This document shows, in pieces, positions 1-55,731 of a stretch of DNA of 55,731 nucleotides. The notes below the pieces were generated by a model. That model saw nothing but the letters and a program-made list of their open reading frames with translations, was not told the origin of the DNA and searched no databases. The position numbers and the translations under genes are program-made. Source of the stretch: Lysobacterales bacterium. GTDB taxonomy: Bacteria > Pseudomonadota > Gammaproteobacteria > Xanthomonadales > SZUA-5. Positions within the stretch are counted from its first letter, which is position 1. Each line of letters starts with the position of its first letter. The stretch covers positions 29,130-84,860 of the forward strand of contig JALHMG010000024.1 of NCBI GenBank assembly GCA_022844135.1. Reading direction: 5' to 3'.

Positions 1-2
1 GA

Positions 3-614
3 TTGGGAGACTTTCTGTCCCGCCGCGGCCAGGCGGGGGACGCCGAGCAGGCCTTGGGGTATTACCAGCGCAGTCTTGAGGTCCGCGAACGCTTGGCGGA
101 TGCCAACCCGGACAGTGCCGAGGCGGCGCGCGACGTGTCGGTGAGCCTTGAGCGATTGGGAGACTTTCTGTCCCGCCGCGGCCAGGCGGGGGACGCCGAG
201 CAGGCCTTGGGGTATTACCAGCGCAGTCTTGAGGTCCGCGAACGCTTGGCGGATGCCAACCCGGACAGTGCCCAGGCGGCGCGCGACGTGTCGGTGAGCC
301 TGAACAATCTGGGAGACTTTCTGTCCCGCCGCGGCCAGTCCGGGGACGCCGAGCAGGCCTTGGGGTATTACCAGCGCAGTCTTGAGGTCCGCGAACGCTT
401 GGCGGATGCCAACCCGGACAGTGCCCAGGCGGCGCGCGACGTGTCGGTGAGCCTTGAGCGATTGGGAGACTTTCTGTCCCGCCGCGGCCAGGCGGGGGAC
501 GCCGAGCAGGCCTTGGGGTATTACCAGCGCAGTCTTGAGGTCCGCGAACGCTTGGCGGATGCCAACCCGGACAGTGCCCAGGCGGCGCGCGACCTGCTGG
601 CGTCGATCGAGCGA
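3..614 (+). repeat. Four tandem 153-bp coding repeats (51-residue TPR units)
   Basis: Units begin at 3, 156, 309 and 462 and differ at only a handful of positions (for example GAG/CAG at the Glu/Gln before the Ala-Ala-Arg motif, and CGG/TCC in the third unit). Near identity at DNA level points to recent unit duplication or gene conversion. The array may continue upstream of the window. Confidence 0.95.
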
Positions 615-929
615 GCGGCAAGGATGAAGTCACAGCAAGGCGATAAGGCGGGCGCGCTTTTCGAGCAGGAGCGTGCACTGGGTATCGCGCGGCGGCTCCA
701 GGCAAACACAAACTCCTACGAAATGGGCCGCACACTGGTCATCTCCTTATTGCTCAGCGGGCGCTACGCCATCGCGGCGGACGATAAAGCCAAAGCCGTC
801 CGACATTTGACCGAGTGTTTCAACATCCTGGACACATACGTGCGTCAAGGCACGCAACTCGACATCGAGATGCGCCAACTCCACGCCCAACTGGCTCCGC
901 TGTTCACTACCCCACCCACCAAACCCTGA
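3..929 (+). CDS. Tetratricopeptide-repeat protein, 5' end outside window
   Basis: The reading frame is open at the left window edge, so the true start lies upstream and only the C-terminal 308 residues are seen. The first 204 residues are four almost identical 51-residue units (LGDFLSRRGQAGDAEQALGY..., each about 153 bp), helical TPR units of the TPR_10/TPR_12 style with the Tyr-Tyr/Leu-Ala pattern. A non-repeated helical C-terminus of about 100 residues follows. The intact protein probably carries an effector or STAND NTPase domain upstream, as in the two STAND genes further along, but that cannot be seen. It ends at TGA 927-929, about 120 bp before the SGNH hydrolase gene. Being a TPR protein is well supported; its role is not known. 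Confidence 0.8.
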   Translation: MGDFLSRRGQAGDAEQALGYYQRSLEVRERLADANPDSAEAARDVSVSLERLGDFLSRRGQAGDAEQALGYYQRSLEVRERLADANPDSAQAARDVSVSLNNLGDFLSRRGQSGDAEQALGYYQRSLEVRERLADANPDSAQAARDVSVSLERLGDFLSRRGQAGDAEQALGYYQRSLEVRERLADANPDSAQAARDLLASIERAARMKSQQGDKAGALFEQERALGIARRLQANTNSYEMGRTLVISLLLSGRYAIAADDKAKAVRHLTECFNILDTYVRQGTQLDIEMRQLHAQLAPLFTTPPTKP

Positions 930-1047
930 CCTGGATACCATCCATGTCCCCACCCCCAGCACAAGCAGTCGTTGAAGGATGTTTAAGGTTCTGAGAGCGA
1001 ATCTGATCTCAGTAAGCACTATTGAAACTCACCCGAAGGAGTACACG

Positions 1048-1896
1048 ATGGCTACCACCCACACCGAATTCGGCAAGTTCATTAACCACTACCGTGGCAT
1101 TGAAAAGGCGGGTCTGCTGCCCACCACCCCGATCATTCTCAGCGAAGGCGATTCCTGGTTTTCCACGCCGCTCTACTACAACCTGGTCGACTGGCTGGAA
1201 GTGGATGCCCGCAACGCCATGTTCATGCGCCTGGAATCCAGCGGCGCGCTGGCGACCGAAATGTTCGACGGTGGCAGTCTGCGCAAGCTGCGAGACCGCC
1301 TGAAGGCTTTCGATTTCGACGTTCTGTTGCTCAGCGCCGGTGGCAACGATTTCGTCGACACGTTCCTGCGCGAGACCTTCCGCAACGCCAAGGCCATGAC
1401 TCCTGAAGCCGCTCTGCAGCGCGTCGTCGACACGGGGCGCTACGAGGAGGTACTTCGAGCCTATCGCCGCATCCTGGACGCTGCCTATAAGGCACGGCCC
1501 ACACTGCACGTGATCACCCACACCTACGATTACCCCCGCCTGATGGGCCAGAAGGGCCAGCTCCGCGTGGAGCAAATCGGCCTGGTTGCGCTGTTCAAGC
1601 GCAGCGTCGGCGACTGGATCGCCAAACACGTCAAGAAGGCGTTAGCCACTGAAGCCGAACAACGTGCCTTTGCCCGACTTCTGATTGAGGAGTACTGCGT
1701 TCGTGTGCTGGACGCACTGCAACAGACCTACGGTGACGCCCTGACCATCGTCGACTTCCGCGGCCAACTGACACAGGACGAAGACTGGAACGACGAAATG
1801 CACCCGACCGAAGCCGCCTTTCAAAGACTGGCGGTGAAACTGCGCGAAGCGGTGCGCGCTGCGCTGCCTGAGGCGAAGCGGGAGGCGTTCAGTTGA
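1048..1896 (+). CDS. SGNH/GDSL-type esterase-lipase
   Basis: A 282-residue protein with the SGNH hydrolase blocks in order: block I GDSW with nucleophile Ser36, block III GGND with Asn100, and block V DEMH with Asp249 and His252. Such enzymes hydrolyse esters (lipids, acetyl groups, acylated sugars). No signal peptide or membrane segment is seen, so it is probably cytoplasmic. ATG 1048 was chosen because GAAGGAG lies at 1035-1041; an upstream in-frame start at 979 has no such site and adds an unrelated leader. It is followed 92 bp later by a patatin-like lipase on the same strand, so two lipid/ester hydrolases lie together in front of TIR/STAND genes. The substrate is unknown. Confidence 0.85.
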   Translation: MATTHTEFGKFINHYRGIEKAGLLPTTPIILSEGDSWFSTPLYYNLVDWLEVDARNAMFMRLESSGALATEMFDGGSLRKLRDRLKAFDFDVLLLSAGGNDFVDTFLRETFRNAKAMTPEAALQRVVDTGRYEEVLRAYRRILDAAYKARPTLHVITHTYDYPRLMGQKGQLRVEQIGLVALFKRSVGDWIAKHVKKALATEAEQRAFARLLIEEYCVRVLDALQQTYGDALTIVDFRGQLTQDEDWNDEMHPTEAAFQRLAVKLREAVRAALPEAKREAFS

Positions 1897-1988
1897 AACG
1901 ACGCGCGCGTCGACGAACGAACGCACACAACGCACCGTAGGAACATTGTCGCGCAACAGCCCTGTCCACCAAGACGAGGAGCAAGACC

Positions 1989-3905
1989 ATGAGCAGCGCC
2001 AGTGAGAAAGAACGTCAGTCGCGCCCGCGGCTGGAATGTGACCTGATCATGAAAGGCGGGATCACCAGCGGCATTGTCTATCCCAAAGCCATACACCACC
2101 TTTCACGCTACTATCGGTTCCGCAGCATTGGTGGCGCTTCCGCTGGGGCAATAGCAGCAGCGCTTTGCGCGGCGGCGGAGTTTGGCAGAACGCAGGGCCG
2201 CGACCCGTTTGCCGATCTGGATGGATTGCCGCAGGAGTTGGGGGCGACCCAGGGCGGCAAGACAAAAATGCTGTCGTTGTTCGCGCCAGACCCCGCAACG
2301 CGTTCGTCCTTTCACTGGTTGCTGAGCTTTCTGGACGCCGCGCCATCCAGCCAGTCGACCGTGATCAACGCCATCCATCGAACGATTCGTTTGAGCATGG
2401 CGGCGATCTGGCGTTTCCCGCTCATCGCAATACTGGCTGCCTTCGTTTCGGTTCTGATCGCCTGGCCGGCGATTTCCGGCCTGTGGCATGGATCATTTCA
2501 ACCCGCCAATATGCTGGGGCCTTTACTCAGCGGGCTCGTTGGCTTTGTGCTGATGTGTTTGGTCGGCGCTGCTTGGTGCACCATTCGCGCACTCCACAAG
2601 AATGACCTCGGTCTGGTCTGCGGGCGCGATTCTCTTACGCAATGGTTGCATGACAAGATCCAGGCTTACTCGGGACAGCTCACCCCGTTGACCTTTGGCG
2701 ACCTCTGGGGAGGAGCGGATTGCGCCAGTCAGTCCAGGGATATCGATCTGCGCATGATGACGACGTGCCTTAGTCACGGTCGGGGCTACTGCTTTCCGCT
2801 CGAACCCAATGTCAAGTTGTACTTCAGTGAGAAGGAGTTGCGGCGGCTTTTTCCGGAAGCCGTTGTTTCCTGGATGAAGGAACATCAGAGGCCGTCCAGT
2901 GATGCAGCAACTGACCAACTGCTGGCTGCGGCGGGGCTGTACAGGCTGCCACGGATGCGGGATCTGCCTATCGTTGTTGTGACCCGCATGAGTCTTTCCT
3001 TTCCGGTGCTGCTTTGCCCAGTGCCGTTGTGGGAACAGCAATTTGGACCAGTCCGTGGGTTTCGACGTCTCTGGTTTTCCGATGGTGGAATCATCAGCAA
3101 CTTCCCCATTCATCTTTTTGATTCCCTGATACCGTCACGCCCGACGTTCGGCATCACGTTGACCACCACCGATCAGGAACTTGCATCAGACGCACCGGCG
3201 GGCGCCTATGTGCGCCTGCCGCGCGAGTTCAAGCTCGAACCCGACAGCATTCTGCCCATCGATAAAGCGGGACAACCCGGATTGTTCTCTTTGGTCGGAG
3301 CGCTATGGAACACCATCCACGGCTGGGTGGATCGGGCGCAACAGCGAGTGCCCGGTTTCAAGGAGCGAGTGGCATCCGTAGCCCTGGCACCGGGCGAAGG
3401 TGGATTGAATCTGCGCATGCAGCTGGATCAGATTCGTGCCTTGGCTGATCGTGGCCTGGCCGCGGCCAAACAATTGGTCTTGCACTACCACCCGGCGCTG
3501 CAGAGCGAACGCGACGCGCGTTCGTCGTCCCGCGACAGCAAGATCTACACGACCTGGGCCGCCCACCGCTGGGTGCGTTACCGCACAACCGGCATGCTGC
3601 TTGAGGAAGCGCTGGAAGCCTTGTTGCGCGCCGACGAAAAAGCGCAGCACAGCCCAAACGACCTGCGTGATGCGCACGAAGCCCCGACCAGCTATCCATT
3701 GGATAGCAGAAAGCGCCCGGCACTGGAGACGTACCAGGACTTGCTGGATCTGGCGAAAAAGCTGCGCGAGCGACGCCATGCACTGGACACCACAGAGCAG
3801 CCCAACGACGGAAGCGAGGATCGCGTTCCTGGCGATGACGGCATCTACGGCGGTCCCAACTACCCCCGACCACGCTCACGCCTGCGCATTCTTCCGCGTG
3901 ATTAG
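1989..3905 (+). CDS. Patatin-like phospholipase with two membrane segments
   Basis: A 638-residue protein. The patatin signature is complete: glycine-rich oxyanion segment KGGITSG (residues about 21-28), nucleophile elbow GGASAG (Ser about 50) and the catalytic DGG (Asp about 365). Between nucleophile and Asp there is a large insertion with two hydrophobic segments (about 143-165 and 178-200), so the enzyme is probably anchored in the inner membrane. Patatin domains cleave acyl chains from phospholipids; in bacterial anti-phage systems (for example CBASS CapV) they are membrane-damaging effectors. ATG 1989 is preceded by GAGGAG. It lies downstream of the SGNH hydrolase and upstream of the TIR/DUF4062 genes. 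Family assignment is firm; a defence role is inference from context. Confidence 0.88.
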   Translation: MSSASEKERQSRPRLECDLIMKGGITSGIVYPKAIHHLSRYYRFRSIGGASAGAIAAALCAAAEFGRTQGRDPFADLDGLPQELGATQGGKTKMLSLFAPDPATRSSFHWLLSFLDAAPSSQSTVINAIHRTIRLSMAAIWRFPLIAILAAFVSVLIAWPAISGLWHGSFQPANMLGPLLSGLVGFVLMCLVGAAWCTIRALHKNDLGLVCGRDSLTQWLHDKIQAYSGQLTPLTFGDLWGGADCASQSRDIDLRMMTTCLSHGRGYCFPLEPNVKLYFSEKELRRLFPEAVVSWMKEHQRPSSDAATDQLLAAAGLYRLPRMRDLPIVVVTRMSLSFPVLLCPVPLWEQQFGPVRGFRRLWFSDGGIISNFPIHLFDSLIPSRPTFGITLTTTDQELASDAPAGAYVRLPREFKLEPDSILPIDKAGQPGLFSLVGALWNTIHGWVDRAQQRVPGFKERVASVALAPGEGGLNLRMQLDQIRALADRGLAAAKQLVLHYHPALQSERDARSSSRDSKIYTTWAAHRWVRYRTTGMLLEEALEALLRADEKAQHSPNDLRDAHEAPTSYPLDSRKRPALETYQDLLDLAKKLRERRHALDTTEQPNDGSEDRVPGDDGIYGGPNYPRPRSRLRILPRD

Positions 3906-4066
3906 CGGCGATTGGCCAAGCCAAGGAGCGTGGAGTGCTGTCGAGGGATTCAAGATGGAGCCGGACCACCCAAACGATGCGTCTTTCAAGCGCTGCGAAT
4001 GCTGACGTGCAGTCCGCAAAACACGATTCACTCTCGTCAGTCGATGGTTGTTGACCCGAGGCCCCC

Positions 4067-4375
4067 ATGACCCAACTCTTCATCAGCCACTCCAGCAAGA
4101 ACAACGCCGAGGCGCTTGCGCTCAGCCAGTGGCTGACTCAGGACGGCTGGGATGACCAGTTCCTGGATCTTGATCCGCAGCGCGGAATCACCGCGGGCGA
4201 GCGCTGCCTGCGCGAAGGCTTGAAGAAAGTGCGTCTGGATGCGCTAAGTTCTCCCTGGCCATCGGGCTGCAGCAGTGCACAAGAGCAACTCAGCCAAACC
4301 GCGGAGCAGCAGGTCGGTGGTAAGCGCCCGCACTCAACCCACCAAGTCACCGCGTGCCGTGCTTGTCGACCATGA
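4067..4375 (+). pseudogene. TIR-domain gene remnant with in-frame internal deletion
   Basis: The first 46 residues are nearly identical to the N-terminus of the TIR-STAND-WD40 protein starting at 7572 ([10 protein letters not shown]...GITAGER). The frame then jumps directly to the segment that follows the TIR domain in that protein (LREGLKK). About 99 residues are missing, including the region with the WCRRE motif that carries the presumed catalytic glutamate. After the junction the sequence loses similarity within about 15 residues. The stop TGA overlaps the start of the next gene (ATGA at 4372-4375), so translation of the remnant could still couple to that gene. An enzymatically dead TIR relic is the simplest reading; a retained short leader function is possible. 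Confidence 0.8.
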
Positions 4376-7300
4376 CCACTCGACTATTCATCTCCACGGT
4401 CACGCATGAGTTCCTATCGTGCCGCATGCGCTTGTCGGAAGACTTGCGTTTTCCGGATGTGGTGGTTGAAACCCAGGAAAACATCGCCAAGCTGGCGGCC
4501 GGCCATTCGGTGCTGCTCAAACTGGATGACTACCTTAAGGATTGTCATGTCGTGATCCATTTGCTTGGCCAGCAGACCAGCAAGGATGGTCGCGCAGCCA
4601 GCAAAGATGCGGTCGAGGATTTGCTCGTTCGATATTCGGATCTTCCGGTGATCACTGGCTTGAGCGCGGACGAATTGCGCAGCTTGTCCTACACGCAGTG
4701 GGAAGCGTGGCTGGCCTACTATCACATCAAGCAGAGCCGACCAACGCTCAAGCTGGTCATCGCCACGCCGGCCAACGGATACACATCGGACGATGTGCCC
4801 GATGCGCAATCCGCGCTGACGCAGAAGCAATCACAGGCTTGGCACGCTCAGGAGTTGCGCCTACGTGGCCGCCATCCGGAAATCAGCTTTGCATCGGCCG
4901 AAGAGCTGTCCATCCAAATCCTGCGTGCGCTAAAGGACATCCTGCCGGCGCAACACCCCACGCAGCGCATCGCCCCCAGCCGGATCATCAACCGCCACAC
5001 CGCCGACGATTTCATCGGCCGCGAAACAGAACTCGCTGTGCTCGATGCCGCCTGGGCCGCGCGCGACACGGTGAACGTGCAGTGCGTGATCGCCTGGGGC
5101 GGCGTGGGCAAGACCGCGTTGCTGGCCCGTTGGGTGCAAACGCGCTTTCGCGATCGCGGCTGGAAAAATGACGAAGATCACCCGGATCCCATCCATTACT
5201 TTGACTGGACCTTCTACGACCAAGGCACGCGAGCCGACGACGCCACGCAGGCCGGCGCGGCCAGCGTCGGCACCTTCTTTGTCGAAGCGCTGCGCCACTT
5301 CGGTGACCCTGAGCCGAACCTGCCCGAACGCAAAGCCGAACGCCTCGCGACACTGGTGCAAGCGCATCGATCCTTGCTGGTGCTCGATGGCCTGGAGCCT
5401 CTGCAATACCCTCACAACCACCCGCAAGCCGGACAAATCACCGACCCCGATCTGGCCCAGTTGCTGCGTATCCTCGCGCAGAGAAATCCCGGTTTGTGCC
5501 TAGTCTCTAGCCGCGTGGGCCTGAGCGAGCTGCGCGGCCATTTGACCAGCAACGCCACGCACCACGAATTGGACGATCTCTCCCCCGCAGCCGCCATTGC
5601 CCTGCTGCGCAAGCTGGACGTCACCGGCAGCGACGTTGATCTTGCCCAAGCCGCCGAGGATTACCAGCACCATGCCTTGAGCCTTATCCTGCTTGGGCAA
5701 TTCTTGGCGACCGCACGCGGCGGCGATATTCGCCAACGCGACACGATCAGCTTCGAAAAAGCCAACGACAAGCGCGCGGCCCACGCCCGAAGTGCTTGGC
5801 ATGTGTTGGAAATGTACGAGGCTTGGCTCGCCAGTCCCGGCGGTAACCCCATCGACTTGCAAGCGCTGCGGCTGATTGGACTGTTCGACCGACCAGCCAG
5901 TCCAGACTGCCTGGAGGCATTGCGGCGCGAGCCCGCTATCGCAGGCTTGACCGATCTCCTCGTTCCGCTGGACCGTGATGACTGGAACGCACTGCTCCAG
6001 CGCCTGCATAAAGCGCATTTGGTCCAGCTAAAACTGCCACCGCGTGATCCTGACAGTCAGGCACCGTATCCAGAGCCGCGCAGTGTTCCGGTCGATGCTC
6101 ATCCCTTAGTGAGGGAGTATTTTGCGAAGCAGCTCCGAAACAAGGAACCGGACGGTTTTGCCGCCGCGCATTCTCGGTTGTTTGACTACTTGTGTCACAG
6201 CACGCCGTATCGACCTGACACACTGGAGGACATGCAGCCCCTGTATCAGGCGGTAGTGCATGGATGTTTGGCCAGGCGGCAGCAGGAGGCATGCATTAAG
6301 GTCTACCGCGACCGCATCCTTCGCGGTACGGAAGACGACGGTTTTTTTAGCACGAAAAGACTTGGTGCCTACGGCGAGGATCTCGCTGCCGTGGCTGCGT
6401 TCTTCAAGCAGCCTTGGCGCCACGTCGAACAGGTGCTGGATCGTGAGCATCAGTGCTGGCTACTGAACCTTGCGGCACTTCGCTTGCGCTCGTTGGGGCG
6501 ACTCGCCGAAGCGATCGAGCCGACAAAAGCTAGTTTGGCCTTGCATCTTGAGGATGCAAACTGGGATGAAGCTGCTCGCAGCGCGGGCAATCTTAGCGAG
6601 CTGGAGCTGGAACTCGGAGAACTGGAAGCCGCCATTGCGACCGCGCGTGTGGCCACAGAGTACGCCGACCGGATCGACCCACCAGATTTGTTTCAGCGCA
6701 GCGCCAGACGCACCGTGTTGGCTTATGCACTGCATAACAGACGGAGTCTGCAGCCAAGCCTGGATTCTTCTGCCGATGCAGCACGGTTTCTGTTTCTGGA
6801 AGCCGAGACAATCGAATCTAAGCGTAATCCAGAGTTGCCCCTACTCCCATCCTTGCGAGGGTTCAAGTTCTGCGACCTGATCCTGGCTCCGGCGGAACGC
6901 GTGGCATGGCAGCAGGCGCTATCCATGACCCATCGCGCGCTCCCCATGATCGATTCAGCACTCGCTGAAGCCCAAGATCGAGCCGAGAAGGTCATCGAAC
7001 GCGCCCGAAGCACGGCAAATCTCCTCGACATCGCTATCGACCTCCTGACCCAGGCCCGCGTCGCGCTCTACCGCGCGATGCTGTACCCCGCGTTGTCCGC
7101 CGCGCCCGCGCTGCACGCCGCGACTACCGCTTTGGCCGCAATGCGCAAGGCTCAAGTCGCAGTCTTTCGTCCGCTTGCACTGTTGACAGGCGCGACGGCC
7201 CATCACCTCACTGGTGACAGTACCAGTGCCAGTGCCCTTTTAGATGAAGCCCAACACATCGCCGAACGCGGCCCGATGCCGCTGTATTTGGCGGACGTCA

Positions 7301-7476
7301 ACCTACACCGCGCCCGCCTCGTGGGAGTCCTTCCGCCAAAACAGCGTGCCGAGCACTGGCCCGGCGTCGACCCCAAATCCGAACTCGGCAAAGCCCGCGC
7401 CCTGATTGAAAAGCACGGTTATTGGCGCCGTCGCGAGGAACTCGCGGACGCCGAAGAAGCCGCGAAGAACTGGTAA
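4372..7476 (+). CDS. DUF4062 - STAND NTPase - TPR-like protein
   Basis: A 1034-residue multidomain protein. Residues 1 to about 130 match the DUF4062 pattern (TRLFISTVTHEFLSCR..., then a Rossmann-like strand VVIHLLG). A STAND-type ATPase follows, with FIGRE at its start, Walker A GGVGKTALL near 243-251 and Walker B LLVLDGLEPLQ near 335-345. The C-terminal third is alpha-helical and TPR-like (LGRLAEAIEPTKASL, ELELGELEAAIATA). STAND proteins are signal-activated oligomerising switches; DUF4062 is often their N-terminal effector or adaptor. ATG 4372 was preferred over GTG 4354 because it begins exactly at the conserved TRLFIS strand and overlaps the stop of the TIR remnant. The gap to the next TIR-STAND gene is 95 bp. 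Confidence 0.85.
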   Translation: MTTRLFISTVTHEFLSCRMRLSEDLRFPDVVVETQENIAKLAAGHSVLLKLDDYLKDCHVVIHLLGQQTSKDGRAASKDAVEDLLVRYSDLPVITGLSADELRSLSYTQWEAWLAYYHIKQSRPTLKLVIATPANGYTSDDVPDAQSALTQKQSQAWHAQELRLRGRHPEISFASAEELSIQILRALKDILPAQHPTQRIAPSRIINRHTADDFIGRETELAVLDAAWAARDTVNVQCVIAWGGVGKTALLARWVQTRFRDRGWKNDEDHPDPIHYFDWTFYDQGTRADDATQAGAASVGTFFVEALRHFGDPEPNLPERKAERLATLVQAHRSLLVLDGLEPLQYPHNHPQAGQITDPDLAQLLRILAQRNPGLCLVSSRVGLSELRGHLTSNATHHELDDLSPAAAIALLRKLDVTGSDVDLAQAAEDYQHHALSLILLGQFLATARGGDIRQRDTISFEKANDKRAAHARSAWHVLEMYEAWLASPGGNPIDLQALRLIGLFDRPASPDCLEALRREPAIAGLTDLLVPLDRDDWNALLQRLHKAHLVQLKLPPRDPDSQAPYPEPRSVPVDAHPLVREYFAKQLRNKEPDGFAAAHSRLFDYLCHSTPYRPDTLEDMQPLYQAVVHGCLARRQQEACIKVYRDRILRGTEDDGFFSTKRLGAYGEDLAAVAAFFKQPWRHVEQVLDREHQCWLLNLAALRLRSLGRLAEAIEPTKASLALHLEDANWDEAARSAGNLSELELELGELEAAIATARVATEYADRIDPPDLFQRSARRTVLAYALHNRRSLQPSLDSSADAARFLFLEAETIESKRNPELPLLPSLRGFKFCDLILAPAERVAWQQALSMTHRALPMIDSALAEAQDRAEKVIERARSTANLLDIAIDLLTQARVALYRAMLYPALSAAPALHAATTALAAMRKAQVAVFRPLALLTGATAHHLTGDSTSASALLDEAQHIAERGPMPLYLADVNLHRARLVGVLPPKQRAEHWPGVDPKSELGKARALIEKHGYWRRREELADAEEAAKNW

Positions 7477-7571
7477 TGCTCATGCCCGAATCCCGCCGCC
7501 GATTCCCGTCAACATTCTCGAACCAGCTTGCTGTTCCGGTTCCGGCTGCCACCATTTTCTGAGCACTCCCC

Positions 7572-10500
7572 ATGACCCAACTCTTCATCAGCCACTCCAG
7601 CCGCAACAACGCCGAAGCCCTCGCGCTCAGCCAATGGCTGACTCAAGAAGGCTGGGACGACCAGTTTCTGGACCTTGATCCGCAGCGGGGGATCACCGCG
7701 GGCGAGCGTTGGGAAAAGGCGCTGCATCAGGCGGCGGGCCGTTGTGATGCGGTGTTGTTTCTGATCAGCCCCGACTGGCTGGCCTCTGAATGGTGTCGGC
7801 GTGAGTTCACCATTGCGCAGCAGCTCGGGAAACGGCTGTTTGTGCTGCTGATCGGCGCCGCGCGTGCGGATATTCCGGCGCACATTAAGCAGAGTTGGCA
7901 GGTCGTCGATCTGGCCGGCGGCGACGATCACGGCGCGGCGCGGGAGGTCACGTTGCCAGGGGAAACGCAGCCGCGCTTTGTCTACTTTTCGCGGTCTGGC
8001 CTGGCGCGCCTGCGCGAAGGGCTGAAGAAAGCGGGACTGGATCCTGCGAGCTTCCCGTGGCCGCCGGCCGATCAGCCCAACCGTCCACCGTACTGCGGAT
8101 TGCGCCCGCTGGAAGCGGAGGATGCTGGCATCTTCTTCGGTCGCGAAGCACCCATCATCGAAATGCTGGCGCAATTGCGTGGCTTGCGGGATGCGGCACC
8201 GCCGCGTTTTCTGGCAATCCTTGGCGCTTCCGGCGCGGGCAAGTCCTCTTTCCTGCGCGCCGGCATCCTGCCGCGTTTGGCGCGAGATGATCGCCACTAC
8301 TTGACGCTGCCGGTCATCCGCCCTGAGCGCGCGGTGCTGAGTGGCAGTAGCGGTCTCCTCGCCAGCCTCTGGACCGTTCGCCAGAAGCGCGGGCTGAGCT
8401 GGAGCCGCAAACAACTGGAGCAAGCGATAGAGATCGGCGCGTCCGCACTGGCGCCGCTTTTAGCCGAACTGGCGCGCAGCGGCAGCTTGCCGGACTGGGA
8501 AGGCCGCGAAGCACAAGCGCCAACGCTGGTGCTAGCCATCGATCAAGCGGAGGAGCTGTTTCAGTCTGAAGGTGGCGAAGAGGCAATGCGTTTTCTGGCG
8601 CTGCTCGCCGAACTGCTTCAGACAGATTCGCCGCAAATACAAGTCTTGTGCACAATTCGCTCTGACAGTTACGAACACCTACAAAGCGCACCAGCGCTGC
8701 TCGCTGTGTCGCAAAAGACCTTCAGTCTGCCGCCACTGCCCAAAGGCGCCTACCGGCAAGTGATCGAAGCTCCGGTCGCGATCCTCAAACACAGCACGCG
8801 CCCGCTGAAGATCGAAGCAAAGCTGACCGATGCCTTGCTCACCGACATCGAGCAAGGCGGTGCCAAGGACGCGCTTCCGCTGCTGGCCTTCACATTGGAA
8901 CGGCTTTACCTGCATTACAGCGCCGAGGGCCAATTGCTGCTGCGGGAATACGAAGACCTCGGCCGCATCGCCGGTGCCATTGAGACCGCTGTGGACTTGG
9001 CACTGCAGGCTGCACAAAAGAACCCCAAGCTGCCGCAAGACAGGGATCAGTGCCTGAAACTGCTGCGCCGCGGCCTGATCCCGTGGATGGCCGGCATCGA
9101 TCCGCGCACCAACCTGCCATACCGCAAAGTCGCGCGACTAGCCCAAGTGCCCGAAGAAGCCCGCGCGCTGATCGAGCACTTTGTTGAACATCGCCTGTTG
9201 GCCAAAGACACCAATGAACAAGGCGAGATCACGGTCGAGCCCGCCCACGAAGCGCTGCTGCGGCAATGGACCAAGCTGCGCGGCTGGCTGGAAGAAGACA
9301 CCGCCGCGCTGGCGGCGCTTGAATCGGTCAAGGCCGCCAGCCGCGATTGGGACGCCAATGCCAAAGACCCGGAATGGCTGATCCACGCCGCCGGGCGGTT
9401 GGAAGACGCGGAGGCGCTGCATCAGCGAACGGATTTGGCGGCAAATTTTGACGACAGTGATCGCAGCTATTTGGCGCAATGTCGGAAGCTGGAGGACGAA
9501 CGGCGGGATCGGGAGCTGCGGCAGGCTCGGGAGCTGGCGGAACAGCGAGCACGGACAGTGAACCGGACTCGCGCAGGTTTGATCGTAGCCAGTGCTCTCT
9601 TGGTGATTGCAGGCGCGGCGGGGCTGTTGGCTTGGAAAGCTCAGAAGCGCGCTGAGAAAGAAACGTTGCGCGCACAAGCGGGATTGAGAACAGCCGCAGA
9701 ACGGGCGCTCGGGCGGGCGCGCGAGCAATTCGATCTGGGCGAGCGCGATAACTACTCAGCTTATCTGGCGGAATCGCTAGGCTTTGTCTCCACTCTTGCC
9801 GCAAATGACGCTGCCCTGACGGCTCAGCAAAGCCCGTCAGCAAGGCTTGACGCAGTGCTTGCACACCAAGGCGCTGTGATCAGCGCCGCCTTTAGCCCCG
9901 ACGGCACCCGCGTGGTGACGGTAAGCCAGGATGGCACCGCGTTTTGGGACGCACAGAGCGGCCAAGCGCTCGGCGCCCCGCTCAAGCACGAGAACCGAGT
10001 CTCGACAGCAGCGTTTAGCCCAGACGGCAAGCGTGTGGTGACGGCAAGCTGGGACAACACCGCGCGCATCTGGGACGCGCAGAGTGGCCAAGCGCTCGGC
10101 ACCCCGCTCAAGCACGAGGGCCGGGTCTCCTCCGCCGCCTTCAGCCCCGACGGCACGCGCGTGGTGACGGCGAGCCTTGATGGAACTGCGCGCACCTGGG
10201 ACGCGCAGAGCGGCCAAGCGCTCGGCGCCCCGCTCAAGCACGAGAACGCGGTCTACTCCGCCGCCTTCAGCTCTGACGGCACGCGCGTGGTGACGGCAAG
10301 CTGGGACAACACCGCGCGCATCTGGGACGCGCAGAGCGGCCAAGCGCTAGTCGCCCCGCTCAAGCACGAGAACGCGGTCTTCTCCGCCGCCTTCAGCCCC
10401 GACGGCACGCGCGTCGTGACGGCAAGTGAGGACAACACCGCGCGCCTGTGGGACGCGCAGAGCGGCCAAGCGCTGGTCGCCCCGCTCAAGCACGAGCGGT

Positions 10501-12542
10501 CGGTCTCCTCCGCCGCCTTCAGCCCTGACGGCACGCGCGTGGTGACGGCAAGCTGGGACAACACCGCGCGCATCTGGGACGCGCAGAGCGGCCAAGCGCT
10601 AGTCGCCCCGCTCGAGCACGAGAACGCGGTCTACTCCGCCGCCTTCAGCCCTGACGGCACGCGCGTGGTTACGGCAAGCCGGGACAACACCGCGCGCATC
10701 TGGGACGCGCATAGCGGCCAAGCGCTAGTCGCCCCGCTCAAGCACGAGAACGCGGTCATCTCCGCCGCCTTCAGCCCCGACGGCACGCGCGTCGTGACGG
10801 CAAGTGAGGACAACACCGCGCGCGTGTGGGATGCGCAGAGCGGCCTTGCGCTAGTCTTCTCCGCCGCCTTGAGCCCCGACGGTACGTGGGTAGTGACGGC
10901 AAGTCGTGACGCGCAGCAGAGCGGCCAAGCGCTAGTCGCCCAGCTCAAGCACGAGCGGTCGGTCTCCTCCGCGGTCTTCAGCCCTGACGGCACGCGCGTG
11001 GTGACGGCAAGCTGGGACACCACCGCGCGCATCTGGGACGCGCAGAGCGGCCAAGCGCTGGTCGCCCCGCTCAAGCACGAGAACGCGGTCTTCTCCGCCG
11101 CTTTCAGCACTGACGGAGCGCGCGTGGTGACGGCAAGTATGGACAACACCGCGCGCATCTGGGACGCGCAGAGCGGCCAAGCGCTGGTCGCCCCGCTCAA
11201 GCACGAGCGGTCGGTCTCCTCCGCCGCCTTCAGCCCAGACGGCACGCGCGTGGTGACGGCAAGTGACGACAACACCGCGCGCATCTGGGACGCACGGAGC
11301 GCGCAGGCGCTCGGCGCTCCGCTCAAGCACGACGACGGGGTCTACTCCGCGGCATTTAGCCCCGACGGCACGCGCGTGGTGACGGCAAGCCTTGATGGAA
11401 CCGCGCGGATCTGGGACGCGCAGAGTGGCCAAGCACTAGTCGCCCCGCTCAAGCACGAGAGTGCCGTCCACTCCGCCGCGTTTAGCCCCGATGGCACGCG
11501 CGTGGTGACGGCAAGCTTGGACAACACCGCGCGCATCTGGGACGCGCAGAGCGGGCAGGCGCTCGGCGCCCCGCTTTGGCACGAGAAAGCGGCCTACTCC
11601 GCCGCGTTTAGCCCCGACGGCACGCGCGTAGTGACGGCAAGTACGGACAACACCGCGCGCATCTGGGACGCGCAGAGCGGCCAAGCGCTAATCGCCCCGC
11701 TCAAGCACGAGAACGCGGTCATCTCCGCCGCCTTCAGCCCCGACGGCACGCGCGTCGTGACGGCAAGTGAGGACAACACCGCGCGCGTGTGGGATGCGCA
11801 GAGCGGCCTTGCGCTCGGCGCCCCGCTCAACCACGAGAGGCGGATCTTCTCCGCCGCCTTCAGCCCCGACGGCACGCGCGTGGTGACGGCAAGTCGTGAC
11901 TACACCGCGCGCGTCTGGGACGCCCAAAGCGCCGAAACGCTAGGCGCTTCCGTCACCCCCGACGACCTCATCGCACTCTCCGGTCGCCGGGTCGCCGACA
12001 ACGGCCGACTCGAATGGCTACCTGGCCCCGAATGGATGGCGCTGATTAATAAGGTCAAAGCCGAAGCGAAAAAAGGCACCACCAAGAAAGATCAACTGAT
12101 GCGCTGGCATTTCGCCGACCCCGCCACCCGCACGATCTCGCCCTTCTCCCAAATCACCGTCCCACTACACATCGAACGCGAAATCGCTGGGGTGCTCGAA
12201 CACCCGCAGACCGAGAAGCCCAATGGTCCGAACTACAGCCCCAAGATCCTCGACGACGCCTACAACCTAGACCCCGGCCACCCGCTGATTCTGCTGGCGC
12301 TGTCCGTCTTCGAAGATCGCCCGGAAACCAAAGCCCTGTGGAAGCGCCTGAGCTTCCCGCGCTTCGAAAAAGACGCCCGCCTCGCCGCCCGCGCGGCGGA
12401 GATTTTGTTGATCGACAAGGACCCCAAGAACGCGCGCAAGGCGGCGGAGATGGTGTTGAACCTGCCGAGCGCGACCGAGGCCGATATAGCCAAGGCGCGG
12501 GCGGTGCTGGCGAAAGTCGACGATGGCAAGGCGAAGCCATGA
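7572..12542 (+). CDS. TIR - STAND (nSTAND1) - transmembrane - WD40 protein
   Basis: A 1656-residue protein. Residues 1 to about 140 form a TIR domain ([23 protein letters not shown] with the conserved Glu), expected to act on NAD+ or as an interaction module. An nSTAND1-type NTPase follows ([17 protein letters not shown], Walker [10 protein letters not shown] about 217-225, [12 protein letters not shown] as Walker B). A hydrophobic segment at about 670-690 is probably membrane-spanning. Seventeen WD40 units of 42 residues follow (about 760-1460), then a 190-residue C-terminus. The layout resembles bacterial NLR-like immune or programmed-death regulators, with WD40 as sensor, STAND as switch and TIR as effector. 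The stop overlaps the next start (ATGA 12539-12542). The role in immunity is inference. Confidence 0.9.
9850..11960 (+). repeat. 17 tandem WD40 units, 126-bp period, one defective
   Basis: Units of 42 codons ([19 protein letters not shown] [12 protein letters not shown]...) repeat with an exact 126-bp period. Most differ only at a few surface positions. The ninth unit (about 10850-10950) lacks its HEN start and the DNTARIWD segment, and is shortened to roughly 30 residues. The high DNA identity suggests continuing unit gain and loss by recombination. Assembly collapse or expansion here is possible. Confidence 0.93.
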
Positions 12543-12760
12543 CTGCGCTTCGCCGGGACATTCTTCCCGAAGCGCAAAAGGCGCTGTGGCCGGCCTTGCA
12601 GCGCATGCCGGAGGGTTTTGTCCTGCACGGCGGCACAGCGATCGCCTTGCGTTTGGGCCATCGGCAAAGCGAGGACTTTGATTACTTTGCGCGCAGAGGT
12701 TTCGAGCCGGATCGCCAGATCATCCCAGCCCCGCCACCACATCGGCCAAGTGGTCGATAG
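12539..12760 (+). pseudogene. Truncated AbiEii/MenT-like nucleotidyltransferase toxin
   Basis: ATG overlaps the stop of the TIR-STAND-WD40 gene. The peptide shows the N-terminal hallmark of AbiEii/AbiGii-type nucleotidyltransferases (LHGGTAIALRLGHR followed by SEDFDYF, the GG...DxD pattern). Homology stops after about 60 residues, where the sequence enters the 3' end of the convergent ATPase gene. Family members usually have 200-300 residues, so most of the fold is missing. No AbiEi-like antitoxin is seen upstream. It is probably a relic left when the ATPase gene was inserted. Confidence 0.75.
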
Positions 12761-13892
12761 GCAGCGCGATGATTTTGTCGGCGAGCGGATAGCGACGCTC
12801 GCCCCGATACACCACGTACAACGCTTCGAGCTGCAGGTCTTTGCTGCTGCTGTGCATCGATTTTTGCGTTCGAGGCGCATCGCTCAGTTTGCATTCGAAG
12901 CCGTAGTGTTTACCGTTGCGCACCAGCAAAAGGTCCAGCTCGGCGCCGCTGTGTGCGCCGTAAAAGTAAGCGTCGCGGCTGCCGCTGATCGCCAGGATTT
13001 GTTCGATCACAAAACCTTCCCAGCTGAGCCCCACTTGCGGGTGGGCGAGCACCGCGCGCGCATCGCGCAGGCCAAGCAGCGCGTGCATCAAGCCGGAATC
13101 GCGCAAATAGTACTTCGGCGATTTGACCAGTCGCTTGTTGAGGTTGGCAAAGAACGGCGGCAAACGACGCAGCAGATAGGCGTGGGTCAAAACATCGAGA
13201 TAGCGCAAGATGCTGTTCTGCGCGACGCCCAGGTGGCGCGCGACATCTGCGGCATTGATCGGAGTTCCGCTCATCTGCGCCAGCATGATCCACAGTCGAC
13301 GCAGACCCTCGGTTTCCAGCGCGATGCCTAAACGCGCGGCATCGCGAATGAGAAAGGTCTCAACAAAATTCTCGCGCCAACTCAGGCTATCGTTGTCGTT
13401 GGCCGCCAACAATGCGCGCGGAAACCCACCCCGCAGCCAAAGCGTCTCGGCGACGCTGGCCGGCGCGACGCCGGCCTCGGGCGCGGCGAGATCCTCCAAC
13501 AGCAACCCTCCGAGACTGAGCATCTCAACCCGACCCGCCAGGCTCTCGCTCGCACCACGGATCAACTCGGGTGCGACACTGCCGAGAATCAAAAAGCGTG
13601 CAGGATTGGGCGTACGGTCGGCCAATACGCGCAAGGTGCGGAATAGTTCGGGCAATTCCTGTACCTCATCGATGACGACCAGGCCGCGCAGCGCACCGAG
13701 CACGCTCTCCGGCGCGGTTTTGAGGGCAGCATAGTCGGCGCTGCGCTCCAGGTCGAAGTAGTTGCCTGACGGGGCACCCAGCGTGCGTGCGAGGGTGGTC
13801 TTGCCACACTGGCGAGGGCCCAGTAGCGCAACCACCGGTGCGCGTGCCAACGCGATGTCTAAGTTCTGCTGCGCTCGCTGTCGATTTAGCAT
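12720..13892 (-). CDS. ATPase of the AAA_14/DUF4143 family
   Basis: A 390-residue protein. The N-terminal AAA-type ATPase has Walker A GPRQCGKTT (about 25-33) and Walker B GLVVIDEVQ (about 70-78). The middle has a winged-helix-like segment (INAADVARHLGVAQNSILRYLDVL). The C-terminal DUF4143 region carries a nuclease-like GAELDLLLVRNGKHYGFECK motif (D...ExK). These ATPases are common in accessory DNA and their physiological role is poorly defined. An inverted repeat lies immediately upstream of the start (13906-13930), consistent with autoregulation. Its 3' end overlaps the truncated AbiEii-like gene on the other strand. Confidence 0.9.
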   Translation of the reverse strand: MLNRQRAQQNLDIALARAPVVALLGPRQCGKTTLARTLGAPSGNYFDLERSADYAALKTAPESVLGALRGLVVIDEVQELPELFRTLRVLADRTPNPARFLILGSVAPELIRGASESLAGRVEMLSLGGLLLEDLAAPEAGVAPASVAETLWLRGGFPRALLAANDNDSLSWRENFVETFLIRDAARLGIALETEGLRRLWIMLAQMSGTPINAADVARHLGVAQNSILRYLDVLTHAYLLRRLPPFFANLNKRLVKSPKYYLRDSGLMHALLGLRDARAVLAHPQVGLSWEGFVIEQILAISGSRDAYFYGAHSGAELDLLLVRNGKHYGFECKLSDAPRTQKSMHSSSKDLQLEALYVVYRGERRYPLADKIIALPIDHLADVVAGLG

Positions 13893-13905
13893 GAACTATC
13901 CAGGA

Positions 13906-13930
13906 AATTACGCATCCCAGTTGCGTAATT
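13906..13930 (-). promoter_or_regulatory. Perfect 9-bp inverted repeat upstream of the DUF4143 ATPase
   Basis: AATTACGCA (13906-13914), a 7-nt loop and TGCGTAATT (13922-13930) lie 13 bp upstream of the ATPase start at 13892. No T-run follows, so an operator is more likely than a terminator. The binding protein is unknown. Confidence 0.55.
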
Positions 13931-14038
13931 ACATGGTTCCATGGCCGGCGGTCAAGCCGAACACGCTGGGCGGTTTGTCTGTCTGAGGTACGCGATGCTG
14001 GCAGCGGTCGCCGTGGCATCGCGATTCGGACGATCCGT

Positions 14039-14140
14039 GCGCCCCGTTGGGGCGCGGGTTGATTGGGGCCGTCGATACCAGGGTTCCACCCTGTTCCAGG
14101 GTTCCACCCTTCGCTATCACCGTCGGCCCCCTTGGGGCCG
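14039..14140. repeat. REP-like GC-rich hairpins and short direct repeats upstream of the sigma gene
   Basis: Two similar hairpins, GCGCCCC-GTT-GGGGCGC (14039-14055) and CGGCCCC-CTT-GGGGCCG (14124-14140), flank a direct repeat of AGGGTTCCACCCT (about 14079-14091 and 14098-14110). The rest of the 13931-14277 gap shows no gene. It must hold the sigma-factor promoter, but no convincing -35/-10 pair could be picked. Confidence 0.55.
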
Positions 14141-14277
14141 CGTCCGCGCTGTTCGCGGGTGTCTTGGCGCGCTCGAGATTTCCTACCGCAACGGCATGGA
14201 CGGTGATTGGGGGATTTCCTTACGGCGCATGGTCGCTCCGACTTGCGCCCCCGCCGCCTGCGGGCGATGCTGGCGGG

Positions 14278-14835
14278 ATGGCGACTTCGCAATCGCTCAC
14301 GCAAATGTTGAACGCCTGGCGCAATGGCGATGTGCAGGCGTCGCAGCACTTTGCGCCGCAGATTTATGCCGAGTTGCGTGCATTGGCGGCGCGGCAGGTT
14401 CGCAAGGCCGGCGCGCGGTCGGAGACCTTGCAGCCGACGGCCTTGGTCAACGAGGCGTGGCTCAGGCTCGGCGAGGGCCACGGGCCGATTACGGATCGCG
14501 CGCATTTTTTTGCCCTGGCGGCGCTGACGATGCGCGGCATTCTGGTCGATCGCGCGCGCGCTTCGATCCGCGTCAAGCATGGCGGTGACCAGCAGCGCGC
14601 GGCGCTCGACGAGGTTGAGCAAGCGCTGCCTGCCGACGATGAGGAGCTGCTGCTGCTCGATAACGCGCTGCACCAGCTGGCGGTCGTCGATCAGCGTTCC
14701 GCGCAAGTCATCGAGCTGCACTATTTCGGCGGCCTCGAACGCGAGGCGATTGCCGATCTGTTGTCGCTGTCGGTGCGCAGCGTCGACCGCTCGCTTAAGC
14801 TCGGTCGCGCGTGGCTGGCGCGCGCACTGGCGTGA
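14278..14835 (+). CDS. ECF-type RNA polymerase sigma factor
   Basis: A 185-residue sigma-70-family factor of the ECF-like type that travels with Ser/Thr kinases in Xanthomonadales (TIGR02999-like pattern, from memory). Region 2 is seen as LRALAARQVRKAG...LVNEAWLRL with HFFALAALTMRGILVD. Region 4 is the C-terminal helix-turn-helix (VIELHYFGGLEREAIADLL, SVRSVDRSLKLGRAWL). ATG 14278 was preferred over an in-frame 14047 start because the extra 77 residues are low-complexity and cross the REP-like hairpins. The stop overlaps the kinase start (GTGA at 14832-14835), so the two are translationally coupled. No anti-sigma gene is present; the kinase may be the partner. Confidence 0.9.
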   Translation: MATSQSLTQMLNAWRNGDVQASQHFAPQIYAELRALAARQVRKAGARSETLQPTALVNEAWLRLGEGHGPITDRAHFFALAALTMRGILVDRARASIRVKHGGDQQRAALDEVEQALPADDEELLLLDNALHQLAVVDQRSAQVIELHYFGGLEREAIADLLSLSVRSVDRSLKLGRAWLARALA

Positions 14836-17513
14836 GCACACAAACCGGATCCGACCTGGCGCATTGGTTCGACGTGTTGTCGGCAATGGCGGCGTCCGAA
14901 CGCGCCGACGCCGTGGCGCGCCTGGCGCAGGCGCAACCGACGTTGGCCGCGGAACTGGCTGCGCTGTTGCAGGCCGACGCTGCCCAGGGTGGGCGCGTCG
15001 ATGCGGCCATCGGCAGAGCGCATGCGCAGCTCGACGAGGCGATGACGCGGCGGCGCAGCGGCGAGCGTGTTGGCGCGTGGCGCGTTCTCGAACCGATCGG
15101 CGCAGGCGGTATGGGCGAGGTCTATCGCGCCGAGCGCGTGGACGGCGGATATCAGGAGATCGCAGCGATCAAATTCTTGCGCGGCGCAACCGATCGCGAC
15201 GCGCAGGCGCGCTTTGCGCTGGAACGGCAGACGCTGGCGGTGCTGCGTCACCGCAACATCGCCGCTTTGCTCGATGGCGGCACCGATACCCACGGCGAGC
15301 CGTATCTGGTCATGGCACTGATCGACGGCGCCGCAATCGACGTGTGGTGTGCCGAACATCGCTTGCCGTTGGAGGCGCGACTGAAGCTGTTTATGCAGGT
15401 CTGCGCAGGCGTCGATCACGCCCACCGGCATCTGATCGTGCACTGCGATCTCAAACCCGGCAACGTCCTGGTCGATCGCGAAGGGCAGGTATACGTCAGC
15501 GACTTCGGCATCGCGCGCTGGCTGTCGGCGCCGGATGTGGCCAGCCGCTCGGCCCTGACGCCGGGCTTTGCCAGCCCCGAACAACACCTGGGCGCCGCGA
15601 TCGGCACCGCCAGCGATATCTACAGCCTTGGCAAGGTGCTCGAATGCCTGACCGACGGCCAACGCCGCAGCGCCGATCTGGCCGCCATCATTGGCTGCGC
15701 CACCGATGCGCAACCGGAACGGCGTTACGCATCGGCGCGCGCGCTCGCCAACGATGTGCGCTGCCTGATCGAGCGCAGGCCGTTGGCGGTGCGCGGCGGC
15801 GCCATCGGATATCGCTTCGGCAAGTGGGTGCAGCGCCAGCCGATGGTCGCGGCGGCTGCGGTGCTGACGGTCGTTGCGCTCGCGGCCTTCGGTTGGCAAC
15901 TCAAACGCGAACGCGACCGCGCGCTGCGCGCCGAAACGGCTGCCGAAGAACGCGCGACGCTTGCGCAGCAGACCACGCGTTTTCTGGTCGATGTGTTTCG
16001 CGGCGCGGACCCGGCGCGCGCGCAAGGCCGCGACATCGGCGCGCGCGAGCTGCTCGATCAGGGCTACGCCACGCTGGCGAGCGCTGCGCTCAACAGCGAC
16101 GCCGTGCGTGCGGAGTTGTACGGCAATTTCGGCGAGATTTATCAAACCATCGGCTTGCCACAGCCGGCATTGGAGAGCTTCAGCCGCGCGCTCGATCTGC
16201 TCCCCGATGGCACAGCGCGCGCCGCAATGCTGGAGCGGCGGTCCTTGCTGCTGCTCGGCAACAGTCAGTACGATCGCGCCCTTGCCGACGCGCAGGCTGC
16301 GCTGAGCGCGCGCATCGCAGCGGGCAATCCCGCTGACATCATTTGGGCGCGCATCGCCCTCAGCAAACCGCTGCAAGCGCTCAGTCGGTTCGATGCGGCC
16401 AGCATCGAGTTGCAAACGGCGCTCGCAGAGGCAGAAGCGCTGCCCGAGCGTCCGGATCTCCGGGGCGAAGTGTTGACGTATCTCGGCGTGTTGGCCACAC
16501 GTACCGAAGCGCTCGACGATGCGCAGCGCTTTCTGCAGCAGTCCATCGACATCAAGCGCGCAGTGCATGGCGTGGCGCATCCGTTGACGCTGGACGCCAT
16601 GCAGGCGCTGTGTAACGTGCTGCTGCGCATCGGCGCCCTGGACCGGTTGGACACACTGACGCAGGAATTGGTGGCCGGACGCCGCGAAGTCCACGGCGTC
16701 GACACCTCACCGCATCGGCAGGCGCAACTGATCCGCACAAGTTTCCTGCTGCACTCGGGCGCCTTGAGCGAGGCCGAATCATTGAGCCGCGAGAGCATCG
16801 CCGGGTTCGCGGCGGTGCATCCAGAGCCGGTGCTGGAAGACAGCATCGCCTATCAGAATCTGTCGCTGGTGCTGGAGGATCGTGGCGATTTTTCGGCGTC
16901 GATGGCGTGGCTGGCGCGTTGTCTTGCGGTGCGCGAGCGCATCCTGGGTTCCGGCCATGTCCAGACTCTGAGCGCCTTACACCAGCGGGCGCGTTTGCAT
17001 CTGCGCCTGGGAGAGATGCAGGCCGCGCTGCGCGATGCGGAGGCCGCGTTCGCAGCCCGCAGCGAACGGCTCGGACCAGCGCACCTCGATACGCTGGAGA
17101 GCTCGATACTGCTGGGCATCCTCCGCAGCGTGGTGTCCCGGCAAGCCGTCGAACTCGATACCGCGTATGCGCAATGGCTGCCCGCACTCGAACGCACCCG
17201 CGGCCCGGCAGCGCCGCCCGTCGCGCGGGCCGTCGCGCTTCTGGCCGAATACGACCCCGACTCAGCGCGCGCGATGGCGGCGGCGCAGTCCCGGCTGCAC
17301 TTGTTCGCAGGCTATCGATACCTCTCTGCCTGGCTATCGCTGCTGGTCGCAGAACGACAGCAGGCGGCGCCGTTAGCGAATGTGTCCGAAGCAAATCGCA
17401 TCGCCCAATGGCGATTGCTGCACGAAAGCCAGCTTCCGACGTCACCGCGCCTGAAACGAATTGAGGCGATGCTGAGAACGCTGCGGCCAGATTCGACCCG
17501 TCAACAAGACTGA
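14832..17513 (+). CDS. Transmembrane Ser/Thr protein kinase with TPR sensor region
   Basis: An 893-residue protein starting at a GTG that overlaps the sigma stop. The Hanks-type kinase domain has a glycine loop GAGGMGEVY (about 91-99), Lys114 in AAIKF, the catalytic loop HCDLKPGN with Asp206, DFG at 224 and PGFASPEQ in the P+1 region. One membrane span follows (about 338-358). The periplasmic part is made of TPR-like helices (residues 400-880). The arrangement fits a membrane kinase sensing envelope signals and acting on the adjacent ECF sigma factor, as in other sigma-kinase pairs. All catalytic residues are present, so it should be active. Confidence 0.92.
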   Translation: MSTQTGSDLAHWFDVLSAMAASERADAVARLAQAQPTLAAELAALLQADAAQGGRVDAAIGRAHAQLDEAMTRRRSGERVGAWRVLEPIGAGGMGEVYRAERVDGGYQEIAAIKFLRGATDRDAQARFALERQTLAVLRHRNIAALLDGGTDTHGEPYLVMALIDGAAIDVWCAEHRLPLEARLKLFMQVCAGVDHAHRHLIVHCDLKPGNVLVDREGQVYVSDFGIARWLSAPDVASRSALTPGFASPEQHLGAAIGTASDIYSLGKVLECLTDGQRRSADLAAIIGCATDAQPERRYASARALANDVRCLIERRPLAVRGGAIGYRFGKWVQRQPMVAAAAVLTVVALAAFGWQLKRERDRALRAETAAEERATLAQQTTRFLVDVFRGADPARAQGRDIGARELLDQGYATLASAALNSDAVRAELYGNFGEIYQTIGLPQPALESFSRALDLLPDGTARAAMLERRSLLLLGNSQYDRALADAQAALSARIAAGNPADIIWARIALSKPLQALSRFDAASIELQTALAEAEALPERPDLRGEVLTYLGVLATRTEALDDAQRFLQQSIDIKRAVHGVAHPLTLDAMQALCNVLLRIGALDRLDTLTQELVAGRREVHGVDTSPHRQAQLIRTSFLLHSGALSEAESLSRESIAGFAAVHPEPVLEDSIAYQNLSLVLEDRGDFSASMAWLARCLAVRERILGSGHVQTLSALHQRARLHLRLGEMQAALRDAEAAFAARSERLGPAHLDTLESSILLGILRSVVSRQAVELDTAYAQWLPALERTRGPAAPPVARAVALLAEYDPDSARAMAAAQSRLHLFAGYRYLSAWLSLLVAERQQAAPLANVSEANRIAQWRLLHESQLPTSPRLKRIEAMLRTLRPDSTRQQD

Positions 17514-17853
17514 CGGCGCGTCGCGCGCAGCACGACTTCGTTGCGCAGCGGTTCGACTCGCGATGCGCTCAAGACCGGCGCGGGTAACGAAGACGATTGC
17601 TTGCAGGCAACCGTTCGGCGGAAGCTGGTCGTCGATGGGATCGAAGCCTCGGAAGCGCATCGTTCTAGTGGAAATCTCTCTGCGCATGGCGAGCCTTCGA
17701 CAACCGCAGGGCGCTCATCTGAGCGATCTCGTGCGCCATCGAACAGACCCGTAAAGGCCGACGTCCGAGTCTCAGGCCGGCCGCACCAGTCGATCGTGCG
17801 CTTCGTGCATCGCCTGTATCCCGCGATAACCCACCCATTGAAGGATTCGCTAG
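17514..17853. other. Intergenic region, no gene recognised
   Basis: Between the kinase stop and the hemerythrin frame no coding signature, repeat or terminator was recognised. The region should contain the promoter of the hemerythrin gene. Confidence 0.4.
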
Positions 17854-17946
17854 ACTGCCGCCAAGAAAACCGCTTCGCACAATGCTCCGACCGCAAACAA
17901 GAACGGCAATGACGCCATCGCGCTGCTCAAAGCCGATCACGAGGCG

Positions 17947-18345
17947 GTGAGCAAGTTGTTCGCAGAGTACGAAAAATCCCGATCCGCGCCGGACAAAAAA
18001 GCCATCGTCGAGGAACGATGCGCCGCCCTCATTGTGCACGCGCAGATCGAGGAAGAAATCTTCTACCCGGCGGTGAAGGCTGCGCCGAAAGATAAACTGC
18101 TGGTACCCGAAGCCACGGTGGAACACGCCACGGTTAAGGACCTCATCGCGCAGATCGAGGGCGTCGAGCCGGACAGCGAGTTGTACGATGCCAAAGTCAA
18201 GGTGTTGTCGGAGTACGTGAAACACCATGTCAAGGAAGAGCAGAGCGAGATGTTCCCGAAGGCCAAGGGGTCCTCGCTCGACATGAAAGAGCTCGGCGCA
18301 CGCATGGCCGCGCGCAAGGAAGAATTGATGGCGCAAACGGCCTGA
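17947..18345 (+). CDS. Hemerythrin-like HHE-domain protein with disrupted or non-canonical 5' end
   Basis: The helical HHE pattern is clear: a His/Glu pair in ALIVHAQIEEEIFYP, a His in TVEHATVKDLI, and HH...E in YVKHHVKEEQSEMFP, for binding a di-iron site (O2, NO or redox sensing/storage). The first iron-ligand helix (ALLKADHEAV) lies upstream of the first usable start, GTG 17947. The same frame continues upstream with plausible sequence (AAKKTASHNAP...) to a TAG at 17851, without any ATG, GTG or TTG between. Started at 17947 the protein loses its first His ligand. Either the original start was destroyed, a rare start codon is used, or there is a sequencing error. Confidence 0.7.
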   Translation: MSKLFAEYEKSRSAPDKKAIVEERCAALIVHAQIEEEIFYPAVKAAPKDKLLVPEATVEHATVKDLIAQIEGVEPDSELYDAKVKVLSEYVKHHVKEEQSEMFPKAKGSSLDMKELGARMAARKEELMAQTA

Positions 18346-18405
18346 TGGAGCCTCGTGATCGGGGCTGGGCGCACGGCGAAGGAGTCAAATCGTCCAGTGC
18401 GCGAG

Positions 18406-18502
18406 CGCCTTTGCCAGATTGGTGATGCGCAATCGCCAGTACATGGAGCGAGCGGACTTCACCGGCCGCCAACTCAAGCCCGGCAAACGCGGCAAGATCG
18501 AT
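18406..18502 (+). pseudogene. Fragment of REP-type Y1 transposase
   Basis: About 97 bp closely match the C-terminal coding part of the transposase at 46156-47142 (FARL..., RNRQYMERADFTGRQLKPGK corresponding to SNRQYIELVDYTGRQLRPGK). Neither the catalytic domain nor flanking ends are present. It is a decayed relic between the hemerythrin and GNAT genes. Confidence 0.8.
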
Positions 18503-18517
18503 AGCGATGCGGTCGCT

Positions 18518-18961
18518 CTAAACGCGTGGGAGTTCAAGGTGCATGAAGCGTAGCCCTTTCTCGATCTTCCAGTCAGTCCAGCCTCGATGCCGGTAGAACC
18601 CATAGGCTCGACGGCTTTGATCCACATCGGTTGTGAGCCACGCTCGGGTACAGCCGGATCGGGCCAGCCAGTCTTCGGCCTGTTGCATTAACTGGCCTCC
18701 GATTCCGCGGCCCTCGTACTCGGGAAGCAGTGCGATGACGAGCAACTCGGCTTCGGTTCGGTCTGCCATGCAGAAGCCAACAACCTCGGCCGGCGTTTCC
18801 CAGAGCCATCCGCTCGTTGAGCCCTCGAGCCACTTCTCGACACTCTCCGGGGTGATGCCCAATGCACGGAGCTCGTCAAGCGTAAGCGCGTTCTCGCGTG
18901 TACGCGGCCGAACGTGGAAGAGTGCCGGGATGTCGGCAGCGGTGATCGGGCGGACGCTCAT
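18518..18961 (-). CDS. GNAT-family N-acetyltransferase
   Basis: A 147-residue protein starting MSVRPITAADIPALF. The acetyl-CoA pyrophosphate-binding motif A is seen as LPEYEGRGIGGQLMQ (R-G-x-G-G), followed by the typical end YGFYRHRGWTDW. It transfers an acetyl group to an amine of an unknown substrate. The gene is a cassette-like unit: an attC-like site lies directly upstream (18979-19070), separating it from the VapBC pair on the same strand. GNAT genes are frequent integron cassette cargo. Confidence 0.85.
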   Translation of the reverse strand: MSVRPITAADIPALFHVRPRTRENALTLDELRALGITPESVEKWLEGSTSGWLWETPAEVVGFCMADRTEAELLVIALLPEYEGRGIGGQLMQQAEDWLARSGCTRAWLTTDVDQSRRAYGFYRHRGWTDWKIEKGLRFMHLELPRV

Positions 18962-18978
18962 GTGTCGGAGGTGGTGCG

Positions 18979-19070
18979 CGGTCTAACGTGGAAGTGGGGC
19001 AGCCGGAGCGCGTAGCGCGGAGGGAACCAACGCCTGCCGTAGCGGGTCAGGGTTGAACGAGGAGTCAGGC
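18979..19070 (-). other. attC-like recombination site between vapC and GNAT
   Basis: Read on the minus strand it begins with GCCTGAC, which contains the vapC stop codon, then CTCCTCGTTCAACC as the L'' region. It ends with the core GTTAGAC (complement of 18979-18985), which fits GTTRRRY, just before the GNAT start. The interior is GC-rich with an imperfect stem. Order and spacing fit an integron cassette site. Confidence 0.65.
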
Positions 19071-19505
19071 ATCAGCAACGAGCAGCGTGAACTGACTCCG
19101 CTTGAGCAACCGTCTGAAGTCTCGATCGAAGGTGACCAGGTGCTCGCCGAGTTGCACTACGGCTGACGACAACCACGCATCTGGTACGTCATTGCCGCGC
19201 AAGCTCTTTTCAAGGCACAGTTGCCGAAGTCTCGACCACTCTGGCCCGAGTTGTGCCAGCTGTACGCCAGGCGAGGCAAGAACCGCATCGAGAAACGCGA
19301 CCGCGTCTTCGACTGGCGTGGGGATCTGGAAGATCTTGGGACTGGTCACTAGCCGCAGAAAGCTCGCGAGAACCATGGGCATCAGTGTGAAGGCTGCGCC
19401 CGTGCCTGAGGCACCAAGTGACTCCTCAAGCCATTCGCGCGCAGCCTTATGATGTGGATGATCGGTGCGGGATGCTGCGACCAAAACGTTTACATCAGGC
19501 GTCAT
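19065..19505 (-). CDS. vapC: VapC-type PIN-domain toxin ribonuclease
   Basis: A 146-residue PIN domain. The N-terminus TPDVNVLVAA gives the first acidic residue and the Asn. The C-terminal half has DAWLSSAVVQLGEHLVTFDRDF with the conserved acidic cluster around a Mg2+ site. VapC toxins cleave specific RNAs and are neutralised by a VapB antitoxin. The start overlaps the antitoxin 3' end by 11 bp. The stop codon lies inside an attC-like site, so the pair looks like a toxin-antitoxin cassette, a known stabiliser of cassette arrays. Confidence 0.85.
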   Translation of the reverse strand: MTPDVNVLVAASRTDHPHHKAAREWLEESLGASGTGAAFTLMPMVLASFLRLVTSPKIFQIPTPVEDAVAFLDAVLASPGVQLAQLGPEWSRLRQLCLEKSLRGNDVPDAWLSSAVVQLGEHLVTFDRDFRRLLKRSQFTLLVADA

Positions 19506-19740
19506 CGTCCAGGGCCTTGAGTAGAGCCTTGTTGCTTAGTGGGTTGACGCCCGCCACCAAGCCGCCCCGGCCCTTGAAGACAGGAAGGCGATCACGACCG
19601 GGCTTGGCAGAACCTGATCTAGCGCGCAGACGAAGTTGGAGCCCCTCCTCGATCAGGCGCGTAAGGGTCGTCCGTTGCTGAGCCGCCAGCGCCTTTGCGT
19701 TCGCAAGGAGCTGGTCGTTGAGATCAAGGGTGGTTTTCAT
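19495..19740 (-). CDS. vapB: VapB-type ribbon-helix-helix antitoxin
   Basis: An 81-residue protein (MKTTLDLNDQLLANAKALAA ...) with a ribbon-helix-helix N-terminus for operator binding. A basic linker and a C-terminal toxin-binding tail (VNPLSNKALLKALDDDA) follow. ATG at 19740 was chosen because upstream in-frame residues have no resemblance to the family. It overlaps vapC by 11 bp, so the two genes are co-transcribed and probably autoregulated. Confidence 0.82.
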   Translation of the reverse strand: MKTTLDLNDQLLANAKALAAQQRTTLTRLIEEGLQLRLRARSGSAKPGRDRLPVFKGRGGLVAGVNPLSNKALLKALDDDA

Positions 19741-19858
19741 GCTGGCATCATGCAGATTTCTGTATCGACGATGCAAGTGACAGTCACGCAAAGCGCAACC
19801 TCTGGCGCTGGGGAGGGCGCCTTGCTTTGATTCCTAAGCAAGTTCAAGGGAGTCGCCG

Positions 19859-20012
19859 ATGGCGCGCTACAAGGTTGTGGACATGAGTCCGCGGTTCTTG
19901 CTTATGGTGCTGAATGATCAGCCGGTCCCTGGGAGCTTCGCGCGTGCGGTGAATCACCTCGTGGACGGACTCCATCTCTCCGATTTCGACGCGCACCACC
20001 GTAGGTCTTGTC
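19859..20012 (+). pseudogene. IS1182-family transposase N-terminal fragment
   Basis: The start MARYKVVDMSPRFLLMVLND, then PVPGSFARAVNHLV and LSDFDAHH, matches the N-terminus of IS1182-type DDE transposases (ARYK...F.P....Q..PGTFE..LN.L.D...DLS.FDA). Similarity ends after about 50 residues. A second, frameshifted relic of the same region lies at 54301-54510. The rest of the 19741-20232 interval shows no gene. Confidence 0.7.
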
Positions 20013-20232
20013 GATTACGCGGCAAAAATCCTGAAGGACTGAAAGGGAAAGTGGATGTCCGCGCCCCGTCTCGGCTAAGCTTGACGCGACGCGGCCCAGA
20101 TTGCGGCGCTGGATCTGATGGGTTGAGTCTCGAAGGCGCGGGTGCGTGGCGGTCGCTGCGGTAGTCGGTCGGGCGCCCGGGGTTTTGAGAACACCTGGAG
20201 TGGTGTTGGCTCCGTCTGGAGGGCAATTGAAG

Positions 20233-20841
20233 ATGGCACAGATTACGTTCCGCAATAACACAAACGAGGTGGTCCGGCTGGCGATTTTTAAGGTGCCAGT
20301 GATCAACCCGACGCTCTCGACGATCGCTTGGAAGATCGCTGAGCCGCCGCCCGGTGGAACCCAGACAGTCGAGATTCCACCGGGTTTCACAGTGTTCGCG
20401 AAGTACTCGACCGATCCGACGAAACCGTCGCATCTGGATGCCGAGACGGCGCATGTCGCTTTTGCTGAAACGACGGCGCGATTTTCGGTGGATGCCTTGA
20501 CCTCGCAAGATCACGCTACCAGTGCCGCCGTCATCAATCAGCACTTTGATGGTCTGGTGATGAACGAGGTTCGGATTACCAACAGCTACCCGCTCGGCGT
20601 ATTGTTGGCCATCGCTCAGGACGGCGATCCGATCCTCGAGCCGCAAGTGGTTTGGCCCGGCGGACTATTTATGGAAGATGTGCGCGGCAGCCTCTACGTG
20701 GCCGTCGTGGCGGGGTTCGTCAGCAAAGGCCAACGCCTGGTGCAAGAGGAAGTCTCGCTAACACAGATGGAAGTGCTCGAAGGTGGCACAATCACAGTCT
20801 CCGGCTCGATGTGGACCGGCTATGCCTTGGTCGCAAGCTGA
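20233..20841 (+). CDS. Hypothetical beta-rich protein with two similar halves
   Basis: A 202-residue protein without a signal peptide. ATG 20233 follows GGAGGG at about 20219-20224. Two segments resemble each other in layout: ITFRNNTNEVVRLAIFKVP... with FTVFAKYS, and VRITNSYPLGVLLAIAQDGD... with SLYVAVVAG. Each is a run of alternating hydrophobic strands, suggesting a duplicated beta-sandwich-like fold. No catalytic motif was recognised. It stands alone on the plus strand between IS debris and a convergent protease gene. Confidence 0.6.
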   Translation: MAQITFRNNTNEVVRLAIFKVPVINPTLSTIAWKIAEPPPGGTQTVEIPPGFTVFAKYSTDPTKPSHLDAETAHVAFAETTARFSVDALTSQDHATSAAVINQHFDGLVMNEVRITNSYPLGVLLAIAQDGDPILEPQVVWPGGLFMEDVRGSLYVAVVAGFVSKGQRLVQEEVSLTQMEVLEGGTITVSGSMWTGYALVAS

Positions 20842-21074
20842 CTGCCGTTGCAGCGGTCGCTACCCTGGTGCCGGGGGGCGCTCGTCGCGGCCTGTGTAGG
20901 AACCCCCGACGACCGACTGGCACTGCGCTGGTCGGCGCGCCGGCAAACGCACGAGGTTCTCATCGGCCGACGCGCGGGTCAGGCTTGGCCTCGCGAGCGA
21001 TCGTCGCGAGCCTTGTTGTCGCGATTTCTTTGTCCGTTCTTGGTTGATTGTCGACTTGTGATTCGCTTCAACCC

Positions 21075-21806
21075 TCAATCGGGCAGCTGATTGAGAACTT
21101 CGCGCAGATAGTCAAGACTGGCCGGCGCAAAGACCTCGCCTTTGCCGCTCGGGTGCGGCAATACATTGGAGACAATCCCCACCAGACGATGGTCGGCGTC
21201 CACAACAGGCGAGCCACTCAGCCCACCGAGTTTATCTGCTGCGAAAGCATCGAGATCGACCATCAGATTGCGTCCGGAATAGCGGATGAAAGTGCCCTGC
21301 TCTACGCGTTGCGGGTTGCATACGTCGCGATTGGCATAGGTGCAGCCGACTGCATACAGTCGCTCGCCAGCCGCCACCGGATTCGGGCGCAGCTTGAGCG
21401 GCTGCAGCGGCGAGTGATTAGACCGCACTTCGAATACCAGCCAGTCGCGCTCAATCACACTGGGATCCAGGACTTCGGCGGGGTCGGCGTTCAGCAGCGG
21501 ACCCAGTTCAATGTACTGTTCTGGTTGGCCATTCGGATGGATGCGCCAACTCGCAAGATGATCCTTCAGGTCCACCGTTTTCATCGAATCGGTCTTGGCA
21601 ATCAACAGTGCGTGCTTGACGGTCACGGCGAGTACCCGCCTTTCGTGCTCGATCAAAAACGCGTTGCCTGCGAAATCGTTGTCGAAGCGGCTTTCCTTAA
21701 ACTTGACATCGTTGATGCCCGACATCGGCGGCAGTTTCCCTTCAGGTGCGCCAAAGCTGAGACTGGGCAGCAAGGTCAGCAGGCTCACAAACAGCGTTCT
21801 TCGCAT
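21075..21806 (-). CDS. Secreted trypsin-like serine peptidase
   Basis: A 243-residue protein with an N-terminal signal peptide (RRTLFVSLLTLLPSLSFGA). A chymotrypsin-fold catalytic triad is visible: His in TVKHALL, Asp in ERDWLVFEV and Ser in LGGLSGSPVVD. Exported to the periplasm or outside, it should cleave peptide bonds or be a degenerate binding relative. ATG 21806 was chosen; an in-frame GTG 9 bp upstream is the alternative. It has no operon partner. Confidence 0.8.
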   Translation of the reverse strand: MRRTLFVSLLTLLPSLSFGAPEGKLPPMSGINDVKFKESRFDNDFAGNAFLIEHERRVLAVTVKHALLIAKTDSMKTVDLKDHLASWRIHPNGQPEQYIELGPLLNADPAEVLDPSVIERDWLVFEVRSNHSPLQPLKLRPNPVAAGERLYAVGCTYANRDVCNPQRVEQGTFIRYSGRNLMVDLDAFAADKLGGLSGSPVVDADHRLVGIVSNVLPHPSGKGEVFAPASLDYLREVLNQLPD

Positions 21807-21928
21807 GGCGTTCACTCATCAGGTTTTGGGCCTGCACCGACACGCCGGTTTGGACGAAGTTCCCCAGCGCGGCCAAGTGCCGAGGTGACATTGCAGCGGC
21901 GCGAACTCAGCCGTATGCGCCAACCGAC

Positions 21929-22555
21929 TTAGAGTGATGTTTTTGCACCGGCATCTCTCGTAACTTGTTCCGAAGTTCGATCAAAAATTCCTGGATAACC
22001 CCAAAACTGATTTCCACTTTCAAGAAGGTCAAAGGCACCTTTAAGTATTGGCATTCTATGGAGGCTCGCTCGGCTCATGGGTCCACGAACTCGACGGTGT
22101 ACGATGCCGGAGAGGCGACGAAACTCCTTCCAATCTACAGCGTCGACATCAGCATCTGAATAAAAGGAACGCTGTCTTACTCCAGCCTCATTCCAGTGAG
22201 TGAAAGTGCTGCGCTCCAGCGCCTTCGGACCGTCACTCTGAAATCGTCCCATAAGCAGTTGGAACGCCGCAACACCACATAGCTCAAATCGCGAAGTACC
22301 AAGACCTGGGTTGAGTCTGAACTCCCTGACAAAAGGCTGGCTTGTTACGGAGCACCACCACCCTCGCACGAAGACTGCGCCGTGATTGTCTTCAAGGTGC
22401 CCGGAACTCAGTATCTCTCTACCATTTTTAAAATCGCGAATGGGCTTATCAACTGCAGAGTACGCTTCGTACAGGCGCATTTCAGCGAGGCTGAACATTA
22501 AATCTATGACATCGGCCATATCTTCCGCGGTTGCATAAAATTCCAGTTGCGCCAC
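21929..22555 (-). CDS. Hypothetical cassette-type protein
   Basis: A 208-residue protein starting at a GTG (AQLEFYATAEDMADVIDLMF) six bases after a run of six G that can serve as ribosome binding site. It has many aromatic residues and no recognised catalytic motif or export signal. A GTTAGGC core (complement of 22571-22577) preceded by a CAGCTTATTCCGGC-like arm lies just upstream, the arrangement expected at the start of an integron cassette. The gene looks less GC-rich than its neighbours, fitting foreign origin. Function unknown. Confidence 0.65.
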   Translation of the reverse strand: MAQLEFYATAEDMADVIDLMFSLAEMRLYEAYSAVDKPIRDFKNGREILSSGHLEDNHGAVFVRGWWCSVTSQPFVREFRLNPGLGTSRFELCGVAAFQLLMGRFQSDGPKALERSTFTHWNEAGVRQRSFYSDADVDAVDWKEFRRLSGIVHRRVRGPMSRASLHRMPILKGAFDLLESGNQFWGYPGIFDRTSEQVTRDAGAKTSL

Positions 22556-22570
22556 AATCCCCCCTTAAAT

Positions 22571-22617
22571 GCCTAACGCCGGAATAAGCTGCGCCGGCGG
22601 CGCGGCACGATGTGAAC
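22571..22617 (-). other. attC-like half site upstream of the cassette gene at 21929-22555
   Basis: On the minus strand GTTCACATCGTGCCGCGCCG is followed by CAGCTTATTCCGG and then CGTTAGGC, resembling the right half of an attC site with a perfect GTTAGGC core. The left half is not obvious. Confidence 0.5.
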
Positions 22618-22661
22618 AAAGAGCCACGTCACCGGCGGCAGTCGCCCCCGCGGTAAAACCC

Positions 22662-22747
22662 AGCAACGTGGAATGACGCTCGTGGACCTGCTTACAGGAA
22701 CAACGACAACGGCGTGAAGAAAATCAACTACTTGGTGGTTGTTTCTT
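22662..22747. repeat. 86-bp dispersed repeat, copy 1
   Basis: Closely matches 51198-51283 in the same orientation (GAATGACGCT ... GGCGTGAAGAAAATCAACTA ... GTTTCTT). On the minus strand it follows the 3' end of the SnoaL-like fragment. At copy 2 it follows the GIY-YIG-like gene and precedes IS3 debris, so it may be an IS end. Confidence 0.7.
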
Positions 22748-23000
22748 AGGGGGCGGACCTGGCATTAAGCTGCTGAAATATGCTCAACCGGTCAGTAATT
22801 TGCCAATGCCCGGTCAAAAGCAAACCGTCGAAATGGTAGATGGTAGCACCGGACATAGTGAACTTCCTGCCACTCGGAGAAAATCCTGCAATTTCGCCAA
22901 GATGTGTGCCGGACCAGTTCCAAGTAACAGCTACTTTTCCCCCATCGTCCATCAAATCCACAACATCAAATTTCTGATCCGGAAATGGAGCACGGGGCGT
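22746..23000 (-). pseudogene. SnoaL-like (ester cyclase/NTF2-fold) C-terminal fragment
   Basis: The peptide APFPDQKFDVVDLMDDGGKV, then WNWSGTHLGEIAGFSPSGR, YHFDGLLLTGHW and IFQQLNA, follows the C-terminal half of SnoaL-like ester cyclases (FPD..F.V.D, GTH.GE..G.PPTGR, G....HW...D). An in-frame TGA at 23001-23003 blocks extension upstream, and no N-terminal half is found. It is a truncated relic, probably former cassette cargo. Confidence 0.7.
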
Positions 23001-23130
23001 TCACGCCGCCGCGCGATTGATCGCGGCGACCACATCAGGGCAACGTGACTTGGGTCAGACCGCGCCGCCCTTAGCAAAACGGAGCCCGCGACGAGCCCCG
23101 TTTGCGCTTCCGGTAAAGCCTTCCCAGCCC

Positions 23131-24879
23131 TCAGTGCTCCTGCTGCTGGAGCCAAGCTTGGATCGCGCTCATTTGCGGCGTCGGCATCGACGGGAATGGA
23201 GACAGCGACCGATTGGCCACTGCCCATGCATAATCCGTCAGGAGGAAAGGCGCAAATGTCGCTGGCGACGTAAATTGTGGAAAGTACACCGGATCAGTGT
23301 AGCGCTGGATCGGCGAGGTGTAGTAAGGCGGGTAGATCGCACCGGGGCCGGTGGTGAATGCCAGCCACGACGGCAGTTCGTTTTGTTGCGGCGGGCCAGG
23401 CTGGACCTGCGCCACGCTGTGGCAGCTCATGCAGTTCGACGAGAGTCCCGCCGGGATCCCCGACGATGTTTCCAGATATGGATTGAAGCAAATCGTGCGA
23501 TTGGCCGAGTTCGCGGGAGTTGTCTCCGAAAATCCCGTGCACATGGCGTAGTTGTTCCAAGGCGATGGTAGCGAGTCCGGCTGATCCGCCTTTGAGCCCG
23601 GATAACGGTTCGGCGTCTCGCCTGGTTGCCAGTAGTAGGTCTGCCACGTCCATTGCGGAGTTTCTTTAGTGGTGACGTGCATGCCGAAGAGCACCGCGTA
23701 ATCGCCGGGTAGGGCAGTAGTGCCGAGCGGATTGCTGCCCGTTTCGTTCGTTGCGCTATTGAACTCTTTTGCTTCGTTCGCGGTCATTTGAAAGCTGTAA
23801 AGCTCTGAAAGCAGGCCCCAGCTATACGTCTGGCAGCCGTAAGTCAGCGTTCCTTTCGGGAAAGTGCCGGGGTTCGGCACCCCGGCTGGTACTTCACGCT
23901 TGTTGCCCTGGATCACCACACAAGTTTTCCACGTATTGGGGATCGGCGCGTAGAAGGCCGTCGAGTTCGCGGGACCTTGCCATACCGGCAGCACGGTGAA
24001 ACCCTCTTTCTTGACCACCCCCATCACCGGTTTGGTCGAGATCGCGCCTGCGGGAAAACCGCGGGGGTTCCGCGCTTGGGGCCCGGCAGGAATCTCTGGA
24101 TTGACGGTAATCCCATTGGGCGGCGATTCGCTGAGAGCTATATTCACAGCGTAAAACGCGTAGGCCAGAGCCATCAAGTCGTTCGCATTTCTCAGACAAT
24201 AGGTCTGGCTCGGAAACGGGGGCAACTTCGCGGGCACGGTTGGACCTCCCACGGGCGTATTGACATAGGTGGCATAGTCACCGTTGAATTTATTGAACGA
24301 GAAGACACGCAATCCGGAAGCGCTCCGGTTCGTGGATGTTGCGGTTGTTGCATCCGCCCCCACTCGCTGCCGGCGCCCGTGCGAGAACTGATTCGGGTCT
24401 ATAAAGGCACGTAAGGTCGTCCGGGGACGCGCGGCCATTTCCACAAGCGTTTCGGAACTGCATCCTGGATTGAGATTGGTGGGGAACAATTCGTTCGCAC
24501 CCCACCACGTCTCCCAAATCGGCAGGTTGATATGGCCACTGAATGTGGGGTACATCACGCCGCTGGGCGAAGTCATCGCCTGCCACAAGGCCCAAGCGCG
24601 TTGACGGATCGCGACTTGGTTGTCTTCGGCGATCCACCGTTCAATTGTGCTCTGCGGCAGCGGAAACTGGAAGTCCGGCGGAAACCCGTGCGGCGAAACG
24701 GGGGGCTGCGCCTGCGCGGGCGCGGCTGCGAAAGCGGCGGCGGAGAAGACTGCGGCGGCGGAGAATTGAGCGATTTTCAGGACGCGCACTCCGATGAGGT
24801 AAAAAACAGAGTTCCCGGATTCTGCTGGGGAATCGGTGTACTGCGGCTCGGCGTGGCCTTTTTGCAAAGTGATGTTCAC
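23131..24879 (-). CDS. Exported protein with one c-type haem motif
   Basis: A 582-residue protein. GTG 24879 follows AAGGAG with 6-nt spacing. After about 30 residues there is a signal-peptide-like segment (LKIAQFSAAAVFSAAAFAAA with APAQAQ cleavage region). Near residue 490 a single CMSCH motif (CXXCH) indicates covalent haem attachment in the periplasm. The rest, about 450 residues rich in Trp, Pro and Asn, is not recognised. The gene is on the same strand as the LodA/LodB pair, so it could serve as an electron-transfer or partner protein, but a hairpin array and a regulator remnant lie between. An internal GTG at 24789, directly before the signal peptide, is an alternative start without a well-placed ribosome site. 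Confidence 0.75.
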   Translation of the reverse strand: MNITLQKGHAEPQYTDSPAESGNSVFYLIGVRVLKIAQFSAAAVFSAAAFAAAPAQAQPPVSPHGFPPDFQFPLPQSTIERWIAEDNQVAIRQRAWALWQAMTSPSGVMYPTFSGHINLPIWETWWGANELFPTNLNPGCSSETLVEMAARPRTTLRAFIDPNQFSHGRRQRVGADATTATSTNRSASGLRVFSFNKFNGDYATYVNTPVGGPTVPAKLPPFPSQTYCLRNANDLMALAYAFYAVNIALSESPPNGITVNPEIPAGPQARNPRGFPAGAISTKPVMGVVKKEGFTVLPVWQGPANSTAFYAPIPNTWKTCVVIQGNKREVPAGVPNPGTFPKGTLTYGCQTYSWGLLSELYSFQMTANEAKEFNSATNETGSNPLGTTALPGDYAVLFGMHVTTKETPQWTWQTYYWQPGETPNRYPGSKADQPDSLPSPWNNYAMCTGFSETTPANSANRTICFNPYLETSSGIPAGLSSNCMSCHSVAQVQPGPPQQNELPSWLAFTTGPGAIYPPYYTSPIQRYTDPVYFPQFTSPATFAPFLLTDYAWAVANRSLSPFPSMPTPQMSAIQAWLQQQEH

Positions 24880-24928
24880 AAGTTACTCCTTGAATAGTTT
24901 GGACTACTCTGGCGTCTAACACGATGTT

Positions 24929-25073
24929 GAGAAACGCACTTCCTGTGCGTTTCTCAAGTCGCGAGTCCGGCGCATGTCCGGACTCGCTCTGCATTGATCA
25001 AACACTTACGTGCTTGATCAATGTGCGAACCATCCATGGTTCGCGCTAGCAGGCTGTTTCTCAACAGCCTGCT
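24929..25073. repeat. Array of five consecutive perfect or near-perfect hairpins
   Basis: A: GAGAAACGCAC/GTGCGTTTCTC (24929-24955). B: GCGAGTCCGG/CCGGACTCGC (24961-24987). C: ATTGATCAAACAC/GTGCTTGATCAAT (24993-25022, one mismatch). D: GCGAACCAT/ATGGTTCGC (25025-25044). E: AGCAGGCTGTT/AACAGCCTGCT (25048-25073). They occupy the leader of the haem-protein gene. Hairpins E-D-C recur inverted at 37851-37930. Confidence 0.9.
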
Positions 25074-25388
25074 AAAGAACCCTTTTTTGGAGTGGTTTCT
25101 TGTCTCCACGTAGATCTGGAACGCCGTATTGAAAAGAATCAGTAGGGTTTTCCAGGGATGCAATTCTGATCTCTGTGGTCTTTTGTCCGGTTTCTTTTTA
25201 GCTCCAGTCTGGTTCCATTTCACGCCTAAAATCACTCCCTGAGTAGGATTTTTGAGTCTGGGAGTGACAGGTCCGTCAGCCACATGCAACGCCGTGGATT
25301 TGGAAATAAATGCACCGGCACTTAGCAATGATGACGATGTCCGGCGGATTTAAGGGTACTTCTGGCTTGGTTGCACAACGCTGCGGAG

Positions 25389-25510
25389 TTACTGGCCTTG
25401 TTCGAAGCCTCGGTTGATTTGGCTACTGACATTGACGCCTATCAAGCGGTCGACCGCGACGCAGAAGCATCGGCCAAATTCGCGCACGATTCGAAACCGG
25501 ACTTGACGAT
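25389..25510 (-). pseudogene. XRE-type regulator remnant (third copy)
   Basis: RQVRFRIVREFGRCFCVAVD and the following RLIGVNVSSQINRG match the C-terminal third of the XRE regulators at 38425-38802 and 30285-30539. The DNA-binding helix-turn-helix half is absent. Confidence 0.75.
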
Positions 25511-25514
25511 GTCG

Positions 25515-25817
25515 GTACGGTGAGAAGCTGGGCGGGGCGCTTTGGAGTGGGCGAAGTCGGGGACGCGCGGTCGTCGTCTTGGAAATGGTCGGGCGCTCAG
25601 AGGTGTCGATGAGATGTATATCCGAAGCCATGTGGTCGGCAGGAACCCAGACCGATTGCAGTTACCCTTTGCGCTCTGGAGCCGTCGGGCCGAATCGGGA
25701 GGTCACGACGGGTCGAGATGCCCATCCGTACGGTCGGCGAGTGTCTCCGCCGATGGGTATGACGCCGCGCGTCCGTGAGCGAAGGCCGGCGGACGTCGCC
25801 GCGCGAAGGAAGATCCG
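25515..25817. other. Intergenic region downstream of the LodB-like gene, nothing recognised
   Basis: Between the regulator remnant and the stop of the flavoprotein gene no coding signature, terminator or known repeat was found. Confidence 0.4.
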
Positions 25818-26918
25818 CTAACGCCGGCGACCCCAGAACGTTTGGTTCGTCCAGCGCGTTTCTTGAGCATAGACCGCGCTAAGACGCGCCCGGTACGTGG
25901 CCGCGATGCGCTCCAGCCGCGCGCGATAGCCGGGAATGGCGCGCGCGTCGCCAGACAGCGCGGCGTCGATCGACATCGCAGCGTCCAAACCGCTGTACAG
26001 CGCTTGAAACACGCCCTGGGATGCCAGCGGATCGAACCCCAGCGCCGCATCGCCCACCGCGAGCCAACCCTCGCCGATGCTGGGCGTCAACGTGGTTCCG
26101 TGCGCTGCGCAGAAGCTCGGCGCGCCCGGATCGGGGACGAATTCGACGTCCTCTAGCAGGCTTGCCAGCGGAGCGATTGATCGCGCTCGCCGAAGGAACG
26201 CGGCCGCGTCGGCGACCGCCGGAGCGGCATCGAGATCGGAATCCGTGTGGAACGCAAGAATGCGCCGGTCGCCGGGCGAGGAAGCGGAATACCACCAGCC
26301 CTCGGCTTCGGCCGCGACGAACCGTAAGCCCCGCCTGGCGGCGAGGTTGTCCTTTCCCAACAGCCAGCGGCACACGAGCCGATCGTCGTGAAGGCGGCGC
26401 GCGCCCAGTTGCCGAGCCAGGGCCGCGTTCCGGCCGCTTGCGTCGACCAGTATGCGCGCGCGGATCTCGATTACACGATCCGGGTGGTGGGCTTGCAACA
26501 ACCATCCGGCGGATTCGCGTACGACGCGCTCCAATCTTGCCGGCCGCAAGATGGCTGCCCCCCGTGCGCGCGCGACGTCGCGCAGCCAGTCGTCGAACAG
26601 CGCACGATCAATCTGCCAGCCCGGCCCGTCCGGATCGCGCAGCCCGTCGGCGTCGATCGGCCGCGGCCCGCCCCAGTGCGTCGTACCGCCGTGACAAGGC
26701 ATATGTTCCTGGGCCACAAACGTGCGCCACAACCCCATGTCGTCGAGCAGACGGCGCGCGGCGGGTGCCAGCGATTCGCCGAATCGCCGCGCCGGACCGG
26801 CAGCGCGGTCAATCACCACGACCCGGCGGAGCGCCGCCAGGTTGAGTGCCAGGCACGCGCCGGCGGGACCGGCGCCGACGATCGCGACGTCCACTTCCGT
26901 TGGAGCCGATTGGGCCAT
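25818..26918 (-). CDS. LodB-like FAD-dependent oxidoreductase (quinone cofactor maturase)
   Basis: A 366-residue flavoprotein of the tryptophan-halogenase/hydroxylase superfamily. An N-terminal dinucleotide-binding motif VGAGPAGACLALNL (about 14-27), the E of VIDRAAGPARRFGESL, and a C-terminal FAD motif GEGWLAVGDAALGFDPLASQ are visible. LodB proteins are required to hydroxylate a Trp in the partner LodA during formation of cysteine tryptophylquinone. It lies 7 bp downstream of the LodA-like gene with no clear ribosome site of its own, so translation is probably coupled. Role assignment rests on this pairing. Confidence 0.88.
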   Translation of the reverse strand: MAQSAPTEVDVAIVGAGPAGACLALNLAALRRVVVIDRAAGPARRFGESLAPAARRLLDDMGLWRTFVAQEHMPCHGGTTHWGGPRPIDADGLRDPDGPGWQIDRALFDDWLRDVARARGAAILRPARLERVVRESAGWLLQAHHPDRVIEIRARILVDASGRNAALARQLGARRLHDDRLVCRWLLGKDNLAARRGLRFVAAEAEGWWYSASSPGDRRILAFHTDSDLDAAPAVADAAAFLRRARSIAPLASLLEDVEFVPDPGAPSFCAAHGTTLTPSIGEGWLAVGDAALGFDPLASQGVFQALYSGLDAAMSIDAALSGDARAIPGYRARLERIAATYRARLSAVYAQETRWTNQTFWGRRR

Positions 26919-26925
26919 CGGCGGG

Positions 26926-29838
26926 TCAGAACTTCTGTCGACGGCGCCTTCCCAACGCGTTTATCTCGGGGCCCGGGTTGTCCACGCTGCCGATCAGCGT
27001 GTGCCGATCTTCCACTTGCATGGTTGCGGGGAACGCCTTCTTGCCGGCGGCATCGGTCGGGCCGGGCAGGGTTTCGAGCACACCCATGTGATCGAAATGC
27101 TTGATCATCCTGTCGATCTGTTTGATTTGGCCGACGGCGACGACGGTGTCGGTATCGCCCAAAGGCGCGTCCCAATCCGCGCGCTGCGCAAAGGCGGCAA
27201 GCCGTGTGGGCATGTCCTTGTCGGCGTCCACGACAATGGCGTAGTTCTCCTTCGTCAAAACCTGATTTGGCACTCGGGCAGGCCAGAAGGTTGGCAGATA
27301 GGGATCGTAGCTGGGAATGTAGCCCGAACGGCAGCTCGCCGTATCCGCTTGCCAGGGTACGGCCATCCAGCGCGAGATTCCCCCAGGAATTTGCGCAAGC
27401 ATTGGTCCGACAGTGTCGGTGGAGATCATCATCGAGCTCGGAGTCAGCAACGGGCCCGGACTTGGTTCGACCGACCCCTCTGGCGCCTGGGCGAAGGTGA
27501 AGGGTGCCGAGTACATCGTCTGGCTGCGTACCGGCCAGGTCATCTCGCAGCCTGGATGGAACGCGTCGGCAAGGCAATGGTCGAGCGCCGCGCGCGTCAG
27601 CACGGCGCCTTGCTCACGTAGCGGGACCTCGTCGATGTCGGCGTATTCGGGAACTTTGCCCCAATCGTCGACGAACATGCCGTTCACCCACTGCGACAAG
27701 ATTTTGAACTGAGTGGCCGTCAGCTGCGTGTAGATATAGGTCGAGTTCGGCATGGGGAGGTTCATCGCGTCCCCGAAGATCCATGGCCATGGCGCTGGCG
27801 ATGTGGAGTCCTTGGCGGAATTGCGGAACGAGTTCATCAACACGCGTCGGCGCTCCTTATTGCCGGGCGAACCGTCGCGCAAGCGGTCAATCCACGCTTG
27901 GCTGGTGAAGTCGTTGCCCGAGTTCCAACCGAATCCCGCAGCGAAGCCCGCGTTGGCCCACTGTAAGCGCGAGAGCCGCTCAAAGATCGGATAGATATCG
28001 TTGGTGAACGACGGCATCGTCGGCGCGGGCAAGGTGCTATTCCGGATCGCGAGGTCCCGCATCAGATCCCACATCGTGCGAACCGACTTGAGCTGGGGCC
28101 CGTAATTAGGCGGCGCCACCACCACCCAAGCACCGGTCACGGGCAGGGATACGCCGTCGAGTTCCACCGTCGCGGTGACCGGGCCATCGGACGTGTCGTC
28201 GTGCCAACCGTCGTTGTTGGCGAAGGTTCCGATCGGGCTGCCGTTTCCGGAGGCCGAGACGCCGTAGCCGCCGCGGACCAGAAGGCGGCCGTCGTCTTCG
28301 CACCACATGGCGCCGAGATTGACCCGCTCGCCTTGGTTCATGAACCGTCCAGCGAGAAATTCCTTGCGCTGCGGCCCGCTGCCGTACCGCACGGTCTGAA
28401 GGCCAGCGTCGAGCACCAGCGAATCCCGTTCGGTAACGTTCGCGTTGCGCAAAGCGCTGGGGTCGGCTGTGGCGACCGCGTCCGGCGGAAGGTCGAGGGC
28501 GATTTGGAACTGATACCAAGCGGCTTTCCGGTTGGCGACGTGCACAGACCAGGCGATCTTCGCCTTGCTGCCCGTGGCGGAGAGTTCGCGCACGATCGTG
28601 CCATTGATGTTGACGCCGTAAAGTCGAAAGCGGGCCACTTGCGGCAGCAACCGGCCTTGTTCGTCACGATAGGGGCTGCGGCCGCGGTTGGCCGTCTTCG
28701 GTGGCGGATTCACCACTTCAGGACCGATGATATAGCCGTCCGGCGCATTACCGATCCGCGCGATTCCGATCGACGGATACACGACGGCGCGGACGATGCA
28801 ATCGTCTTCGTCGTGTGACGCCGCAGCGGTCCGAGGGCATTTGGGTTGGTCCTGCGGCTGGCCGTTGGCTTGGTGGCGCAAGCGCGCGCTGTTTGCGTAA
28901 ACGACTTTGCGTGCTTCGGCGATGCTTCCCCGTGGCGTCTGCGCGACCGGAGTTCGCCAGATGTTGAACGCCAACAGATCCCCGTACGCCGACTGGCCTT
29001 GCGCGGTCACGTCCTGGCGCGACACCTCGAGCGTCGCCACGGGCACATAAGGGTACTTCTCGGTCGACCATTCCTCGTCCGCTTGTTCCAGCGGCGGATG
29101 GTCCTTGCGCGGAACCGCCTGTACCATGAACAAGAATCGATAGGGTGCGGCCGCCAGGCGGCGCGCCAGATCGGCGCCGAGATAGTCCGGGTTGTTGGTG
29201 CCGATATTCACTGTCGGCGCGTCGGTCGGCAGGGGGGCGGGGACCAGCGAATAGCGGGCGTAGTGGTCCGGCCCGAAGTCGAACGGAAGCACCGCCCAAT
29301 AGCGTTGCGTCAAAAGGCTCCCGGTGATCGTGTTGGCCATGCCATCGAAGACTTGTTTGGCCCGCGGATGCGCGTCGAAATACGCGGCCAGGGAGCCGTT
29401 GACGGCGGCGTAGTTGATCGCGACCGCTTCTTCGGCATTGGGACTGAAGAACACGGGATAGTTCTGCATGATGAAGTCGGCGATGCCGTCGGACTCGCCG
29501 AGCGCGTTGGGACCGTCCACGCCCCACAGTTTGATGGCGATCCCCAAGGCGGTTGCTGGTGTGTCGCCGGAGAAGCGCATCCACGCTTTGAGCTCCTTGT
29601 GGGCGAACACGCCGATCTTCATCCACCCCGGAATGCCTGGGAGTGTCTTCAGCGTGCCGTAGGCGGCACCGTGTTGCTTCGCGAAAGCGCCTCGCGGCGC
29701 AGGGGGCGGTCCGTTTGCGATTGTCTGGGCCTGCCCGCTCGTCACAAAGAGTTCGTTCAATCGCTCGGTTGCTTGCGATTTCTTCGCGAAGCAGGGCGGC
29801 GGCGTTATGGCCGCGTTCGTTTCGGTTTTCTTGGCCAT
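26926..29838 (-). CDS. LodA-like CTQ-dependent oxidase fused to an N-terminal catalase-like domain
   Basis: A 970-residue protein. Residues about 345-965 match the LodA/GoxA quinoprotein amino-acid oxidases (YPSIGIARIGNAP, LDHCLADAFHPGCEMTW, PTFWPARVPNQVL). The expected cofactor pair is present: Cys764 in PGCEM and Trp829 in AVPWQ, 65 apart as for Cys516-Trp581 of LodA. Such enzymes oxidatively deaminate amino acids and release H2O2. Residues about 45-330 resemble a catalase-type haem fold: His56 (KQHGAAYG), Asn126 (MQNYPVFF) and the proximal R-x3-Y (Arg310, Tyr314 in ARKVVY). ATG 29838 was chosen over TTG 29853. No export signal is seen. It precedes the lodB-like gene. The catalase assignment is less certain than LodA. 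Confidence 0.88.
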   Translation of the reverse strand: MAKKTETNAAITPPPCFAKKSQATERLNELFVTSGQAQTIANGPPPAPRGAFAKQHGAAYGTLKTLPGIPGWMKIGVFAHKELKAWMRFSGDTPATALGIAIKLWGVDGPNALGESDGIADFIMQNYPVFFSPNAEEAVAINYAAVNGSLAAYFDAHPRAKQVFDGMANTITGSLLTQRYWAVLPFDFGPDHYARYSLVPAPLPTDAPTVNIGTNNPDYLGADLARRLAAAPYRFLFMVQAVPRKDHPPLEQADEEWSTEKYPYVPVATLEVSRQDVTAQGQSAYGDLLAFNIWRTPVAQTPRGSIAEARKVVYANSARLRHQANGQPQDQPKCPRTAAASHDEDDCIVRAVVYPSIGIARIGNAPDGYIIGPEVVNPPPKTANRGRSPYRDEQGRLLPQVARFRLYGVNINGTIVRELSATGSKAKIAWSVHVANRKAAWYQFQIALDLPPDAVATADPSALRNANVTERDSLVLDAGLQTVRYGSGPQRKEFLAGRFMNQGERVNLGAMWCEDDGRLLVRGGYGVSASGNGSPIGTFANNDGWHDDTSDGPVTATVELDGVSLPVTGAWVVVAPPNYGPQLKSVRTMWDLMRDLAIRNSTLPAPTMPSFTNDIYPIFERLSRLQWANAGFAAGFGWNSGNDFTSQAWIDRLRDGSPGNKERRRVLMNSFRNSAKDSTSPAPWPWIFGDAMNLPMPNSTYIYTQLTATQFKILSQWVNGMFVDDWGKVPEYADIDEVPLREQGAVLTRAALDHCLADAFHPGCEMTWPVRSQTMYSAPFTFAQAPEGSVEPSPGPLLTPSSMMISTDTVGPMLAQIPGGISRWMAVPWQADTASCRSGYIPSYDPYLPTFWPARVPNQVLTKENYAIVVDADKDMPTRLAAFAQRADWDAPLGDTDTVVAVGQIKQIDRMIKHFDHMGVLETLPGPTDAAGKKAFPATMQVEDRHTLIGSVDNPGPEINALGRRRRQKF

Positions 29839-30054
29839 GGCGTGATCTCTCAAAAGCGCAACATCAGGGTTTTAGGTTGCCGATTCGTCTAATAAATCAG
29901 GGAGGTAGACAGGAGGCGTTCAAACGAGCGCGCGTCTTCCCCTGATCGGGCCAGAGGCAGAGCACCAGGCGCGCCTTTTGCCAAGGTTTCTTTTGAAGTT
30001 CTCATTGTCATGGTTGACTCGAGCTTGCGTGGTTCCAGAACGGTATCAAGTTAG

Positions 30055-30300
30055 CCCGCATATTTCATGAGGGAACGCGGAAGATCGCGAAGGGCTTTGC
30101 GCCGGAATCGAGGCGCGAGGAGGAGGAATGGTTGTTCCATTGGGACGACGAGCAACGAAGAGTCCGGCGCAAAGAACGAGCGAGGGCCGTGTTAGCGAGG
30201 AAATGGCAGCGAACACTCTGTCAGTACGACCAATTCGATGATTTCCACGCTGTAACAACGAAATCAAGCCATTTCATCGCGACCTCATGAAATATGCGGG
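30055..30300. mobile_element. 246-bp MITE with 18-bp perfect terminal inverted repeats and 4-bp target duplication
   Basis: Left end CCCGCATATTTCATGAGG (30055-30072) and its exact reverse complement (30283-30300) are flanked by TTAG on both sides (30051-30054, 30301-30304). The uninterrupted target CAAGTTAGCGCCGTT survives next to the paralogous XRE gene (TTAG 38416-38419). There is no transposase inside, so it is non-autonomous. It lies between the XRE copy and the LodA-like gene and supplies the stop codon of that XRE copy. Confidence 0.9.
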
Positions 30301-30539
30301 TTAGTGCCGTTGTTCGAAGTCGCGGTTGATATGGCTTCAACATTCACGCCAAACATGCGGTCGACCGCAACAGAGAAGCACCGGGCGAATTCACGTGCGA
30401 TCCGAAACCGGACCTGACGACCTATCTCCGCGCGCTTGATGGTCGTGAGCGACAACTGGATGTTGCGGCGCCAGCAGTCGTCGGCGAGTTCTTGTTGGCT
30501 GAGGAGTCGTTCCTGGCGCAAACATGGAGAAGAGATCAA
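30285..30539 (-). pseudogene. XRE-type regulator, 5'-truncated copy altered at its 3' end by a MITE
   Basis: LRQERLLSQQELADDCWRRN, then TTIKRAEIGRQVRFRIAREF and ARCFSVAVDRMFGVN, are nearly identical to the intact regulator at 38425-38802. Similarity stops upstream at about 30523, where a GA-rich repeat begins, so the first 50-60 residues are lost. The C-terminal residues NPHIS and the stop are encoded by the inserted MITE. It may still make an 84-residue helix-turn-helix peptide but is probably a relic. Confidence 0.75.
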
Positions 30540-30600
30540 GAAGAGATCAGGAGAAAGAGATCAGGACATCCAGTCGGAGAAGAGATCAGGACATCCAGCA
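30526..30600. repeat. Short GA-rich tandem repeats at the XRE breakpoint
   Basis: GAAGAGATCA-type units recur, and AGAGATCAGGACATCCAG occurs twice (30556-30573, 30581-30598). The repeats mark the junction between the truncated regulator and the beta-propeller pseudogene. Confidence 0.7.
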
Positions 30601-30649
30601 GCGCCAGGACGAATCTGGCAGAACATTGGAGGGGCAGTTCCTGTACTCA

Positions 30650-31571
30650 GTAAGGCTTAGCGAGCCGCCGAGGCACTTCAAAAACTGGGTGTCTCTTTCC
30701 GTTCATGGCAAGATCGTCGGTGCCGTCCATCTTTACGCGTTCGACGACGGCGTCTGGCAGCACACCCAGACGCTGCATATGGCATCGCCCCGCCACTTGG
30801 CTGGTTTCGGCGCCTGGGTCGACATCGATGGCGACACGCTGGCCGTGGGCGAAGCGAACGAACTCATGGTTGGCGGCTGGGGCGACAATCGCGCCGTGCA
30901 TGTATTCGAGCGCAAACAGGATCGCTGGCAAGCGGCGCACGTCATCGTCCGTCCGGCGAACGTCGCCGCGACGCCCGAGCAGCGCGATAAGGCACAGCGG
31001 GAAGGCATGTCGCGCCACGCGGGGTTCCCATTTCGATCTGGCCGGCGATTGGCTGGTGGTCTCTGCCATGGGTGCCAATGCTGCTGGCGTATCGCCGCGA
31101 GCGAGGACGCTGGCGTATGGTGCAACGGATCGACGATCCAGGCACCGATTCCGCCTTTGCGCGCACCGTTGCGATGTCGGGAACCACGCTCGTTGTCGCG
31201 GCGCTTCGCGGGAACGGACGCATCGCGGATACCGGCGTGGCCCATGTCTACCGCGAGCAGAACGCTCGTTGGTCGCTCGCGCGATCGACGATGGCACCAT
31301 TTTGGTCGGTGCGCACCAGCGGCTGATGAGCGCCGGACTGGCCTACGCGTACCAGCAAAGCGGAACGCAATGGACCTTGGATGCGATACTCAATCCACCA
31401 GATGCCTGGCGCCGACGGATGAGCGCCTATGCCGTCGACATCGATGCCGGAACCGCAGTTCTGAATCCGGGCAACGAGCTGCTCGCCGGCGGCCCACTGC
31501 AATCCCCTGGCCCCGGCGGCGTGTATGTCGCAGATATCGCCATGGTGCGGCACGAGAGGCAGGGAAGCTAG
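30650..31571 (+). pseudogene. Frameshifted FG-GAP/beta-propeller-type protein gene
   Basis: Pieces of one protein appear in successive frames: HLYAFDDGVWQHTQTLHMAS and GFGAWVDIDGDTLAVGEANE with VHVFERKQDRW (to about 31030); LAGDWLVVSAMGAN; AYRRERGRWRMVQRIDDPG with VAMSGTTLVVAA and VAHVYREQNARW (31072-31290); then DDGTILVGAHQRL, AYAYQQSGTQW and IDAGTAVLNPGNELLAGG (to 31571). The recurring 'D/SGD-LVVGA ... VYVF....W' pattern is typical of FG-GAP-like propeller blades in secreted proteins. At least three frameshifts and no start make it a pseudogene. Confidence 0.75.
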
Positions 31572-31639
31572 TGTGGCCTACCCAATACGCTCGTGCGTCG
31601 CAACGAGCTTACCTGCGGCACCACGGCAGCCAGCTCGGT

Positions 31640-32842
31640 TCAATTTCTTCTATCGATGAGCGTCGGAGTCTTGGCGGTTGTCGGGTCGATCTGCAACTCG
31701 GATTTGTCGACGACGCGAACCTCAATCGCGGTTGAGTTGGGCTTGTGCAACAAGGCGACGGTGAGAGCCGCTTGGATGCGTTTGCGCGCCTGGTCATCGA
31801 TAGGATCGTCGGGCGCGGCAACGATCAGCATCGTCAGTCGGTCGCGGCCGTTGTCGCCGTTGCGCAATTGAAGCTGCACGGATTCGCTGCGCGCGGCGAG
31901 GGCGATGAGCGGGTCGAGATCGAACGTGAGCTCGTCAAACTGGAACGAGCGTGTATCGCGACCGCGCAGTTCCAACCACTGGGCGCCATCGCGTTCGATC
32001 AGGCGCCCTACGTCGCCCAAGCGATAGCGAAACACCGGAAAACGATGGCGATACCCGTTGCTGACCGCGATGGAGCCGAAGCCTTCGGCGTCGGGCGTTA
32101 GAATTTCGACGACGACACCGGGCAGCATGGCGAATATGCCCGGCCGCGTGCTGGCGTCGCTCCATGCCCAGATGCCGGTTTCGGCGCCGCCGTACAGCGA
32201 CCAAATGCGGCGCACGCCAAGGCGTTCGCTCAATAGCGCGCGGGTGGATGGGCGCAGTATTTCGCCAGCGTAAAGCATCTGCGGGATGTCCAGGCACTCA
32301 TTCTCGCGGATCAAGAAGTGCGCAAACTCGCCCAGTTTCGACGGCGTGCCCAGAATATGGCTGGGGCGGAAGCGATGCGCCATCGCGAGCAACTCCTCGT
32401 AGCGCGCATGCGCACTCATCGCCAGCGTGGTGGCGTCGCAACGTTCCAGCAGGTCGTCCATGATCGCCGCGCTCCGATACAGATCGGCGTAGCCGAATGC
32501 ATTCAGCGCAACATCGCCTGGCGCAAACACGCCCACAGCGCGCAGCTCCCGCGCTAAGGCATCGCGTTGCGCGTGATTTTCGGCGATGTCGACGGGGAAG
32601 ATCAGCGGGGCATGCGTGCTGCCACCGGAGCGCACCAGGTACACACCGTGCACCTCGCGCCTGGGCTGGAAATCGCGTAGCGCAGCAAGCAGTGTGGCCT
32701 TCTCGAGCGGAGCAGCGCATCGATGGTCGTCGTGATCGCGGTAGAGTCCCTGGTAGAACGGATGAGCGCGTGCCCGAGCGAAACAATCGCGAAGCAACGC
32801 TTCGCGGTCGTCGACGGACTGCACTTGGGTCGGGCTGCTCAC
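31640..32842 (-). CDS. PaaK-like adenylate-forming enzyme
   Basis: A 400-residue member of the acyl-adenylating superfamily close to phenylacetate-CoA ligase. Visible motifs are the Ser/Gly-rich ATP loop YLVRSGGSTHAPL, a central SLYGGAETGIWAW resembling the A5 motif, YRLGDVGRLI as the A7-type Asp motif, and GRDTRSFQF. The C-terminal domain is short, ending at DPTTAKTPTLIDRR where the catalytic Lys is expected. It should activate a carboxylic acid as AMP ester. GTG 32842 was chosen because it overlaps the preceding stop as GTGA; GTG 32854 is an alternative. Last gene of a four-gene overlapping operon. Confidence 0.82.
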   Translation of the reverse strand: MSSPTQVQSVDDREALLRDCFARARAHPFYQGLYRDHDDHRCAAPLEKATLLAALRDFQPRREVHGVYLVRSGGSTHAPLIFPVDIAENHAQRDALARELRAVGVFAPGDVALNAFGYADLYRSAAIMDDLLERCDATTLAMSAHARYEELLAMAHRFRPSHILGTPSKLGEFAHFLIRENECLDIPQMLYAGEILRPSTRALLSERLGVRRIWSLYGGAETGIWAWSDASTRPGIFAMLPGVVVEILTPDAEGFGSIAVSNGYRHRFPVFRYRLGDVGRLIERDGAQWLELRGRDTRSFQFDELTFDLDPLIALAARSESVQLQLRNGDNGRDRLTMLIVAAPDDPIDDQARKRIQAALTVALLHKPNSTAIEVRVVDKSELQIDPTTAKTPTLIDRRN

Positions 32843-33786
32843 GGCGACTCGCACCAGGACTGCGGCGCTGCTATGCCGATCCGCGCCAGCAGCGTACCGT
32901 GATGCCGCACAAATGCAGCTCGCTGCGCGTCATCGCCGAGCACGACCATCGCATGCTCCAGCCAGCGTGCGGCGAGCGTCCGCACTAAGCGCCGATCGTT
33001 CCCGTTGCTGCTATCGAGAAAGCGCATAACGCTAGGCGGCGGTGCGAGTGTGCGCCAATCGCGGCAAGGCTGGTGCGACAGACTGCCGGGCAGCAACCTG
33101 AAGCGAATCAGGGGCGTTGCAAACACACCTACGCGCGCGGTGCGGTTCGCGATGGCATTACCGTCGGCAATGATGTGTTTGAGGACGCGGTACCAAAAAT
33201 CGACACCCTCGTTAAGCCGCGCATCGGTGTCGTAACGCTCGGTCGCCAGCCAACGCCGACGCACTACAACATTGCTGGCGCGCCCCAGGAAGAAGTCTGG
33301 ACCGCTCACAGTGTGCAACGGCGTTGCCAGCAGCCACAGATCCTCATCCAGATCGATTAGCTCACCATCGAGACATTCGCGCTGAGGGAAATACTCGCCT
33401 TGCGGGTCGCTCTCGAAGCCGATTGCAGCGATGTCTAACGCGTGGCTGCGCATGCCATCGCCGATCCGCCGCAGCGCATCGGGACGATAGCCGTCGTCGG
33501 CGTCGAGAAAGCTGATCAGATCGCCGGTTGCGGCTGCCAGGCCAACATTGCGCGCATGGCCCGGGCCGCAGTTTTGTTCCAGCTCAAGAATCTCGATCCG
33601 CGTGCTCGCCAATGCCCGCGCATGTTCGGTCAGGCTGGCGCGCAAACGCGCCAGACTGTCGTCGGTACTCGCATCGTCGACCACGATTAACTCGTACGGG
33701 GATACGTCCTGTGCCGCGAGCGATGCGATGGTCTGGCCAATGTAATCCGCCTTATTGAACAGCGGCACCACGATCGAGTGAGTCAT
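32839..33786 (-). CDS. Family 2 glycosyltransferase
   Basis: A 315-residue GT-A enzyme. The N-terminus SIVVPLFNKADYIGQTIASL, then ELIVVDDASTDDS, GPGHARNVGL and the nucleotide/metal-binding SFLDADDGY, follow the GT2 pattern. It should transfer a sugar from a nucleotide-sugar donor. No membrane segment is evident. The start overlaps the stop of the ATP-grasp gene (ATGA at 33783-33786) and its stop overlaps the adenylating enzyme, so the proteins are made in step. The acceptor is unknown and may be the product of the neighbouring ligases. Confidence 0.9.
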   Translation of the reverse strand: MTHSIVVPLFNKADYIGQTIASLAAQDVSPYELIVVDDASTDDSLARLRASLTEHARALASTRIEILELEQNCGPGHARNVGLAAATGDLISFLDADDGYRPDALRRIGDGMRSHALDIAAIGFESDPQGEYFPQRECLDGELIDLDEDLWLLATPLHTVSGPDFFLGRASNVVVRRRWLATERYDTDARLNEGVDFWYRVLKHIIADGNAIANRTARVGVFATPLIRFRLLPGSLSHQPCRDWRTLAPPPSVMRFLDSSNGNDRRLVRTLAARWLEHAMVVLGDDAQRAAFVRHHGTLLARIGIAAPQSWCESP

Positions 33787-35033
33787 GCCCGCTGCATCGC
33801 GGCGAACAAACGCCCACGACCTTGATGCACGTTGATGATCGCCTCGTTCGAGCCGCGGAATACGCCGGCGCCGTAGCTGATTGCGTCACGACACAGCGCC
33901 ATGCCGATCAAGTGCATAGGGTCGCCGGTCTTGGGGTCGCGGTATTCGCGCTGAGCAATGTAGTCCTGAAACATGTAGTCCGACCATTGGTTGTTGACCA
34001 GTTCATGCCATGCCGCCTCGCCGCACGACGAGCGAACCACGGCATCGACACCGCGCCCGCCACTGTTGCGCTTGGCGATCAAATTCCCCGGCCGCGCCAG
34101 CAGCGCTTTGCGCGCCTGCGCATCGTTCGCCACCCACGACGGAATCAGCCACGGACGCAGCGTCGAAGCGTCGTCGGCGTCGACGCAATCACTCAGGATC
34201 GACTCGTCCCACAGTACCGCCAGTGTGCGCTTGTCGTGCACCAGAATGAGCGTGCGCACATCATTGAAGTACTCGCTCTGCACGACCAGGTGTTCCAGCA
34301 CCGGAGGCGCCAACGCCAGCAGTTCGGTGCGATCCATTTCCAGGATGCAACGATCGATAGCGCGTTCGCCACCGGCGTCAGCCACGACGATTCTTCCGTT
34401 GCGCAACAGCAGCGATTCGGGTGCCGCCTGCAGAAAACGAACGCCGCGTTGGCGCAAATCGTCCCGTAGTTGGAAGATCTCGCTGCCGGGTTCGCGGCCG
34501 TGCACCAATACCACCGTCGAGCCCGGTGGATGCAGGGCGCGCAGCGTGCTCCAGAATGCCGATAGCTGCGCCTGCAGGCGAAACGCTGCGTACGCCGGTG
34601 CAGGCGCGAAAACGCGCTGCGAGACCTCGCTCAGCATCCAGCCGTTTAGCGGATAGCGAGCGCCGACTTCGCAGATGCGCGGTTGGCCGCCGCGATCGAA
34701 GACCAGATCCGGTCGATAGAAGCCGACGCGATACGGACGGCCATCGGCCACCCTCAATACTCCTTCCAGGGCTGGCGGGAGCGCGTAAATGGCGCGAATG
34801 CGGCTGTCGTGAAAATAGCGTGCGACGATCGCCTGCAGGGCGCGATGCAGGGCCGAGCAGACGCGCTGCAATTGCGCGAGATAGGCATCGGTGACGATCA
34901 CCGGCGTATTGGAGAAATGCGCGTTTCCGCTGGGTAACCAGGTAACGAGCGTATCGCCGAACATCGCGTCGGCGTCGACGTCGAAACAACCCTCAGCGAT
35001 GACCGGAGGATCGACAACCAATGACGTAAACAC
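33783..35033 (-). CDS. ATP-grasp-type ligase (glutathionylspermidine-synthase-like or circularly permuted)
   Basis: A 416-residue protein. RPDLVFDRGGQPRICEVGAR resembles the metal-binding strand pair of ATP-grasp ligases. LIAKRNSGGRGVDAVV resembles the ATP-binding Lys and glycine loop, and WSDYMFQDYIAQREY the following acidic strand. The order (carboxylate-binding part before the lysine loop) suggests a permuted fold. Such enzymes join a carboxylate to an amine via acyl phosphate. GTG 35033, with GAGGG just upstream and 7 bp after the previous stop, was preferred; ATG 35075 would give a 35-bp overlap. Fold assignment is moderate, substrate unknown. Confidence 0.7.
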   Translation of the reverse strand: MFTSLVVDPPVIAEGCFDVDADAMFGDTLVTWLPSGNAHFSNTPVIVTDAYLAQLQRVCSALHRALQAIVARYFHDSRIRAIYALPPALEGVLRVADGRPYRVGFYRPDLVFDRGGQPRICEVGARYPLNGWMLSEVSQRVFAPAPAYAAFRLQAQLSAFWSTLRALHPPGSTVVLVHGREPGSEIFQLRDDLRQRGVRFLQAAPESLLLRNGRIVVADAGGERAIDRCILEMDRTELLALAPPVLEHLVVQSEYFNDVRTLILVHDKRTLAVLWDESILSDCVDADDASTLRPWLIPSWVANDAQARKALLARPGNLIAKRNSGGRGVDAVVRSSCGEAAWHELVNNQWSDYMFQDYIAQREYRDPKTGDPMHLIGMALCRDAISYGAGVFRGSNEAIINVHQGRGRLFAAMQRA

Positions 35034-35040
35034 AGTGCCC

Positions 35041-35883
35041 TCAAGCCGCGCTGAGTGCGCGCTCGCCGAGCGCATTCCCGGCGTGTATGTCGGGGAACAA
35101 AGCGTTCAATACCCCTGCCTTCTTCGCCAAGTATTCGGCCACAATGTCGCCCAGATCGTAATCCTCGACGCGTACCGCCAATGCATCGGCATAGTGGCCG
35201 ACGGCGTCACGCGCGTGGAAAAAGTGGTTCTTCTCGGTCGGTCCGCAGTGCACACTGATCCAGCCCAGAATATGAGCGGCTTTGCGCGACGCGATACCGT
35301 AGTCCTCTTCGAGCCAGCGCTTAAACAACGGCAGGATGAACTCGACCTCTCCGTGGGTGTAGATCTCGTGCACCAGCGTGGTCAGCAGCGCCACCATCGG
35401 ATCGGCGTCGCGCAACGAGCGTTCGTCTTTCCATGCCTTGAACGCTTTCGCGCTCGGGTGCAGGTAGCGGTGAGAAAGCCAGTCATCATCGCCGACGATG
35501 CCTGTCGCCATCGTGTAGAACAACTGCGAATGCAGGATGCGCTGCGTCACCGCCAAGTCTTCATCGATGATGCGATGCAGGCTGGTCAACGCTCGAAACA
35601 GCGCTGCGCGATCGCCGATCGGCTTCTGTTGATGCGCCAGCAAAGTCAGTCGATTGCTAATGCCGGCAACCGTCATCGCGCTGTTATTGGTTTGGCTCCA
35701 GCTCTGAAAGAATTGGCGCAGTACATCCGGTGCGTGCCGGCGTGAGGTAAGGCGGCGAAATCCGAGCTCGATCAAATCGAAGCAATCGGAATGCCCGGAG
35801 AACGCCGGTAACAGCTGCGAGCGAAGATGCGACAACGGCATCTGTTCCAGCACCGGTACAATAATGCTTCGTAGCGTATTCAT
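35041..35883 (-). CDS. Haem-oxygenase-like (TenA/CADD-type) putative metal-dependent oxidase
   Basis: A 280-residue all-helical protein. Acidic and histidine residues recur at helix spacing (DEDLAVTQRILHSQ, VHEIYTHGEVEF, VHCGPTEKNHFFHARDAV, HYADALAVR), as in the iron-containing haem-oxygenase-like redox enzymes of natural-product pathways. ATG 35883 begins MNTLRSIIVPVLEQM; the frame extends upstream but the extra sequence is unrelated and crosses repeats. It is the first gene of a minus-strand operon with ATP-grasp, GT2 and adenylating enzymes. Metal ligands cannot be assigned with certainty by eye. Confidence 0.68.
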   Translation of the reverse strand: MNTLRSIIVPVLEQMPLSHLRSQLLPAFSGHSDCFDLIELGFRRLTSRRHAPDVLRQFFQSWSQTNNSAMTVAGISNRLTLLAHQQKPIGDRAALFRALTSLHRIIDEDLAVTQRILHSQLFYTMATGIVGDDDWLSHRYLHPSAKAFKAWKDERSLRDADPMVALLTTLVHEIYTHGEVEFILPLFKRWLEEDYGIASRKAAHILGWISVHCGPTEKNHFFHARDAVGHYADALAVRVEDYDLGDIVAEYLAKKAGVLNALFPDIHAGNALGERALSAA

Positions 35884-36433
35884 GACGAAATTCCGTTTCG
35901 GAGATTTTGAGTATTGACCTAATGCAGCATGGCAATTCATGCCAAGCAACGTGGTGAGATTTGCAGAGCCGGCCTGCACGAGCACTGGAAACCGACACTT
36001 CTTTGTTAACACCCCGCACAACCATAATCCTCGGTTGCCGTGACAACAGCTGGATGCATAAGGATCGCCTTCAGTCCGCGACGAGGTTGAGTATGTCAAC
36101 AAACGTGAGCCAATGGGCCCGGGGAAATCTCGCAAATTCTCACAAGCGAGCATTCGGCCGAAACTTTCTGGCGAAGATGGCGCCTGTCGGCGTTGGGCTT
36201 GCGCCGGAATTTGCCTGTCGCAGACGGCTAATGCGCGCCATTTCTTGACGTCAGCAGTCTGCGCGTCAACAACGACAAAAGTTGGGTGTCCGCGTCTTGT
36301 TCGCGTCCGTCTTGTGCGCTTTTGGCAATTCCTGCAAAGCAACGCGGCGAAATTCACCGACCTGCCGGCACCAGCAGCGTCGACAGCTCGGTGTATGCGG
36401 ATCGCCTTTGGTGCCATTGCAGTGCGCAATGGG
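35884..36433. repeat. Intergenic region with a diverged REP-type repeat
   Basis: The segment 36257-36294 (GTCTGCGCGTCAACAACGAC, then AAAAGTTGGGTGTCCGCG) resembles the repeat found after the Y1 transposase copies (CTGCGCCTCGATAGCGACGA, AAGTTGGATGTCC at 47251, 47306, 50842). The rest should contain the operon promoter; no gene is recognised. Confidence 0.5.
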
Positions 36434-37771
36434 CTAGCTGCATTTGCAATACCATTGACCGATTTGGGCACCAATGTAGGTGGGATAGTTGCTTTCACCG
36501 GCGCTGTTGCCTGGCGGTGGAGGCTGTTGCGGAAAGAGCTGCCCCTGGTCATTGACGAATACCAACTGCTTGTCTGGCAGATTCTGGTAAATGACCAAAA
36601 AAGAAGAGCCGCCATAATGGAACATTCCCATTTCCTGTCCCTTTTGAACCTTGGCGCCTTTTGTCATGGACGCATCAAACTGCACGGTTGACACTTCGCT
36701 CATACCTAACGGAATACAGCAAACATAACCGAAGTCCTCAGTCTGGAACACGATAATCCCTCGCGCGTTGACCTCAGCGAGATAGGGCGTGGATGCGGTC
36801 GTCGCGCCGCCGTAATCCGGGAGCACACATTTGCTAAAGAAGCACCCAGGGATAACAATTGGGTCGAACAGCACGTTGCCATTAACCGGCACCCACCAAC
36901 GATGGAAATTGTAAGGATTCAAATAGGTTTGAAAGACATAGCCGCCTTCAAACATCTCTGACAGTTTATGCTTCTTGAGGACCCTGTCTTGCTTAAGTTC
37001 TGGCGAGCTAAAAATGTCGTCAAGTGAATAGGGCATACCCTTGAGCCAAAAAACGTCCTTGCGCTTCACCTGTGGCTGCCAGCTAAAAAGTGAGCCATCA
37101 TTCGGGCTGATCACGACCTGGTTCGTTTCCTGGCCAGCGATGGGCCGTTGTTTGGCGGGATTCTTAAGTTTTCTGGTGAAGAACGAATCCCACGATGACC
37201 AATAAGGCAGAGAATTGGAATCTTTCTCCCAGGCTGGGAAGTTATATTGCTTCTTGGCCGTCGGCGACAACCATTGCTTGCCTTCTATGCTAAAGCCCGC
37301 AGCCGACCTCTCAGATCGCAAAAAGGCCGCCCATTGGTCTAGGATTGGTTTCATTTGCTCATTGAACTTCGGCAGGCGAAGCAACGCACTGCCGCTTAAC
37401 GTCGCGTCGATCGCCAAAATGATGGCGGAAAAAGGCAGGCCAACCAAGTCATCATCGATGAATTGAGGAGCCTCGTGCAATAGGGCATTGAAAGCCTTTA
37501 GCAGAGCGTCCAAATCGCGTATCTGTGGAATCGGCGCCTCTTTGGTTGACTGATTGGCAGCCAAAATGTTCGCATTTTGCCGAAATGCGCTCTCCGACAA
37601 ATAGGTAAGTACTTCATCTGCTTCGATGGCATTCTTGAGCGCTTGGATGGTATTTGGATAGTGCGTGGCTTCCTTTTCCAAGATCATCCGTATGAAACGC
37701 TGAAAAGAATCTTTGCTGGGATGGGGAAGCCAGCCGCTCTGAACGTTGTGTGGAATGAGTTGGTGTGTCAT
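36434..37771 (-). CDS. Phosphatidylserine-decarboxylase-like protein with extra N-terminal domain
   Basis: A 445-residue protein. The C-terminal 250 residues follow the PSD fold: ISPNDGSLFSW, the YNFHRWWVPVNG motif, GIIVFQTEDFGYVCCIPLGM, and MGMFHYGGSSFLVIY, where GGSS (Ser about 388) stands in the place of the LGST self-cleavage site that generates the pyruvoyl cofactor. The N-terminal 190 residues resemble the helical PSD-associated domain of soluble relatives. The usual substrate would be phosphatidylserine, but such stand-alone relatives may decarboxylate other amino acids. The leader contains hairpins related to those near the LodA cluster. Confidence 0.82.
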   Translation of the reverse strand: MTHQLIPHNVQSGWLPHPSKDSFQRFIRMILEKEATHYPNTIQALKNAIEADEVLTYLSESAFRQNANILAANQSTKEAPIPQIRDLDALLKAFNALLHEAPQFIDDDLVGLPFSAIILAIDATLSGSALLRLPKFNEQMKPILDQWAAFLRSERSAAGFSIEGKQWLSPTAKKQYNFPAWEKDSNSLPYWSSWDSFFTRKLKNPAKQRPIAGQETNQVVISPNDGSLFSWQPQVKRKDVFWLKGMPYSLDDIFSSPELKQDRVLKKHKLSEMFEGGYVFQTYLNPYNFHRWWVPVNGNVLFDPIVIPGCFFSKCVLPDYGGATTASTPYLAEVNARGIIVFQTEDFGYVCCIPLGMSEVSTVQFDASMTKGAKVQKGQEMGMFHYGGSSFLVIYQNLPDKQLVFVNDQGQLFPQQPPPPGNSAGESNYPTYIGAQIGQWYCKCS

Positions 37772-37850
37772 GGTTTTTTGTCTGGATGAGTAATAGGATT
37801 TAGCAACGCTTCAAAGTGACGAAAGATCAGTTTCGTCCTCTACCGGTTTG

Positions 37851-37930
37851 TGGAGAAACAGCCTGCTGGCGCGAACCGGGATGGTTCGCGCACGGATCAA
37901 GCATGTAAGTGCTTGATCCATAGAGAGCTA
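37851..37930. repeat. Hairpin array related to 24929-25073, inverted orientation
   Basis: GAGAAACAGCCTGCT is followed by GCGCGAACC/GGTTCGCGC (37869-37891) and GGATCAAGCA/TGCTTGATCC (37894-37919). The order and sequence match the reverse complement of hairpins E-D-C at 24993-25073, with substitutions that keep pairing. It lies about 80 bp upstream of the PSD-like gene. Confidence 0.85.
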
Positions 37931-37976
37931 GCATTCTTCCAGGGTTCGCGCAGCGAAGAAGATAGGTAACATGTCA

Positions 37977-38291
37977 TCACGACTTGGGCCAGGGCAGTTC
38001 ACTTCGCTTGCCTCTACCTATAACGACGACGCCCGAGGTGCCTTCATGTTGTTGGACTTCAACGCTTTCTTCATAAGGAATAGACCCAATGGCGAGGCCG
38101 TCTTTGCCGAGGACGTCTATTGCCTGAAAACCCTCGGATCTGCCCTCGGGTTTGAGAGTGACTTTCGCGTTCAGGGAGAGAGTCCGACCTGACACAGTGA
38201 CCTTGAAAAGTGGCGGATAGATCTCGCTATCCAGTTTTTTTATGATGGCGGTAGCGAATGGGTACAAATCTAATTTGAGATCGGTGCTCAT
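37977..38291 (-). CDS. Small hypothetical protein
   Basis: A 104-residue protein starting at ATG 38291 (MSTDLKLDLYPFATAIIKKL). It contains alternating hydrophobic strands (LFKVTVSGRTLSLNAKVTL, SGVVVIGRG) suggesting a small beta-rich fold. No export signal or known motif is seen. It sits between the intact XRE regulator and the hairpin array/PSD-like gene on the same strand, so it may be co-regulated with them. Function unknown. Confidence 0.6.
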   Translation of the reverse strand: MSTDLKLDLYPFATAIIKKLDSEIYPPLFKVTVSGRTLSLNAKVTLKPEGRSEGFQAIDVLGKDGLAIGSIPYEESVEVQQHEGTSGVVVIGRGKRSELPWPKS

Positions 38292-38424
38292 GACATGACT
38301 TTCCCTAATAATTGGAGTGATCGGCACAACTGCTTTTGGCTTCGCCGATGCTGAGACCGGCAACTCGCAGTATCACGGACGAATTGAGCTGGCGTGGTTC
38401 CAGTTCGGTGTCAAGTTAGCGCCG

Positions 38425-38802
38425 TTATTCGCTTTGATTAATTTGCCGATTTGGGTTTAGGCGAAGCAAGCGTTCGATCCCAACACAGAAACACCGAGCA
38501 AATTCACGTGCAATTCGAAACCGAACCAGACGACCGAGTTCCGCGCGCTTGATGGTGGTCAGCGACAACTGGATGTTGCGGCGCCAGCAGTCGTCGGCGA
38601 GTTCTTGTTGGCTGAGGAGTCGTTCCTGGCGCAAACGGCGGATGAGGTCGCGGTTGAGTTGTACTCGACCTTTCGGTGCTTGAATGTCTTGATCATCGGA
38701 GGGTTGTTCGCCGCCTGATGGAGACGCGTCTGCTGCTCCGCCTGGTTGTGAGTCTTGTGCTGCGGTGGGCACTATTGCATTCGGGATCGGTAGCAGTTCC
38801 AT
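38425..38802 (-). CDS. XRE-type helix-turn-helix regulator (intact copy)
   Basis: A 125-residue protein. The first half is disordered (Pro/Gly/Ser-rich). The second half contains a helix-turn-helix, LIRRLRQERLLSQQELADDC with TTIKRAELGRLVRF, and a helical end (IAREFARCFCVGIERLL). ATG 38802 was chosen because upstream in-frame residues are unrelated. Two decayed copies lie at 30285-30539 and 25389-25510, each near one of the oxidase-cluster genes, suggesting that regulator-linked units were duplicated. The target is unknown; its own leader and the hairpin arrays are candidates. Confidence 0.8.
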   Translation of the reverse strand: MELLPIPNAIVPTAAQDSQPGGAADASPSGGEQPSDDQDIQAPKGRVQLNRDLIRRLRQERLLSQQELADDCWRRNIQLSLTTIKRAELGRLVRFRIAREFARCFCVGIERLLRLNPNRQINQSE

Positions 38803-38998
38803 GATTGATTCCCCTGGTTTGGAAAGTCGCCAGCCACCTATGACTGGTGGCGATTGCAGCAACTCATTTGGTCCGTCGAGGCTGGAACCGCTTGAGTGCC
38901 GGAGACCGAGGTTCTGAGAAGCGCTGATGAGCTTCCTTCCGGAATCCTGCCGGTTGCTAAAACGTTGATTTCCAATGGCTTTGCGCGATCGAAAACGA

Positions 38999-39025
38999 GA
39001 ACGCCCACCAACTTGGTGGGCGTTC
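38999..39025 (-). terminator. 12-bp perfect hairpin downstream of the cystatin-like gene
   Basis: GAACGCCCACCA, a 3-nt loop and TGGTGGGCGTTC lie about 50 bp after the stop at 39073. The following T-tract on the minus strand is weak (CTCGTTTTCG), so termination is probable but not certain. Confidence 0.5.
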
Positions 39026-39072
39026 ACGGTGCTGCCGACTGACCGACTAGCCTCGGCGCTTGGCCTGCGCCG

Positions 39073-39348
39073 TCACGGGTTGACGGGCACAATCTTGTGG
39101 ATAACCGGTTTGCCGTTCAGCGGCTGATAAATGTAGACCTTGGCTGCATTCTCGTTAGTAAACCTGGTGGCGTACTGCACCTCGCAGAGGAAGCAGTAGT
39201 TGGTGCCGTTCACTGACTGGCTCGCGAATGCGAGGGCTGTGTACTTGGCTCCATTCCAATGCGAGAGCGCCGACTCGAACGCCTCTTTGGCGTCCGGCGT
39301 TACAGTGAAGTTAAAATTCGACCACCCGCCCGCCAATTGCTCTGACAT
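39073..39348 (-). CDS. Cystatin/stefin-like small protein
   Basis: A 91-residue protein. GGWS near the N-terminus, a helix (DAKEAFESALSHW), then ASQSVNGTNYCFLCEVQ with a Q-x-V-x-G core followed by TNY, and a late strand with YQPLNGKPV, mirror the layout of stefins (N-terminal Gly, helix, QVVAG-TNY, second hairpin loop). Stefins inhibit papain-like cysteine proteases. There is no signal peptide, as in stefins. ATG 39348 follows GAGGAAA at good spacing. The neighbourhood is made of small unknown genes. The similarity is by eye only, but the motif order is specific. Confidence 0.62.
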   Translation of the reverse strand: MSEQLAGGWSNFNFTVTPDAKEAFESALSHWNGAKYTALAFASQSVNGTNYCFLCEVQYATRFTNENAAKVYIYQPLNGKPVIHKIVPVNP

Positions 39349-39613
39349 GACATTTTCCTCGATAGTTGAGTTTGATAGATGCCGACAAGAATTCGGAAGG
39401 CTCGTGGGAATTCCGATCAGCGTGAGAATGATTAGTGTTTTTCGATAGTCGAATGGAACCTATCTAGCTTCGATTTAGATTCTGATCGACATGGAATTCG
39501 GGATGATGAATTCCATGCCACGCCTATTGCGTTCACTCCAAGTTCGACAGTCACGGCTCCTACATGGCCTGAACGCATCGAGCCTCATATTCAAGAGTTC
39601 GAAGCCCAAAAAC

Positions 39614-39640
39614 AAACGCCACCGAATTGGTGGCGTTTTT
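39614..39640. terminator. Rho-independent terminator, potentially bidirectional
   Basis: AAACGCCACC (39614-39623), loop GAATT, GGTGGCGTTT (39629-39638), ending in TTTTT on the plus strand and in an A-rich mirror on the other side. It separates the 39805 gene from the 39348 gene. Apart from this terminator the 39349-39804 gap shows no gene. Confidence 0.75.
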
Positions 39641-39804
39641 GCTTCTCTATTATTTTGCGTTTGCCGTTAGTATAGAGCCGAAAGGCGGCGACTCATCTGG
39701 CAGTGCCCCCGAAATGATCGTTATTAGTCATGCTGGACCCAGAAATTCGAGATCTAAAATAATCGGGTCAAGCACGGCGGCGTTTCGCTCGCGCGACGTG
39801 TCCA

Positions 39805-40179
39805 TTAAAAACCAGGATCCGGATCGTTCGAAGCCTGCGGGTCGAAGAAGTAATATTTAGATCCGACCTGAACGAAGATGCCAAATATTACTAGCTGATT
39901 GTGCTTGAGATTGGTTTGAAGTGTCACTCTCTGCACAGGATTTTTGGGAGTTGGGTGCGGGGTAGAAACAACTCCTAGAAGGTCAGTTCCAGTTGCTGCA
40001 AATCCAACTATGCCAGCATTAGAGTCGTTGGAAACCAGTATAATCTCGATCAACTCGATTGAAGCGGTCAAGTAGGGCCCAGGAGGATTAAAAGAGGCAG
40101 TTACACTATCTCCATTAACGGAAACGAAGAGTTGGATTGGTGGAATAGCGTAGCTGGCAGTTCCTGCATTTACGATCAC
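39805..40179 (-). CDS. Small hypothetical beta-rich protein
   Basis: A 124-residue protein starting at GTG 40179, preceded by AAGGAG with 6-nt spacing. The sequence alternates hydrophobic strands (IQLFVSVNGDSVTASF, IELIEIILVSND, NQLVIFGIFVQVGSKYYFF) and is rich in Asn/Thr/Ser, like a small beta-sandwich. There is no signal peptide or known motif. It is followed by a terminator, so it is a one-gene unit downstream of the large STAND gene's 3' end. Function unknown. Confidence 0.65.
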   Translation of the reverse strand: MIVNAGTASYAIPPIQLFVSVNGDSVTASFNPPGPYLTASIELIEIILVSNDSNAGIVGFAATGTDLLGVVSTPHPTPKNPVQRVTLQTNLKHNQLVIFGIFVQVGSKYYFFDPQASNDPDPGF

Positions 40180-40276
40180 GATTTACTCCTTGCTGTCGTT
40201 CGTTTGCAACTACATCTTAAGCTAACAAGCAGCTAGAATTAATCTCGAATTGGGCTCTCTTTGGGCCCAGTATAGT

Positions 40277-43200
40277 TTATTTGGTAACGTCGTCGTAGTG
40301 TGCCCAGCCGTCCGCTGAAATGTTCAAAAACGGGTGGCGGTACCCAATGGTCCTCAACCAAGCGTACCGCATCTCCGCAATGGACGCAGAGCCGATCAGT
40401 TCATGTGCGCTGACCCATAGGGCTACGGTTTCTGGGTTGTTGGAAAGAGGCGCGGTGTTCTCCAGCAGCTCGATGACACGCTTGGCGTCGTTCGCCGCGA
40501 GGGCTGTTCTCCCAATTTGCCGAGACTGCCGACCGCGCTCGATCAAGGCCTTTCCAAGCGCCAGGATTTCGTTCGACCTTCTCGTTGACTCGGTCGCTAT
40601 GCGCTCCAATTCGGCGACGGCGCGGTTGGCGATCTCGACATCGAACGGTTCGGACGACCGGGCGATCTGCAGCAGATTCACGGCCGCGAGGCGGCGTAAA
40701 GCCAGTGAGGAATCCGCAGCAGCGCGATTTCGTTGAATCAGGTCTTGCGCCGCCAGCGCGTGCGCTCGCTGGTTGCGGCGATCGTGCGTTGCAGACGCAA
40801 TGTCGCTGGCTTGAACAAATGCATTCGCCAGATCCCGTGCCCACACAAGATTGCTCGGCTCTTGATGGGTCAGCTTCGTCAGCCGCTCGATGCACTGGGT
40901 GATTTCCTCTTGCGCGTGCTCAAACTCACCGCGAGCGAGCGCCAGCTTCGCGCTGCTTAGCTGTAGTGTAGACAATCGGCGCTGCCACACCAGCGCGTCG
41001 GGCTGGGCGATAACCAGTTGACGCAACATCTCGATCTGCTCGGCATAGCCAGCCGCAGCCTCCGCCAGACGCCCCTCCGATTCATCGCCGCTACTGATCC
41101 ACGACAAGGTATCGATCAGGTCGAAACGCAGCGCCGCATCGTCTGGCCGTCGGGCGAGCACGTCGGCTTTGATTTGCGCGGAGCGCGTGAAGAATGGCAA
41201 GGCATCGCTGATGCGTCCTTGATCGCGGACGATTCCGCCCAAATTGTTCAGTGCGTAGGAGAGTTCGATCTGCCAGTCGTCGTTACCCGGGTCGATGGCG
41301 ACCAGACGCTCACTGGCCTCAAGATATCGGTCCCAATGCGGACGGGCTTGCGCTAACTGAAACTGTCGAAAGTAGTAGTAGCCGAGCCAGTATTCGGCCG
41401 TTCCCTGCTCCAGGATCGCTGCCGTGGCGTCCGGCGTTTGTGCCCGCGCGCGCGCTGCCGCCTCACTCGCTCGCTCGAACGCGGAGCGCGCATCGGCCAA
41501 TTTCGCTTCGGCGAGCAGGACTTCGCCCACGGTGCGCAATGCGCGCGATCGATTGAGCAAGTCGTCGGTTTGCATCTGAGCTTCGGGTTGCCTTTCCAGC
41601 TCCGCCAGAGCCTTTTCGCTGATGCTGCCGAGGAGATTTAGGTTGCCGAGCGGACGCAGCTTCTCGGCCAGTTCGACCAGCATGAAATCCGACAACTGCA
41701 TGGCAGATTCGCGTCGCGCCTCGGCTTCTCTGCTCGCAGTTGCGGCAATGATGGCGGAGGCGGCGGAGACAACCGCGAAAATCGCCAGGCTGACCACTGC
41801 CGCCGCCCGCATGCGGCGTCTGCGCGTGCTGGATCGAACCGATGCTTGGAGAAACGCGATGTCTTCCGGTCGAAGATCCTCGGGCGTCAGGCGAGCGACT
41901 TCTTGCGCATCCTCCAGTGGGCGACCCGGGTTGAGCAGCAGGTCGGCGCTGCGACCGTCCTCCACCCAGCGTGCGGCAGCGCGCCGAAACCTGGCCTTGG
42001 ACTGCAGCCGCCGACGATTGTCCTCGATCCAATCCCGGGCCCGTGGCCACTGGCGCAACAGCGCCTCGTGCGCGACCCGAAATCCAGGCTCATGGCCGCC
42101 CATTTCAGCGACGAACAACCGTGCGCGAACGAAGGCTTCCGCTAGTGCTCTCTCGCCAGCGTTCAGCGCCGACCATTCAACCCGTCGGGCACTAATGCTC
42201 TCGCTGTCGGGATGCATCACGATGAGTTGCGCGAGGACACCGGGTAATCTGTCTGCGGCATCCTTGCCGAGCGTCGCGTGCACCTTGTCGGCTTGATGCG
42301 CTAGTGCGCCTTCGAGGCCGCCGATCGTCCGAAAAGCGTCAAAGCCCAGCACACCATCCGCGCTGCGCCGTTCGTACAACGCTTGCAAGGTGTGTTGCAG
42401 CATCGGCAAGGCATCGGCGTGCGCCTGGCTGGCATCCCGAAGCACATCATCCAGGCGTTCTGCTGTTTGCGTGTCTTCTTCGAAGCTCAGGCCCGCCAGT
42501 GCCGCCGGCGAGCGGATGATCTGTGCGATCTCGCCGCTTCTCGGCGCGAGCACGTCGAAATGACCGTCGCCTTGTTTACGCTCGGCGATCTCCGGGTAGC
42601 CTTCGACCAAGGCAAGGTAGTAGTCGCCACGGACAGTCATGGCCACCATCACGCGAGGCGAGTCGCACAGCGCCTGCAGCGCGCGCGAGAACGCATCCCT
42701 TGCGCCGACATCCGGAGGTCCGTCGGCCACTAGCGATTCGGCGTGGTCGATCAGCAGAAACAGGTGCGCATACGGCTTTGCGTTGAGTTCGCGCGATGCA
42801 CTGCGAGCAAACGCCTCACCGATCGCAGCGCCGATCGACGCCGGGTCTAAGCGAAAATGCTCGGCCAGGCCCTCCGCTTTTGCGAAGACTGGCCTGCGGT
42901 CGAGCTGCCAGTGGGAAAGAGCGGCAGCCAGATGCGCCAGCGCATCGCCGCTGCGAACGCCAGCGAGATCGCAGCGCGCGACCGATAACGCCTGCAAACC
43001 ATCGAATCCGCTGTCCTGGCAGAGCAACGGCAGTACACCTGCGTTCAGCAGCGAGGTCTTGCCGCAGCCGCTGGCGCCCACAATCAAGACCAGTCGCCGT
43101 TGCGCGTCGATTTGCGCGCGAATCGCGCCCAGCAATGCCGCCGTCGCGCGACTGCGACCAAAGTAAACGCCGGCATGCTCGGCGTCGAACGGGTTGAGCC

Positions 43201-43609
43201 CCACATACGGACTGGCGCCCGCCCAAGCGACAGACTGTATTGGCGCTCGTTGGTAGTCGTCCGGGTAATAGACCCTGGCGATCAGGCGATAGCCGCGTTT
43301 GCGAATGGTCTCGATGTAGCGGGGCGAACGCAGATCGTCGGCCAGGACCTTTCGCAAATGCGCAATCGCTTTGTGAACCGGATTGTCGCCGTAGAAGGTG
43401 CCTCGCCACACTTCCACCAATAGCTGCTCGGCGCTGACCACCTCTCCAGCATGCTCGGCGAGCGCCACCAGTACTTCCATGACCCGCGGCTCAAGCGCGG
43501 TTTCCTGGCCGTCGAGAGACACAACGAGCCGATGCGGCTCGACAAGCACCGCACCGATACGAAATCGGAATCTCGAAGCAAGCGCCAAGACTCGTTGAGT
43601 ACGCTGCAT
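40277..43609 (-). CDS. Winged-helix - nSTAND1 ATPase - transmembrane - TPR protein
   Basis: A 1110-residue protein starting at ATG 43609. Residues about 15-110 form an OmpR-type winged helix (ALEPRVMEVLVALAEHAGEV, VHKAIAHLRKVLADD, YIETIRKRGYRLIA). An nSTAND1 NTPase follows (GLNPFDAEHAGVYFGR, Walker A GASGCGKTSLL near 177-187). A hydrophobic span at about 600-622 follows, then TPR-like helices to the end. The layout resembles CadC-like membrane regulators with a STAND switch in between. The same nSTAND1 type occurs in the TIR-WD40 protein at 7572. It probably binds DNA when activated; signal and targets are unknown. Confidence 0.88.
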   Translation of the reverse strand: MQRTQRVLALASRFRFRIGAVLVEPHRLVVSLDGQETALEPRVMEVLVALAEHAGEVVSAEQLLVEVWRGTFYGDNPVHKAIAHLRKVLADDLRSPRYIETIRKRGYRLIARVYYPDDYQRAPIQSVAWAGASPYVGLNPFDAEHAGVYFGRSRATAALLGAIRAQIDAQRRLVLIVGASGCGKTSLLNAGVLPLLCQDSGFDGLQALSVARCDLAGVRSGDALAHLAAALSHWQLDRRPVFAKAEGLAEHFRLDPASIGAAIGEAFARSASRELNAKPYAHLFLLIDHAESLVADGPPDVGARDAFSRALQALCDSPRVMVAMTVRGDYYLALVEGYPEIAERKQGDGHFDVLAPRSGEIAQIIRSPAALAGLSFEEDTQTAERLDDVLRDASQAHADALPMLQHTLQALYERRSADGVLGFDAFRTIGGLEGALAHQADKVHATLGKDAADRLPGVLAQLIVMHPDSESISARRVEWSALNAGERALAEAFVRARLFVAEMGGHEPGFRVAHEALLRQWPRARDWIEDNRRRLQSKARFRRAAARWVEDGRSADLLLNPGRPLEDAQEVARLTPEDLRPEDIAFLQASVRSSTRRRRMRAAAVVSLAIFAVVSAASAIIAATASREAEARRESAMQLSDFMLVELAEKLRPLGNLNLLGSISEKALAELERQPEAQMQTDDLLNRSRALRTVGEVLLAEAKLADARSAFERASEAAARARAQTPDATAAILEQGTAEYWLGYYYFRQFQLAQARPHWDRYLEASERLVAIDPGNDDWQIELSYALNNLGGIVRDQGRISDALPFFTRSAQIKADVLARRPDDAALRFDLIDTLSWISSGDESEGRLAEAAAGYAEQIEMLRQLVIAQPDALVWQRRLSTLQLSSAKLALARGEFEHAQEEITQCIERLTKLTHQEPSNLVWARDLANAFVQASDIASATHDRRNQRAHALAAQDLIQRNRAAADSSLALRRLAAVNLLQIARSSEPFDVEIANRAVAELERIATESTRRSNEILALGKALIERGRQSRQIGRTALAANDAKRVIELLENTAPLSNNPETVALWVSAHELIGSASIAEMRYAWLRTIGYRHPFLNISADGWAHYDDVTK

Positions 43610-43740
43610 AGATTCGGATCGATTGCGGACCGTTGCCGAACTGCAAACTGCGACAGAGTTTGGCAGATTTCGTTGACGGTTTGTCGCCAAGCTTTGACGA
43701 TCGGCACCAACAGCACGGTCACGGCTTTTGCTGTTCTAAA

Positions 43741-43893
43741 TCCTGATCTTTGCGTCAGCGGTGTGTTCTCCCAGGTCGGCGGCTTGCCGGCCAGTCAAAT
43801 TGCACGATGGCAAGTTCAATCGGCTGGGCGCTTTTCCACCGCTGGCGGCATCGCCGCCAGCAACCTCGCTCGATGGACCGGAAGCGGCGGGCG
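43741..43893 (+). pseudogene. Relic of secreted beta-propeller repeats
   Basis: Two short units, SGVFSQVGGLPASQIARW and GRFSTAGGIAASNLARW, match the 'GGxFTxAGGxxAxxIARW' blades of large secreted proteins. No start, signal peptide or continuation is present. Confidence 0.6.
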
Positions 43894-43897
43894 CGAG

Positions 43898-44422
43898 TCA
43901 GTCTTTTTCCAGCGCCTCCCTGGCCATCGGCACTGTCAGCGCGGTGCTGCTGTTTTCAAAACCATTGGCGAACATGCCCTCGGGCACAATCGGGTCCTGA
44001 TCGGTGGCGCTGTCGTTACCGGTGTTCAGTGCGGTGGTGCCCGCTGGTGTACTGACGGTTGCGGTGTTGGTGACAAAGGCACCGACTGCACCGTTCACTT
44101 CGGCCAGCAGATCGAAGCGCAAAAACTGATTGACGCCCAGATCGACCAGAACATTGAGATTGCCGGTGCCCGCACTGGGGCTTGGGCAGGTCGCAGTCGA
44201 TTGCGCCGGTACGCACATCCACATGCCATTGATGAGCGTGGCTGGCAGGTTATCGATGACGTTCGCTCCCGTCACCGCGTTGGGGCCAGCATTCGCGACC
44301 ACGATCGCGTAAAGCGTTTGTTGGCCGTTGACCAAGGCATTGCGGTTATTGGTCTTGGCGATTTGCAAATCCGCACTCGGCGTGATGGTCGCCGACGCTT
44401 CCGAGCGCGAAAAAAGGACGCT
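43898..44422 (-). pseudogene. C-terminal fragment of a DUF11-repeat secreted protein
   Basis: ASATITPSADLQIAKTNNRN, then YAIVVANAGPNAVTGANVID and VTNTATVSTPAGT, form one DUF11 (conserved repeat) domain. The tail DPIVPEGMFANGFE is typical of the last residues of such proteins in Lysobacterales-type genomes. The frame is closed upstream by TGA at 44423-44425, so the N-terminal bulk and signal peptide are missing. It lies head to tail with propeller debris on the other strand, pointing to a rearranged former secreted-protein locus. Confidence 0.75.
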
Positions 44423-44530
44423 TCACAATGACCGACTTGATCAATCTCGCCAATGGTCTGCAGTTGACCGCCGGAGCGATTGGGCCAACTTGCCTGTTGC
44501 CTGGTGCGCGACAGGTATCGATCCGGTGAA

Positions 44531-45127
44531 CTATGGCTCATCGAGCACCGCCGCAACCTGCGTCTTCAACGCCGGCAATAGCTCCTGCGCAAACCAGGGA
44601 TTCCGGACGAGCCAGCGATGGTTTCTGGGGCTCGGATGAGGCAGCGGAATCACGCCGGGCCAATGCTCGCGCCATGACGCCACCACGTCGGTGACAGAGG
44701 CGCCGGCGTTCGGCATGTGCTGAGCTTGCGCATACTGGCCGATGACCAGCGTCAGCTTAAGTTGGCTCAGATGCTGCAGCAATTCGGCGCGCCAAGCCGG
44801 TGCGCACTCCGGCCGTGGCGGCAAATCGCCGGCAGGGCCGGTGCCCGGGAAACAGAATCCCATCGGCAGAATGGCGATCTTTCGCGCATCGTAGAAGGTC
44901 TCGGTTGTGATCCCCAGCCACGATCGCAGCCTATCGCCGCTCGCGTCCTGAAATGGGACGCCGCTTTCGTGAACTCTGCGCCCAGGGGCCTGACCTGCGA
45001 TGAGGATCTTGGCTGAGCCGTGGCACTGGAGCACCGGCCGAGGGCCGAGCGGGAGATTCGCGGCGCAACGCACGCAGCCACGAACCGCTTCGAGCAAGCT
45101 TTCAAGCGAACGCACTTCTGCCACCAA
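44531..45127 (-). CDS. Uracil-DNA glycosylase family protein
   Basis: A 198-residue protein of the UDG superfamily. ILIAGQAPGRRVHESGVPFQ is the active-site/water-activating region, DASGDRLRSWLGI follows it, and LPHPSPRNHRWLVRNPWF is the C-terminal base-flipping loop with the conserved His. CVRCAANLP at the N-terminus has only part of a Cys cluster. These proteins excise uracil or related bases from DNA, though this subgroup has few characterised members. Start ATG 45127. It lies 68 bp downstream of the chlorite-dismutase-type gene, on the same strand. Confidence 0.88.
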   Translation of the reverse strand: MVAEVRSLESLLEAVRGCVRCAANLPLGPRPVLQCHGSAKILIAGQAPGRRVHESGVPFQDASGDRLRSWLGITTETFYDARKIAILPMGFCFPGTGPAGDLPPRPECAPAWRAELLQHLSQLKLTLVIGQYAQAQHMPNAGASVTDVVASWREHWPGVIPLPHPSPRNHRWLVRNPWFAQELLPALKTQVAAVLDEP

Positions 45128-45195
45128 ATGCCAGGTACGATCTCGGAATCTCGCAGCCGCCGGCTACGCTTCGCTGGTCGCTGACAGCAGTGACG

Positions 45196-45753
45196 TTAGC
45201 GCTCAATTGCCACCAACCGGATATCCACTTCGCGATCGACATATTTCCATTCCTCCGATGCGCGAAGCTCGGCGAGCAGTTCATCGAAAGCCGGCTCATG
45301 TGGCGGCGCGTATTCGAACCAGGTCAGGAAATCGAAGGCCTCCGGCATACCCAGATCTCGGCAATGGTGCAGCCGTCGGGCGATCGGCGGCAAGTACTTC
45401 ATGCCGATCCGGATGTGGTGCGACTGCTCTTCGAAAACGGCGCGCCGCTCGTCCTGCGTCATCGCCCACCACGCGGCGTTCTTCCGAATCGGTATCAGCG
45501 CGGCGAAGGTCGCTTCGGGTCGGCCCAGGCCCTGCTGCGCGACCACCAGCGCCTGCTTCTCTGCGCGTACAACATAGCGATCGTTGCTGGCAATTCCGTG
45601 CAGCGACCATCCCTCGCCGGGGTTCGTCTCCAGCCCGTTCGCGACGCTGACATAATCCACCACGGCCAGCGGCGGCCCGATGTAAGCCACCTGCGAGCGC
45701 ACTTTCCAGGCGCCGACAGCTCCACCAACAAAGCTCGAAAGGCGATTGAACAT
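45196..45753 (-). CDS. Chlorite dismutase family haem protein
   Basis: A 185-residue protein. The C-terminal half has EEQSHHIRIGMKYLPPIARR, LHHCRDLGMPEAFDFLTWFE and LLAELRASEEWKYVDRE, matching the Cld-like ferredoxin fold with the proximal haem His in IARRLHHCRDLG. Related proteins dismutate chlorite or act in haem synthesis (HemQ in Gram-positives). The length fits the short Gram-negative class. ATG 45753 begins MFNRLSSFVGG. The adjacent UDG-like gene is on the same strand; whether they are co-transcribed is unknown. Confidence 0.85.
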   Translation of the reverse strand: MFNRLSSFVGGAVGAWKVRSQVAYIGPPLAVVDYVSVANGLETNPGEGWSLHGIASNDRYVVRAEKQALVVAQQGLGRPEATFAALIPIRKNAAWWAMTQDERRAVFEEQSHHIRIGMKYLPPIARRLHHCRDLGMPEAFDFLTWFEYAPPHEPAFDELLAELRASEEWKYVDREVDIRLVAIER

Positions 45754-46000
45754 CCTTGATCGTCTCGCTGCGCGCTATGGCCTTCGCACTAGACCGTGCG
45801 GAGCCGCGAGCCATTTCGCCTGGCGCGATCGAGTCTTGTCGGCTACGGTGCCTGGCCGTGTTCGGATCGAACGTCCGTAGCGATCGCTTCGGTGGCACTT
45901 CCCGAGACGGTCAAGAAAGCTTGGCAATTCGCGCGTGATCACGCCGGTAGGCGAGAGGTGGGTCGAATGGTAGCGGGCTCGGTTTCGCTGATCTTGCCCA

Positions 46001-46105
46001 GACACCTGCGGGACACCCGAAGACACCTGCGAGAAGACACCTGCGGGACACCCGACAGACACCTGCGGGACACCCAGCATTCGTCAGAAAACTCTGACAT
46101 AACTT
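46001..46105 (+). repeat. Left-end repeats of the REP-type transposon
   Basis: GACACCTGCGGGACACCC occurs at 46001, 46036 and 46058, with a partial copy at 46022. It is followed by GTCAGAAAACTCTGAC, a small palindrome. The same layout (CTTCGGGACACCC units then GTCAGAAAATTCTGAC) precedes the deleted copy at 50453. These are probably recognition/structure elements of the Y1 transposase. No gene is recognised between 45754 and 46155. Confidence 0.75.
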
Positions 46106-46155
46106 TCAGCGTTCGCCTTACAGACAAGCTCAGCGGTCATCGCGATGATCGCCGA

Positions 46156-47142
46156 ATGACCCAAGCCCGCCACTTCACCTTTGCCGAGGGCCAGCAAGGC
46201 CTTTATCACTGCATTGCACGTTGCGTGCGACGCGCCTGGCTTTGCGGCGTCGATCCGGTCACCAAGGTCGACTACGAACACCGCAAGCCGATGATCGCGG
46301 CGCGTATTGTGCAGTTGGCAGGGATCTTTGCGGTCGATGTCTATAGCTACGCCGTGATGAGCAACCACTTGCACGTGGTGCTGGCGATTGAACCTGCCGC
46401 CGCGCGTGATTGGTCTCATGAGGAAGTTGCCCGGCGCTGGGTGCAGTTGTTCCCGGCGCGCGAGCCGGAGCAGATCGCGGCCAAGATCAGCGCGCTGTGC
46501 GCCGACAAAGAAGCGCTCGAACGCCGTCGCGAACGGCTCTCCAGCTTGTCCTGGTTTATGCGCTGTCTCGACGAGTACGTCGCGCGCAAAGCGAATGCGG
46601 AAGATGAGGTGAAAGGGCGCTTCTGGGAAGGGCGGTTCAAGTGCCAGCTCCTGGACGACGAAGCCGCACTCGCCGCCGCGATGACCTACGTCGATCTCAA
46701 TCCCGTGCGAGCAGGGATCGCCGACAGCATCGAGAGTAGCGATCACACCAGCGTGCAGGTGCGCGCCGAGGAACTGCGCAAAGATCCCGACAAAGCGGAT
46801 GAACCAATCCAACCCATTGCTGGCGTCCGGCTCGGATTGGATATGTTGAAAGACGAATCCTTTGCCAGATTGGCGATGAGCAATCGCCAGTACATTGAAC
46901 TGGTCGACTACACTGGTCGCCAACTCAGGCCCGGCAAACGCGGCAAGATCGATGAGCGCGAGCCGTCGGCACTCAGCAAACTAGGCCTCGATGGCAACTA
47001 CTGGACCGCACACGTCAAAGGCGTCGGCTCTGGTTATTGGCGCTTCGTTGCGAGCGTGGAGGCTCTCGAAGCCAAAGCCGCTGAATGGAAGCGGCTTTGG
47101 CTCAAGGGCATCGGTTATGCCAGGAGCCTCGTGACCGGCTGA
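46156..47142 (+). CDS. REP-associated Y1 (HUH) transposase
   Basis: A 328-residue protein (MTQARHFTFAEGQQGLYHCI). The HUH motif is AVMSNHLHVVL (His71, His73) and the nucleophilic Tyr is Tyr141 in LDEYVARKAN, as in the IS200/IS605-related TnpA-REP (RAYT) proteins that cut and join single-stranded DNA at short palindromes. The C-terminal 150 residues are an extra domain shared by all copies here. It appears complete and is likely the source of two defective relatives (47591-48062, 50453-50653) and a fragment at 18406. ATG 46156 was chosen because upstream codons run through the end repeats. Confidence 0.88.
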   Translation: MTQARHFTFAEGQQGLYHCIARCVRRAWLCGVDPVTKVDYEHRKPMIAARIVQLAGIFAVDVYSYAVMSNHLHVVLAIEPAAARDWSHEEVARRWVQLFPAREPEQIAAKISALCADKEALERRRERLSSLSWFMRCLDEYVARKANAEDEVKGRFWEGRFKCQLLDDEAALAAAMTYVDLNPVRAGIADSIESSDHTSVQVRAEELRKDPDKADEPIQPIAGVRLGLDMLKDESFARLAMSNRQYIELVDYTGRQLRPGKRGKIDEREPSALSKLGLDGNYWTAHVKGVGSGYWRFVASVEALEAKAAEWKRLWLKGIGYARSLVTG

Positions 47143-47352
47143 GAAACGCACATGGGACTTTTGGCGCCGCTGGCGTCTGGAGGCGTTGGCTGCGCGCCGA
47201 ATTCAGAATGTCGCGAACGCCTGATTGGCGCTGATTTTCGGCGCCACCTGCGGCCTGCGCCTCGATAGCGACGAAAGTTGGATGTCCTGGTTCGCCCGCC
47301 ACCTGCGGCCTGCGCCTCGATAGCGACGAAAGTTGGATGTCCTGGTTCGCCC
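47143..47352 (+). repeat. Right-end flank of the Y1 transposon with a 55-bp tandem duplication
   Basis: After the stop, GAAACGCACATGGGACTTTT and GGCGCCGCTGGCGTCTGG begin a block also present at 48063 and 50654. Within it ACCTGCGGCCTGCGCCTCGA ... TGGTTCGCCCG is repeated twice with a 55-bp period (47246 and 47301). TTGGCGCTGATTTTCGGCGC can form a hairpin. The remainder to 47590 shows no gene. Confidence 0.8.
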
Positions 47353-47590
47353 GACAGTTGACGTAGGCGGAACCCGCGCGCCGTGGACAAATGACAATAC
47401 CGCCATCCACCCGCGCGGATTCCGCCGCACGGACCGCGGCACCCTCGTTCGTCGAGACGTAAAGGTGAAACGCCTTCGCCATCCGGCCCCGACACAACAT
47501 CGTCCATCGTCACGTGCGCGGGGCAGTGGAATCCGCACGATGAAGCGTGTGCGGGTTCCACCCTACACGGGAATCCGCCTTACGCGGGTT

Positions 47591-48062
47591 CGCCGCTGCG
47601 ATGACCTACGTCGATCTCAATCCCGTGCGCGCCGGGATCGCCGACAGCATCGAGAGTAGCGATCACACCAGCGTGCAGGTGCGCGCCGAGGAACTGCGCA
47701 TAGATCCCGGCAAAGCGGATGAACCAATCCAACCCATTGCTGGCGTTAGGCTTGGATTAGATATGTTGAAAGACAAAGCCTTCGCCAGATTGGCGATGAG
47801 CAATCGCCAGTACATAGAATTAGTCGATTTCACTGGACGCCAACTCAGGCCCAGCAAACGCGGCAAGATCGATGAGCGCGAGCCGACGGCACTCAGCAAA
47901 CTGGGGCTCGATGCCAACTACTGGACCGCACACGTCAAAGGCGTCGGCTCTGGTTATTGGCGCTTCGTTGCCAGCGTGGAAGCACTCGAAGCCAAAGCGG
48001 CTGAGTGGAAGCGACAGTGGCTCAAGGGCATCGGATATGCCCGGCGTCTTGTGACCGGCTGA
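47591..48062 (+). pseudogene. 5'-truncated Y1 transposase copy
   Basis: From AAMTYVDLNPVRAGIADSIE onwards the protein is about 95% identical to residues 175-328 of the transposase at 46156. The catalytic HUH and Tyr part is missing and replaced by unrelated sequence. The right-end flank follows (48063-48222). Confidence 0.88.
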
Positions 48063-48222
48063 GAAACGCACATGGGACTTTTGGCGCCGCTGGCGTCTGG
48101 AGGCGTTGGCTGCGCGCCGAATTCTGAATGTCGCGAATGCCTGATTGGCGCTGATTTTCGGCGCCACCTGCGGCCTGCGCCTTGACATCGACGAACGTTG
48201 GATGTCCTCGTTTGCCTGCCAA
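48063..48222 (+). repeat. Right-end flank of the Y1 transposon, second copy
   Basis: Nearly identical to 47143-47297 and to 50654 onward. The final part differs slightly (CTTGACATCGACGAACGTTG). The interval to 48311 has no gene. Confidence 0.8.
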
Positions 48223-48311
48223 AACTTCACCTGACGTTTGAGTTTAGCGAAGGCTGCAGGCCGAAGCACATCGGCCGGAGCGAAGGGTTAACCGTCCGCA
48301 GGCGTGTGCGA

Positions 48312-49436
48312 TCAGATGGCGAGAACCGCACTTGCAACCTGTCCGGCTTCAAGAAGCCGTTGCCCTGCACTATCGACTGTCTCGTGTGAGTGAACCACGT
48401 CAAGCAGAAATTTCGGGCCAATAGTAAGTGTCTGAGTGTCGATCATCAACTCGTACCCCCACGGGAATTGGCCGCCCGGTATGGCAACCACGGAGTGCAC
48501 GCGCGCGCGATCTCTCTGCATGCCAGCGAACGCGTCAACGCGAACCGCATGAGTGATGCTCACATCACCTTCCATTAGTGCCCATCGCAAGGGCAGCGAC
48601 ATGTTCCAGAGAATTGGAGGGGAAACGTCGGGCCAGTTTCTTCTTAGCGGCGCAAGACTGTTTCCAATGACGACTCGGTCGCCAGCAAGTGCTGGTACCC
48701 ATTTACGAATCGCATCTAGAGCATCGACCGATTCACCGGTGAGGGCGGCAGATAAGAGTTGATGTGGCGAGGGCGTCACGATGATGGGCTCATGCAGAAG
48801 GGCAGCGGCGACGATTTGCTCGACAGTGGAGTAGTCGAAGCGTGACTGCTCCGTAAGTTCGACCGTCTGCCTCTCTTTGTCCTCGCCAAAAATCATTCCA
48901 CGTCCTGTGTGCAGAAAACTTCCAATGCTCTCTAGTCGCGATAGCTGTCGCCCACGACGGCCCTGCCGCTCGAATTGGGCATCTTTGATTTTCGAGAGCT
49001 TGCACTCCAGCAAGGCCGGTGCGTTCGAATCCACACAGACAACCAAGTCACCATTCTTCAGCACATTTGTTACGTCGGAAATGAGCACGGGCACATCTTG
49101 TTCAGTGATTGCCTCGGCACACTCGAGAGTCAATGCGAACCCGCGTCCCTGGTCGGTCAGCTGCGGGGGATTGCCTGTACTTCGCGCGAGCTGTCGAATT
49201 GCGTATGTCGAAAGTTCATTGAATGCGAGAGCGTCACCATAGATGCGAACTGCCTGGAGATGCTTGGTTCTGACCGGTGATCGCTCGACGAGCTGTTCGG
49301 CCTCCGTCTCAACTATTTCGGCGACGAGCAGTCGCTGAAAATCCAGAAGCTGACGCGCACTTGATTTCGTCGTGAAGCGATCAAAAAGTCTGCGGCGGGC
49401 AAGACGCAATTCGTCCGCGCTTCGCAAAGAGTGCAT
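48312..49436 (-). CDS. Putative PD-(D/E)xK nuclease-like cassette protein
   Basis: A 374-residue protein. Near the middle, NGDLVVCVDSNAPALLECKL gives an Asp then E-C-K at the spacing of PD-(D/E)xK nucleases, followed by a helix with QLSRLESIGSF. The rest (ATLECAEAITEQD..., VIGNSLAPLRRNWP) is not recognised. ATG 49436 was preferred to the open frame start at 49544, since the latter runs through an attC-like site. The gene follows the attC-like site 49453-49539 and so looks like cassette cargo, possibly a defence nuclease. Function is inference from one motif. Confidence 0.6.
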   Translation of the reverse strand: MHSLRSADELRLARRRLFDRFTTKSSARQLLDFQRLLVAEIVETEAEQLVERSPVRTKHLQAVRIYGDALAFNELSTYAIRQLARSTGNPPQLTDQGRGFALTLECAEAITEQDVPVLISDVTNVLKNGDLVVCVDSNAPALLECKLSKIKDAQFERQGRRGRQLSRLESIGSFLHTGRGMIFGEDKERQTVELTEQSRFDYSTVEQIVAAALLHEPIIVTPSPHQLLSAALTGESVDALDAIRKWVPALAGDRVVIGNSLAPLRRNWPDVSPPILWNMSLPLRWALMEGDVSITHAVRVDAFAGMQRDRARVHSVVAIPGGQFPWGYELMIDTQTLTIGPKFLLDVVHSHETVDSAGQRLLEAGQVASAVLAI

Positions 49437-49452
49437 GGGAATCAACAGGGAC

Positions 49453-49539
49453 AGCAAACGCCGCAATAACGCGCGCCGACAGTATTGCCCGGTTTGAGCG
49501 AGAGCATGTTCCGGCGTCGCGTTGATTTCATAGTTAGGC
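49453..49539 (-). other. attC-like site
   Basis: On the minus strand GCCTAAC (49533-49539), which contains the TAA stop of the upstream cassette gene, is followed by AACGCGACGCCGG. The near-complement GTCGGCGCGCGTT then comes with one unpaired base, and the site ends GGCGTTTGCT. The stem with an extrahelical base fits integron sites; the right core is GTTTGCT rather than GTTRRRY. Confidence 0.65.
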
Positions 49540-50244
49540 CCCACCGACGTATTCTTGGCTTGGCTCCGGCCATTTTCCCGGCACGAAGTATCGACGCTTC
49601 ACTTGTTCATAGATATGACGGGCGGATATCTGCGCATACCATATCATCAGAACGCGATTCTCATATGCCCCGGCAACCTCCGGCTTGTTTACTAGGTATC
49701 CCGACGGATGCACAATCTTGGTCATGAATTTAAAGAAAGCCGCGTGATCGACCTTCAGGCCAACTTGGCTGGCGAGGTGCACAGCTCGTGCAGCGCCTTC
49801 CTTCCGCCTTCCGTGGCGCGTAATAATCCTTTCATATTCGATCTTAGCTTTCTCGATCTCTACCCTCATTTGTTTGTTTTCGGGGGATTCCGGCAAAGCC
49901 AACCGAGCGTCACAGAGTTCAACAAAGTCTCGAATGGTCTCAAACTGCCATGAGTCAACATTCTCACTAGAAAGATACATATGTTCCTGCCTCAACCTCA
50001 GTTCGTAGATGCTACGCGCAGCTAGAGCAAGAACCGATATGTGCCCATCTATATTTTTGACCATAACATGAACGTATCCGCGGCAAGCACATAATAAATT
50101 CACTGTCATCTGGGAAGTTGCATCCCTCGCGGTGTTAGCAACAATCCATCGCTCAGCCGCCTCGAATGCTGCAGCTATCAATCTGAGATGAGCAACAACC
50201 TTGCTCTCATCAGCACACCAACCCAAATTCGGATCAAATTTCAC
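49534..50244 (-). CDS. Helical cassette protein, DUF5677-like
   Basis: A 236-residue protein starting at GTG 50244 after GGGGAGTCTAG. Helices dominate (ISVLALAARSIYELRLRQEH, IRDFVELCDARLAL, MWYAQISARHIYEQVKRR), resembling the loosely defined DUF5677 group of accessory proteins. Its TAA stop is part of the GCCTAAC core of the following attC-like site, and another GCCTAAC lies 16 bp upstream of its start (50261-50267). Both features fit a mobile gene cassette. No active site is recognised. Confidence 0.65.
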   Translation of the reverse strand: MKFDPNLGWCADESKVVAHLRLIAAAFEAAERWIVANTARDATSQMTVNLLCACRGYVHVMVKNIDGHISVLALAARSIYELRLRQEHMYLSSENVDSWQFETIRDFVELCDARLALPESPENKQMRVEIEKAKIEYERIITRHGRRKEGAARAVHLASQVGLKVDHAAFFKFMTKIVHPSGYLVNKPEVAGAYENRVLMIWYAQISARHIYEQVKRRYFVPGKWPEPSQEYVGGA

Positions 50245-50260
50245 CTAGACTCCCCTTGGG

Positions 50261-50267
50261 GCCTAAC
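50261..50267 (-). other. attC core interrupted by a Y1-type element
   Basis: GCCTAAC (GTTAGGC on the minus strand) stands at the expected position upstream of the cassette gene. The expected stem is replaced by CTTCGGGACACCC repeats of the neighbouring Y1-transposon derivative from about 50277. Confidence 0.5.
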
Positions 50268-50276
50268 GCATGGGGA

Positions 50277-50900
50277 CAACACTCTTCGGGACACCCAGCA
50301 GCCGTCAGAAAATTCTGACATAACCCAACACTTCGGGACAGAACACTTCGGGAAGAACACTTCGGGACACCCAGTAGCCGTCAGAAAATTCTGACTTAAC
50401 TTTCAGCGTTCGCCTTACAGAAAAGCTCAGCGGTCATTGCGATGATCGCCGCATGACCCAAGCCCGCCACCTCACCTTTGCCGAGGGCCAGCAATGCCTC
50501 GATGCCAACTACTGGACCGCGCACGTCAAAGGCGTCGGCTCAGGTTATTGGCGATTCGTTGCGAGCGTGGAAGCACTCGAAGCCAAAGCGGCCGACTGGA
50601 AGCGGCAGTGGCTCAAGGGCATCGGTTATCCCAGGAGCCTCGTGACCGGCTGAGAAACGCACGTGGGGATCTTTGGCGCCGCTGGCGTCTGGAGGCGTTG
50701 GCTGCGCGCCGAATTCGGAATGTCACGAACGCCTCATCGGCGCTGATTCTCGGCGCCACCTAGCGGCCGATGGGACCGTCTTGGAATCTGATTCCGATCA
50801 TCTGCATCTGATCCTGATTGGCGCTGATTTTCGGCGCCACCTGCGGCCTGCGCCTCGATAGCGACGAAAGTTGGATGTCCTGGTTCGCCCGCTTCTGGTT
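50277..50900 (+). mobile_element. Internally deleted Y1-transposon derivative
   Basis: It keeps the left-end repeats (ACTTCGGGACACCC units, GTCAGAAAATTCTGAC twice), the transposase start, the transposase 3' end and the right-end flank (50654-50900), but lacks about 790 bp in between. It is a non-autonomous form that the intact transposase could move. Confidence 0.8.
50453..50653 (+). pseudogene. Y1 transposase with in-frame central deletion
   Basis: MTQARHLTFAEGQQ (residues 1-14) is joined directly to LDANYWTAHVKGVGSGYWRF and the normal C-terminus (residues from about 277). Both catalytic motifs are gone. The frame stays open for 66 residues. Confidence 0.88.
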
Positions 50901-50924
50901 CGCCCGCTCAAGTCAGTTTCCGCA

Positions 50925-51130
50925 CCGGTCCTCCCGCTGATGCCCTGCTGCACACCCATGCGGCCTGCGCTGACCGCGGCTTTGGCCATCTCCTTACGCT
51001 GAGATGGCTTCACCACTTTTTTGCGAGCGCGTCCTTCAACAGCTCGGCACTCAGCTGCGCGTCGGCATACATCTTCTTCAGCCGCCGATTTTCGTCCTCC
51101 AGCTCGCGCATCCGCGACTTCTGGCGCAGG
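50925..51130 (-). pseudogene. IS3-family OrfA/OrfB fragment
   Basis: RMRELEDENRRLKKMYADAQ and LSAELLKDALAKK in one frame continue as KVVKPSQRKEMAKAAVS in another. This matches the leucine-zipper end of OrfA and the start of OrfB of IS3-family elements (IS407-like). No DDE domain or terminal repeats were found. Confidence 0.75.
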
Positions 51131-51197
51131 CGGTTTCCGGGGAGGATTACCCAACAACACCGAGATCGCGCCATCCGCAACCTCATGCATCGCGCCC

Positions 51198-51283
51198 AAC
51201 AACTGGGAATGACGCTGGTTGACATGCCTGCAGGAACAGCGACGACGGCGTGAAGAAAATCAACTACTTGGCGGTTGTTTCTT
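51198..51283. repeat. 86-bp dispersed repeat, copy 2
   Basis: Matches 22662-22747. It lies between the IS3 remnant and the 3' end of the GIY-YIG-like gene. Confidence 0.7.
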
Positions 51284-51329
51284 GAGAGCTCTTGCACAAT
51301 GAACATTGCTCTGCTTCTGCAAGTCAAAA

Positions 51330-51818
51330 TTATTCTTCCCATACCGTGAGATTAGCCGTCCGCCATAGACTCCCATCCCAAGAAAGTACGTCTTCCAGGT
51401 CCTTGCACATTGGATGTTGCCGCATGCGCGGCTTGCCCTTTGGCGTAAGCCAGCGACTCAGGACTGTTACTGGCTTAGGAGGACGAACCTTCTTCCTATC
51501 ATTCAATACAGGTTGCCAAAAATAGACGATGATTGATTCAGCCATTTCCAAGAAGTGACGAGTCGCGTTCTTGGGATAGCTAACTTCACCAAGCCAGATT
51601 CGTAAATCACGATTTATCTCTGGCAATTTGTGGTGCTGCGCAAACCGAGAGGCAAAACTACCCTCGGTGATACCGCAATATTGGATCTGTTTGATATGCT
51701 TGTACCTTCGCTTTCCCGAAAGTAGATACACCCCATTTCGCCACTCAGGGTTTTTCTCAATCTCTTCAAAAGTGAAGGGGCCTCGCCAATCAATAATTAC
51801 CGTAGTGTGGTCACTCAT
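51330..51818 (-). CDS. GIY-YIG-like cassette protein
   Basis: A 162-residue protein starting ATG 51818, preceded by TTGAGGAA with about 8-nt spacing. RNGVYLLSGKRRYKHIKQIQ, then YCGITEGSFASRFAQHHKL and a later Glu in FLEMAESIIVYFWQPVLND, follow the GIY-YIG order (GxYxL...YxGxT...R...H...E). Such domains are single-strand-nicking nucleases. It is flanked upstream by an attC-like site with a perfect GTTAGAC core, so it is probably cassette cargo. Activity is not certain, because the GIY and YIG motifs are replaced by GVY and YCG. Confidence 0.65.
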   Translation of the reverse strand: MSDHTTVIIDWRGPFTFEEIEKNPEWRNGVYLLSGKRRYKHIKQIQYCGITEGSFASRFAQHHKLPEINRDLRIWLGEVSYPKNATRHFLEMAESIIVYFWQPVLNDRKKVRPPKPVTVLSRWLTPKGKPRMRQHPMCKDLEDVLSWDGSLWRTANLTVWEE

Positions 51819-51866
51819 TGTCCAGTTCCTCAAGGAAATTTCGCCGTACAGTAGAATTCCGGCTAC

Positions 51867-51959
51867 GTCTAACGCCATGTTAAGCCGCCGCCGAGCGACA
51901 GCGGTGGTAAGTGCGAACTGGTGGGAGGGCGGTCGGCTTGAACATTTAGATAGGCGTTT
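51867..51959 (-). other. attC-like site with canonical L and R boxes
   Basis: On the minus strand TTCAAGCCGACCGCCC ... GGCGGCGGCTTAACATGGCG is followed by the core GTTAGAC (complement of 51867-51873). The TTCAAGCCG / CGGCTTAA arms are the classic attC layout. This is the clearest site in the window. Confidence 0.8.
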
Positions 51960-52400
51960 TCACGGGAGCTGTGCTTCTGCGGCTACCTTTATTCGATACA
52001 GCACGCGGATATATTGAGGAGCTCCTAGTAAGAGAACCGAAACCTTCTCGAAAGTGTTTGGTGTTACGGGCGAAATTCCAAAATGAATCGTGTTTCTGCT
52101 ATCACGCACGGTGTCGCTCCATTCAGCGACGATTCGAAGCTCATCTGGCTTTATTCCCGTACTGCTTCCCAAATCGTGGAACGTCTGTTGATCTTGGTAG
52201 TAAAATGAAACGGCCTCAATCTTTTTCTTGACTCCGGCCATCGGGCTGTCAAGTGTTCGTTTGTGGTTGTCAAAACCTCTAGCGGCGCGCTTTTCTGCCA
52301 GCTGAACTAGCACAGCTCCCAATTCAAGCCACGCGCCTTCCGAGGCTTTTCCGAGCATTGCCATTGCCGCGGAATAACATGGTGAATGCTGATAGCACAC
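51960..52400 (-). CDS. Hypothetical helical cassette protein, start uncertain
   Basis: A 146-residue frame from GTG 52400 (CYQHSPCYSAAMAMLGKASE, AWLELGAVLVQLAEKRAARG, IVAEWSDTVRDSRNTIHFG). The only good ribosome site (AAGGAGG) lies before an ATG at 52413 in another frame, and a TGA stands two codons upstream of GTG 52400. A one-base frameshift near 52400-52410 is therefore likely, and the natural protein would start MNMKRVLS or similar. It lies between two attC-like sites. The helical pattern with a late 'RNxIHFG' resembles HEPN-type or DUF4145-like proteins, but this is weak. Confidence 0.55.
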   Translation of the reverse strand: MCYQHSPCYSAAMAMLGKASEGAWLELGAVLVQLAEKRAARGFDNHKRTLDSPMAGVKKKIEAVSFYYQDQQTFHDLGSSTGIKPDELRIVAEWSDTVRDSRNTIHFGISPVTPNTFEKVSVLLLGAPQYIRVLYRIKVAAEAQLP

Positions 52401-52462
52401 GCTTCATATTCATCGAGGGTTCCTCCTTCGAGTGGCTAGAAATTTGGTAATGGAGTATGGAC

Positions 52463-52549
52463 GGCTAACGCCATGTTAAGCCGCGCCGACCGCCAAGCCA
52501 GAGCAAGCGAAGGGACATTTCCGGCGTCGGCGTGAACATATAGTTGAAC
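52463..52549 (-). other. attC-like site, left part cut by an IS91-like element
   Basis: On the minus strand GTTCAACTATATGTTCACGC, then CGACGCCGG ... GGCGGTCGGCGCGGCTTAAC and GGCGTTAGCC (core complement of 52463-52469). The expected first core GGCTAAC is found 1.34 kb away at 53887-53893, on the other side of the IS91-like element. Confidence 0.7.
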
Positions 52550-52655
52550 CAAGCCGCTACGCGGCAGGAACAGCCATCGTAGCTGAAATTTCCCGGCCAT
52601 CGGCGCACCTTTTCTCGCGCACGCAATCTCGCGTGCGCACTGAGGGAGAAGGGCG

Positions 52656-53108
52656 ATGGAAGCATCGGAGCGGGTCCGTTTCGAGGCGTTGTATGGGCAA
52701 CATCTTAGGGCTTTGAAGCTGCAAGGCAAAGCGCCTCAGACCGTCGATGGTTATTCCCGCGCGGTGCGGCGCGTGGCGGCGTTTTTCGACCGCTGTCCAG
52801 ATCGATTGTCGGCCGAGGACTTCAAGAACTACTTCGCGTGGCTCATCGACACGCGCTCCTGGAGCCTCGTGAAAATCGAGCGCTGCGGTTTGCAGTTTTT
52901 CTACCGTTACGTGCTGCAGCGCGAGTGGCCATGGGTCGAGATGGTCAAGGCGCCGGTGGTGAAGTCGCTGCCCGATGTGCTCACTCTCGATGAGATCGCG
53001 CGCATCGTGCGGGCCACGCGCGAGCGGCGCTATCAGACGTTCTGGTGGACCACCTACAGCATGGGGTTGCGCCTCTCTGAGGCGCTTAACTTGCGCCTGC
53101 AGGCGTAA
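52656..53108 (+). pseudogene. Tyrosine recombinase/integrase, truncated
   Basis: A 150-residue frame (MEASERVRFEALYGQHLRAL, QTVDGYSRAVRRVAAFFDR) with the SAM-like core-binding domain and the beginning of the catalytic domain up to the first Arg (MGLRLSEALNLRLQA, then stop). The His-x-x-Arg and Tyr parts are absent. This integrase type accompanies many IS91-family transposases. A second copy starts at 55596. Confidence 0.8.
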
Positions 53109-53199
53109 AGCGACAAGTAGCTTGACACGGGGGGCTATTGCATTGCGCCCCTTCGGGGCTTGTTCTTGCGCACCGGAAACAACGACGCTTCCCTTTCGG

Positions 53200-53557
53200 T
53201 CATGAGATCTATCGCCGCGTCTTCCGCGAGCGCGATCTGATCGCGCATGATCCAGCGACGGGCACCGTGACCTTTCGCTACATCGATGCCAGCACCAAAC
53301 GCCCCGCTTATCGCCAGCTCCCCATCGCCGACTTCCTCTGGCGCGTGCTGCAGCACGTCCTGCCCACCGGCTTGCGGCGCGTGCGCGACTACGGGTTCTT
53401 GCACGGCAAGGCCAAGGCTCGGCCCAGGCTCGTGCAACTGATCCTGCGCGTGCTCCTCCATCAGCGCGAACAAAAACCGCGTCCGCCGATGTGCTGCCCG
53501 AGATGCAAAACGCCCATGCGCCTGATCGGCCAAATCCTGCGCCGGCCAGATGGATAA
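53200..53557 (+). pseudogene. IS91-family transposase C-terminal fragment
   Basis: TVTFRYIDASTKRPAYRQLP, FLWRVLQHVLPTGLRRVRDY and GFLHGKAKARPRLVQLIL, followed by CCPRCKTPM, match the end of IS91-type transposases (R-Y-G-F, LQHVLP.G..R.R.YGFL, C-terminal zinc-type Cys pair). The Y2 HUH catalytic part is missing. Confidence 0.82.
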
Positions 53558-53886
53558 ACCGCTGATGGCGGATCGGGCATCGGCACTCAAGCCACTGATT
53601 CGCGGCCCGGCAATGCGTTCCTGCGACATCGAACACCGCGCCGGCCACTCAATCCTGCCCAGGAGATCGCGTACCCCTTCATCGATTCATCCGCATTCCT
53701 AGCGCGTCGCTCCGCGCAGAGCACGGTCAAACTCGGCCTGCAACTATTGACCTGCTCACAGCCAACCGCCACCGCGCCAGCCAACAGCCAAAGCGCGAAA
53801 TTCTTTTCCCTATAAGGATTGCTCTGCAAGACCGGGCTTGTTCAACCCGGGAAAAGATCGCGGCTTCGCGCGATCTATCCTTACTT

Positions 53887-53893
53887 GTTAGCC
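53887..53893 (-). other. Separated attC core (GGCTAAC on the minus strand)
   Basis: GTTAGCC on the plus strand lies 23 bp beyond the stop of the 53916-54224 gene, at the edge of the IS91-like element. It is the missing first core of the attC-like site at 52463-52549. Confidence 0.55.
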
Positions 53894-53915
53894 GCCAGCA
53901 CGACGTTTCTATCGG

Positions 53916-54224
53916 TCATGGGCCGCTTGTGTGGAATCGAGCAGCGCGGAGTTCAAGTAGGCTCCCGATCGGAAAAGCCGCTTTCACAAAAGCCATGCTC
54001 GGCTGCTCCGCAAACACAATTGCGTTCTGATGCGTCTTGTCCGCAATGTTATCGAGGAACTCAACGCCCGCAACTTTGAGCATCGGCGGGTCGCGGTGAG
54101 TGTCCACGTACATCCCAGGGCGAATGACGCCATCGCGTATGTGCCCTGTAACGAACGCGCCCCGACCGGTGAGTTCATAGTGGCTCGTAACCTCAAAATG
54201 GCCGATCTGTGCGTCGACGTTCAT
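53916..54224 (-). CDS. EF-Tu domain-2-like small cassette protein
   Basis: A 102-residue protein. FEVTSHYELTGRGAFVTGHI, IRPGMYVD, KVAGVEFLDNIADK and FPIGSLLEL follow the beta-barrel pattern of translation-factor domain 2 (GRG-x-V-x-G-x-I, G-M). Stand-alone proteins of this size are found in accessory DNA with unknown function. ATG 54224 follows a GTTAGCC core (complement of 54231-54237), and another core follows its stop, so it is a cassette gene. There is no GTPase domain. Confidence 0.65.
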   Translation of the reverse strand: MNVDAQIGHFEVTSHYELTGRGAFVTGHIRDGVIRPGMYVDTHRDPPMLKVAGVEFLDNIADKTHQNAIVFAEQPSMAFVKAAFPIGSLLELRAARFHTSGP

Positions 54225-54230
54225 CTGGTG

Positions 54231-54237
54231 GCTAACG
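54231..54237 (-). other. attC core upstream of the EF-Tu-like cassette gene
   Basis: GGCTAAC on plus (GTTAGCC on minus) lies 6 bp before the start codon. The rest of the site is not visible; IS1182 debris follows from about 54301. Confidence 0.45.
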
Positions 54238-54300
54238 AGGATGTAGAAAAACTGGACTCGATCTTGCTTCGTTTACTCAGCGAGATCAAGGGAGTAGGCG

Positions 54301-54510
54301 ATGGCGCGCTACAAGGTTGTCGACATGAGTCGCGGTTCTTGCCGGTTTGCTCGACGATCAACTGGTCCCAGGAACCTTCGCGCACGCCGTGCATCATCTG
54401 GTCGATGGATTGAATCTTTCAGACTTCGATGCGCACTTCCGCAATGGCGCCAATGGCGCGGCGACTGTACCGACCCAGCTTCAACGATTCGATGGACATC
54501 AAAACGCGTG
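54301..54510 (+). pseudogene. IS1182-family transposase N-terminal fragment, frameshifted
   Basis: MARYKVVDMS, then in another frame LLDDQLVPGTFAHAVHHLVD and LNLSDFDAHFRNGANGAATV. Compared with the related fragment at 19859 there is a lost base after the tenth codon and another shift soon after. It is a relic. Confidence 0.72.
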
Positions 54511-54536
54511 ACTCGGCGGAGGCCATAGACGAGGGG

Positions 54537-54914
54537 TTAGGCCGCACCGCGCGACTCCAGCGCCTTGGCCTTTGACAGCAAACGGTCGTAGGTGATGACC
54601 TGCGGTGAGCCCCATTCACCCCGCTTCTGATCCTCCAGGCGGCGCGCTTCGCGCTCTGCATCCGACATTCCTACGGAGCGTCCGATCACGGCGTGGCAGC
54701 GGAGGTGGATGACGGTTCGTAGATCAAGCAGTTCAGGTCGGGCGCGCTGGTGAACGCTGGCGTTCGAGCACTTCGCTGCCGCGTCTTCAGGCTCCAGCTT
54801 GGCCAGAACTTGTCGGAAGGCGTACTCATTCTCCCTCCGCCAGTTCTCCCGCTGCGCCAACTGACGCTCGACTAGCCTCAAGTCACAGGCGCTGAGATCA
54901 CTGAAGAGTGTCAT
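54537..54914 (-). CDS. Hypothetical cassette protein with a Shedu-like C-terminal pattern
   Basis: A 125-residue protein from ATG 54914 (MTLFSDLSACDLRLVERQLA). The C-terminus has CHAVIGRSVGMSDAEREARR and a final PQVITYDRLLSKAKAL, reminiscent of the last strand-helix of the DUF4263 (Shedu) nuclease family (GR ... ITYDxLL). The first half is charged and helical and does not show the catalytic part, so if related it is a fragment. Its TAA stop overlaps a GCCTAAC core (54536-54542), and an attC-like site lies just upstream of its start, marking it as cassette cargo. Confidence 0.6.
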   Translation of the reverse strand: MTLFSDLSACDLRLVERQLAQRENWRRENEYAFRQVLAKLEPEDAAAKCSNASVHQRARPELLDLRTVIHLRCHAVIGRSVGMSDAEREARRLEDQKRGEWGSPQVITYDRLLSKAKALESRGAA

Positions 54915-54921
54915 GTGTGGC

Positions 54922-55047
54922 CTATAACGTGCAGTTGAGCGGCCGCGCGCCGCCGTGTCATGCGCGCCGCGAGCCCACAATGGCGCATCCGCGCTCGCGG
55001 CGCGCACGTGCTGCCGTATGACGGTCCACTCCAACTGTTGGTTAGCC
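54922..55047 (-). other. attC-like site, 126 bp
   Basis: On the minus strand GGCTAAC (containing the stop of the upstream gene) is followed by CAACAGTTGGAGTGG. A long stem GCGCGCCGCGAGC / GCTCGCGGCGCGC comes next, then GCTCAACTGCAC and the core GTTATAG. The arms CAGTTGGA / TCAACTG pair near the ends. Confidence 0.7.
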
Positions 55048-55416
55048 GGCTGGCATATGGCCAGTAACTGCGGTGGTCGATTCTGGTGAGGATCTATAGT
55101 CATCGAGGAGCTTCCAGAAGAGATCCCATGCTTCACGGTCAGAGGGGGTAGCGTGCCTGATCGCTCGGATAGGGCCCTGAGACATGCTCCACCCAAACCT
55201 TTTGGCTAGGTAGTCGGGGAAGGCCCGGTACGCTGCAGCCCCGTCGTCCTCGATTTGATGACTACGAAGCGCAATCAAGTAGCCCTGGATCAACATATCG
55301 AGTCGGTCGAGTTGCGTGGCGTAGTCTGCGTCAGAACCGCCGACGTACATTCCGGGACGCTGCTGGATCGCGGCTAGCACCCCGAAAAGCGACGGGTTTG
55401 GCGCGGGTTCTTTCAT
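55042..55416 (-). CDS. Hypothetical cassette protein with RPGMYVG motif
   Basis: A 124-residue protein from ATG 55416, two bases after a GTTAGCC core. LFGVLAAIQQRPGMYVGGSD, LDMLIQGYLIALRSHQI, FPDYLAKRFGWSMSQG and AWDLFWKLLDDYR suggest a mostly helical single domain. Proteins with the 'RPGMY-G ... L..fi.Gy' pattern occur repeatedly in accessory and immunity-type loci, but no function is established to my knowledge. Its stop is part of the core of the following attC-like site. Confidence 0.68.
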   Translation of the reverse strand: MKEPAPNPSLFGVLAAIQQRPGMYVGGSDADYATQLDRLDMLIQGYLIALRSHQIEDDGAAAYRAFPDYLAKRFGWSMSQGPIRAIRHATPSDREAWDLFWKLLDDYRSSPESTTAVTGHMPAG

Positions 55417-55418
55417 CC

Positions 55419-55489
55419 GGCTAACGCTTGCGCTCAGCCGACCCAAAACACGCAGCGTTTTTGGGGTCAGCTGGAGCGCATAGTTGAAC
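55419..55489 (-). other. attC-like site cut by an IS91-like element
   Basis: On the minus strand GTTCAACTATGCGCTCCAGC, then TGACCCCAAAA ... TTTTGGGTCGGCTGAGCGCAAG and the core GTTAGCC. The stem GCGCTC-AGC-GACCC-AAAA is nearly perfect. The element at 55490 begins exactly at its GTTC end. Confidence 0.75.
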
Positions 55490-55731
55490 CAAGCCGCCAC
55501 GCGGCAGGAACAGCCATCGTAGCTGAAACTTCCCGGCCATCGGAGCACCTTTTCTCGCGCACGCAATCTCGCGTGCGCACGGAGGGAGAAGGACGATGGA
55601 AGCATCGGAGCAGGTCCGTTTCGAGGCGCTGTATGGGCAACATCTTAGGGCTTTGAAGCTGCAAGGCAAAGCGCCTCAGACCGTCGATGGTTATGCCCGA
55701 GCGGTGCGGCGCGTGGCGGCGTTTTTCGACC
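55490..55731 (+). mobile_element. IS91-like element, second copy, right side outside window
   Basis: About 240 bp match 52550-52791 with few changes, including the GCCGC-CAC-GCGGC end hairpin and the leader palindrome region (TCTCGCGCACGCAATCTCGC). Confidence 0.8.
55596..55731 (+). CDS. Tyrosine recombinase/integrase, 5' part only
   Basis: ATG 55596 after GAGGGAGAAGG begins MEASEQVRFEALYGQHLRAL, nearly identical to the fragment at 52656. The first 45 residues of the core-binding domain are visible; the rest lies beyond the window, so it cannot be said whether this copy is intact. Confidence 0.75.
   Translation, partial: MEASEQVRFEALYGQHLRALKLQGKAPQTVDGYARAVRRVAAFFD

Follow-up and report, generated by a model that had tools for sequence, protein, structure and literature searches.

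A fused oxidase gene and its neighbors

The window, by which we mean the whole 55,731-nucleotide stretch of DNA analyzed, holds at positions 26926 to 29838 one open frame of 970 amino acids, on the minus strand (Table 1), and the fused oxidase frame of the original prediction is therefore real. An alternative TTG start at 29853 would lengthen the product by 5 amino acids. The gene downstream encodes a 366-amino-acid flavoprotein (P0002) that matched the GoxB model at 2.3e-68 and the LodB model at 8.9e-61, with both scores below the curated cut-offs. This protein supplies the adjoining LodB-type flavoprotein by which members of the LodA/GoxA family are recognized, and a LodB-type gene was the same-strand neighbor at 83 of the 84 fused loci examined.

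The host genome contains KatG, and no protein in it scored above the Pfam catalase cut-off. Since KatG is present, peroxide disposal in the host is independent of the fused gene. Elsewhere on the minus strand of the window (23131 to 24879) lies a gene for a CxxCH protein of ~557 to 582 amino acids without a Pfam match. It matched phrog_19967 at 4.9e-25 and had relatives in 2 of 100 other related genomes; a weak relative precedes the fused gene at the Hoeflea locus L053.

Table 1. Positions in the window of the fused gene, its domains and key residues, and the adjoining maturase gene
Feature	Position	Strand	Basis or remark
Fused gene, 970 aa	26926..29838	-	ATG start at 29838
Residues 1-340, catalase-fold, predicted heme b domain	28819..29838	-	phmmer, family profile, predicted structure
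Residues 346-970, LodA/GoxA-type CTQ oxidase domain	26929..28803	-	Pfam, equivalog models, structure match
LodB/GoxB-type flavoprotein maturase, 366 aa	25818..26918	-	7 bases downstream of fused gene
Cys836, predicted CTQ Cys (LodA Cys516)	27331..27333	-	Alignment; 106/106 rows
Trp852, predicted CTQ Trp (LodA Trp581)	27283..27285	-	Alignment; 106/106 rows
Asp832, active-site Asp (LodA Asp512, GoxA Asp678)	27343..27345	-	Alignment
Phe52, catalase distal-His position	29683..29685	-	R-x-x-[H/F]-x-K anchor; 86/86
His56, four residues past catalase His position	29671..29673	-	86/86 clade, 23/29 stand-alone relatives
Asp92, Val position of catalase RFSxV (channel constriction)	29563..29565	-	86/86
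Gln125, catalase distal-Asn position	29464..29466	-	86/86
Arg310-x3-Tyr314, predicted proximal heme ligand motif	28897..28911	-	Invariant

The C-terminal domain is a LodA/GoxA-type oxidase

The assignment of residues 345 to 970 to the LodA family was confirmed by Pfam, with LodA_N matching residues 354 to 574 (4.9e-72; 242.8 bits against a cut-off of 26.3) and LodA_C matching residues 704 to 852 (4.4e-38; 130.8 bits against a cut-off of 25). The GoxA and LodA equivalog models scored 399.8 bits (1.5e-119) and 179.5 bits (1e-52), far below their NCBIfam cut-offs of 750 and 600, so the substrate of the oxidase cannot be read from its family. Residues 349 to 955 of the predicted structure matched GoxA at a Z score of 41.9 (559 residues; rmsd, 3.0) and LodA at 33.2, and the CTQ oxidase domain spans residues ~349 to 948. 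The fused protein has in common with GoxA, the glycine oxidase of P. luteoviolacea, and with LodA, a lysine 6-oxidase, the fold, the CTQ Cys and Trp, and the active-site Asp. Its His761 corresponds to His583 of GoxA, where LodA has Cys. GoxA and LodA lack a catalase domain and are 22 to 28% identical to the fused protein in structural alignments.

The CTQ residues of LodA are C516 and W581 (PMC4417212). They were mapped through an alignment with GoxA and a match of residues 352 to 840 to LodA residues 4 to 520. Asp512 and Cys516 of LodA lie within PWQADFFNC and Trp581 within YYSYWWPP; the fused protein has Asp832 and Cys836 within PWQADTASC and Trp852 within PTFWPA. All three residues were kept in every one of the 106 rows of the LodA-domain set. 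The original prediction had placed the cofactor at Cys764 and Trp829, 65 residues apart as in LodA. This pair was wrong and its spacing a coincidence: Cys764 aligns with an Ile of LodA (CPGIEMTW) and Trp829 with the Trp of the LodA PWQ motif, whereas the residues that align with the LodA CTQ pair, Cys836 and Trp852, are 16 apart. Cys764 was present in 104 of the 106 rows, with Val or Ile in the other two.

The N-terminal domain has a predicted catalase fold

When the N-terminal sequence (residues 1 to 357) was compared with Pfam by itself, no family was found at an E value of 0.01, and the catalase family gave a subthreshold match (E value, 0.12). Half of the A5 set (15 of 30 members) matched PF00199 at an E value of 0.01 or better. 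With the single sequence, phmmer found the Mycobacterium avium catalase-related protein (PDB 3e4w) at 8.6e-6; a profile of 30 relatives strengthened this match to 1.5e-14 and also reached true catalases, with E values from 7.2e-9 upward. The proposed HMM comparison with catalases thus failed for the single sequence and succeeded for the family profile.

Structure prediction gave a pLDDT of 83.8 and a pTM of 0.71 for the full-length protein and values of 88.5 and 0.88 for the N-terminal domain alone. In this part, the predicted structure best matched coral allene oxide synthase (1u5u; Z score, 27.0 over 282 residues; rmsd, 3.2), followed by the lipoxygenase fusion 3dy5 (26.9), M. avium 3e4y (26.2), and catalases (~25), with matches less than 1 Z unit apart treated as ties. 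These catalase-fold matches cover residues ~15 to 335, which have a catalase fold in the predicted model. The predicted catalase-like domain is thus upheld: the absence of any catalase-fold match, named beforehand as grounds for abandoning it, did not occur, and both the profile and the predicted structure match catalases. The M. avium protein, the closest by sequence of the solved structures, has the proximal R-x3-Y motif in common with the domain but keeps the His of RALHAKG where the fused proteins have Phe. In 1u5u and 3dy5, as here, a catalase-fold heme domain stands N-terminal to an oxygen-using enzyme; the coral partner is a lipoxygenase, whereas here it is a CTQ oxidase.

The heme cradle is conserved and the distal side is rebuilt

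The residue counts cover 86 domains: the split gene of genome G427 and the 85 fused rows, 81 of them distinct, that remained once we had set aside duplicates, L018 and L019 (both broken copies), and hits of <100 bits or <230 residues. The comparison sets were 12 true catalases and 29 stand-alone relatives. The latter, y4iL-like proteins, belong to the same domain family (profile comparison E value, 7.5e-81), and 23 of them are set apart from the fused clade by a long branch (1.3).

The residues of the heme cradle, Arg49, Arg88, Ser90, Arg310, Tyr314, and Arg321, were invariant in all 86 domains, and the proximal R-x3-Y had been correctly predicted. The distal side differed. Position 52 was Phe throughout the clade, His in all 12 catalases, and His (23), Gln (3), or Asn (3) in the stand-alone relatives. 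Position 92 was always Asp in the clade and never in the stand-alone relatives or the catalases, all 12 of which have Val. Position 125 was Gln in every clade domain and Asn in every catalase. In addition, a conserved Asp three residues before Gly99 was absent from all 86 domains, and the Phe seven residues after the FF motif was Met in 83. Of the features of a monofunctional heme catalase, the domain therefore has the fold and R-x3-Y and lacks the distal His and Asn. The same His-to-Phe change is found in a Foldseek match, 3hb6, titled "Inactive mutant H54F of Proteus mirabilis catalase."

The register of these positions follows from several comparisons. The distal motif reads R-x-x-H-A-K-G in catalases, R-[D/S]-[A/V]-H-x-K-x-H-G in the stand-alone relatives, and R-x-V-F-x-K-x-H-G in the fused clade. 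The catalase His position is therefore 52, and His56 corresponds to the later of the two His residues in the family motif, within the K-x-H-G part common to the stand-alone relatives and the clade. Since the profile alignment with true catalases (E value, 2e-11) begins only at residue 59, the register at position 52 depends on the R-x-x-[H/F]-x-K anchor, the bridging stand-alone relatives, and the end points of structural alignments, in which residue 45 of the model meets residue 121 of HPII and residue 75 of CATPO, placing 52 on His128 and His82 if there is no gap between. Residues R64, H67, Y353, and R360 of allene oxide synthase (PMC5617202) show the R+3 and Y+7 spacing seen here, which further supports the register. 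The catalase Asn, which stands five residues ahead of the last F in DLVGNNTPVFF, falls at 125. The catalase-type distal His and Asn that had been reported for this protein thus did not hold up; the candidate pair, His56 and Asn126, is conserved, yet the profile alignment with catalases rules it out.

Because the new distal residues are invariant, simple decay is argued against. Judged from these patterns of conservation, the clade and the catalases share the constraint on the heme-holding cradle but not that on the H2O2-splitting face. The domain probably binds heme and is probably not a catalase.

Distribution and history of the fusion

The fusion itself is not new. In 2015, 21 uncharacterized pfam00199-LodA fusions were tabulated as group III (PMC4417212, Table 3), so this architecture was already published, without a function, and the protein of the window is a further member. 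As in group III, the catalase-like domain is N-terminal to LodA in one chain; the length (963 to 1,072 amino acids in group III) and the adjoining lodB also agree, and nothing essential differs in these features. Two Azospirillum proteins of that table are among the closest hits. According to the same paper, the catalase fold is common to the group III domains, which are not necessarily catalases; its sections 6, 7, and 11 do not mention the distal replacements. A literature search, which most subscription journals lie outside, found no paper describing them, and it returned nothing on MAP-2744c.

The word "unusual," which the original prediction used of a self-detoxifying or H2O2-channeling oxidase, was also an overstatement in view of the 21 tabulated fusions and our own counts. 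Among the best 80 loci of one genome scan, ranked in a way that favors long or full-length matches, 75 were fused, 2 were unfused, and 3 (L036, L048, and L075) had no callable frame. When 398 genomes were sampled evenly across the phylum, 12 carried LodA_C (2 fused, 1 split into neighboring genes, and 9 neither), and 398 genomes of the order yielded 13 near-full-length oxidase-domain matches, 7 of them fused. Viral contigs gave four pattern hits and no relative.

All fused N-terminal domains and the one split gene formed a single clade (SH-aLRT, 100), and pairwise distances in the two domains were correlated (r = 0.94 for 81 distinct pairs, a value reached in 0 of 999 permutations). Both results fit one fusion event followed by joint inheritance; the trees were quick trees without bootstrap, and both carried long-branch warnings. 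In the C-domain tree, 19 of the 106 rows were unfused oxidases. Of these, some were nested among fused ones; the best-supported cases were Acidisphaera, with a value of 98, and Rhizobium paknamense, which falls within a set of 11 rows supported at 100. The fusion state changed at least nine times over the tree, a count that does not distinguish gain from loss. We read the nested oxidases as repeated loss of the domain plus one fission, that of G427. In that genome (L144, 3566 to 9108), lodA, lodB, and the catalase-like gene are separate and in tandem, and the last encodes 635 amino acids, ~300 of them past the catalase domain and without a Pfam match. Close oxidase-domain relatives without a catalase domain were found at L061, L070, L016, and L017. 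A tblastn search of 13 unfused loci with the N-terminal domain detected no remnant (best E value, 0.016).

The row closest by path to the fused protein of the window is that of Acidisphaera sp. S103, which has no catalase domain. The protein itself sits on a long branch in both trees (0.81 and 0.93), with alphaproteobacteria (Azospirillum and Acetobacteraceae) as its closest relatives; Dyella, in the same order, is represented by the identical L194 and L042. The alphaproteobacterial relatives and the long branch hint at horizontal transfer and fast change. Some loci have gene structures of other kinds. Fused-gene copies on plasmids of Sinorhizobium meliloti and S. medicae (L018 and L019) are broken into several frames, the N-terminal part at L102 is spread over two frames, and L204 (G760, 5866 to 9384) encodes a 1,172-residue LodA-type protein extended at its N terminus by something other than the catalase domain.

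Possible function of the fused protein

Our preferred reading, held tentatively and at somewhat less than even confidence, is that the protein combines a CTQ oxidase with a heme domain that is not a working catalase and that uses the peroxide generated in cis to carry out a different oxidation. One chain would then carry two catalytic sites. At the C-terminal site, an amine or amino acid oxidase whose Cys836-Trp852 CTQ would be matured by the adjoining LodB-like protein, substrate, O2, and water would give an aldehyde or oxo acid, NH3, and H2O2. The N-terminal site would hold heme b, with Tyr314 as the proximal ligand beside Arg310 and with Arg49, Arg88, and Arg321 for the propionates, under a rebuilt distal side of Phe52, Asp92, Gln125, and usually Met after the FF motif. 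Peroxide released in cis might be used there in a peroxidase- or peroxygenase-like reaction, in which a carboxylate, that of Asp92 or of the substrate, would stand in for the missing distal His. The narrower proposal, a self-fed, carboxylate-assisted, tyrosinate-ligated peroxygenase or peroxidase found across Pseudomonadota, Bacteroidota, Actinomycetota, Myxococcota, Acidobacteriota, and Cyanobacteriota, is conceivable and rather unlikely. Counting against our preferred reading, the close relatives without a catalase domain indicate that this domain is dispensable.

Conservation of the cradle is explained equally well by a noncatalytic heme or structural domain. A catalase fold, with heme or empty, might serve oligomerization, stability, or ligand sensing without turnover, an alternative that we rank second and consider possible but on the whole unlikely. 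It would fit the loss of the catalase distal His and Asn in all 86 domains and the oxidases that lack the domain, some nested among fused ones; the invariance of Phe52, Asp92, and Gln125, equal to that of the cradle, nevertheless suggests a selected pocket over a scaffold. The self-detoxifying oxidase of the original prediction, in which His56 or Asp92 would replace the distal His and H2O2 would be dismutated or reduced, now appears improbable. Fusion to a peroxide-making enzyme, the catalase fold, and the invariance of His56 in the clade speak for it, but replacement of both catalase distal residues throughout the clade and the title of 3hb6 disfavor catalase-type self-detoxification. Moreover, His56 is found in 23 of the 29 stand-alone relatives, most of them with a true distal His, and so is no fusion-specific replacement, and the host already has KatG.

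Rearrangement of an organic hydroperoxide, as by coral allene oxide synthase and without use of H2O2, is very unlikely even though 1u5u and 3dy5 are the top structural matches, within ~1 Z unit of catalases. The synthase keeps His67, Thr66, and Asn137 on its distal side (PMC5617202), where the clade has, by the R-x-x-H anchor, Phe52 and Val or Ala (Ala51 here), and also Gln125. LodA-type enzymes yield H2O2, not lipid hydroperoxides. The heme protein MauG helps to build TTQ, and the heme domain and CTQ maturase share one operon here, but a MauG-like part in building CTQ seems extremely improbable: unfused relatives without the catalase-like domain keep the CTQ residues (106 of 106 rows) and the adjoining lodB. 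Tyrosinate hemes have low potentials, and electron transfer from CTQ to heme, as in quinohemoprotein amine dehydrogenase, was considered unlikely for that reason.

With the distal site rewritten, what had been a loosely defined "catalase domain" becomes the subject of a precise claim open to testing: the clade's site appears to have all that is needed to hold heme and to lack everything with which catalases split H2O2. Engineers attempt to build oxidase-peroxygenase fusions. If the domain is active, as in our preferred reading, an oxidase and a peroxide-using heme site would be naturally joined in one chain; if it is inactive, the automatic "catalase" labels of these proteins would be wrong.

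Redox proteins beside the stand-alone relatives

The stand-alone relatives tend to have redox proteins as neighbors, a tendency seen in a hand-picked sample. The NGR234 plasmid protein of this set, taken to be y4iL (a name from PMC4417212), has a diheme cytochrome c peroxidase two genes downstream. A "peroxidase family protein" adjoins the relatives in Paracoccus yeei and Methylobacterium currus, and an FdhF/YdeP oxidoreductase lies next to those in Novosphingobium and Agrobacterium vitis; the Nostoc relative had no annotated peroxidase- or oxidoreductase-like neighbor. When six hand-chosen neighbors were compared with Pfam, two were weakly DyP-like (one domain above the cut-off and the others below) and four were RoxA-like diheme proteins. 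The RoxA-like proteins adjoin stand-alone catalase-family genes at L146, L147, L148, and L154, and the two proteins possibly form a functional pair.
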